Assembly (NCBI GenBank): GCA_016839785.1
Contig: JAEOTQ010000194.1
Span: 1 to 34,571 of the forward strand
Origin: Candidatus Hodarchaeota archaeon
GTDB lineage: Archaea; Asgardarchaeota; Heimdallarchaeia; Hodarchaeales; Hodarchaeaceae
Length of the DNA: 34,571 nt
Direction: 5' to 3'
Both the position numbers and the translations under genes were made by a program. Shown here in pieces: positions 1 through 34,571 of the stretch. The notes under the pieces are model-generated. The model saw only the letters and a program-made list of their open reading frames with translations, searched no databases and had not been told where the DNA came from. Numbering within the stretch: the stretch's first letter is position 1; each line of letters starts with the position of its first letter.

Positions 1-1235
1 GTCCTCGAATGGACCCATGGTATATGGGCAGAGCTGCAGCCTGTGAACAAAGTACAGGAACATGGGTACCTGTACCAGCAAATACTCCTGAATTACGTTC
101 ACGATATGGGGCCAAAGTGCTTGGAATCTATGAAGTACCGTCTCATGAATTTGAAATACCTAAAGATGTGGAAGAAAGAAATTTCATTTATCAAATCGCA
201 TTCCCCACTATTAACCAGACCGATCAAATAGGTCTGATGCTTACAGCCACGATTGGAAACATTTCTATGGGAGGTAAACTCAAAATGCTTGACCTTAGAT
301 TCCCTAAAAAGTGGATAAAGAATTTTCAAGGGCCTAAATTTGGGATAGAAGGAATAAGAAAACTCCTAAAGGTTCCTGATAGGCCTCTCCTGAACAATAT
401 GATTAAACCATGTAGTGGATGGACTCCTGAAGTAGGAGCTCAACTCTTCTATGCCGCAGCAAAGGGAGGCTGTGATATAATTAAAGATGATGAACTCATT
501 GCGGACATGGATTACAATAGAGTTGCAGATAGAGTACCATTGATGATGGAAGCTGTCGATAAAGTCAGAGATGAAGTCGGTGAAGAAACTCTGTATACTG
601 TGAATATTACAGATAAAATTATGAAATTAAAGGAAAATGCTTTAGCTGTGCAGGATGCAGGGGGAAATGCTCTCATGTTAAATTATCTTGTCGTCGGCCT
701 ACCCGCTTTACGGATGCTAGCTGAAGATAAAGAGATTAAGCTGCCGATTCTAGGACATATGGATTTTGCAGGTGTGTTTTATGAATCACCATTTTCAGGT
801 GTTTCTTCATTTCTAATTATGGGAAAGCTCGCAAGACTAGCTGGTGCAGATATTGTGGTATATCCAGCCCCGTACGGTAAAGCCCCATACCTCAAAGAAA
901 GATATATGGAGATTGCAAAAGCCCACCGATACCGAATGCACCACTTAAAGCCTACAATGCCAATGCCCAGTGGAGGAATTACACCTGGTATGGTTTTGCG
1001 TGTTATGCAAGACTTAGGCAATGATATGATGATTGGATCTGGTGGAGGAATTCACGCCCATCCTGATGGTCCAATTGCTGGTGCCACTGCATTTCGGCAA
1101 GCTATTAATATTGGTATGAAGGACATGAAAGCAGCTTCCGAGGATTTCGAGGATTATGTTGAAGATCATGAAGAAGAGTATCCTGAACTAGCCAAAGCAA
1201 TGGAGACCTGGGGAGTATCCGATACTCGCCTGTAA
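1..1235 (+). CDS. RuBisCO-like protein (form IV type), 5'-truncated by the window edge
   Basis: Large-subunit-type RuBisCO fold, probably a non-carboxylating RuBisCO-like protein (enolase, isomerase or decarboxylase chemistry on a sugar phosphate). The frame is open to base 3, and the STGTW motif lies only about 15 residues after the first ATG (base 9) where complete proteins have it near residue 60. The true start is therefore outside the window. Counting from that ATG and aligning by eye to spinach RuBisCO: carbamylated-Lys motif KDDE at 159-162 intact, Lys of IKPCSG (K133, spinach K175), H250 (H294), K291 (loop 6 K334), SGG at 321 and the glycine-rich phosphate loop at 343-347 all present. 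Spinach K177 is replaced by Cys, R295 by Met and H327 by Val, and loop 6 reads GKAPY instead of GKLEG. These losses argue against a carboxylase. The gene ends in a T-rich stretch and converges with a MoaD-like gene. The physiological substrate cannot be read from the window. Confidence 0.85.
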   Translation, partial: PRMDPWYMGRAAACEQSTGTWVPVPANTPELRSRYGAKVLGIYEVPSHEFEIPKDVEERNFIYQIAFPTINQTDQIGLMLTATIGNISMGGKLKMLDLRFPKKWIKNFQGPKFGIEGIRKLLKVPDRPLLNNMIKPCSGWTPEVGAQLFYAAAKGGCDIIKDDELIADMDYNRVADRVPLMMEAVDKVRDEVGEETLYTVNITDKIMKLKENALAVQDAGGNALMLNYLVVGLPALRMLAEDKEIKLPILGHMDFAGVFYESPFSGVSSFLIMGKLARLAGADIVVYPAPYGKAPYLKERYMEIAKAHRYRMHHLKPTMPMPSGGITPGMVLRVMQDLGNDMMIGSGGGIHAHPDGPIAGATAFRQAINIGMKDMKAASEDFEDYVEDHEEEYPELAKAMETWGVSDTRL

Positions 1236-1258
1236 ACCTTTCCTTCTCCTTTTTTTGG
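1236..1258 (+). terminator. T-rich archaeal-type terminator after the RuBisCO-like gene
   Basis: Pyrimidine-rich tract directly after the TAA stop, ending in a run of seven T (1250-1256). Archaeal RNA polymerase terminates on such runs without needing a hairpin. It sits between two convergent genes, which fits. Confidence 0.5.
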
Positions 1259-1261
1259 GTC

Positions 1262-1582
1262 TTATCCTCCTGCAACAGGAGGAAAAATTGCTATTACATC
1301 TCCTTCATTTAACTGAGTGTCTATTCCATCAAAAATTCCCATATTTCTTCCATTAATCAGGATTACCACCCAACCTCCTAATTGGAGATTTTTGTCTAAC
1401 ATTAATCCTTGTAAAGATGGATATTTCCCAATTATTTTTCCTAAAAGAACAGTAACTGTACTTCCTTTAGTTAGAGTGATCTCAATGTCCCGTTGCTGTG
1501 TAGCTTGCTTAAACGCGCCAAAAAACCTCGCAATTACTTGGATAGTTCCAGACTTTGCTACTTCAGATGTCAGAGAAAAGCC
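1262..1582 (-). CDS. MoaD/ThiS-family sulfur-carrier protein, start codon missing (possible frameshift)
   Basis: Ubiquitin-fold sulfur carrier of the MoaD type, normally adenylated and thiocarboxylated on its C-terminal Gly-Gly to supply sulfur for the pterin dithiolene of Mo/W cofactors. The minus-strand frame ends in IAIFPPVAGG then TAA, the classic MoaD C-terminus, preceded by a LINGRNMGIFDG beta-hairpin and an N-terminal strand VIARFFGAF. The frame is open from 1582 to 1262 (about 106 codons) but has no ATG, GTG or TTG before the first conserved strand. An ATG at 1599-1597 overlaps the upstream ligase stop (ATGA) in another frame and is stopped at 1570. One extra base in the TTTT run near 1575 would join the two frames and give a protein starting MKCLTEAFSLTSEVAKSG. 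Either a sequencing/assembly indel, a rare start such as ATC, or a decaying gene. Its position after the AOR and CoA-ligase genes supports a role in tungstopterin supply. Confidence 0.72.
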   Translation of the reverse strand, partial: GFSLTSEVAKSGTIQVIARFFGAFKQATQQRDIEITLTKGSTVTVLLGKIIGKYPSLQGLMLDKNLQLGGWVVILINGRNMGIFDGIDTQLNEGDVIAIFPPVAGG

Positions 1583-1595
1583 TCAGTTAAACACT

Positions 1596-3275
1596 TCATG
1601 TTTTGGATACTTCCTGTAATTCTTCGTTTTTTAACTTCTTTTTATCTAATTTCATCACACGTGTAAGTGGTAGGAAATCACGAATTTCTATCTGTTTAGG
1701 AACAGCATAAGGAGGAAGAGTATCTTTACAGAATCTTAAAATATCATCCGTAGATGTAGTTTCTTTGTGTTCATCTTTTAAAATCACAAATGCTTTTACT
1801 CTTTCACTTCCAGGTCGGTTGGGATCAGGAACTCCAATAACTCCAGCTAGTCTCACAGCAGGGTGTGAATGAAGAGCATCATCAATAACTCGTGAATAGA
1901 CCTTCATTCCAGATACGTTGATCATATCCTTGATTCTATCAACAATTTTAAAGTATCCATCTTCATCCATTACCCCGATATCTCCTGTAGCTAGCCAATT
2001 ATCGTTTTGTAACCCTTTCCCTCTTTCTGGCCAATATCCTAACATAACCTGAGGTCCACGAATCCAAATTTCACCTTCTTTACCAAAGGAGACCTCCTCA
2101 CCCGTTTCTGGATCAACAAGTTTTACCTCTGTATCTGGAATCGGTACACCTACACTATGCTTGACTTTAGACATGAAACGTGTAACTTTTGATATTGCAG
2201 ACAGGTTTATGTGAGTACATGGGCTACATTCAGTCATTCCATACCCCTCACTCATTGGAACACCAGTTTTTTTACTAAATTGTACAGATACCTCTGGTGG
2301 AAGAGCAGCCGCCCCTGAAAAATAGAAAATTGGCATCTTCTTTATCTCTCGCGTCAATAACTCACTAAAGTGTGTTGGAACACCATAGACAGCAAAGGGG
2401 CGGTATTTCTTAATGATTTCTGAAATAAGGTCAATATCTCTTGCATCAACGAGAATAGTGCGAAGTCCCCAAGAAATTGAAGAAATAAGCGCCCAATGTC
2501 CGTATTGATGGAATATCGGGACACAAATTAAAGTGGCTGATTTTCCTTTGAATCCTCTTTCAAGAGGACTCAAAAACCAATGTAAAGATTGTTTAACATT
2601 AGTTGTAACGTTATAGTGTGACAACATTGTGCCTTTAGGTATTCCTGTTGTGCCTCCAGTGAATGGTATAAAAGCAATGTCCTCTTTAGGGTTTATTGTT
2701 ACTTCTGGAGGATTCGCTTCAGATTTTAAAATCAAATCAGCCATTTTAAGAGCATTCGAGACTACTTTCATCTCAGGTAATTCATAATCAGGAAATAATG
2801 GAACAGGGGTATAAATTAGGTTTTTTATTGAGATTTCATCTTTGATGTTCTCTATACGGTTTAAGCGATGGTAAGAACAGATGATGGTTTCAGCCTTCAC
2901 CTCGTTGATTTCATATATCAGATCTGGTTCTTTATGGAGGATAGAGAGAGGGACATGGATTGCCCCTAATCGTAATATTGCAAAATCAGCAATCACAAAT
3001 TCAGGGCACGTTGGTAGTATGGTGACTACGCAATCGTTCTTTTTCACACCTAATTCGGTCAATGCGGTCGCAAACTTATCTACTTGAAGCTTCAACTCTG
3101 CATAGGTCAATTTTTGATCTAAATAAATTAAAGCTTCATTATCTGGATATTTAGCTACTGAATCTTCCAGATATTGATAAATTGAAATCTCTGGATACGG
3201 CTTCATAGTTTTTGGTAACTTATAGGGACCAATGAAGTAGCTTTTCAACCATGGTTTTTCAGAATATGAGTTCAA
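1596..3275 (-). CDS. Acyl-CoA synthetase (AMP-forming, ANL superfamily)
   Basis: Adenylate-forming acid:CoA ligase, 559 residues, a normal length for the family, cytosolic. It activates a carboxylic acid as acyl-AMP and transfers it to CoA. Motifs in order: P-loop FTGGTTGIPKGT at 205-216, YGMTEC at 345-350, TGDIG at 430-434, hinge region VDRIKDMINVSG at 445-456, and a C-terminal catalytic Lys in TRVMKLDKK at about 542. The chain length of the substrate cannot be told; overall it resembles medium/long-chain fatty acyl and aryl acid ligases. It lies 28 bp after the AOR gene on the same strand and its stop touches the putative ATG of the MoaD-like gene, so the three probably form one transcript. 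The natural link is that AOR oxidises an aldehyde to an acid and this enzyme converts the acid to its CoA ester. Confidence 0.9.
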   Translation of the reverse strand: MNSYSEKPWLKSYFIGPYKLPKTMKPYPEISIYQYLEDSVAKYPDNEALIYLDQKLTYAELKLQVDKFATALTELGVKKNDCVVTILPTCPEFVIADFAILRLGAIHVPLSILHKEPDLIYEINEVKAETIICSYHRLNRIENIKDEISIKNLIYTPVPLFPDYELPEMKVVSNALKMADLILKSEANPPEVTINPKEDIAFIPFTGGTTGIPKGTMLSHYNVTTNVKQSLHWFLSPLERGFKGKSATLICVPIFHQYGHWALISSISWGLRTILVDARDIDLISEIIKKYRPFAVYGVPTHFSELLTREIKKMPIFYFSGAAALPPEVSVQFSKKTGVPMSEGYGMTECSPCTHINLSAISKVTRFMSKVKHSVGVPIPDTEVKLVDPETGEEVSFGKEGEIWIRGPQVMLGYWPERGKGLQNDNWLATGDIGVMDEDGYFKIVDRIKDMINVSGMKVYSRVIDDALHSHPAVRLAGVIGVPDPNRPGSERVKAFVILKDEHKETTSTDDILRFCKDTLPPYAVPKQIEIRDFLPLTRVMKLDKKKLKNEELQEVSKT

Positions 3276-3303
3276 TATTCAACATTTCCTGATTTGTCGG
3301 TAA

Positions 3304-5166
3304 TTACATCTTATCAATCAGCCAATCCATTCCAAGCCTAGTAAGTGTTTCTGCAGTTGGTCGTCCATCATGATCCCATCCACGGTATTTATAGTATGCA
3401 TCTAGCATGGGATCCAGATTAACAACCTGTCCCTCTGCAGGCCCGTCTGGTAAGGGGTCTTCCGTTAATCGTTTTGGAAGCGTGTCATCTGCTCTTGTTA
3501 AACCTTCACGGATATTATAAGCTCTTTCAAGGTTGTAGATTCTTTCTCCAGTTTTCCGAAAGTCTTTTTCTGAAAAATCGTAACCTACTAAGCTTTCTAT
3601 TAGATCCGCCCAATCTTCTCCCGTTAAAACCATGCCCATGAATTTACAACCGGATAATGCATCAAAAACTCCAAAAGCATCTTCATATTCTTTAACTACA
3701 CGTGCCTCCTCTGGTATTTCTTGAAGGCCATCTTCGTCCACCTCTCCCTCCTCCACAATTAGAAATGGCATAGACATAAATGCAGGGCCTTCTATATATG
3801 CAGTGATATGATCTCCCCCTCGATTAGCTGTTGCATATGCCAATCCTGTTATTTTTGCAGCCCTTGAATCGTACGCTGGAAGTTCTAATCCTTTCACATG
3901 CATTGCAAACCTTTCGCTTCCCTGTCCTAGCTTCTCTGCCATGGCTTTGGAACCTTCTGCTAGTAAATTACCAATTCCCTCTCTTTTGGCTATCTTATGG
4001 ACTAGATCGATAATTGCATCAGGATTCCCAAACTTTATGTCTGAACCCATAGTATCTGTTAAGATCCCTTTTTCCACAGCTTCCATCGCAAAAGATATTG
4101 TAGCTCCTGCAGAGATGGTATCGATTCCATATTCATTGCATAAGAAATGAGCTTTAGTTATAGCATTGAGATCATAAATATCACACATACTACCAAAAGC
4201 ACCTATAGATTCGTATTCGGGGCCTTCTCCTGAACTAGCATATTTCCCTTCTTTAATGTTTGATAATCTTCCACAAGCGATAGGACATGCAAAACAGGCC
4301 TTTTCGCCAACAAGTATTGTATCATTAATTGCTTCTCCGTTAATTTTCTCATATTCTTCTACATAGCCAGTTTGCCAATTTCGTGAAGGAAGTCCTCCTC
4401 TTTGATTGACCATGTCAAGAATGGCGGCGGTCCCAAAAACCTCAAGAGTAACTTTGAGGAGACTAGCATTTACCCAATCACGCCTCTCTTTTGCTTTTTC
4501 CCGATATTCTTCATTATTAGCAATTTTAATAGGAATTCTTCCTCTTGAAGCAATAGCTTTAAGATTTTTGGCTCCCATAACTGTACCCAGTCCACACCTT
4601 CCAGCTGCTCTTCCCCAAAAGGGTTTATCGACATCATTCATAATAGCTGCATATTTAACCTTATTTTCTCCTGCAATACCAATACAAGCAACATTAAATT
4701 TCTCACCTAGTTCTTCCTTGATCTTTTGAGTTGTTTCATAGGTGTTTAGACCCCAAAGATGTGAAGCATCACGTAATTCAACTTTTCCATTATCTGTAAC
4801 TAAGTAGACTGGATTCTCTGCTTTTCCTTCAAATATGACCCCATCAAATCCAGATCGCTTAAAATCACGTCCCCAAAACCCACCTGAGTTAGCCTGTCCC
4901 CAAAATCCAGTTAATGGAGATTTTGCAACTACAGAAAATCTTCCAGTACTGGGAGAGGATGTTCCAGTCATTGGCCCAGTCATAAAAATTAATTTATTAT
5001 CAGGCCCTAATGGATCAGTACCTTTGGGGACTTCATCAAACAAATACTTTGTTGCTAATCCCGCTCCTCCTAAAAACATTTTTAAGTCAGTTTCATCGGG
5101 TTCTTCTTCCGTAAAACTACCTGTTGTCAAATTCACTCTTAAAATTTTGCCCATATAACCAAACAT
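3304..5166 (-). CDS. aor: Tungsten-dependent aldehyde:ferredoxin oxidoreductase
   Basis: Oxidises aldehydes to carboxylic acids, passing two electrons to ferredoxin; tungsten bis-pterin enzyme of the cytosol. It is 620 residues long, the usual family length. The N-terminal domain begins GYMGKILRVNLTTG and carries the glycine-rich cofactor-binding stretch around 80-100. The [4Fe-4S] ligands are visible as C291-x2-C294-x3-C298 and a distant C507 in LSGCKF, matching the four-Cys pattern of the Pyrococcus enzyme. A DHITAY segment near 452 sits where the active-site His of the family is expected. It is the first gene of the AOR - CoA ligase - MoaD-like set and diverges from the SCP2/alcohol dehydrogenase pair. 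Which AOR subfamily (AOR, FOR, GOR or WOR) and thus which aldehyde cannot be decided by eye. Confidence 0.93.
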   Translation of the reverse strand: MFGYMGKILRVNLTTGSFTEEEPDETDLKMFLGGAGLATKYLFDEVPKGTDPLGPDNKLIFMTGPMTGTSSPSTGRFSVVAKSPLTGFWGQANSGGFWGRDFKRSGFDGVIFEGKAENPVYLVTDNGKVELRDASHLWGLNTYETTQKIKEELGEKFNVACIGIAGENKVKYAAIMNDVDKPFWGRAAGRCGLGTVMGAKNLKAIASRGRIPIKIANNEEYREKAKERRDWVNASLLKVTLEVFGTAAILDMVNQRGGLPSRNWQTGYVEEYEKINGEAINDTILVGEKACFACPIACGRLSNIKEGKYASSGEGPEYESIGAFGSMCDIYDLNAITKAHFLCNEYGIDTISAGATISFAMEAVEKGILTDTMGSDIKFGNPDAIIDLVHKIAKREGIGNLLAEGSKAMAEKLGQGSERFAMHVKGLELPAYDSRAAKITGLAYATANRGGDHITAYIEGPAFMSMPFLIVEEGEVDEDGLQEIPEEARVVKEYEDAFGVFDALSGCKFMGMVLTGEDWADLIESLVGYDFSEKDFRKTGERIYNLERAYNIREGLTRADDTLPKRLTEDPLPDGPAEGQVVNLDPMLDAYYKYRGWDHDGRPTAETLTRLGMDWLIDKM

Positions 5167-5188
5167 TTTATCTACAACCGCTAATAAC

Positions 5189-5205
5189 CATTTAATTAAT
5201 TTAAC
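5189..5205 (-). promoter_or_regulatory. Possible TATA element of the aor operon
   Basis: On the minus strand an A/T-only block reading roughly TTAAATTAATTAAA lies 23-39 nt upstream of the aor ATG, the position expected of a TATA box for a leaderless or short-leader archaeal transcript. In AT-rich DNA such blocks also arise by chance, so this is weak. Confidence 0.3.
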
Positions 5206-5403
5206 ACTATCATCAATCTGTCAACTTAAAAATATAGGTCTCTTTGTGAGTTAAGAAATGAAAGGAAGCTAAGTAAAGTCTTTAAATATCAGATTTATTT
5301 TTCAAAGAGATTCCTATCAATCCTTATGATCTGGTAGGTATGTAGATAATTTCAAGATAAAAATCAATCAGAAGCTATCGAATTTAGTTTAGGAAGTAAT
5401 TAT

Positions 5404-5832
5404 ATGGTTGTTTATGGTTCAGAAGAATGGGTAGAGGCATTAATGGTTAAAATTAATGAAAGCGAAGCATATGAGAAAGCTGCTAAAAATTGGGAAGGAG
5501 ATTTCATTTTTAAGACGATTCCTGATGGTACAGGTACACTAACGGAAGAAGCAAGTATTTATTGTGATCTATGGCATGGAAAATGTCGTGAAGCATACCT
5601 AATAACTCCAGAAAAACCATCCCCGGAGAATGTGGAATATATCTATGCGGGAAAATATGGAAATTGGTTGAAACTCTTCGATGGTAAGATCGGTCCATTA
5701 AAGGGAATTATGCAACGGAAGTTTGATGTGAAGTGCTCTGCGAGATCAATGGCAAAGTTGATGCGTGCTCTCAAAGCAGCTCAAGAGCTCGTAAAATGCA
5801 CCACTATGATTGATGACGTGGAATATCCGTAG
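5404..5832 (+). CDS. SCP2 sterol-carrier-domain lipid-binding protein
   Basis: Single SCP2 domain of 142 residues. Family members bind fatty acyl-CoAs or other lipids in a hydrophobic tunnel. Seen here: an N-terminal helix, strand FIFKTIPDGTG, then YCDLWHGKCREAYL, YIYAGKYGNWLKLFDGKIGP, MQRKFDVKC and the C-terminal helix with AAQELVKC, the standard order of archaeal and bacterial SCP2-like proteins. No signal peptide or membrane segment. The start ATG is preceded by AGGA at a normal spacing. The stop overlaps the Shine-Dalgarno of the next gene (iron alcohol dehydrogenase), so the two are probably translationally coupled; this suggests a lipophilic alcohol or aldehyde as shared substrate, which is inference. 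Confidence 0.85.
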   Translation: MVVYGSEEWVEALMVKINESEAYEKAAKNWEGDFIFKTIPDGTGTLTEEASIYCDLWHGKCREAYLITPEKPSPENVEYIYAGKYGNWLKLFDGKIGPLKGIMQRKFDVKCSARSMAKLMRALKAAQELVKCTTMIDDVEYP

Positions 5833-5836
5833 GAGG
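5831..5836 (+). promoter_or_regulatory. Shine-Dalgarno of the alcohol dehydrogenase, overlapping the SCP2 stop
   Basis: AGGAGG, seven nt before the ATG at 5844. Its first bases belong to the TAG stop of the SCP2 gene, so ribosomes terminating there are placed to reinitiate. Confidence 0.75.
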
Positions 5837-5843
5837 ACAAGAT

Positions 5844-7040
5844 ATGTGGGATTTTACCTCCCCTAGAAAAGTAATTTTTGGTGAGGATGCATTAGAATAT
5901 CTCTCTGAAAAGCAATTCAAACACGTGTTTATTGTTACAGATCCAGTGATGAGGAAACTGCATCTTCATCTGTTAGAAGAGCAGCTCAAAGCGACTAATG
6001 CAGAAATTACGATCTTTGATGAAATACCAGGTGAACCGACTCTTCAAATCGTTCAAAAAGGAGCGAAACTTTTAGCTGAAACTAAACCAGATGCAATAAT
6101 CGCGTTTGGTGGGGGAAGTGTCATGGACTCAGCCAAAGGTATGTGGCCAATGTGGGCGTCCCCTGAAGACGGAATTGATGCTATTGAAGGCTTAAATCCA
6201 TTTGAGGATCTGAAACTTCGTGAAAAAACTGGATGCATTCTTATAAATATTCCAACTACTTCTGGAACTGGATCGGATGTCACTTGGGCTACTGTGTTGA
6301 CTGATAATTCATCTGAGACCGAGCGTAAAGCTTCTTTTGGTAATCGTGAATTAGTTGCTGATATTACAATTCTGGATCCAATTTTAACTAAAACCCTACC
6401 AAGAAGTCTTATTGCTGGAGCAGGTTTAGATGCTCTAAGTCATGCTGTTGGTGGATATTTAAGTACATGGGCTAATGATTTTTCAGATGCGTTACTTCTG
6501 CATGCATTCAAGCTATTATGGATAAACATACCAATAGCTTATCATCAGGCCGAAACGGGTGAAGTAAACTTCGAAATTCGGGAAAAACTGCACAATGCTG
6601 CTACTATGAGCGGATGGGGATTTAGCAATTCGCAAATCATTCTTGGTCATGCAATAGGGCACACCATTGGTGGAGCGTTTAAAATTCCTCATTCAAGGTG
6701 TATTGGAGCAGCTTGTTGGTATTCTCTGATGTACAACAAGACTTCCGTTTCTGATCGAATAGCAGATCTCGCTCGTACAATCGGAATTGAGGGGAAATCA
6801 AAAGAGGAATTATCTGTGAATTTAATTAAAGAATTCAAGAGATTATTGATTGAATTAAATCTACCTGTGTCTTTGCAAGAAATGGGAGTGACTAAAGAAA
6901 AATATGATGCTGAGATTGAATCTGTAATTGACTATACACTAAATGACTCAGGTACACTCTCTAATCCGAGACCCGTTGATTATGAAGACTATGTTAAGAT
7001 ATATGAATATTTCTTCGAAGGTAGAGAACTCGATTTCTAA
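5844..7040 (+). CDS. Iron-containing (group III) alcohol dehydrogenase
   Basis: NAD(P)-dependent alcohol/aldehyde oxidoreductase of the Fe-ADH family, 398 residues, cytosolic. The nucleotide-binding GGGSVMDSAK lies at 89-98 and PTTSGTGSD at 137-145. Metal ligands align well with E. coli FucO: D196 and H200 in GLDALSHAVGGY, then H269 and H283, 14 residues apart as in FucO, in GHAIGHTIGGAFKIPHSR. All four are present, so an active enzyme is expected. It is coupled to the SCP2 gene upstream and diverges from aor. Alcohol-to-aldehyde conversion here would hand substrate to AOR or take its product back. Substrate range is not readable from the sequence. Confidence 0.92.
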   Translation: MWDFTSPRKVIFGEDALEYLSEKQFKHVFIVTDPVMRKLHLHLLEEQLKATNAEITIFDEIPGEPTLQIVQKGAKLLAETKPDAIIAFGGGSVMDSAKGMWPMWASPEDGIDAIEGLNPFEDLKLREKTGCILINIPTTSGTGSDVTWATVLTDNSSETERKASFGNRELVADITILDPILTKTLPRSLIAGAGLDALSHAVGGYLSTWANDFSDALLLHAFKLLWINIPIAYHQAETGEVNFEIREKLHNAATMSGWGFSNSQIILGHAIGHTIGGAFKIPHSRCIGAACWYSLMYNKTSVSDRIADLARTIGIEGKSKEELSVNLIKEFKRLLIELNLPVSLQEMGVTKEKYDAEIESVIDYTLNDSGTLSNPRPVDYEDYVKIYEYFFEGRELDF

Positions 7041-7104
7041 TAATCGATTTCGCCTACTAAATACGAAATAAATCCCAAGTTTATCATCAAATTTTCCATC
7101 CCCA

Positions 7105-7123
7105 GTAGTTTTTTATTTTTTTT
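7105..7123 (+). terminator. Poly-T tract downstream of the SCP2/ADH pair
   Basis: Runs of six and eight T separated by one A, about 65 nt after the ADH stop. Fits an archaeal T-tract terminator; it merges into an A/T block that may also serve the next gene's promoter. Confidence 0.4.
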
Positions 7124-7173
7124 AAAAATATCTATCTTTTACTCTAAAATAAAAAATCTTAGGATGGTCGTAT

Positions 7174-7554
7174 ATGGTAAATGAAGATCTATTGAGAACA
7201 TTGTTTGTAAAGAAATCTCTGAAGAATGTTGAAGGGGGATTTCAATTAGAAATGAAAAATCCTATTAGCGATGCCACAATTATAGATGCAATTAAATTTG
7301 AGATAAAAGGGGACGCGATTGAGGGAAAAGAAAAATATAAAAATTTTGTAGTAGAGATCGGGGGTAAAAGTGTGGAGAATAAATCCATTAGCGAACAAAA
7401 CCCTGCGGATTTTAGTGTTAAATCTCATGCTATTCTTCGGTTTAAAAGAGAAACTCCCCTTCCTGTGGGAAAATATAAACTACGATTTACTAAATTATTA
7501 ACCGAACAATACGGTGATATTCCGTTTTCAATGAAAGAACGTATCCGTGAATAA
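7174..7554 (+). CDS. Small beta-rich protein of unknown function
   Basis: 126 residues, no Cys, no signal peptide and no membrane segment. It alternates short hydrophobic strands with charged turns, suggesting an all-beta sandwich, for example FVKKSLKNVEGGFQLEMKNP near the start and LPVGKYKLRFTKLL near the end. The N-terminal 'LKNVEGGF' layout and overall size loosely recall the beta subunit of C-glycoside deglycosidases (DUF6379-like), but I cannot confirm that and the alpha-subunit partner is not in the window. AGGATGG precedes the ATG, supporting the start. It stands alone between the Fe-ADH and the toroid-protein gene with gaps of more than 100 bp on both sides, so it is probably transcribed on its own. 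Confidence 0.6.
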   Translation: MVNEDLLRTLFVKKSLKNVEGGFQLEMKNPISDATIIDAIKFEIKGDAIEGKEKYKNFVVEIGGKSVENKSISEQNPADFSVKSHAILRFKRETPLPVGKYKLRFTKLLTEQYGDIPFSMKERIRE

Positions 7555-7665
7555 CAGTTTACCGCTAGTCTTCATACAACGGGACTCTTTATTCAAGGGG
7601 AAGGATTTATTTTTTTAATTTCATACTGTCAAGTTATTTAAGATAAAATTGAAATCTCTAAGGTT

Positions 7666-8556
7666 ATGAAGTCCACAATTAATTTTGAACAAGCAAAGAA
7701 GTATATATTGAATAACGGTAGAAAACTCGAGCAGGAGAGGTTTCGGTTTCATTTTGAGAGTGGATCATCAAACAACGTGATTCAAGAATTAGGAAAATTT
7801 CAGAATGATGATGGGGGGTTTGGAAAAGGTTTGGAATCAGATCTGAGGAGTGTTAATTCATCAGTTTTAGCGACTTGTCATGCCTTGTCAATTTGTAGGG
7901 AAATAGGCGTTAAAAAACAAACACTGATTGATATGGCTCTGAAATATTTGCTTAGTTGTTATGATTCTGATAAGAAGGTGTTTCCAATTATCACATCCAA
8001 TGTTCTTGATGTACCTCATCCATGGTGGTGGACTGAAAAGGATCTTGAGAAGAATTTCGCAGGTTTCAGAATAAATCCTACAGCAGAGGTACTTTCTCAT
8101 CTGATGTATTTTGGTAGTAGAGTACCTGAAGGGTTGGAAGAAGAGACTCTATCTCGGATTAACTCACTAGAAACAGTTGGTATTTACGGTTTGAGATGCA
8201 TAAAATATCTGATAAAGGTAGACAAACTACTTGTACAAACAAAAAATGCGATTGTTGAGAAATTAGAACCTCTAATTATCTCCAATATTAGTGGGGAAAA
8301 GTGGGATGGCGATGGTATGTATCCTCTAAATATTGTGAAATCTCCAGATGACATCTTTGCTAAAACAGTCAGTGATGAGCTCATTCAATCAAACTTGGAA
8401 TATGATATACAAAATCAGAAAGAAGATGGATCTTGGGCTCTCAACTGGTCATGGGCTGATATTGATGAACAATTGTGGTCTGAGGCAGAGAAAGAATGGA
8501 AAGCTGTTAAGACACTAGAAAAATTATTAGTATTCAAAGCATTTAATTATTTATGA
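7666..8556 (+). CDS. Prenyltransferase/squalene-cyclase-like alpha/alpha-toroid protein
   Basis: 296 residues, soluble, helical. It carries QW-like repeats of the terpenoid cyclase/protein prenyltransferase fold: FQNDDGGFGKGLESD near 46-60 and QKEDGSWALNWSW near 255-267, with a helix-rich middle containing HPWWWTE. It is only about half the length of squalene-hopene cyclases (around 630 residues) and no catalytic DXDD motif is visible, so it is more likely a binding or regulatory toroid than a cyclase. Similar short proteins occur in many bacterial and archaeal genomes without known function. The ATG at 7666 has no clear Shine-Dalgarno. Confidence 0.65.
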   Translation: MKSTINFEQAKKYILNNGRKLEQERFRFHFESGSSNNVIQELGKFQNDDGGFGKGLESDLRSVNSSVLATCHALSICREIGVKKQTLIDMALKYLLSCYDSDKKVFPIITSNVLDVPHPWWWTEKDLEKNFAGFRINPTAEVLSHLMYFGSRVPEGLEEETLSRINSLETVGIYGLRCIKYLIKVDKLLVQTKNAIVEKLEPLIISNISGEKWDGDGMYPLNIVKSPDDIFAKTVSDELIQSNLEYDIQNQKEDGSWALNWSWADIDEQLWSEAEKEWKAVKTLEKLLVFKAFNYL

Positions 8557-8656
8557 GAAAGTACATACCTACAAACTAGAAAAACTCTTAAGCAAAAAAA
8601 GGGGATTCTCTGTAACTACTCATCCGTTTTTACGATTTAAAGGCAGGAAAGCAAGT

Positions 8657-10030
8657 ATGGAGAATCAAAAAAGACTATTTAAAGATGAAGAAATTCTTGA
8701 ATGGATTACATCCCTTACAGAAGAAGATTTAGAAACAGTTCACAAAAAAAGTTTAGTTCCGTTTTATGATCAGGTCTTTGTTGAAGGAAAGGGAGTATAT
8801 CTGAAGGATCATACTGGAAAAGAATTTCTTGATTGTACGAGTCAGGCTTGGACTTCCAACATTGGTTTCGCAAATCCAGATGTAGCTTATGCGGTTTCTG
8901 AGCAAGTGAAAAGACTAACCCATGTACGTTATGGTTTCCCCACAATCCCAAGAATTAAGTTTATCCATAAACTCGCATCTATTACTCCAGAAGGAATGAC
9001 TAAGATAGCTGTGAATGCTATGGGAGGCGGAGCGGCAATAGAGGCAGCTCTGAAACTAACAATGATAAATAAACCAGGTGCCGAAACTTTTTATTCCTAT
9101 ACACGAGGCTATCATGGCAGTTCATTAGCTACGATGACTCTTGCTTCGAGATTTGCTGGTGTCACACGCTTTCGTCCATGGGGATTTGATAGGGTCTCTA
9201 AAATTCCTTTTCCATATTGTTATCGATGTCCTGTTGGTCAAGAGAATGAAAAATCATGTAAATTGGAATGTTTGGAACTAGCGAAACATCTCATTGAATA
9301 TGGATCTTTAGATAAAGTAGCTGGGATTTTAATGGAGCCCATTCAGGGCCCAGGTGGACATATTCCTGCACCAAAGCGATATATGAAAGAACTTAGAAAA
9401 TGGACTGATAAGAATAATATATTTCTAATTTGGGACGAATCTCAGCTCCTAACACGAATTGGTTATTGGTTCTCATCAGAGTACTTTGATGGTGTTAAAC
9501 CAGATATAACATGTTTAACTAAAGCCATCGGCGGTGGTTTACCGATGGGAGTTACTATTGCCCGTAAAGATCTTATTGGTTTTAACTCAGCGGAAGAACA
9601 TTCTACTTTCGGAGCTAATCCTCTAATGTTTGCATCAGGACTAGTATTCTTGAATTATGTTGAAAGAGCGAATCTGTTAGAGAACACTCGGAAACAAGGT
9701 ATGTACATTACGAAAAAATTGCAAAAATTAATGGAGGAATCGGAATATATTGGAGATGTTCGATGTCCAGGCTTAATGATTGGAATAGAACTAGTTATGG
9801 ATCGGGAAAGTAAAAAACCTGCTAATACTCTAGTGACCGACCTAATTGAAATTGCCAAGGACGAATTTGGTGTAATTTTTGGGACCTCAGCGCCTATTTC
9901 TAGTGATTCGGGTTCTTTATATCGCAATATTGTCAAAATTAAACCTCCTCTTACAATAACCCAAGAAGATTCTGATCATATCTTGGATGTATTTGAAAAA
10001 GCATTAGAAGAGGCTGTTGATTATTTATAA
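8657..10030 (+). CDS. Class III PLP-dependent aminotransferase-family protein
   Basis: 457 residues, cytosolic. PLP enzyme of the ornithine/4-aminobutyrate aminotransferase class, which also holds archaeal amino-acid racemases. Schiff-base lysine K289 in LTKAIGGGLPMG, the PLP-nitrogen Asp D260 in IWDESQ, and GYHG at 151-154 are present. The usual 'SGSEANEAA' phosphate loop reads GGGAAIEAA at 123-131. A cysteine cluster C188-x2-C191 ... C201-x3-C205 (PYCYRCPVGQ then CKLEC) is seen also in archaeal broad-specificity racemase relatives and might bind metal. AGGAAAG precedes the ATG. The FGGY kinase gene follows after 15 bp, so the two are probably co-transcribed; their common substrate is unknown. 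It could be a transaminase or an epimerase. Confidence 0.87.
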   Translation: MENQKRLFKDEEILEWITSLTEEDLETVHKKSLVPFYDQVFVEGKGVYLKDHTGKEFLDCTSQAWTSNIGFANPDVAYAVSEQVKRLTHVRYGFPTIPRIKFIHKLASITPEGMTKIAVNAMGGGAAIEAALKLTMINKPGAETFYSYTRGYHGSSLATMTLASRFAGVTRFRPWGFDRVSKIPFPYCYRCPVGQENEKSCKLECLELAKHLIEYGSLDKVAGILMEPIQGPGGHIPAPKRYMKELRKWTDKNNIFLIWDESQLLTRIGYWFSSEYFDGVKPDITCLTKAIGGGLPMGVTIARKDLIGFNSAEEHSTFGANPLMFASGLVFLNYVERANLLENTRKQGMYITKKLQKLMEESEYIGDVRCPGLMIGIELVMDRESKKPANTLVTDLIEIAKDEFGVIFGTSAPISSDSGSLYRNIVKIKPPLTITQEDSDHILDVFEKALEEAVDYL

Positions 10031-10045
10031 GTACGATGTGATTTA

Positions 10046-11644
10046 ATGGTTGTAAAGAAATTTCTTGCGTATGATCTCGGAACAACAAGTACGAAAGCAG
10101 TATTGATATCAAATGAAATTGAGTTCATTAACTCCTCGGTCATGGATTATCGAACTATATATCCTAAAGCTGGTTATGCAGAGCATAATCCTGAAGACTG
10201 GTGGAGAACTTTAACTCACACTACGCGCGAATTAATGAAGAAAACAAATACAAATCCTTCTGAAATAAATGCAATAACATTTAGTTCACAGATGCAAGGT
10301 TGTCTTCCTGTAGATAAATCTGGTACACCATTAATGAATTGTATGATTTGGTTGGATGGCCGAGGGGCGGAAATGATGTCCAAACTCTGGCCATGGCCAA
10401 GAATAATGGGTTACAATCCCTATCGCCTTTTTCGTAAGTTTTTGAAAATTACAGGAGGATCTCCCGGGTTAGCAGGGAAAGATGTTATTCCTAAAATTCT
10501 ATGGCTACAAAAGAATCATCCTGATCTTCTACAAAAAACTTTCAAGTTTTTAGATGTAAAAGATTATGTCATATATTTACTTACAGGAGTAATGGCCACC
10601 TCAACTGATCTTGCATATATTTGGTGGTTAATGGATTCACGGAAAGAAGGAGGCAAACCAAAGAATGAATGGTCACGATCCTTGTGTAGAACATTCAAGA
10701 TAGATATGGAAAAACTCCCTGAGCTTCGAAAGCCTACAGATATTATTGGTTCGTTGTCAGAAAAGGCCGCGCTAGAGTTAGGACTTGTGAAAGGTATCCC
10801 TGTCGTAAATGGTGCTGGTGATATGACTACAGCGGCCATTGGTTCAGGCGCAGTTTTAGATGGTGAACTTCACTGCCAAATTGGGACATCTGGCTGGGTA
10901 GCAGGTCATGTGTCAGAAAGAAAAGTAGATATTAGTCATTATACTGGATGTACAGGCTCTGCCTTTGCAGACCAATTTTATTTAGTGACAGGACATCAAG
11001 AAATCGCTGGTTCAGCTCTTGAATGGGCCAAAAACAATATTCTCTATTTCAAAGATGAACTACAAACGAAAGAAAAAAAGGACATCTATGAAATATTTGA
11101 CGAACTAGTATCAGATTGTCCACCAGGTGCAAAAGCAGCTGGAGGTACACATCTAATGTTCATGCCTTGGCTTTACGGGGAAAGATGTCCATTAGATGAT
11201 GATAATGTCCGAGGAGGACTGATTAATCTTTCTCTAGACCATGATAGACGTCATTTACTTCGTGCAGTATTTGAAGGGGTAGCATTCAATGCACGGTGGG
11301 CACTTCATACTGTAGAAAATCTCTATTCTCCCGTCGAGTGGCTTTCTATTATTGGAGGGGGGGCCAAATCTGAGGTTTGGTGCCAAATATATGCTGATAT
11401 TCTGAATAGAACGATTAAACGTGTTAAAAATCCGCAGGAAGCAGGAGCATTAGGTTCAGCTTTAATAGCTAAAATGGCTTTGGGAGAGATACAAGATTTA
11501 AATGAAGTGAAGCAGTGCTGTCACTACGATAAAGAATTTACTCCTAATCCAGATAACCGTAAGCTGTATGATGACCTTTTCGAAGAATTCAAGAATCTAT
11601 ACAAGCAAAACAAGAAATGGTTCAAACGAATGAATAGTAAGTAA
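10046..11644 (+). CDS. FGGY-family carbohydrate kinase (xylulokinase-like)
   Basis: ATP-dependent sugar kinase, 532 residues, two ribonuclease-H-like domains. The N-terminal phosphate motif DLGTTSTK lies at 10-17, the catalytic base is D259 in NGAGDMTTAAIGSGA, and the ATP-binding IIGGGAKSEVWCQ at 435-447 is followed by EAGALGSAL. The SQMQGCLPVD segment near 81-90 matches the sugar-binding start of xylulokinase and gluconokinase relatives. It lies just downstream of the aminotransferase and probably in the same transcript. Xylulose, gluconate, erythritol and branched sugars are all possible; sequence alone does not decide. A RuBisCO-like protein 9 kb away might act on a phosphorylated sugar but nothing links them directly. 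Confidence 0.88.
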   Translation: MVVKKFLAYDLGTTSTKAVLISNEIEFINSSVMDYRTIYPKAGYAEHNPEDWWRTLTHTTRELMKKTNTNPSEINAITFSSQMQGCLPVDKSGTPLMNCMIWLDGRGAEMMSKLWPWPRIMGYNPYRLFRKFLKITGGSPGLAGKDVIPKILWLQKNHPDLLQKTFKFLDVKDYVIYLLTGVMATSTDLAYIWWLMDSRKEGGKPKNEWSRSLCRTFKIDMEKLPELRKPTDIIGSLSEKAALELGLVKGIPVVNGAGDMTTAAIGSGAVLDGELHCQIGTSGWVAGHVSERKVDISHYTGCTGSAFADQFYLVTGHQEIAGSALEWAKNNILYFKDELQTKEKKDIYEIFDELVSDCPPGAKAAGGTHLMFMPWLYGERCPLDDDNVRGGLINLSLDHDRRHLLRAVFEGVAFNARWALHTVENLYSPVEWLSIIGGGAKSEVWCQIYADILNRTIKRVKNPQEAGALGSALIAKMALGEIQDLNEVKQCCHYDKEFTPNPDNRKLYDDLFEEFKNLYKQNKKWFKRMNSK

Positions 11645-11651
11645 TTTAGAA

Positions 11652-12683
11652 TTAATTTGAGGATATTTTTAGGGTACGAAAATCGTCAGGATATTTCAAC
11701 TTCAGATAAATTTGAATTTCTGTCTCATCAATTGTTTCTAAGGCTGTTTCCTCATCAACTGACGACCTTTGTATTCTTGTCCAGTTAAGTAGATCTTTTC
11801 CTATTTTTAAACTTTTACGCATTGAATCTGATTCATCAACAATAAGAATCACTGAAAAATCTGAATCTTCGACTCGAACCAGTTTATAATTTTCATCTAA
11901 TTCTGAAGCTCCCGTTCGTTTCATGAGAATTTCTCTAACACCTGCTCCTAAAGAGGCTTGAGCGAAGGTATTTACTGCAGTAAACATACTAGTGAGCATG
12001 GAAGGATCGTAGGTAACTTCCTCCTCTTTAGCACTAGTACCAACCAGTAATCCAGACTCCGTTTTATAAATACACACGTTATGTATATTAATTTGTGGTA
12101 GTATTACTTCTCCTGTTAAAGTTTCGATTAACCAATCAAACGCTTGATAGAAATTCACACCTGACTTTGCAGACATATGAAAAATGTTAACAGCTCTGAA
12201 CTGGCCTTTTTGTTGAATTTCGTATAAATCAAAATGCTGTAAAAGCAAAACATAAGGATCTACACCAGAAAGGTCAGCTTTATTTGCTGCAAGTAGTAAG
12301 ATCCCATTCGGTTTGATATTGGGAAGCGCGTTAAACAGCGCTGCTTTACTTTCTTTAAATGATTCTGGATTTGAGCAATCAACTACGAAGACAACTGCTG
12401 TTGCAATCCGGAGATAATCTTCCCAAATCATATGAAAGGACTCTTGGCCTCCTAAATCAAAGGCCTGGAAATTTATATCTCGGTACTCAAACTGATCAAC
12501 ATTTAATCCCATTGTTCTGACTGAATTTCCGTGAAATTCTCCTGTTCGTAATCTTTGTAGAATAGTGGTCTTACCTGCAAATCCTAGACCAATAAATGTA
12601 ATTAACTTTTCCGCTATTGGTTCTTTAAAATCAATATCCTTAGTCTTCCCTCTTCGTCGGAATAGGCGCTTTAATAAGGACAT
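11652..12683 (-). CDS. Arf-family small GTPase with C-terminal longin/roadblock-like domain
   Basis: 343 residues. An N-terminal basic patch KRLFRRRGK, then a complete Arf/Ras-type G domain: G1 GLGFAGKTT (32-40), switch I Thr in RTMGLN (57), G3 DLGGQE (76-81), G4 NKAD (134-137), G5 SAK (171-173). DLGGQ and the TMGLN switch point to Arf/SRbeta. There is no N-terminal Gly for myristoylation. After the G domain, residues about 198-305 form an alpha/beta domain with a YKTESGLLVG strand turn, a helix MLTSMFTAVNTFAQ and a strand SVILIVDES, the layout of longin/roadblock folds. I chose the ATG at 12681-12683 rather than that at 12743 because GGAG (12691-12694) lies 7 nt upstream. Ends 8 nt from the convergent kinase gene and diverges from a longin-like gene, which suggests joint function. 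Confidence 0.85.
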   Translation of the reverse strand: MSLLKRLFRRRGKTKDIDFKEPIAEKLITFIGLGFAGKTTILQRLRTGEFHGNSVRTMGLNVDQFEYRDINFQAFDLGGQESFHMIWEDYLRIATAVVFVVDCSNPESFKESKAALFNALPNIKPNGILLLAANKADLSGVDPYVLLLQHFDLYEIQQKGQFRAVNIFHMSAKSGVNFYQAFDWLIETLTGEVILPQINIHNVCIYKTESGLLVGTSAKEEEVTYDPSMLTSMFTAVNTFAQASLGAGVREILMKRTGASELDENYKLVRVEDSDFSVILIVDESDSMRKSLKIGKDLLNWTRIQRSSVDEETALETIDETEIQIYLKLKYPDDFRTLKISSN

Positions 12684-13035
12684 AGAAACACTCCAAAGAT
12701 CAGAACAGGAGAAAAAGGTTTTCTTTGAGTAACTAAAACACACATTTTAGATAAAGGTAGCTAGTCAAACCATCCGGAATCCAAAAATCGTTGTAAGATA
12801 TTTTTTGACGATATCATTATGAACTATTAGTCTGGGATATTCAATATTTCGTTCATTTTAGAATCACAAGGTGTTTCAATATCAGCTGGGAGTCCATGAC
12901 TTCAGAGTACCCTCTTAAAAGGGGCCTTTTCCTTACTTTTTTAAAGCTTCAATGCTATTAAGTATTTAAACGAAATTAAGGATTTTCAATTGTTAAAGTG
13001 ATCAAAAATCTAGTAGCAAAAGGATTGAATCCAGT
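12684..13035. other. Intergenic region between divergent GTPase and longin genes
   Basis: About 350 bp without a convincing gene. It holds the GGAG Shine-Dalgarno of the GTPase at 12691-12694 (minus strand), a weak hairpin CCCTC...GGGG near 12910-12924, and an A/T block TATTTAAA at 12963-12970 that could be a TATA box for the longin gene. An in-frame minus-strand extension of the GTPase to 12743 exists but looks like 5' untranslated sequence. Confidence 0.45.
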
Positions 13036-13575
13036 ATGAGTACCTCAGAGGATTATCAAGGTATTTTAGTTTATAGTGAGTTTGATGGTAAAGTTGGACC
13101 AGTTGTTCGCGCACATTACCCTGAAAATCTTTATCCTGATGAGCTGAAACTTCTCGCATCAATGAGCATGCCCAATGTTGGCCAACAAACTAATCTTGAT
13201 ATCGCAGAATCCACGGGATTTCATGTCTTTCAAATCTCTGAATCGAAAATTGTGTGCAGCTACTATAAGTTCCTCCGAGGAAATATCAAAACATTAACTG
13301 GAGCTTCACTAGTATCGATCTCCTTTGTAACTGAACGTCTTATAAATCCTTTCAGATTTAAACCCTTCTTAGAACTAGTATTAACTCCGATGTTTCGAGT
13401 TGTGGTCGATTCAAAAGTCCTTCGTCAGATTGTTGATGCAGTTACTTCTACAGGTATGATTGACAAAGAAATCACGGCAAGAGGACCATCAGTTCGCGTG
13501 AAAGCACGAATTATCCAGGATACAGAATTGCCAATGTTTTATTACGAGTTAGAAAAGGATCTTGGTAAGATTTAG
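13036..13575 (+). CDS. Longin-like protein resembling the NPRL2/Avl9 N-terminal longin domain
   Basis: 179 residues, no signal peptide or membrane span. It opens with a strand GILVYSEFDGKVGPVV followed by AHYPENLYPDEL and a strand FHVFQISESKIVCSYYKF. This 'YSEF-x-GPxxxxxxPE' arrangement is like the start of eukaryotic NPRL2 and DENN-type longin domains, where the strand-turn 'F-E-F...GP' begins the fold. The second half (residues 95-170) is alpha/beta and not recognised. Divergent from the Arf-like GTPase gene, which supports a role with that GTPase, perhaps as regulator or scaffold. Its stop overlaps by 4 bp (TTAG) the stop of the MFS gene on the other strand. The longin assignment is from by-eye pattern only. 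Confidence 0.6.
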   Translation: MSTSEDYQGILVYSEFDGKVGPVVRAHYPENLYPDELKLLASMSMPNVGQQTNLDIAESTGFHVFQISESKIVCSYYKFLRGNIKTLTGASLVSISFVTERLINPFRFKPFLELVLTPMFRVVVDSKVLRQIVDAVTSTGMIDKEITARGPSVRVKARIIQDTELPMFYYELEKDLGKI

Positions 13576-14846
13576 TTTTTTTCTGGCTGTATACTACGTT
13601 TGTAAGTTTCTTTAAATATTAAGATAAAAACTAAGCACAGTAGTGCCACTAACCCGAGAAATAAGAAGCTAGTGCCAAAATTATATATATCAGCTAGATA
13701 ACCAAAAACAGTTGGGGCAATTGCACCAGTTAATGTGGCCCCTGAGAAGAGTATACCAAATGCAGACCCCATATCTTTGGGGGAAATTTCACTCATAATT
13801 GTTGGCAAAATTGCGGCACCTAGAAAGAAGAAGAAAGCGAGCACGAGATATACTCCTAAAACAAGGAATGTAAGAGTGTATGGAATTAGGGCTAAAACAA
13901 GTAACAAAACAGTAGCCACTCCATTTGATAATAACATAGAATTAATTCTGAAACTTATCCGAAGATCCCGGGATGCTCCTTTTGAAATACGCCAATTGTT
14001 CACTTGCCCCATTAAAAATGTAGCTGAGGCACCTATGCCGAGTATGATGGCGGTGAGTATTGAAGATTCGATTCTGGTGAACGAAAAAGCATCAGAAAAT
14101 ACAATGGTCGTAAAATAAGAAATGCATCTAAATACTGGAGCACGTGCAGCCGAAATCAGGACTATAAGGAATGTAAGGAGGGCTACATTCCTTTTTAGTT
14201 CCCCCTCTTTCTTAATTTCATTATTCTTGGTATTCATTAAACTATTATGCAATTCAGGAGAATTAGGAAAGAAAATCCATAATAAAAGGCCCGTGACTAG
14301 TTGTATCCCTGCAAACAATAAAAAAGCTGTTCTCCAATTCGTTAAAACTGCAAAAAACATTGCAAGGAGGGGTGTAGTTGCACTTCCTGAATTTCCGAAA
14401 ACAGAATTAATTCCCATATTTCGGTCTTGGTTCTTCATATTATTCAGAAAGGCAAAGGCGACGGGATGATATGTCGATAATGATATTCCTAGTACTATAG
14501 TTGCCAGTGCAAGATCGGTAAATGTCATTGCAAAGGACATCAGCACACTAAAAATCCCTAAACCTATAATACCGATCCAAATAAGGTGTTTCTTTGAGTA
14601 TGGATACTTATCTCCAATCCGACCGACTCCTGCTGAGAGTATCACCAATAATAGCATAGGAATTGATCCAAGTAGACCTTCCTCAGTATGAGTTAACGGG
14701 ATATCTGTTTGGAGATAAATTAGGAGCGCAGCAGTAAGATAGTTGCCTATATGGTTGCAGAAATGACCTAGTCCAGTCCACAAAAGAATCTTATTTTCTA
14801 AATTCAAGGAATAATGCACCAAGCGTGAAAAAAAATTTATGTTCAA
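13572..14846 (-). CDS. MFS transporter, 12 TM
   Basis: 424 residues with about 12 hydrophobic segments in two halves separated by a charged loop (around 205-220, NTKNNEIKKEGELK). The MFS signature between TM2 and TM3 reads GRIGDKYPYSKKH (roughly 75-87), and TM4 carries STYHPVAFAFLNN, similar to fosmidomycin-resistance (FSR/SLC) type MFS proteins. Inner (sole) membrane exporter or importer of a small molecule; the substrate is not predictable. Next upstream on the same strand is the DNA methyltransferase gene 25 bp away, which may be only chance clustering. The 3' end overlaps the longin gene stop tail to tail. Confidence 0.88.
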   Translation of the reverse strand: MNINFFSRLVHYSLNLENKILLWTGLGHFCNHIGNYLTAALLIYLQTDIPLTHTEEGLLGSIPMLLLVILSAGVGRIGDKYPYSKKHLIWIGIIGLGIFSVLMSFAMTFTDLALATIVLGISLSTYHPVAFAFLNNMKNQDRNMGINSVFGNSGSATTPLLAMFFAVLTNWRTAFLLFAGIQLVTGLLLWIFFPNSPELHNSLMNTKNNEIKKEGELKRNVALLTFLIVLISAARAPVFRCISYFTTIVFSDAFSFTRIESSILTAIILGIGASATFLMGQVNNWRISKGASRDLRISFRINSMLLSNGVATVLLLVLALIPYTLTFLVLGVYLVLAFFFFLGAAILPTIMSEISPKDMGSAFGILFSGATLTGAIAPTVFGYLADIYNFGTSFLFLGLVALLCLVFILIFKETYKRSIQPEKN

Positions 14847-14871
14847 AAATCCCTCATCGAGCTATTTAGAA

Positions 14872-15954
14872 TCACTTGTCTGGTTTATCGAAAAACTCTG
14901 TAAGTTCCATCCTTTTGTCTCCATGATCACTTTTCTCAATCTGGGTGTAGTAATAAGTCAAATAATCAGTAAATAATGTCGTGTCTTGTCTTAAATTATC
15001 AAGTACATCCTGAGCAATCCTTATTTCATTAAATTCTTTCTTGGTAAAGGAAAATATCTTGTGATCCAATAAATCAGCAAAAGTTATCATATGTGATAAT
15101 TCTACATACTTTCGAATCGTTTGTTCAAGATGGGGTAATAAATTAACTGGTGGAGGGAAAAATTGATGTTCAGATATTCGTTGCTGGATTACTTCCCTAC
15201 GTGGAAATTTCTCATAACCAACACCTTTAATATTCAAGATTCTTGCAGCTGCAAGAGTACTACCTGTTCCAGCAAATGGATCAAGAATACTTGTTGCTCC
15301 CGTTAATTTTATACACCTATAAGGAAGCTCGATTGGGAATGGTGCTTCATGACCTTTTTTGATTGTGCTTCCTGTGGTTCGAGAGTAAGGAATAAACCAA
15401 ACATTTCCTGCATCCCGAAGATCTGACTTTGCATATCGTCCAATGTTAGATTTATCAGCATAAGGAATTCCAATTGCTTGTGGATTCATCTGATAGTTTT
15501 TCTGATCCTTTACAAAGACAAAGATGTACTCAAAAATATTATTTAAACGTCTACTTCGGCCAGAAGGAGTATAGTGACCTCTTCCTAGGAATGATTTTAA
15601 CCAGATAATCGTCTGAAGACGAATAAACCCTGATCGAGTTACTAATTCCGCTACTTTGTTTGAAAATCCTTGATTACTTGCTGAATCACCAGTATTTAAG
15701 AAAAACATCCCTTTAGAGGAAAGAACTCTAAAACATTCGGACCAAACTTGAAGCAGTAAAGCTTCGTATTCTGATTCAGATTTTTGATCATCATAAACGT
15801 TTCCCTTGTCATCTGAGTATATTTTACTTCGATTATACGGAGGTGAAGTTACTATTAGATCAATAGATGAATCCTTGAGTTCTTTCATGTCCTCAGAGCT
15901 TTTATAATATATAATTTGAGCTCCATATTTGTCAAAATTAGGGTCGGAATTCAT
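14872..15954 (-). CDS. DNA methyltransferase, beta class (amino-MTase, probably N4-cytosine or N6-adenine)
   Basis: 360 residues. Catalytic motif IV TSPPYN at 36-41 comes before the SAM-binding motif I LDPFAGTGS at 224-232, the order of beta-class amino methyltransferases. SPPY rather than DPPY is more often seen in N4-cytosine enzymes, but the base cannot be settled. The C-terminal 100 residues are helical and unassigned. No restriction endonuclease, specificity subunit or Vsr gene is seen next to it, so it appears to be an orphan methylase, as used for regulation or replication marking in several archaea. No Shine-Dalgarno; the start is the first ATG. Confidence 0.9.
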   Translation of the reverse strand: MNSDPNFDKYGAQIIYYKSSEDMKELKDSSIDLIVTSPPYNRSKIYSDDKGNVYDDQKSESEYEALLLQVWSECFRVLSSKGMFFLNTGDSASNQGFSNKVAELVTRSGFIRLQTIIWLKSFLGRGHYTPSGRSRRLNNIFEYIFVFVKDQKNYQMNPQAIGIPYADKSNIGRYAKSDLRDAGNVWFIPYSRTTGSTIKKGHEAPFPIELPYRCIKLTGATSILDPFAGTGSTLAAARILNIKGVGYEKFPRREVIQQRISEHQFFPPPVNLLPHLEQTIRKYVELSHMITFADLLDHKIFSFTKKEFNEIRIAQDVLDNLRQDTTLFTDYLTYYYTQIEKSDHGDKRMELTEFFDKPDK

Positions 15955-16001
15955 TAGATCGCCAATTTACTAATAAAAAGGAGAATGAAGAAGATGATTG
16001 C

Positions 16002-17219
16002 TCATCTTCGATATTTTTTCCTTAAGGATACCAGTGCAACAATTCCTGCAAAAGCGGCAATTACGATCTCCACTTCAAAACCAGGTGCAGAAGTAGGGGG
16101 TTCTTCAGTAGTCGTCGTTGTTGTAGTGGTTGTTGTTGTAGGTATTTCCCATGGAATATGATTTGGGATATCTGTAGTATTGAATGAGAAAACGACTGAA
16201 CCATCTGCTCCAATCATATCAATCTCAATCCCATTTTCAGTGACATTCGCTAGGCAAATCTCATTGCCTTCATACCAGAAGTCATAACTTAACAACGTTC
16301 CTGGACCCGTAGGATTTTTCGCAGGATTGAAATGATCTGGGATTGGCTTGGTCAGCGCAGCTAATGACGTTCCACCTCCATTTATTAATATGTGAGAACT
16401 TCCAGCCTCACTACCAGTTGAGTGATTTCTATATGTATAATAGCCGTGATGATCATGACCATTGATAATCAGGTCTGCTCCAGTCTCAATTGCTTTGTCT
16501 GCAAAAACAGCACGAAAATCTTCATAATCCTGTTCACGCCCTGGATTAACGCCCCATAATGGTCTGTGCATCACAAGCACGATTTGTTCTATGGAATTAG
16601 CTGCAAGATCCTCTTCGAGCCAATCCATTTGGGCTTGTAATTTTACAGCATCTTTATCCATAGTATCTCCATAATTAAAGTTTTCGGTATTAAGAAATAT
16701 GAAATGAATGTCGCCTTGTGCAGTATCAAAGCTGAAGTACACTTCATTACCAGGATTTGCTACATTATTCTTGAAAACTACTAAGTCGGTATCATCAGGC
16801 ATGGTACTCCCTTCAATTTCATGATTTCCTACAGCCATGTAGATTGGTATGGAAGCATTAATAGCAGACATATGAGGCCAGTAATGCGTATCCCATTGAT
16901 TCTGGTCTGGACCATGGTTTACGGCATCACCTGTATGTACAGCGAATTGGATATTCAGATTTACATCTGCTAGTAAATCTGTCATAAGATCACTAACTAG
17001 TTCCATTCCTGTATTCACACCACTAGCATCATTACGGGTATCTCCAAAAATTATAAACTGATATGGTTCAAATACGGTTGTTTTTTGTTTTAAACCATTG
17101 TTTACAGAGAAAGCCTCATACGTGGTCGAATAGGTTAATAATACTAGTGTTAACATTGCTAATAAAATTACTCTTGACATATTCGTTTTTTTCACACTAA
17201 TCACATCATTTAAGTACAT
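16002..17219 (-). CDS. Secreted/anchored calcineurin-like metallophosphoesterase with PGF-type C-terminal tail
   Basis: 405 residues. An N-terminal signal (hydrophobic run after MSRVILLAMLTLVLL) is followed by metallophosphoesterase motifs: GDTR at 59-62, GDAVNH at 97-102, GNHE at 131-134, H218 in VMHRP, and GHDHH at 254-258. Together these hold the dinuclear metal site, so a phosphatase or nucleotidase acting outside the membrane is expected. The C-terminus has 11 consecutive Thr (361-371), an acidic/Pro linker, then PGF at 379-381, a hydrophobic segment and RKKYRR. This tripartite tail resembles archaeosortase-processed PGF-CTERM signals and suggests lipid anchoring with a glycosylated stalk. 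The ATG at 17178-17180 is an alternative start giving a more typical signal peptide. Confidence 0.87.
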   Translation of the reverse strand: MYLNDVISVKKTNMSRVILLAMLTLVLLTYSTTYEAFSVNNGLKQKTTVFEPYQFIIFGDTRNDASGVNTGMELVSDLMTDLLADVNLNIQFAVHTGDAVNHGPDQNQWDTHYWPHMSAINASIPIYMAVGNHEIEGSTMPDDTDLVVFKNNVANPGNEVYFSFDTAQGDIHFIFLNTENFNYGDTMDKDAVKLQAQMDWLEEDLAANSIEQIVLVMHRPLWGVNPGREQDYEDFRAVFADKAIETGADLIINGHDHHGYYTYRNHSTGSEAGSSHILINGGGTSLAALTKPIPDHFNPAKNPTGPGTLLSYDFWYEGNEICLANVTENGIEIDMIGADGSVVFSFNTTDIPNHIPWEIPTTTTTTTTTTTEEPPTSAPGFEVEIVIAAFAGIVALVSLRKKYRR

Positions 17220-17586
17220 TTAGCCAATAAAAAAGTTATTTCTGTTCTTTAGAATCTGGCCAAATTGACCTTTTCGAACAGATAAAAATTTTTGGTTGGG
17301 GAATTATCATAATGTGATTTTTGTTAACTCAAAGGTCCTTTTTAAATGAAAGATTGAGTACAAATGTATAATTTAATAATTCTAAATTCTGACTCTAGAT
17401 TCTATGCATTAAATATCAAAAGCTTAATATTTTAGTTTTTTTTTCTCGTAACTCACACGGAAAACACTTCTGTTTTGCATTACGAGAAAAAATACGTTCA
17501 CATAATCGAATTCGTTATTATCTATCTTGCTGAATATTCTTTTTCATGTTTGCATCAGAAAAAAACCGTGAAACATATCAATTATC
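17220..17586. other. Intergenic region between divergent phosphoesterase and SSB genes
   Basis: About 370 bp of very AT-rich DNA with no plausible gene. Its main feature is the compound inverted repeat at 17439-17492, listed separately. The rest must contain the two divergent promoters, but no TATA box stands out above the AT background. Confidence 0.5.
17439..17492. repeat. Compound inverted repeat upstream of the SSB gene
   Basis: Perfect 13-bp arms TTTTTTCTCGTAA (17439-17451) and TTACGAGAAAAAA (17480-17492) around a 28-nt spacer. Within the spacer AAAAC (17461-17465) and GTTTT (17472-17476) can also pair. The outer arms end about 95 nt before the SSB start, so this may be an operator or a structured leader. 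Spacer length is long for a simple dimer-binding operator. Confidence 0.6.
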
Positions 17587-17595
17587 GTGAGAAAA

Positions 17596-18282
17596 ATGAA
17601 CGAACATCAAGAATCTCAAGAAAACAAAGAGGAAGAAGAATCTCAGGAAACTGAAGAAGTAGAAAAAACTGAAGAAGCAGAAAAAACTGAAGAAGCAGAA
17701 AAAACTGTAGAAGCTGAAGTGACTGAAACTCCCTCTGAAACATCCTCTGAAAACCCACAGGGCACTGAAGAAACCCTTAATGTGATGAAAATTAGTGAAT
17801 TAGCTCCATTCGAAAGAAAGCTTCAAGTTATATTCTGTGTTGTCGAAAAAGGCGAATCTCGGACAATTGTCAGTAAGAAAACTAATGAAGAGCATAATCT
17901 TGCCGATTTAAAGGTAGGAGACGAAACGGGAACAATTACATTGACACTCTGGGACGAAACAATTGACCGTGTTACTGAAGGCGGAACCTTTATCCTAAAA
18001 AATGGATATGTAAATGTCTTTCAAAGCCAAATGCGTCTAGCTCTCGGTAAATGGGGTTCAATTGAGGACACAGAAGACGTTATCGCACTTGATGATGTTA
18101 ACACAGAAAATGATCGATCAAAAGAACAACATGAAGATCGAAGACGGCGACCACGATCATTTGATCGTGGTGGTGGTGGTCAACGTAGATCCTCATATGG
18201 CGGTGGAAAATCCTATCGAGGTCGCGATAACTCAGGTTATCGGGGTCGATCAGATCATTCAGAACAACAAGATCGTTGGTAG
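17596..18282 (+). CDS. Single-OB-fold ssDNA-binding protein with acidic N-terminus and RGG-like tail
   Basis: About 228 residues in three parts. Residues 1-62 are Glu/Thr-rich with an exact 6-residue repeat (EEAEKT). Residues about 63-162 form an OB fold: MKISELAPFERKLQVIFCVVEKGE, LKVGDETGTITLTLWDE, GGTFILKNGYVNVFQSQMRLAL and a final strand. This matches the single-OB RPA/SOSS-B-type SSBs of archaea. The last 50 residues are Arg/Gly-rich (RRRRPRS, RGGGGQRRSSYGGG, YRGRGR-like), i.e. an RGG tail. Unlike crenarchaeal SSB, the acidic region is at the N-terminus, not the C-terminus. I prefer the ATG at 17596; an in-frame GTG lies at 17587. Probably binds ssDNA in replication or repair; RNA binding is possible because of the RGG tail. 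Confidence 0.85.
   Translation: MNEHQESQENKEEEESQETEEVEKTEEAEKTEEAEKTVEAEVTETPSETSSENPQGTEETLNVMKISELAPFERKLQVIFCVVEKGESRTIVSKKTNEEHNLADLKVGDETGTITLTLWDETIDRVTEGGTFILKNGYVNVFQSQMRLALGKWGSIEDTEDVIALDDVNTENDRSKEQHEDRRRRPRSFDRGGGGQRRSSYGGGKSYRGRDNSGYRGRSDHSEQQDRW
17653..17724 (+). repeat. 18-bp tandem repeat inside the SSB gene (4 units)
   Basis: Units at 17653, 17671, 17689 and 17707. Units 2 and 3 are identical (GAAGAAGCAGAAAAAACT), unit 1 differs by one base and unit 4 is diverged. Each unit encodes EE(A/V)EKT-like residues of the acidic N-terminus. The near-identity suggests recent slippage. Confidence 0.85.
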
Positions 18283-18297
18283 ATAATAAACTTCCAA

Positions 18298-18316
18298 TCT
18301 TTTTCTTTTTCTTTTA
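18298..18316 (+). terminator. T-rich terminator after the SSB gene
   Basis: Three T runs of 4-6 interrupted by single C, starting about 16 nt after the TAG stop, typical of archaeal T-tract termination. Confidence 0.45.
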
Positions 18317-18388
18317 ATTATCCTTTTCCTAGGCTGATTAACTCCCGATGAATTCACTCGGTTGTTTCTTTCTTACTCTTAAAATTTG

Positions 18389-18829
18389 CTAAGTAAAATT
18401 ATTTCTTATTGTTAAAAAATAGAAAAATAATCCAATTGAAACAATAGGGATAAGTAAGTAACTATAATTTCCTGTTTGAAGAATGTTGATATAAAATTCA
18501 TAGCTTAATAATATGTTAATAAAATTCAGACCGTATAGTATAATAGTCACGAACCAAGCAGCATAATTCAGACTCCACAGACCATAGCCTAGTACGAATA
18601 TTAAAAAGCCGATAAACAGAATAGCTCCTGATAATACACCAAATAACACTCCAAATACGTCAGCAAACGTTGTTTCCAACAACGTGTCAAAATCTCCTCC
18701 TAATAGGCCAAAGGAAAGAAGGATGAAAAACCCACCAGTTAGCATTACTAGTATACCCGTAAGCATCTCTAATAATGCAATCAAACTGAGTAAAATAGGA
18801 CGTTTTTTTGTAACCATTGACAAACACAA
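18389..18829 (-). CDS. Small integral membrane protein, 4 TM
   Basis: 146 residues. Four hydrophobic segments: about 12-40 (LLSLIALLEMLTGILVMLTGGFF), 60-82, 85-110 and 122-140. It begins with a KKRP basic turn before TM1. This 'KRP...LLEMLTGI' start is common among uncharacterised archaeal and bacterial 4-TM proteins, but no function can be given. An internal ATG at residue 5 (MVTKKRP) is an alternative start. It stands alone, convergent with the SSB gene, and shares the 260-bp upstream gap with the LKR gene. Confidence 0.7.
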   Translation of the reverse strand: MCLSMVTKKRPILLSLIALLEMLTGILVMLTGGFFILLSFGLLGGDFDTLLETTFADVFGVLFGVLSGAILFIGFLIFVLGYGLWSLNYAAWFVTIILYGLNFINILLSYEFYINILQTGNYSYLLIPIVSIGLFFYFLTIRNNFT

Positions 18830-19105
18830 GATTTTTTTTAAATTGAGGATTCTAAAGAGCCTTAATCATTAAAAATTTTAAGCTTTCCATCGTCGAGGTT
18901 ACATTCTAAGCAAATTTCTTTGTTTGAGGGATATATTTACCATAATATTAAAATTTTTGAGAGAAATTCAGTTTTTAGAACTTTAACTGAATTGAATTAA
19001 ACTTGAAATGTATTATAATGTTAACTACTTAAACTGCACAGAGTAGCTATTCTTATAATTGCCAAAAATAAAGAATCTAGAATCTACTAATTGGACGTAC
19101 AAAAT

Positions 19106-20434
19106 ATGGGAAATACAGTAGGAATTCGATTAGAAGATAAGAATAAATGGGAAAAGAGAACACCAATTGTTCCAAACCATGTGAAAGATCTTATTTCTAC
19201 AGATTCATTGGAATTTGTTGTCCAAACTTCGCCGATTCGTGCGTTTCAAGATTCCGAGTATAAGGCTGCTGGAGCGACGGTATCTCCTGATTTAAGCAAA
19301 GCAGATGTAATTTTTGCTATAAAAGAGGTTCCAGTTGAAGTATTAGAACAAGAAAAGATCTATATATTTTTTAGTCATACAGTTAAAGGTCAAAAGTACA
19401 ATATGCCGCTTCTAAAAAAGATGCTAGAGCTAAATACTACTTTGATTGATTATGAAAAGATTGTAGATGATAGAGGATTTCGTCTGATATATTTTGGTAA
19501 CTATGCAGGACTAGCAGGAATGAACCAAAGTCTGTGGGCCTTTGGACACCGAGTTAAGGATCAATTAGACATAGACACTCCTTTCTTAACCTTAAGACAT
19601 ACCTACGAATACGATGGTTTAGAGGGAATGAAACTCGCAGTTTCAGAAGTCAGGAAGAAAATCAAAAACAAAGGGTTCCATCCTGAATTAGTTCCAATGA
19701 TTGTTGGTTTTGCGGGTTATGGAAATGTCTCACGTGGAGCACAGTCAATATTGGATCTTTTACCCGTCATTGAGCTTGATCCCAAAGAATTACGAGATTT
19801 TTTTGTTAATAAATCTGATGAGTTTTCCTCCAAACATGTCTACAAGGTTGTGTTCAAAGAAGAAGACATGGTTAAGCCAAAAACTGGAGATAAATTCGAG
19901 CTACAAGATTATTATAAGTTTGGGAACTCGAAATATGAAGGGGTATTTGAAGAATACATTCAATACTTATCGATTCTCATGAATGGAATATATTGGAGTG
20001 AAAAGTATCCTCGACTTCTTACCAAGGAGTATGCGAAAGATATGTTTCAATCGAAAATCATGGTAAGATTACAAGTTATCGGTGATATATCGTGTGACAT
20101 TGAAGGAGGTATTGAACCAACATTGATGGCTACGGAACCTGATCATCCAGTATTTGTCTATAATCCATTTTCTGAAGAAGCAAGGCTTGGATTATCGGGG
20201 GACGGCCTTGCAATTATGGCTGTTGACAACCTTCCCTGCGAATTACCAAAAGAATCATCGAATAACTTCTCAAAAACTTTAAAGCCATATATTTCTATCA
20301 TTGCGAAGCCTGACTATACCAAATCGTTTGAAAGTCTAGCCTTACCTCCAGTTATCAAGAATGCGGTAATTGCACATCAAGGACAACTCACTCCAAATTA
20401 TACGTATTTAGAAGAATATTTAGAACAAATATAG
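19106..20434 (+). CDS. Lysine-ketoglutarate reductase (saccharopine-forming), alanine dehydrogenase/PNT fold
   Basis: 442 residues. It condenses L-lysine with 2-oxoglutarate to saccharopine using NADPH, the first step of saccharopine-type lysine breakdown. It opens VGIRLEDKNKWEKRTPI, the start of alanine dehydrogenase/transhydrogenase and AASS LKR domains, with FFSHTVKGQKYN near 120 and NYAGLAGMNQSLW near 150, both typical of the LKR domain. The nucleotide-binding strand is VGFAGYGNVSRGAQ near 205-218. I take the ATG at 19106 because the conserved region follows immediately; an in-frame TTG at 19091 would add five residues. The saccharopine dehydrogenase gene begins 19 bp after its stop, so the two form an operon. 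In animals and plants the two activities are fused. Confidence 0.88.
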   Translation: MGNTVGIRLEDKNKWEKRTPIVPNHVKDLISTDSLEFVVQTSPIRAFQDSEYKAAGATVSPDLSKADVIFAIKEVPVEVLEQEKIYIFFSHTVKGQKYNMPLLKKMLELNTTLIDYEKIVDDRGFRLIYFGNYAGLAGMNQSLWAFGHRVKDQLDIDTPFLTLRHTYEYDGLEGMKLAVSEVRKKIKNKGFHPELVPMIVGFAGYGNVSRGAQSILDLLPVIELDPKELRDFFVNKSDEFSSKHVYKVVFKEEDMVKPKTGDKFELQDYYKFGNSKYEGVFEEYIQYLSILMNGIYWSEKYPRLLTKEYAKDMFQSKIMVRLQVIGDISCDIEGGIEPTLMATEPDHPVFVYNPFSEEARLGLSGDGLAIMAVDNLPCELPKESSNNFSKTLKPYISIIAKPDYTKSFESLALPPVIKNAVIAHQGQLTPNYTYLEEYLEQI

Positions 20435-20442
20435 ATTATTAA

Positions 20443-20448
20443 AGGTGG
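20443..20448 (+). promoter_or_regulatory. Shine-Dalgarno deciding the saccharopine dehydrogenase start
   Basis: AGGTGG ends 5 nt before the ATG at 20454. The alternative GTG at 20445 lies inside this motif, so the ATG is the more likely start. Confidence 0.7.
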
Positions 20449-20453
20449 AAATT

Positions 20454-21809
20454 ATGAAGAAAATACTAATCTTTGGTGCAGGTATGGTTGCTGGCCCTCC
20501 TGTTAAGTATCTACTAGAAAAAAACTTCCAAGTTATTGTAGCAAGTCGTACACTGCAGAAAGCAGAAGCTCTCATTAACAGTCACCCCAATGGTGTTGCT
20601 AAAGCATTTGATATAACGCAATCGACTGAGGAAGAGCTTGAAGGGCTTATTCGTGAATGTGATTTAGCTGTAAGTCTTTTACCGTATATTTTTCATGTAA
20701 AAGTGGCAAAAGCATGCATAAAACATCATAAACATATGGTTACCACTTCTTACGTAAGCCCAGAAATGAGAGAACTGGATAACGAAGCTAAAAATGCATC
20801 TATCTCAATCTTAAACGAGATCGGAGTGGATCCAGGTATTGATCATATGTCTGCACAAAAAATAATCGATTCGATCCATGAAAAGGGAGGAAAAATTCTA
20901 TCTTTCACTTCTTACACAGGAGGTTTGCCTGCTCCTGATGCAAATAATAATCCATGGGGTTATAAGTTATCATGGTCACCTCGTGGTGTTATCTTAGCAG
21001 GTCGAAATGCTGCTAAATACTTGAAAGATGGTGAAGTTGTTGATATTCCTGGAGAGGATTTATTCGATCATTATCTACCTTTCCCAGTAAATGAGAAGGG
21101 TCCAGGAGATACTGAAGAACTTGGTGTATTAGAGGGTTATCCGAATCGAAATTCTATTGAACCCTATATCGAGGTTTACGGGATACCTGAAACTAAAACA
21201 ATGATCCGAGGAACTTTACGGAATCCAGGTTGGTGTAGAACCATGAAAAAGATCGCTGATGTCGGTTATCTTAATCTTGATGAGCAGGAATTCCCTTCAG
21301 GATTTACTTATGGACAACTACTCAATCAAATGCTTAATAAACCATTAAAGTCAAATTCCAAAGAAAACTTAATGGCTAAATTCAATATTGAAGAAACTGA
21401 TGATATTATCAAACGATTTGAATGGATGGGCCTTTTAGGGGAGAGTGTACTTCCGAAAGACAAGATTTCACCTCTAGATGCACTCTGTCATCAATTTGAG
21501 GAGCACCTCCAATATACTACGGGTGAAAGGGACATGCTTGTTATGGTTCACCAGTTTGAGTATATGATCGATTCAAGTACGGAAAAGATAACCTCAACAA
21601 TGATAGATTACGGAATACCTAATGGAGATAGTTCAATGTCCCGAACAGTTGGACTCCCTGCGGCTATAGGAGTACGTATGATTTTAGATGGGACAATTAC
21701 TGATCGTGGAGTCTTAGTTCCTGTTAAGAAATCAATCTATATACCAGTATTAAAAGAATTGGAAGAAATGAACATAAGGTTTATCGAAAAACTAGAAAAA
21801 GAATTTTAA
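20454..21809 (+). CDS. Saccharopine dehydrogenase (glutamate-forming)
   Basis: 451 residues. It cleaves saccharopine to glutamate and alpha-aminoadipate semialdehyde with NAD(P). The N-terminal Rossmann motif is ILIFGAGMVAGPPVKYL, followed by CDLAVSLLPYIFHVKVAKAC, VTTSYVSPEMREL and ILNEIGVDPGIDHM, all very close to the SDH half of human AASS. A central glycine/Pro-rich segment YTGGLPAPDANNNPWGYK matches the substrate-domain start of SDH. Complete length for a stand-alone SDH. It forms a two-gene operon with LKR and ends in a T-rich terminator. The semialdehyde product would need a dehydrogenase not found in this window. Confidence 0.92.
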   Translation: MKKILIFGAGMVAGPPVKYLLEKNFQVIVASRTLQKAEALINSHPNGVAKAFDITQSTEEELEGLIRECDLAVSLLPYIFHVKVAKACIKHHKHMVTTSYVSPEMRELDNEAKNASISILNEIGVDPGIDHMSAQKIIDSIHEKGGKILSFTSYTGGLPAPDANNNPWGYKLSWSPRGVILAGRNAAKYLKDGEVVDIPGEDLFDHYLPFPVNEKGPGDTEELGVLEGYPNRNSIEPYIEVYGIPETKTMIRGTLRNPGWCRTMKKIADVGYLNLDEQEFPSGFTYGQLLNQMLNKPLKSNSKENLMAKFNIEETDDIIKRFEWMGLLGESVLPKDKISPLDALCHQFEEHLQYTTGERDMLVMVHQFEYMIDSSTEKITSTMIDYGIPNGDSSMSRTVGLPAAIGVRMILDGTITDRGVLVPVKKSIYIPVLKELEEMNIRFIEKLEKEF

Positions 21810-21828
21810 TTCTCTTTTCTCCTTTTTT
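21810..21828 (+). terminator. T-rich terminator of the LKR/SDH operon
   Basis: Pyrimidine tract right after the TAA stop ending in six T (21823-21828); lies between convergent genes. Confidence 0.5.
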
Positions 21829-21837
21829 ACAGAATCA

Positions 21838-22632
21838 TTAACCACTTTTTCTATCACAATAAGTGGCATATATCTTTGAATCTTCAACAAAACCTAATTT
21901 TTTATAAAGTTTAATAGCCACCTTGTTGGAATTTTCTACCCAGAGATAAATTGTCGTGATGAGATTATCTATAAGAATTTCTTGACATAATTTTGTCAAT
22001 GTCTTGTGAGAATATCCTTGTTTTCGTTCTAGAATTTTAGTTTCAATTCCCCTAATAATTGCGAATGAATGGGTCTTACTTTGTAAAATATGAGGAGCCG
22101 CGGCGAAGCTAACGATCTCATTTCCTTTTAGATATCCATAGCCTATCCCCCCTTCTAAATGCCTATATCTTTTAGGAATTTTAATACGGTCATTAGGAAA
22201 ACGAATTACGGAATTAAGGTCACTCCATCCAGGATTAAACGTTTCAGTCGAAAGTTGAAAGGTAATATATGTATTAAATGTATTAGTCTCTTCATTTGTC
22301 TCTAGTGATCGAAAATTTTCAAATCTTTCCTGAATACTTGGCCACATTGAGCTATCATTGAATATTAACACAGAATTAGTCTTAAACCATCGAATTTTCT
22401 TCATTAGAGGCCAAATTCTCTCACTTGATAAGTGATATTTGTTTTCATAATGAAAAATGTAATCAAGGGGGTTCAGTGTGAAATTATACGTCACAAGTCT
22501 AGGTGTTTGAGCCAGATACCAGTGAAGGTAACAAGTATGTGATAACGGTTCCTCACGAAAAATTCGAAAGAATTCTTGCTCCTTTTTCTTGCTTGAAATA
22601 CCGAATGGAGGATGGAGTCGATCCTTTACCAT
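21838..22632 (-). CDS. GNAT-family N-acetyltransferase
   Basis: 264 residues. The C-terminal half (about 165-260) is a GNAT fold: GYGYLKGNEIVSFAAAP (beta 2-3), a central strand HSFAIIRGIETKILERKQGYSHKTLTKL with the acetyl-CoA pyrophosphate loop R/K-Q-G-Y-S, and YLWVENSNKVAIKLYKKLGFVED, the typical beta5-alpha4 end. The N-terminal 160 residues resemble the FR47/GCN5-related extra domain found in some tandem acetyltransferases, but are not clearly assigned. Acetyl acceptor unknown. Same strand as xerA with a 57-bp gap; convergent with the saccharopine dehydrogenase gene. Confidence 0.8.
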   Translation of the reverse strand: MVKDRLHPPFGISSKKKEQEFFRIFREEPLSHTCYLHWYLAQTPRLVTYNFTLNPLDYIFHYENKYHLSSERIWPLMKKIRWFKTNSVLIFNDSSMWPSIQERFENFRSLETNEETNTFNTYITFQLSTETFNPGWSDLNSVIRFPNDRIKIPKRYRHLEGGIGYGYLKGNEIVSFAAAPHILQSKTHSFAIIRGIETKILERKQGYSHKTLTKLCQEILIDNLITTIYLWVENSNKVAIKLYKKLGFVEDSKIYATYCDRKSG

Positions 22633-22689
22633 ACCTTGAACCTCTGAACCTGACTATATTCTTTGTATGGAACGAAAGATATTAATGTC

Positions 22690-23601
22690 TCACCCATCAA
22701 ATATAGGCGCTTTTTCCTTATTTTGCTCAGAAAGCGGATGTCCTAAATCATAAGATTTACGTAAATGCGCTAAACTGACATGTGTGTACAACTGTGTGGT
22801 TGAAAGGGAAGCATGACCCAATAATTCTTGTATAACTCGGATATCAACGGAATTAGCAAGTAAATGTGTAGCAAAGGCATGTCTAAGTGTATGAGGGGTT
22901 AATTTTTTATCCTGTAGATTAGCTTGTTCTCGATATTTTTTTACTAATCGCTGGATTGATCGTGAAGTTAAACGATCTCCCGATCGATTCAAAATTAGTG
23001 CGGATGTTGATGAATCCTGACGACGGTTTTCCAGGTATTCTTCTATGATTGGTATGAGTACATCAGGGAGAGGAATTAATCTATCCTTATTTCCTTTCCC
23101 TCCAATAATTCTTAACATTCGATTGTCAAGGTCTACACAATCTACATTCAGATTACTGAGTTCAGATACTCGCATTCCAGTACCATAAAGAAGAAAGAGT
23201 ATTGTTCGATCTCTGATATTATCAGGCGTTCTTAGAAGTTGTAGTGTTTCCTCTACAGAGATAGTTTTTGGTAAGCTTTTTGGTATTTTCGGAGATTCTA
23301 TGTTCTCTGCTGGATTGGTTGAGATAAAAGCTTCTTTCTTGAGAAATTTGTAGAATGACTTGAGTGAGCAAATCTTTCGATGAAGACTCCGAGGTGAGTA
23401 TTTTTTCTCTCGCTTTAAGTGTAAGAAGAAACGACGTAAGTCAGTTGTCGTTCTCATCTCAATAGATCGTTCACTATTAAAGGTATTAAACATTTGAAGG
23501 TCATAAGAATATTCTCGTATTGTTTTTGGAGAGTATCCTTTCTCTACTTCTAACCAAACTAGGTAATCATCAATTAGCATAATTTTGAAATTTGACGACA
23601 T
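22690..23601 (-). CDS. xerA: Tyrosine recombinase XerA (chromosome dimer resolution)
   Basis: 303 residues. Site-specific recombinase acting at dif sites to resolve chromosome dimers. N-terminal SAM-like core-binding domain (about 8-92), then the catalytic domain with R144 (TGMRVSEL), K169 (IGGKGNKDR), H237 and R240 (TPHTLRHAFATHLL), H263 (LLGHASLSTTQ) and the nucleophile Y272 (LYTHVS). The full catalytic set is present. Length and lack of an att site, excisionase or phage gene nearby favour a housekeeping XerA/XerC rather than an integrase. Translation may begin at Met1 or Met8 (IMLIDDYL). A coiled-coil/winged-helix protein gene lies 53 bp upstream on the same strand. Confidence 0.92.
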   Translation of the reverse strand: MSSNFKIMLIDDYLVWLEVEKGYSPKTIREYSYDLQMFNTFNSERSIEMRTTTDLRRFFLHLKREKKYSPRSLHRKICSLKSFYKFLKKEAFISTNPAENIESPKIPKSLPKTISVEETLQLLRTPDNIRDRTILFLLYGTGMRVSELSNLNVDCVDLDNRMLRIIGGKGNKDRLIPLPDVLIPIIEEYLENRRQDSSTSALILNRSGDRLTSRSIQRLVKKYREQANLQDKKLTPHTLRHAFATHLLANSVDIRVIQELLGHASLSTTQLYTHVSLAHLRKSYDLGHPLSEQNKEKAPIFDG

Positions 23602-23654
23602 ACAATATAATCGCGGATAATACCCAGAGACTATCCCCTAATAGTTCAGAGATT

Positions 23655-24170
23655 TTAATCGTAAATTCGATTTGCTAGCTTGGCTCTTCCTTGATCTTCA
23701 TCATAATGAATCAACTCAGCACGATGAAGTTCATGTAGGGAGTGAAGTACTATTGCAGCAGAAAACCCAGTTGTCTTAGTTAGCTCCTCACGAGTCATCT
23801 CTGCTTTATCCCCATGTAGGAGGTACAATATCTTTGCATGGGGTTTGCCTGTGAATACTTTCTCTAATAATGTAATATAGATCCCTAAGAGTTGTTTAAT
23901 ATCTAGAGATGTCTCCTGCTGTCCTGAAAGTTCAGTAAAGAGCTCTGAAATCTTTTTGAACTCACTCTCTAGTGAAATATACTCGAATTCGAGCTGTTGT
24001 TTCTGTAAATTCGCTTGGTTTAATTTTTCTTCCCGCTCCCTTATAGCAGATTCTTTCTCCTCTAATTCCTTCTGAGCTTTGCTAAGATTATTTTCCATCG
24101 ATACAATGGTATTTTTCACTCGTTCTATTGTGGGAATGATCTCTTCTATTTTCAGGGGTTCATCTTCCAT
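23655..24170 (-). CDS. Coiled-coil protein with C-terminal winged-helix domain
   Basis: 171 residues. Residues about 15-85 are a strong heptad-type coiled coil rich in E, K, L and Q (ENNLSKAQKELEEKESAIREREEK). The C-terminal 60 residues (AKILYLLHGDKAEMTREELTKTTGFSAAIVLHSLHELHRAELI) read as a winged-helix DNA-binding domain: helix, helix-turn-helix, strand. Probably a dimeric DNA-binding protein. It precedes xerA on the same strand and might serve in chromosome handling or transcription, but that is only context. No family name can be given with certainty. Confidence 0.72.
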   Translation of the reverse strand: MEDEPLKIEEIIPTIERVKNTIVSMENNLSKAQKELEEKESAIREREEKLNQANLQKQQLEFEYISLESEFKKISELFTELSGQQETSLDIKQLLGIYITLLEKVFTGKPHAKILYLLHGDKAEMTREELTKTTGFSAAIVLHSLHELHRAELIHYDEDQGRAKLANRIYD

Positions 24171-24360
24171 TGTTGAGTCTACCTCTTTAGCTGTAAATCA
24201 GTCACATAATTAAAAATTTATTGATTGTTGACTAATCCATAATCAGTATTTATACCACACTAATGTAAAAATAATGAAAATTCTAGTAAATTATCGGTAT
24301 AGAAGTTTAGGGTTCAATTGGTACGATTAATTTTTCTGTATTTGATTGAGTCTGTGGCGT
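24171..24360. other. AT-rich gap, nothing seen
   Basis: About 190 bp between two same-strand genes, checked for short genes and RNA structures. No plausible coding sequence or hairpin was found; it likely holds the promoter of the coiled-coil/winged-helix gene. Confidence 0.4.
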
Positions 24361-24660
24361 TTATTCTCCCTTAAATGAAAGAAACTCTAGCAGTGCAATA
24401 ATAGGTGCGAAAATCATCCCCATAATCCCTATAGTTGATGTATACCATTCTTTCTCCGATTCATCAAAGAATTCTGGTTTAAATTTTCCGTAATAGGAAA
24501 TTATCCATACGGGAAATGCATACAAATAACAAACTGTCAACATAAATACTGACTCTGGAAGAAATTGTGGTACCCAAGATAGACTAACTAACCAGTCTAA
24601 GAGTTCTGGAAAACGAAGATATTCGGAAAAAAACTCTAACTGATAAGCTTTGTTAAACAT
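24361..24660 (-). CDS. Small membrane protein, 2 TM
   Basis: 99 residues from the ATG at 24658-24660. Two hydrophobic segments: about 35-55 (LPESVFMLTVCYLYAFPVWIISYY) and 75-95 (TSTIGIMGMIFAPIIALLEFL), with an acidic loop KPEFFDESEKEW between. I chose this ATG, not the one 12 nt upstream, because GGAGGTG lies 3 nt before it and the upstream ATG sits inside that motif. Function unknown. Confidence 0.65.
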   Translation of the reverse strand: MFNKAYQLEFFSEYLRFPELLDWLVSLSWVPQFLPESVFMLTVCYLYAFPVWIISYYGKFKPEFFDESEKEWYTSTIGIMGMIFAPIIALLEFLSFKGE

Positions 24661-24663
24661 AAA

Positions 24664-24670
24664 CACCTCC
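24664..24670 (-). promoter_or_regulatory. Strong Shine-Dalgarno of the 2-TM protein
   Basis: GGAGGTG on the minus strand, immediately before the chosen ATG. Few genes in this window have such a motif, so it helps fix the start. Confidence 0.7.
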
Positions 24671-24792
24671 ATATCACTAATAGAGGGAAGAAGTGGTAAA
24701 AATAAACGTTAGGAGTGTATATTTATCTAATGAAGTAGTTCTCCTCATAGTTAATCATTCCTCCTTTGTAGAAGAAACATATTCTTCACCAG

Positions 24793-25725
24793 TTAATATG
24801 GATTGAAGAGAATTAAATATCCAGGTGAGTTAAAAAAGTGTGGTAATGAATGAATCGGTTCTTCCTCCCATATCCTACGGGTCGGATTATGAATTAAAAG
24901 GGATTCAGAATAATTCCACGAATGTTTCATTTCATCAGTCAGTTCAACGATTGGTTTATTCAGTGATTCACTTAATTTGTAAAATCTAGCTAGTTTATAC
25001 AGAGAGATAAATAAGACTTCAATATTGAAAGTGGCTAATACTTTTTCAACTTCTTGGAGAATAATATTCTTTGTTTCTTCAGGATTGGCCTCCATATCAG
25101 GCCAATTAGGAGTGAAAATTTGTCTATATTCAATAAAATCACCAATATTCAGACGGGAGATGTTAAATTTTTTTGGGAAAAAATCATTCTGATCCTTTAC
25201 TACTCCTGTGGCAATTTTAAGGTCAGTTGGGAAGTTATTACCCCTTTTTAAAGAAATTTTACTTGAATTTGGTAAAAAACTTGTGCTCGCATCTATGTCA
25301 TGTCCTTGACTCGAAGTAGGATGTGAGTTCTTATCCGTCAGTAAGGAATAACGTGTAAATGGTTCAAAATCTTTCTCCTTTGATTGTTCTCTGAACCGTA
25401 ATTTTGGTAGTTCAGTAAAATCAAGATTGGTACCAATGATTGAAAGTTTTAGTTTTTCTGCTATAGGGAAGAAGAATTGAGCCGAATTGAGTGCGGTAGC
25501 CCCATCGCAAATATAGAGTAGGTCTAATGAACAGCGAGGATAATTTTCTTTCTTAAAATCGTCAGTAAATTTGCGGGAAATAACTGAATAACGGGGAAAC
25601 CCTAGAAATTCACGGTAAAGCTTATGCTTATGGGTTCTAAAAAACGAATAATCAGGCATGCAAAGCAATTTCCGCTTTTCAGAGGGAGTAAAAATACCTT
25701 GATCAATTAAGAGAGTTTCTAACAA
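24793..25725 (-). CDS. Protein of unknown function, 310 residues
   Basis: I do not recognise this protein. It appears globular, without signal peptide or membrane segment. Around 60-105 there is an alpha/beta stretch (LDLLYICDGATALNSAQFFFPIAEKLKLSIIG), then a low-conservation Ser/Asn/Lys-rich insert (about 115-170), then a second alpha/beta part (VEKVLATFNIEVLFISLYKLARFYKL) and a C-terminus with PTRRIWEEEPIHSLPHF. Two Rossmann-like halves joined by a loop is one reading. The gene is divergent from dph2 with a 140-bp gap. Codon use looks like that of its neighbours. Confidence 0.55.
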   Translation of the reverse strand: MLETLLIDQGIFTPSEKRKLLCMPDYSFFRTHKHKLYREFLGFPRYSVISRKFTDDFKKENYPRCSLDLLYICDGATALNSAQFFFPIAEKLKLSIIGTNLDFTELPKLRFREQSKEKDFEPFTRYSLLTDKNSHPTSSQGHDIDASTSFLPNSSKISLKRGNNFPTDLKIATGVVKDQNDFFPKKFNISRLNIGDFIEYRQIFTPNWPDMEANPEETKNIILQEVEKVLATFNIEVLFISLYKLARFYKLSESLNKPIVELTDEMKHSWNYSESLLIHNPTRRIWEEEPIHSLPHFFNSPGYLILFNPY

Positions 25726-25866
25726 AGTAAGTCATTTAATTATCTGACGTTATTTAAATTCTTTTAGATTAGTATTGCAGAGGGAATTCATTTTTACTTT
25801 CACTGTAAATCAAATTCTGTAAGATTAAAGATTTCATTGCGAAGGTTGGTCAAGAGGGTCATTTAA

Positions 25867-26880
25867 ATGAGCGACTATGAGTTAGAAATTGATCAAATTG
25901 TTCAGAAGATTCGTGAAAATAGTTATAATTCAGTCCTAATTCAATTCCCAGAGGGTATGCTAGATAAACCCTTGAAAACGATTAAAGAAACACTTTCAAA
26001 AGAAAACATAAAAGTGTATGTTGCAGGAGATCCTAGCTATGGCGTCTGTGATCTGGCAGTTGACTTAGCCAAGAAACTCAAGTGTGAATTATTGATCCAT
26101 TTCGGCCATTCGGAATTTGGTTTTCAAAATCAGGTAAACTCTGCTTTATCAGAGCCAATTGATGTAATCTTGGTACCAGCATATTATCTTTCGCCACAAG
26201 AGTTAGATTATACCCCAATTATCAGAGAAATTAAGAAAAGGAACTGGAAAACTGTTGGTTTGGCGGCAACAATCCAGCACATTAAAAATTTGGACAAATT
26301 AGAAGAAATTCTTGTGAATAAGAATATTACAGTTAATAGATATAATACCGGTCAAGTTCTAGGATGTCATGTTACCACCCTCCATAAAAGTAATAATGTC
26401 TCTGATGGATTTATTAGCGTCCATGCCGGTTATTTTCATACCCATGGGTTTTTACTAAATACTAATAAACCATTAATCCAGTTCGATCCATATAGTGGGA
26501 GTATTACATGCTACGAGGAGCTAGATCACGATAAAGTGGTTCAAAAGCGTTTTGCATTACTTACTCAGGCAAAAAAAGCGAAATACTGGGGTATCCTTGG
26601 AAGTTCAAAACTTGGTCAGCTTAATTTGAAAATGATTTCTAATGTGCAATCATTATTAGCGGAACGTGAGTTACCCAGCATAACCGTTGTAGCTGAAAAC
26701 ATAAACCCACATGTATTAGCAAACTTCAGTTATATTGATGCATGGGTTGTAACCGCCTGTCCTCGCCTTGCTATTGATGATAAAATTCGTTTTAACAAGC
26801 CTGTTGTTACATTTAGAGAATTTCTCTGTATATTTGATCAAGTGAAATGGGAAAATTTACTAGAACAGGGATTCTTTTAG
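25867..26880 (+). CDS. dph2: Diphthamide biosynthesis enzyme Dph2 (archaeal type)
   Basis: 337 residues. Non-canonical radical-SAM enzyme that transfers the 3-amino-3-carboxypropyl group of SAM to a His of elongation factor 2, the first step of diphthamide synthesis. Three cysteines that bind the [4Fe-4S] cluster are seen: C61 in YGVCDLA, C167 in LGCHVTT and C298 in VTACPRLAIDD. Their spacing is close to that of Pyrococcus Dph2 (59, 163, 287). Other landmarks: HFGHSEFG near 78-85 and DPYSGSIT near 207-214. Homodimer in archaea. A hairpin with T-run follows the gene. Regulation is not visible. Confidence 0.93.
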   Translation: MSDYELEIDQIVQKIRENSYNSVLIQFPEGMLDKPLKTIKETLSKENIKVYVAGDPSYGVCDLAVDLAKKLKCELLIHFGHSEFGFQNQVNSALSEPIDVILVPAYYLSPQELDYTPIIREIKKRNWKTVGLAATIQHIKNLDKLEEILVNKNITVNRYNTGQVLGCHVTTLHKSNNVSDGFISVHAGYFHTHGFLLNTNKPLIQFDPYSGSITCYEELDHDKVVQKRFALLTQAKKAKYWGILGSSKLGQLNLKMISNVQSLLAERELPSITVVAENINPHVLANFSYIDAWVVTACPRLAIDDKIRFNKPVVTFREFLCIFDQVKWENLLEQGFF

Positions 26881-26891
26881 TAATTCGTTAT

Positions 26892-26924
26892 CTGAGGATA
26901 AAAGATCGATCCTCGGATTGTTTT
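26892..26924 (+). terminator. Hairpin plus T-run after dph2
   Basis: CTGAGGAT (26892-26899) pairs with ATCCTCGG (26909-26916) with one G-T pair, followed four bases later by TTTT (26921-26924). Terminator-like, or simply a 3'-end structure. Confidence 0.4.
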
Positions 26925-26979
26925 ACTAGATCTGTTTTTATATCTAGAGGTATTCTAGTACATGTGTAAACGTTAGATA

Positions 26980-27963
26980 ATGTGTAGGTATACTAGGAGA
27001 CCATTTGATTTGAAGGAAACACCAATTAGCGATCTATCCCCCCTCAGATCTAAGGCGAGAAATTCGTCAGAATTGGGTTCCAGATCACTCCGAGGATCAG
27101 ATATATTGGTTATTCTTTCTGATGAGGGAGGTTTACCTGTTTATACCAGATTTGTACAGGTTAATGATCTTGGTGACATAACTTACAAAGATACTCCTTC
27201 TACACGCGCTAGTAACGAAAATATTGTTTTGATTTCAGGTCTACTTGAAGCTATCATCCAACTTAAAGACATCATTAAACCTACACTAATAGATTTAACT
27301 GGTAAGCCTAATTCACCAATTTATGTAGATTATGCTAAGGCAGAAAGCGGGATTAGTTTGCTTTCATTGGCCACATCTCCAGAGTTTCAACAACTTCCAG
27401 GGCATTTATTAAGTCAGTATGTACCTTTTCAGAGCGATATCAAGGTCTCAAGTGCGGATTCATGGGAAAAAAACTTTGAGGAAGCGATAGAAAGTCCCTT
27501 AGGGGAAGATGCTGCAATTTATAAAAATATCCTTGGTAAAATTAAGATTGATTTAGCTGATTTCGTGTCTTTTATACTCGTATACGATTATGAAGGGAAT
27601 TACTTATTTTCGACTGCAAAACAACAAGAATTACAAGGAGTTTCAGACCCATTGCTTAATTCAATCTCGCAGTATATCAAACGAGAATATTTAATGCACA
27701 GATATCGGGAAAATCTTACATTAATTGGCGCTAAACGACTACATGATTCAGTCATCTGGCATTTCAAATGTTTCGATAAAATCTTCGTATTTTTCACTTA
27801 TATTATACCCGATTTATACAATTTCGATATTTTAAAGACCGAAATGATCACATTCATAACTAATAACTTGGAGAAGTTCATAAAAGCTACCAAATTATAT
27901 TCCTCGCCTCCTGGTTCAGTTTCTAGTAATATTAAAACAACTCGGTTTACATTTCTATCTTAG
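26980..27963 (+). CDS. Two-domain longin-like protein (Mon1-like first domain)
   Basis: 327 residues, soluble. After a 40-residue polar N-terminus come two alpha/beta domains of similar layout. Domain 1 (about 42-140) starts DILVILSDEGGLPVYTRF and has a helix VLISGLLEAIIQLKDI. Domain 2 (about 190-300) has FVSFILVYDYEGNYLFST, a helix, then DSVIWHFKCFDKIFVFFTYI and a long C-terminal helix. The first strand-turn 'hhhhLSxxGxPVYxR' followed by a helix at about 45 residues is the opening of the first longin domain of eukaryotic Mon1/fuzzy/HPS1 proteins. These act with longin partners as GEFs of Rab GTPases. The assignment is by pattern only. It lies between dph2 and the PARP-finger gene on the same strand. 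Confidence 0.55.
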   Translation: MCRYTRRPFDLKETPISDLSPLRSKARNSSELGSRSLRGSDILVILSDEGGLPVYTRFVQVNDLGDITYKDTPSTRASNENIVLISGLLEAIIQLKDIIKPTLIDLTGKPNSPIYVDYAKAESGISLLSLATSPEFQQLPGHLLSQYVPFQSDIKVSSADSWEKNFEEAIESPLGEDAAIYKNILGKIKIDLADFVSFILVYDYEGNYLFSTAKQQELQGVSDPLLNSISQYIKREYLMHRYRENLTLIGAKRLHDSVIWHFKCFDKIFVFFTYIIPDLYNFDILKTEMITFITNNLEKFIKATKLYSSPPGSVSSNIKTTRFTFLS

Positions 27964-28061
27964 CTTTGATGGATTTGACATCTATAAAGTGAAAATATTT
28001 TTAATGATTTTGAGTTATAGAGGGGAGTACTGTAATCAAAATCAAGAAATAAAGGATTCTA

Positions 28062-28856
28062 ATGTCAAACGATAGATCAGATAATCCAAAAGTTGAATTT
28101 GCCAAATCGGGAAGATCCAAATGCCGTGGATGTCAAGAAATAATCACCAAGGCTACACCTCGAATTGGAGTTCCCTCACCATTCACTACACCAAAGGGAG
28201 AGGTAATAACCTCTTATCGCTACTACCATGTAGGATGTACACCTCGTTACATTATTCAAGATATAATTTCATTCTTAACAAAGGAAAACCTTGAAGATTC
28301 AGATTTACAGAAGGATACACTCGCTAGCTTGAATCAAATACTGAAAAAAGAACCTTTAAAAGAAACAAGATCTGAGCAACAGACCGAAAAATCGTTTCTT
28401 GAATATGCAAAAAGCTCTCGTGGTAAATGTAGGGAATGTGAGGAAAAGATTGAAAAGGATACCGTGCGAGTGGCTGAGCCAACGATAGTTGAATTAGATG
28501 ACGGGAGAAAATTCACTTCAAAAAAATATTTTCATGTTAATTGTCATTTAACCAATGTAAATGACCCCAAATCAGAATTAACGATCTTAATTGAAGTTTC
28601 ACTTGAGAAGAAGACAATTCAAGAAGAACAAGCCCTACAAATCAAACAAAAATATGCTGATTTAGATGAGAAAGCAATGGGGGTCGACGAAATTCTTGCA
28701 GGAATCGGGGGTGAAGCAATCAATTTCTCTGTTTTACGTTCCATTGCTAAAGAAAAGGGTGTACAATTCGAATTAATCGAAAAAGCAATAGATAGGGGAT
28801 TAATGCGGGGTGAATACTTTAAACCTACATCAGATACTGTACAAAAATTGGTTTAG
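28062..28856 (+). CDS. Tandem PARP-type zinc-finger protein with C-terminal winged-helix-like region
   Basis: 264 residues. Two copies of a PARP-type zinc finger: finger 1 has C21-x2-C24 ... H56-x2-C59 (VEFAKSGRSKCRGC then YYHVGC), finger 2 has C123-x2-C126 ... H158-x2-C161 (EYAKSSRGKCREC then YFHVNC). Both start with the 'E-(F/Y)-A-K-S-x-R-x-x-C' signature of the family, and both have 31 residues between the second Cys and the His. Human PARP1 has its fingers at C21/C24/H53/C56 and C125/C128/H159/C162, almost the same spacing. In eukaryotes these fingers bind DNA nicks and breaks. No ADP-ribosyltransferase domain follows; instead a helical linker and a possible winged helix (about 205-264). 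Probably a DNA-binding or DNA-damage protein. Confidence 0.82.
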   Translation: MSNDRSDNPKVEFAKSGRSKCRGCQEIITKATPRIGVPSPFTTPKGEVITSYRYYHVGCTPRYIIQDIISFLTKENLEDSDLQKDTLASLNQILKKEPLKETRSEQQTEKSFLEYAKSSRGKCRECEEKIEKDTVRVAEPTIVELDDGRKFTSKKYFHVNCHLTNVNDPKSELTILIEVSLEKKTIQEEQALQIKQKYADLDEKAMGVDEILAGIGGEAINFSVLRSIAKEKGVQFELIEKAIDRGLMRGEYFKPTSDTVQKLV

Positions 28857-28908
28857 GTCATTATTTCCACACATCGAGGAAGATAAAGTAAGATTTCGCT
28901 TGGATTTG

Positions 28909-29517
28909 TCATTGTAGTCTATTATTAAAAAATTCCGTTAATTTGGGAAACGCGACTTCAGCCACAGCTTTATATCCTTGAATTGAGAGGTGCACTCCAT
29001 CTCCAACTCCAAATCGTGATTTTAACCTTCCTTCTTCCATTAATTTGGGGTACACATCTATCACATTAGATTTCAAGTTTGTATGAATTAATTGGTTTAA
29101 TTTGAGAACGTATTTTTGAAGGCCGCTAATATTCATCGGCGGTATTGTAAATACAAAGCATTCTATTCTGTTTGAATTACAATATTCATAAGCTTCCTCA
29201 ATGGTTTGCCAAATGACCTTTATTTTTCTTCCCATTCCTATATCATTTGCTCCTCCCCAGAATAAAACACAAGAATATTTGCTTAAATTTGGAATGGATA
29301 ACAATCTATGTAGAATATCAGATGAAAATTCCCCACATACACCTTCATTGACTAGTTCAAAGGAAAATTCGGGAAATTTCTTCAGAAGATCCACTTCTAA
29401 CCAAAATTCATAGGTACTTTCTGGAATCCCTCCAAAATGGGGATCAAACTGAGGAAATCCCGCAGTATGGGAGTTTCCAATGCAAAGAACTTTTTTAACC
29501 TGGGTCATTGAAATCAT
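28909..29517 (-). CDS. SGNH/GDSL-family hydrolase
   Basis: 202 residues. Esterase/lipase-type hydrolase. Block I has GNSHTAGF with nucleophile S16 (Asp of GDS replaced by Asn), block II Gly lies in VNEGVCGE, block III is GGANDIG with the oxyanion Asn, and block V is DGVHLS with the catalytic Asp and His. No signal peptide. Its start follows the stop of the 7-TM gene by 3 bp, so it is the last gene of a three-gene set (RHH - 7-TM - hydrolase). Substrate is likely an acyl or acetyl ester, not defined. Confidence 0.87.
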   Translation of the reverse strand: MISMTQVKKVLCIGNSHTAGFPQFDPHFGGIPESTYEFWLEVDLLKKFPEFSFELVNEGVCGEFSSDILHRLLSIPNLSKYSCVLFWGGANDIGMGRKIKVIWQTIEEAYEYCNSNRIECFVFTIPPMNISGLQKYVLKLNQLIHTNLKSNVIDVYPKLMEEGRLKSRFGVGDGVHLSIQGYKAVAEVAFPKLTEFFNNRLQ

Positions 29518-29520
29518 TGA

Positions 29521-30309
29521 TCATTCTGTCTTAGGGGAATCTAGGATATTAAGGAGAGAAGGTAGATCAATTTGACTATAATCGATCTTTTTTGAATACA
29601 TAAATGCCCCGAGTAAAATTGCGAGGTAAAAAATCACATTTAAGTACACCAACCAGTCAAGTACATTCCAAGTTGTAATTAGTAAGTCTAATTGTTCTAT
29701 ACCTTTCAATATCAACCAGCATAGCACAGAGATAAAGGTGTACACAAGAATAAGTGCACCTAAACTAAAAATTCGTCGTGTGAGCAACATTAATCTTATC
29801 TCCTCACCTTCAAAATTATCTAAAATAAGATTTACTCTCTTATACGCCATTATTAGAAGATAAATTACTGAAATGAAACTAGCTAGATACAGAAAGATTT
29901 CAATTCGAACTGGATCAATTAATAGGTAAATATCTGGATTTATAACCGTGAATACGGTCAAGCTTATAGATCCCCCAAAAATTGGTAGAGTATATCGCTC
30001 ATATGTGTTCGTACAGTTTAAAAAAGCAGAAAAATATGCGTTTCCTACTTCCAAAAATATAATCCACACTAAAACGTTAGCCAGAAGGAAAAAATTAATT
30101 GTTGGAACTTCTGGTAATAAAATTGCTAGAAGAAAGAATAGGAAAATTATACCTGCTGAAACAAAAATAATCGATATATGTAAAAGAATCGGCTCTTCTT
30201 TTTGCTTAAAGAGACGAAAGAATGACACACTGTTCAGTAAGGAAAAAGCGGCAGTGAGTAAAAGTGGAATTCCTAGTATTAACGTCTCAAAAAGTGTCAT
30301 ACTATTCAT
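29521..30309 (-). CDS. Seven-TM membrane protein of unknown function
   Basis: 262 residues with about seven hydrophobic segments: near 5-27, 40-66, 68-90, 106-126, 133-156, 177-202 and 214-240, followed by a short charged cytoplasmic tail. The layout resembles the sensor parts of 7-TM receptor-type proteins but no kinase or other output domain follows. Overlaps the upstream RHH gene by 8 bp and ends 3 bp from the hydrolase start: tight operon. Role unknown; a membrane partner for the hydrolase is possible. Confidence 0.7.
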   Translation of the reverse strand: MNSMTLFETLILGIPLLLTAAFSLLNSVSFFRLFKQKEEPILLHISIIFVSAGIIFLFFLLAILLPEVPTINFFLLANVLVWIIFLEVGNAYFSAFLNCTNTYERYTLPIFGGSISLTVFTVINPDIYLLIDPVRIEIFLYLASFISVIYLLIMAYKRVNLILDNFEGEEIRLMLLTRRIFSLGALILVYTFISVLCWLILKGIEQLDLLITTWNVLDWLVYLNVIFYLAILLGAFMYSKKIDYSQIDLPSLLNILDSPKTE

Positions 30310-30517
30310 CTCCTAGGAGTTTCTTGTTATCGAGTCCAAGCTCACGATAAATTCTAGTCGCATACTCTTTAGACCATTCTTCAGTTTTTTCTTCGAGAAC
30401 TTTGGCAGCTAGAACAGAAATTTTTAAATTTAATATCTTTGCGTTCTTTTCCAAATGTTCTAGTGTTTTTTTGTTGATTCTAATTGAGAGAACTCTTGTG
30501 GATACCAGTTTACACAC
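30302..30517 (-). CDS. Small ribbon-helix-helix DNA-binding protein
   Basis: 71 residues. A basic strand STRVLSIRIN, helix KKTLEHLEKNAKILN and helix KISVLAAKVLEEKTEEW give the ribbon-helix-helix pattern of CopG/Arc-type regulators, plus a 20-residue charged tail. Overlaps the 7-TM gene by 8 bp, so it heads the three-gene set and may autoregulate it. It could also be an antitoxin-like protein, but no toxin-like gene is next to it. Confidence 0.65.
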   Translation of the reverse strand: MCKLVSTRVLSIRINKKTLEHLEKNAKILNLKISVLAAKVLEEKTEEWSKEYATRIYRELGLDNKKLLGDE

Positions 30518-30662
30518 CCAATTTCTATATATGATATCAGCAATATGTTATCTCCCTCAAAAATATATCTCACAAATGTAATCTTTGTAAACAAGGAATT
30601 ATCAATAGTCACTTTAATCTTCTTTAATCGTTCCTAGTAATTTTAGTACGGTGGTATACTCC

Positions 30663-31622
30663 ATGACTGATGTAACGATGCATTTGACTGCTCAAGATGA
30701 GCAAATACAGTCTAGTTTTCTACAAAAAGTCCAAGTATGGATTTTTGCTTTGAGAGCTCCTTTTTTCACAGCTTCAATTGTACCGTTGCTACTTGGTATG
30801 GCAATTGCGTACTATGAGACAGCCTCATTTGATTTCTTACTTGGATTGTTAACATTGCTTGCAGGCGTATCAATTCATGCAGGAACAAACCTCGCGAATG
30901 ATTATTATGACCGTTCAACAGATGATATCAATATTTACTACTCACAATTTAATGGTGGATCCAGAATGATCCAGAATGATATTATAGCTCCACGTAGAAT
31001 ATTATTAGCTTCTGTATTGTCCTACATAATTGGATCCATTACCACTGTAATAATTCTAGTCTTAATTCAAGGATTTCTTTTGATTGTGTTTTTATCGGTA
31101 GCAGTTCTTTTAGGTTTTTTCTATACAGCGTTACCTGTAAGTCTCAGTTATCGTGGGTTAGGAGAGATAGCAGTATTTGTAGGTTTTGGTCCCCTAGGAG
31201 TATTTTCTGCTTACTACATACAGTTGGGGCATATCGATTCACCTTTATTGACCCTTGCGTCAATACCAATTGCGATTCTGATATCACTAGTCCTTTTTCT
31301 CAACGAGTTTCAAGATTCTGAAGCAGATGCTAAAGCAGGTAAAAATACATTAGTCGTAGCATTAGGTAAAAAGAAATCAGTTAAAATTTACTCTGTCGGT
31401 ATGTTACTGGCTTATATGTCTACAATACTTTTTGTTTTACTATCATGGTTTTCAATCGTCATGCTTCTTCCTTTAGTCACACTACCAATAGCTTTCAAGG
31501 CTGTGACAAACGCAAATAAAAATTTTGATAAGATAAAGGAACTTTTACCAGCTAATGGTCAAACAATACTTATACATTTCGTTTTTGGATTATTATTGGC
31601 ACTTAGTTTCGTGATTGCATAA
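30663..31622 (+). CDS. UbiA-superfamily prenyltransferase, MenA-like
   Basis: About 319 residues, 8-9 membrane segments. Transfers a polyprenyl chain to an aromatic or polar acceptor in the membrane. Two Asp-rich Mg-diphosphate sites: NLANDYYDRSTDD near 78-90 and NEFQDSEADAKAGKNTL near 218-234. The second motif with GKNTLVVALGK is typical of MenA (1,4-dihydroxy-2-naphthoate polyprenyltransferase). The NGGSRMIQ stretch after motif 1 is also MenA-like. I prefer the ATG at 30663; an in-frame GTG lies at 30651. No other menaquinone gene is in the window; other UbiA enzymes (archaeal lipid synthesis) remain possible. Confidence 0.85.
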   Translation: MTDVTMHLTAQDEQIQSSFLQKVQVWIFALRAPFFTASIVPLLLGMAIAYYETASFDFLLGLLTLLAGVSIHAGTNLANDYYDRSTDDINIYYSQFNGGSRMIQNDIIAPRRILLASVLSYIIGSITTVIILVLIQGFLLIVFLSVAVLLGFFYTALPVSLSYRGLGEIAVFVGFGPLGVFSAYYIQLGHIDSPLLTLASIPIAILISLVLFLNEFQDSEADAKAGKNTLVVALGKKKSVKIYSVGMLLAYMSTILFVLLSWFSIVMLLPLVTLPIAFKAVTNANKNFDKIKELLPANGQTILIHFVFGLLLALSFVIA

Positions 31623-31772
31623 TATTGATAATCTAATCAATGTTGTATCGCAGATAAAGAGATAAGACCATCTCTAGATCATTCTTTTAGGAATTCTAAT
31701 GGATTTTCTAACTGAGAATCCGATTGTTTAAGTAAATTTCAAGAAAATTGATTTGATCTTTTGGGTAAAGCA

Positions 31773-33818
31773 ATGAAATGCTTAGGTATTGACATTGGAG
31801 GCACTTTCACTGATTTTATATTAGTTGATTCGGAAAAAGGAATGACTCATGTCCACAAAGTATCAAGTACACCTAAAAATCAATCTATTGGAACACAACA
31901 TGGTTTAGATCTGTTTAAAGATAAAGAAATAGAAATATTGAATCTTGATGTTGTGGTTCATGGCACAACTGTTGCTACAAATGCAATATTAGAACGCAAG
32001 GGAGTAAAAACTGCATTACTTGCTACGAAGGGTTTTACTGATGTTATTGAAATCGGGCGTCAAAATCGTTCAAACCTCTATTCGTTTTATCCAAAAAGAG
32101 CAGACCCACTAATCCCAAGACAGTTACGATTTGGAATTTCAGAGCGAGTGGGTTCGGAAGGGAATGTCATAATACCATTAGATCCAGATACAATACATCA
32201 GGTCATTCAGAAAATCCAAGAATTGGGGGTTGAATCAGTAGCAATTTCACTACTTTTCTCCTTTTTCAATCCAACTCACGAAATTGAGATTGCGCAAATC
32301 ATAAGGAAAGCCCTTCCTAACCTACATATTTCCCGATCAAGTTGGGTACTGCCTGTGTTTCGTGAATACGATCGGACAAGTGTAACAGTTCTTGATGCTT
32401 ACATTGCCCCTCTTATGAAAAATTACTTTGATTCACTTTTGGAGGTAGTACATAAGCAAAAGATCACCAATCCTCCATTAATTTTGTTATCTTCTGGTGG
32501 AGTTACTCAGATTAAAAATGCAGCAGAAAGATCTGTTGAGACTGTTCTCTCAGGTTTGGCTGGAGGAGTTCTGGGTGGTTATTATTCTTCTCAATTGCTA
32601 CAGGTTGAGAATATTATAACTTTGGACATTGGCGGAACATCTACAGATGTCGCAAGCATAGTTAATGGAAATATTGAGATTACATCAGAGAATACGATTG
32701 CAGGTTATCCGATCCCACTCCCAACAATCGCTGTCCAAACTATTGGAGCTGGAGGAGGCAGCATAGCTAGACAAAAGTACGGAATACTACATGTTGGTCC
32801 TGAGAGCGCAGGAGCTGATCCAGGTCCAGCTTGCTATGAAAAGGGGGGGAATAATCCTACGGTTACGGATGCCAATCTTGTCCGATGTTTGTTAAATCCC
32901 GATTATTTTTGTAATGGAAGTATAAAAATCAGTTCAAACAGAGCTGCAGAAGTTATAGGCGACCTCTCTAAGCAGTTAACCCTTAAGTCGGATGAGGAAA
33001 CTGCAGAAGGTGTGATTGAGGTTTTCGAAAATAATATTGCATTGGCATTACGAAAGGTAAGTACTGAAAAAGGACTGGATAGTCGTAATTTTACACTATG
33101 TTGTTTTGGAGGAGGCGGACCGCTCCATGCCTGTTCACTTGCTGAACGATTGTCAATGACAAAAGTCATCATTCCTCCTTACCCTGGCGTATGGTCAGCA
33201 TTCGGTTTATTAACGGCTGACATTAAGCATGATTTAACTCAATCCATTATTAAGCCCTTAAACCAATCTGTTCGAACTCAATTGGATTCTTCCTTCGATG
33301 AGCTTGTTCGTGATGGAGTTAAATTGTGTATTGAAGATGGATTCAGTCAAGAAGATATTATCATCGTTAAAAATGTCGATATACGACTTGTTGGTCAATC
33401 TTATGAAATTACGGTGCCATATACTAGTAATATTGAGGAGATTTCAAAGCTTTTTGATAAAGCACACGAAAAAGCATATGGCTATTCTTCTCCAGATGCG
33501 CCTCATGAGATTATCAATATCCGTGTTTCAGCGATTATCACTCTCCCAAAATTTTCCCTAGCAAGACTACCTCAGGGAAGTGAATCACCTTCTCCCAAAA
33601 GTTTTTTAGAGGTCCGTAATGTTTACATAAATGGTGGATGGAAAGAAGCTAACGTTTATCAAAAATCTCTCTTATCTGCTGGTAATAAAATCATCGGTCC
33701 TAGTATAATCGAACAAGCTGACTCCACGATCCTAGTCGATATTGGTTGGAAGATGGAGGTTCTCGAAGATGGGCACATTGTTATGAATAAAACATCAGGT
33801 GGTGAAAACGAACTTTGA
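31773..33818 (+). CDS. hyuA: Hydantoinase/5-oxoprolinase subunit A
   Basis: 681 residues. ATP-dependent amidohydrolase subunit of the N-methylhydantoinase / 5-oxoprolinase / acetophenone carboxylase family. ASKHA-type ATP site: LGIDIGGTFTDFILVD at the start, TLDIGGTSTDVA near 285, then TIGAGGGSIA and GPESAGADPGPACYEKGG near 345-360. FGGGGPLHACSLAERL near 448 completes the fold. ATG at 31773 chosen over the in-frame TTG at 31761 because the conserved start follows at once. Its stop overlaps the TTG start of hyuB (TTGA), so the two subunits are coupled. The substrate class is not readable. Confidence 0.92.
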   Translation: MKCLGIDIGGTFTDFILVDSEKGMTHVHKVSSTPKNQSIGTQHGLDLFKDKEIEILNLDVVVHGTTVATNAILERKGVKTALLATKGFTDVIEIGRQNRSNLYSFYPKRADPLIPRQLRFGISERVGSEGNVIIPLDPDTIHQVIQKIQELGVESVAISLLFSFFNPTHEIEIAQIIRKALPNLHISRSSWVLPVFREYDRTSVTVLDAYIAPLMKNYFDSLLEVVHKQKITNPPLILLSSGGVTQIKNAAERSVETVLSGLAGGVLGGYYSSQLLQVENIITLDIGGTSTDVASIVNGNIEITSENTIAGYPIPLPTIAVQTIGAGGGSIARQKYGILHVGPESAGADPGPACYEKGGNNPTVTDANLVRCLLNPDYFCNGSIKISSNRAAEVIGDLSKQLTLKSDEETAEGVIEVFENNIALALRKVSTEKGLDSRNFTLCCFGGGGPLHACSLAERLSMTKVIIPPYPGVWSAFGLLTADIKHDLTQSIIKPLNQSVRTQLDSSFDELVRDGVKLCIEDGFSQEDIIIVKNVDIRLVGQSYEITVPYTSNIEEISKLFDKAHEKAYGYSSPDAPHEIINIRVSAIITLPKFSLARLPQGSESPSPKSFLEVRNVYINGGWKEANVYQKSLLSAGNKIIGPSIIEQADSTILVDIGWKMEVLEDGHIVMNKTSGGENEL

Positions 33819-34571
33819 AGTCGGATCTCATCAGCTTAAGTGTAATTCAAAAAGCTCTAGAAAATATTGCAGAAGAAATGGGAATTGTTCTCCGTCGAGC
33901 TTCATTCAGTGCCAATTGTAAGGAGCGTCTTGACTTCTCATGTGCAATTTTTAATCCTGAAGGAGAATTGGTTGCCCAAGCTGAACATATCCCAGTCCAT
34001 TTAGGTGCTATGTATTCTTCGATGGAAACAATATTATCTCAATACAAGATCAGCTCATTTGATCCTGGAGATATCATTGTACTAAATTCTCCCTACTCAG
34101 GAGGCACTCATCTTCCAGATATCTCTTTTGTGCTTCCAGTGTTCATAGAAAATGAGATTACCTTCTTCGTAACTAATCGGGCTCATCATTCAGATATTGG
34201 AGGTTCAACACCCGGTAGCATGCCTGGTACTTCTACGGAGATATATCAAGAAGGTTTGATAATTCCTCCTGTTAAATTGTATGCTAAAGGAAAAGAAAAT
34301 GGGGATATTTTGAACCTCATCTTAGCCAATGTTAGAGTCAAGGAAGAACGCCTGGGTGACTTCAGAGCTCAACGTGCATCATTATTGAGAGGGAATGAAA
34401 GATTAAAGGAACTAGCAGCAAAATATGGTAGAGAATATCTTCTGTCTTCAGTAGTACAATTAATGAAACTTTCAGAACTCTCTTTTAGCAAACATCTTCG
34501 AAAATTTCCAGAGAAGAAACTTTTTTTCACTGATTTTCTGGACTCCAACGGAGTTACTGATAATCCTGTGA
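33815..34571 (+). CDS. hyuB: Hydantoinase/5-oxoprolinase subunit B, 3'-truncated by the window edge
   Basis: The frame from TTG at 33815 is open to the window end (252 codons seen; the family has 500-600). It starts LKSDLISLSVIQKALENIAE and shows the HyuB landmarks FSANCKERLDFSCAIF, QAEHIPVHLGAM, LNSPYSGGTHLPDI, NRAHHSDIGGSTPGSMPG and LANVRVKEERLGDFRAQ. TTG as start is inferred from the 4-base overlap with the hyuA stop and from the lack of another start before the conserved region. Forms the heteromeric enzyme with HyuA. Confidence 0.88.
   Translation, partial: MKSDLISLSVIQKALENIAEEMGIVLRRASFSANCKERLDFSCAIFNPEGELVAQAEHIPVHLGAMYSSMETILSQYKISSFDPGDIIVLNSPYSGGTHLPDISFVLPVFIENEITFFVTNRAHHSDIGGSTPGSMPGTSTEIYQEGLIIPPVKLYAKGKENGDILNLILANVRVKEERLGDFRAQRASLLRGNERLKELAAKYGREYLLSSVVQLMKLSELSFSKHLRKFPEKKLFFTDFLDSNGVTDNPV

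What the first reader, a model, noticed from the sequence alone, without database searches (positions are those of the whole stretch)
28062..28856. Archaeal protein with tandem PARP-type zinc fingers spaced as in human PARP1
Two copies of the E-(F/Y)-A-K-S-x-R-x-x-C-x2-C ... H-x2-C motif lie at residues 21-59 and 123-161. PARP1 has its ligands at C21/C24/H53/C56 and C125/C128/H159/C162. The family is known mostly from eukaryotes (PARP1, DNA ligase III, aprataxin-like factors). Here it stands without an ADP-ribosyltransferase or ligase domain and ends in a winged-helix-like region. It could be an Asgard nick or break sensor and an ancestor-like form of the eukaryotic module.
Basis: partly seen in the sequence, partly recalled or inferred. 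Interest (0 to 1): 0.75.

Follow-up and report, generated by a model that had tools for sequence, protein, structure and literature searches.

The report
PARP-like DNA-break sensor without PARP enzyme
An Asgard archaeon encodes a small protein with two PARP1-type zinc fingers and a predicted winged-helix tail but no PARP enzyme; it is likely a DNA-break sensor that would work beside single-strand DNA-binding proteins, which would mean that this kind of break sensing can exist without ADP-ribose signalling.

Summary

Small tandem-finger proteins also occur in many bacteria. In finger trees the eukaryotic fingers are one clade (100/98); the PARP1-like spacing is therefore probably not inherited from this gene, though a formal test does not exclude it.

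New here: a same-genus orthologue has an SSB-like OB fold between its fingers, 56% identical to the OB protein (SOSS-B1-like) encoded 9.8 kb away in this window. Best reading: a non-enzymatic strand-break sensor tied to ssDNA-binding proteins.

The parts
28062..28856 (+). zf-PARP / zf-PARP / winged-helix protein, 264 aa
   Evidence: ORF and translation; PF00645 E 2.3e-24; AF2 model mean pLDDT 84.5, pTM 0.50
28077..28337 (+). finger 1 (residues 6-92): C21 C24 H56 C59, R18, R34, F41
28338..28382 (+). linker (residues 93-107), partly of low model confidence; in the same-genus orthologue of genome G048 an SSB-like OB fold sits between the fingers
   Evidence: pLDDT under 50 at residues 100-108; PF21473 E 2.1e-13 in the G048 protein
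28383..28655 (+). finger 2 (residues 108-198): C123 C126 H158 C161, R120, R136, L145
28656..28853 (+). predicted winged-helix tail (residues 199-264)
17587..18282 (+). SSB-like OB protein with acidic N-terminus and an R/G-rich tail, 231 aa; separate gene whose close relative is fused between the fingers in G048
   Evidence: PF21473 E 3.7e-16; 56% identity over 113 aa to the G048 fusion; SOSS complex subunit B1 E 4e-9; best such hit in the genome
26980..27963 (+). conserved upstream neighbour, 327 aa, no Pfam hit
   Evidence: same strand, 98 bp before the finger gene; directly next to it in 7 of 9 same-genus loci fetched
25867..26880 (+). diphthamide synthesis gene (dph2-like), next upstream
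   Evidence: PF01866 E 8.3e-69; same order in those 7 loci

Best explanation
This 264-residue protein carries two zf-PARP fingers and a predicted winged-helix tail, and is likely a non-enzymatic sensor that would grip DNA nicks, gaps or ends with its fingers and recruit a repair or replication partner with its tail. Shown by calls: the fingers and their ligands, the absence of a transferase or ligase domain, conservation of the arginines that PARP1 inserts into the minor groove (R18, R122 there; R18, R120 here), an aromatic residue in hairpin 1 (F/Y41) and a leucine in hairpin 2 (L145), and an SSB-like OB fold between the fingers of one orthologue. Inferred: that each finger holds one zinc and caps an exposed base-pair end as PARP1 F1 and F2 do; that F41 and L145 play the parts of PARP1 F44 and L151; that the protein works at junctions of double- and single-stranded DNA beside the SSB-like OB protein encoded nearby; and that the winged helix binds a partner protein, as the Rpa2 winged helix does. 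ADP-ribose signalling is not part of it as far as the genome shows.
For: Two fingers over the Pfam cut-off. PARP1 Zn1-Zn2 is the best PDB match by sequence (E 4.1e-11), and Zn1/Zn2 by structure (human PARP1 on nicked DNA is the first Foldseek hit, E 8.1e-10). Conservation in 28 type-A rows, gaps not counted: R18 26/26, R34 27/27, R120 28/28, R136 28/28, all eight ligands invariant, F/Y41 27/27, L145 27/28. In PARP1, Arg18 and Arg122 insert into the minor groove and Phe44 stacks on the 5' base (PMC4678113, passages); Leu151 meets the 3' end (PMC12108792, passages). D45, needed to activate PARP1 but not for DNA binding (PMC8150716, passages), is not generally kept if position 45 corresponds: K in 18, D in 7, S in 2 of 27 rows. 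The orthologue in genome G048 has the OB between the fingers and keeps the same tail; that OB is 56% identical over 113 residues to the window's own OB protein. Another Asgard family has finger-linker-finger: the profile of three linkers finds Replication factor A (E 3.5e-5) and SSB (E 1.8e-4). PARP catalytic domain over the cut-off in 0 of 227 Asgard genomes.
Against: No measurement of zinc or DNA binding. Hairpin 1 is three residues longer than in PARP1, so the F41 = F44 match is a guess, and model coordinates were not inspected. pTM 0.50: the placing of the fingers to each other is not predicted. The OB fusion was seen in one genome of the genus only, and that genome has three other SSB-like OB places as well. 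The OB gene 9-12 kb away lies in a block that is conserved as a whole, so nearness adds little. A profile comparison of the two inter-finger OB types found no likeness (probability 0.8%). The winged helix matches MCM and ZBP1 tails as well as Rpa2's, and its profile finds RPA32 only at E 0.7. The adjoining genes (dph2, GDSL hydrolase) do not speak of repair.
Confidence: 0.55

Rival explanations
1. A structural DNA-binding or regulatory protein: the zf-PARP fingers and the winged helix bind intact or bent double-stranded DNA, as a chromatin or transcription factor, and breaks are not the target.
For: Winged helices often bind duplex DNA (recalled); the tail ties with ZBP1 and MCM winged helices. 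A single finger (54.8 bits) with a tail that has a sub-threshold winged-helix match also exists in the same order. PARP1 itself is also described as a chromatin architectural protein (PMC6135609, abstract in search listing).
Against: The residues kept are those PARP1 uses at break ends (papers). An SSB-like OB fold between fingers points to single-stranded DNA.
Confidence: 0.25
2. An archaeal ancestor of the eukaryotic PARP1 Zn1-Zn2 tandem: the two fingers are orthologous to Zn1 and Zn2 one for one, and eukaryotes later fused them to a transferase.
For: Near-identical spacing; phmmer aligns the whole tandem. Hodarchaeales are reported as the sister group of eukaryotes (PMC10307638, passages), and four same-genus contigs match by length records named Hodarchaeota (two) and Heimdallarchaeota (two). 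Formal tests do not exclude it: p-AU 0.050 for first fingers, 0.093 for second.
Against: Eukaryotic fingers are one clade apart from Asgard first and second fingers, 100/96 and 100/98; log-likelihood costs 47 and 34. Bacteria hold many tandem-finger proteins, and eukaryotic fingers fell beside bacterial first fingers in the first tree (99/95).
Confidence: 0.12
3. The fingers are a protein-protein or RNA-binding module that no longer meets DNA breaks.
For: No binding data; zf-PARP stands in very varied proteins, such as a 972-aa Myxococcales protein with DUF4132 and a sub-threshold HEAT match.
Against: Arginines and hairpin residues conserved down to 37% identity; OB partner.
Confidence: 0.08

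Closest known systems
Human PARP1 zinc fingers Zn1-Zn2 (F1-F2)
   Different: No transferase domain; PARP1's Zn3, WGR and helical domains (recalled) are not seen either; hairpin 1 longer by three; fingers not shown to be one-to-one orthologues; a predicted winged helix follows
DNA ligase III zinc finger
   Same: One zf-PARP finger; finger 2 here matches it at E 1.9e-5
   Different: No ligase domain here; two fingers
Small bacterial tandem zf-PARP proteins (Myxococcota, Planctomycetota and others; one bears the NCBI name 'PARP-type zinc finger-containing protein')
   Same: Two fingers and little else, about 157-216 aa in those read
   Different: Too short for a winged-helix tail like this one (by length; no fold searched); their second fingers form a group apart
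Asgard N-domain + single zf-PARP proteins (Thorarchaeota, Heimdallarchaeota)
   Same: zf-PARP without transferase
SOSS-B1 (hSSB1) and Sulfolobus SSB (species recalled)
   Same: The window's OB protein matches them at E 4e-9 and 2.3e-8, and its relative is fused between the fingers in G048
   Different: Neither is known, from recall, to be joined to PARP-type fingers
Rpa2 / RPA32 C-terminal winged helix
   Different: Ties with other winged helices; sequence likeness E 0.7; no OB fold in the window protein

Membership tests
zf-PARP (PF00645) | Profile score over the curated cut-off | tested here: met
   86.4 bits against 39.3; each finger alone 42.5 and 47.3 bits
zf-PARP (PF00645) | C-x2-C ... 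H-x2-C zinc ligands | tested here: met
   C21 C24 H56 C59 and C123 C126 H158 C161; invariant in all of 28 rows that cover them
zf-PARP (PF00645) | Fold of a solved zf-PARP finger | tested here: met
zf-PARP (PF00645) | Binds zinc and DNA strand breaks | not testable with these tools
   needs purified protein
PARP enzymes (ADP-ribosyltransferases) | PARP catalytic domain PF00644 | tested here: not met
   absent from the protein; 0 of 227 Asgard genomes over the cut-off, one sub-threshold match in G177
DNA ligase III | ATP-dependent ligase domain | tested here: not met
   absent from the protein; PF01068 also not found in the 84.5%-complete genome
PARP1 Zn1-Zn2 tandem, as orthologue | Finger 1 groups with Zn1 and finger 2 with Zn2 | tested here: inconclusive
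   disfavoured in trees of 94 and 91 fingers, 83 columns, but p-AU 0.050 and 0.093
RPA32/Rpa2 winged helix | Closest to Rpa2 tail in fold and sequence | tested here: inconclusive
SSB-like OB (window 17587-18282) | PF21473 over the curated cut-off | tested here: met
   59.5 bits against 24

The most novel reading that the evidence does not exclude
A PARP-free strand-break sensing system in the archaeal lineage next to eukaryotes: PARP1-type fingers, an SSB/SOSS-B1-type OB fold and an RPA-type winged helix act as one unit, encoded apart in most species and fused in one, so that break recognition by zf-PARP fingers came first, tied to single-strand DNA binding, and ADP-ribosylation was bolted on later in eukaryotes.
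Probability: 0.3. Interest if true: 0.82.

Novelty: new variant of a known kind. Interest (0 to 1): 0.62.

Why it matters
PARP1 is the main eukaryotic nick sensor, and a 2014 survey found no PARP proteins in archaea (PMC4245714, passages). Here PARP1's break-reading fingers are found in 57 of 227 Asgard genomes, none of which has its catalytic domain over the cut-off, and in many bacteria. That makes a question testable: did break recognition by these fingers arise without ADP-ribose signalling, and from which prokaryotes did eukaryotes take it? The OB-finger fusion gives a concrete partner to test. The protein is small and should be easy to make.

Tried and rejected
Chance motif: rejected by the profile scores. 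Contamination by eukaryotic DNA: rejected, since 10 of 12 same-genus genomes hold the gene, next to the same two upstream genes in 7 of 9 same-genus loci fetched (of the other two, L083 has one gene between and L082 lacks both). Hidden transferase elsewhere in the genome: not found over the cut-off. One-to-one descent of Zn1 and Zn2 from these fingers: disfavoured, not excluded. Close Rpa2 kinship of the winged helix: not shown. WGR domain: no match listed in the window's genus, but present in 20 of 227 Asgard genomes. Functional hints from neighbours dph2 and GDSL hydrolase: none found.

Results against my reading: profile comparison of the two inter-finger OB types, probability 0.8% (0.9%). 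The comparison is circular, because alignment A8 holds the G048 protein whose tail is also in A4; it is not used. Profile A5 mixes both OB types and is not used. A typing slip: the L087 linker piece typed, and the L082 piece, differ from their sources in the first residues (found). The linker alignment was redone from DNA references (where the first codon of L088 was read as M; without that codon) and searched again, with nearly the same E-values as. L087's piece alone had found Replication factor A only at E 0.17.

Tree rows: 59 proteins gave 94 fingers by a motif; the motif missed the second fingers of L087, L088, L073 and L074, which are not in the trees. Three long-branch rows were dropped; those three plus P0029 (two fingers) and BacB_L046. 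I had labelled P0029 as Asgard without any organism name; it fell among bacteria. So the p-AU 0.00065 for 'eukaryotes + all Asgard' is not used; without these rows p is 0.29. The eukaryotes + bacterial F1 test did not finish and was run on a quick tree. P0161 (three fingers) is taken as eukaryotic by inspection only. Eukaryotic sampling was thin: 9 fingers.

Fold search did not give a secure fold for the N-terminal domain of the second Asgard type; matches other than zf-PARP were weak.

Those on archaeal or bacterial zf-PARP listed three papers in all: PMC4245714 (passages), PMC5540417 (listing only) and PMC11354881 (passages; on ubiquitin). None seen treats zf-PARP proteins of Asgard archaea. 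Eme et al. 2023 (PMC10307638) does not hold the word PARP in its main text; supplements were not read. NCBI already names some relatives 'PARP-type zinc finger-containing protein'.

Full report
What is in the window. The ORF at 28062-28856 (+) encodes 264 residues. Pfam gives zf-PARP twice, E 2.3e-24, 86.4 bits against a cut-off of 39.3; no other family passes its cut-off. In a whole-genome search the two fingers are the only zf-PARP places listed and both pass the cut-off; the same search rings in none of 14 control genomes. The ligands are C21/C24/H56/C59 and C123/C126/H158/C161. By sequence the best solved relative is human PARP1 Zn1-Zn2, aligned across both fingers at E 4.1e-11.

Conservation. 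In 28 type-A rows (29 rows of alignment A1 less P0029; the window's own protein included; gaps not counted) all eight ligands are invariant, as are R18 (26/26), R34 (27/27), R120 (28/28) and R136 (28/28); F/Y41 is kept in 27/27 and L145 in 27/28. In PARP1, Arg18 of F1 and Arg122 of F2 insert into the minor groove and Phe44 stacks on the 5' base (PMC4678113, passages); Leu151 lies at the 3' end (PMC12108792, passages). That F41 and L145 are their counterparts is inference, since the hairpins differ in length.

Distribution. zf-PARP is found in 57 of 227 Asgard genomes, 54 over the cut-off: 10 of 12 genomes of the window's genus, 27 others of its class, and 20 genomes of one family (f28) outside the class; names of relatives point to Thorarchaeota for the latter. 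PARP catalytic domain: 0 of 227 over the cut-off, one weak match. A scan of GTDB contigs with a finger alignment gave 52 loci, from Asgard archaea and from Planctomycetota, Myxococcota, Deltaproteobacteria, Eisenbacteria, Bacteroidota and unnamed bacteria. Of 18 proteins taken as bacterial and given to (14 of the bacterial loci and 4 P proteins; one further bacterial locus, L046, is of type B), 15 show two fingers by motif, and the motif missed second fingers in two of the rest. Of 22 bacterial genomes that hold zf-PARP loci, completeness unknown, 2 have a PARP catalytic domain over the cut-off. So in the prokaryotes looked at the fingers mostly stand without ADP-ribosylation.

The OB link. 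The best SSB-like OB hit of the own genome lies in this window, 17587-18282: acidic N-terminus, OB, R/G-rich tail. It matches SOSS complex subunit B1 at E 4e-9 and the SSB of 1o7i (Sulfolobus, recalled) at 2.3e-8, and is 56% identical over 113 residues to the OB fused between the fingers in G048. By the places, nine genus genomes have both genes on one contig. In eight of them (G000, G041, G042, G043, G045, G046, G047, G050) they lie about 9-12 kb apart; the genes between are conserved too, so the fusion is the stronger evidence. The ninth, G048, has the fusion and three further SSB-like OB places, the best-scoring 284 kb away. Of the other three genus genomes, G051's finger contig is only 4.8 kb long and G044 and G049 gave no finger gene.

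Descent. In trees of 94 and 91 single fingers on 83 columns, nine eukaryotic fingers (PARP1 Zn1 and Zn2 of man and a mite, plant Zn1, LIG3, three of one three-finger protein) form one clade, 100/96 and 100/98. Asgard first and second fingers lie elsewhere. p-AU for PARP1 Zn1 with Asgard finger 1 is 0.050, Zn2 with finger 2 0.093, eukaryotes with all type-A fingers 0.136, with type B 0.27; eukaryotes with Asgard 0.29, with bacterial first fingers 0.23. The data do not settle the source; they disfavour the idea that the PARP1-like spacing is inherited from this gene.

Mechanism. My reading: a break sensor without enzyme, whose fingers cap the two ends at a nick or gap as in PARP1, helped by an SSB-like partner on the single strand, with the winged helix as a docking site; in archaeal RPA the winged helix binds primase and PolD (PMC11686378, abstract and passages). 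Every step from DNA binding onward is inferred.

Place of the genome. Four same-genus contigs match by length records named Candidatus Hodarchaeota (two) and Heimdallarchaeota (two), the window has a dph gene, and dph genes are reported in all sampled Hodarchaeales, the proposed sister of eukaryotes (PMC10307638, passages). The order is thus likely Hodarchaeales; it was not tested by phylogeny.

Searches were made to hold the report against its sources; they mended the OB-linker result (now) and the count of genomes with both genes on one contig.

Noticed in passing
window 17587-18282: SSB-like OB protein with acidic N-terminus and R/G-rich tail; by phmmer it scores better against 1wjj (a plant protein, recalled; 6.8e-10) and SOSS complex subunit B1 (4e-9) than against the SSB of 1o7i (2.3e-8).
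   Followed up: partly
L018:1105-1731, L004:1030-1725 and others: Second Asgard family: about 140-150 residues of unassigned fold plus one C-terminal zf-PARP finger that matches PARP1 Zn1 better than the window's fingers do.
   Followed up: partly
L046:5509-6237: A contig labelled Planctomycetota carries a protein of the Asgard N-domain + finger type, perhaps by horizontal transfer.
   Followed up: no
L108; places listed: 17 genomes of family f28 (names of relatives point to Thorarchaeota) hold WGR domains, mostly in open frames of about 70-120 aa; 8 of these also hold zf-PARP, and no PARP catalytic domain passes the cut-off in 227 Asgard genomes.
   Followed up: partly
L085:864-1829, L087:9114-10064, L088:9137-10066: Finger, OB-like linker, finger proteins of another family of the class, without a tail like the window's.
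   Followed up: partly
L090:9693-11534: 613-aa protein with one N-terminal zf-PARP finger (35.3 bits, under the cut-off of 39.3; 39.8 with its neighbours) and a long part without Pfam hits.
   Followed up: no
L070:2080-4998: 972-aa Myxococcales protein with DUF4132, a sub-threshold HEAT match and a C-terminal zf-PARP finger.
   Followed up: no
window 26980-27963: Conserved 327-aa protein without Pfam hit, directly next to the finger gene on the same strand in 7 of 9 same-genus loci fetched.
   Followed up: no
window 22690-23601: Phage-integrase-family recombinase gene inside the conserved gene block.
   Followed up: no
whole genome G000: No ATP-dependent DNA ligase (PF01068) found in the 84.5%-complete genome, though 6 of 14 control genomes ring.
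   Followed up: no
P0161: A 326-aa protein of three zf-PARP fingers and little else, 234 member sequences, probably from a eukaryotic microbe.
   Followed up: no
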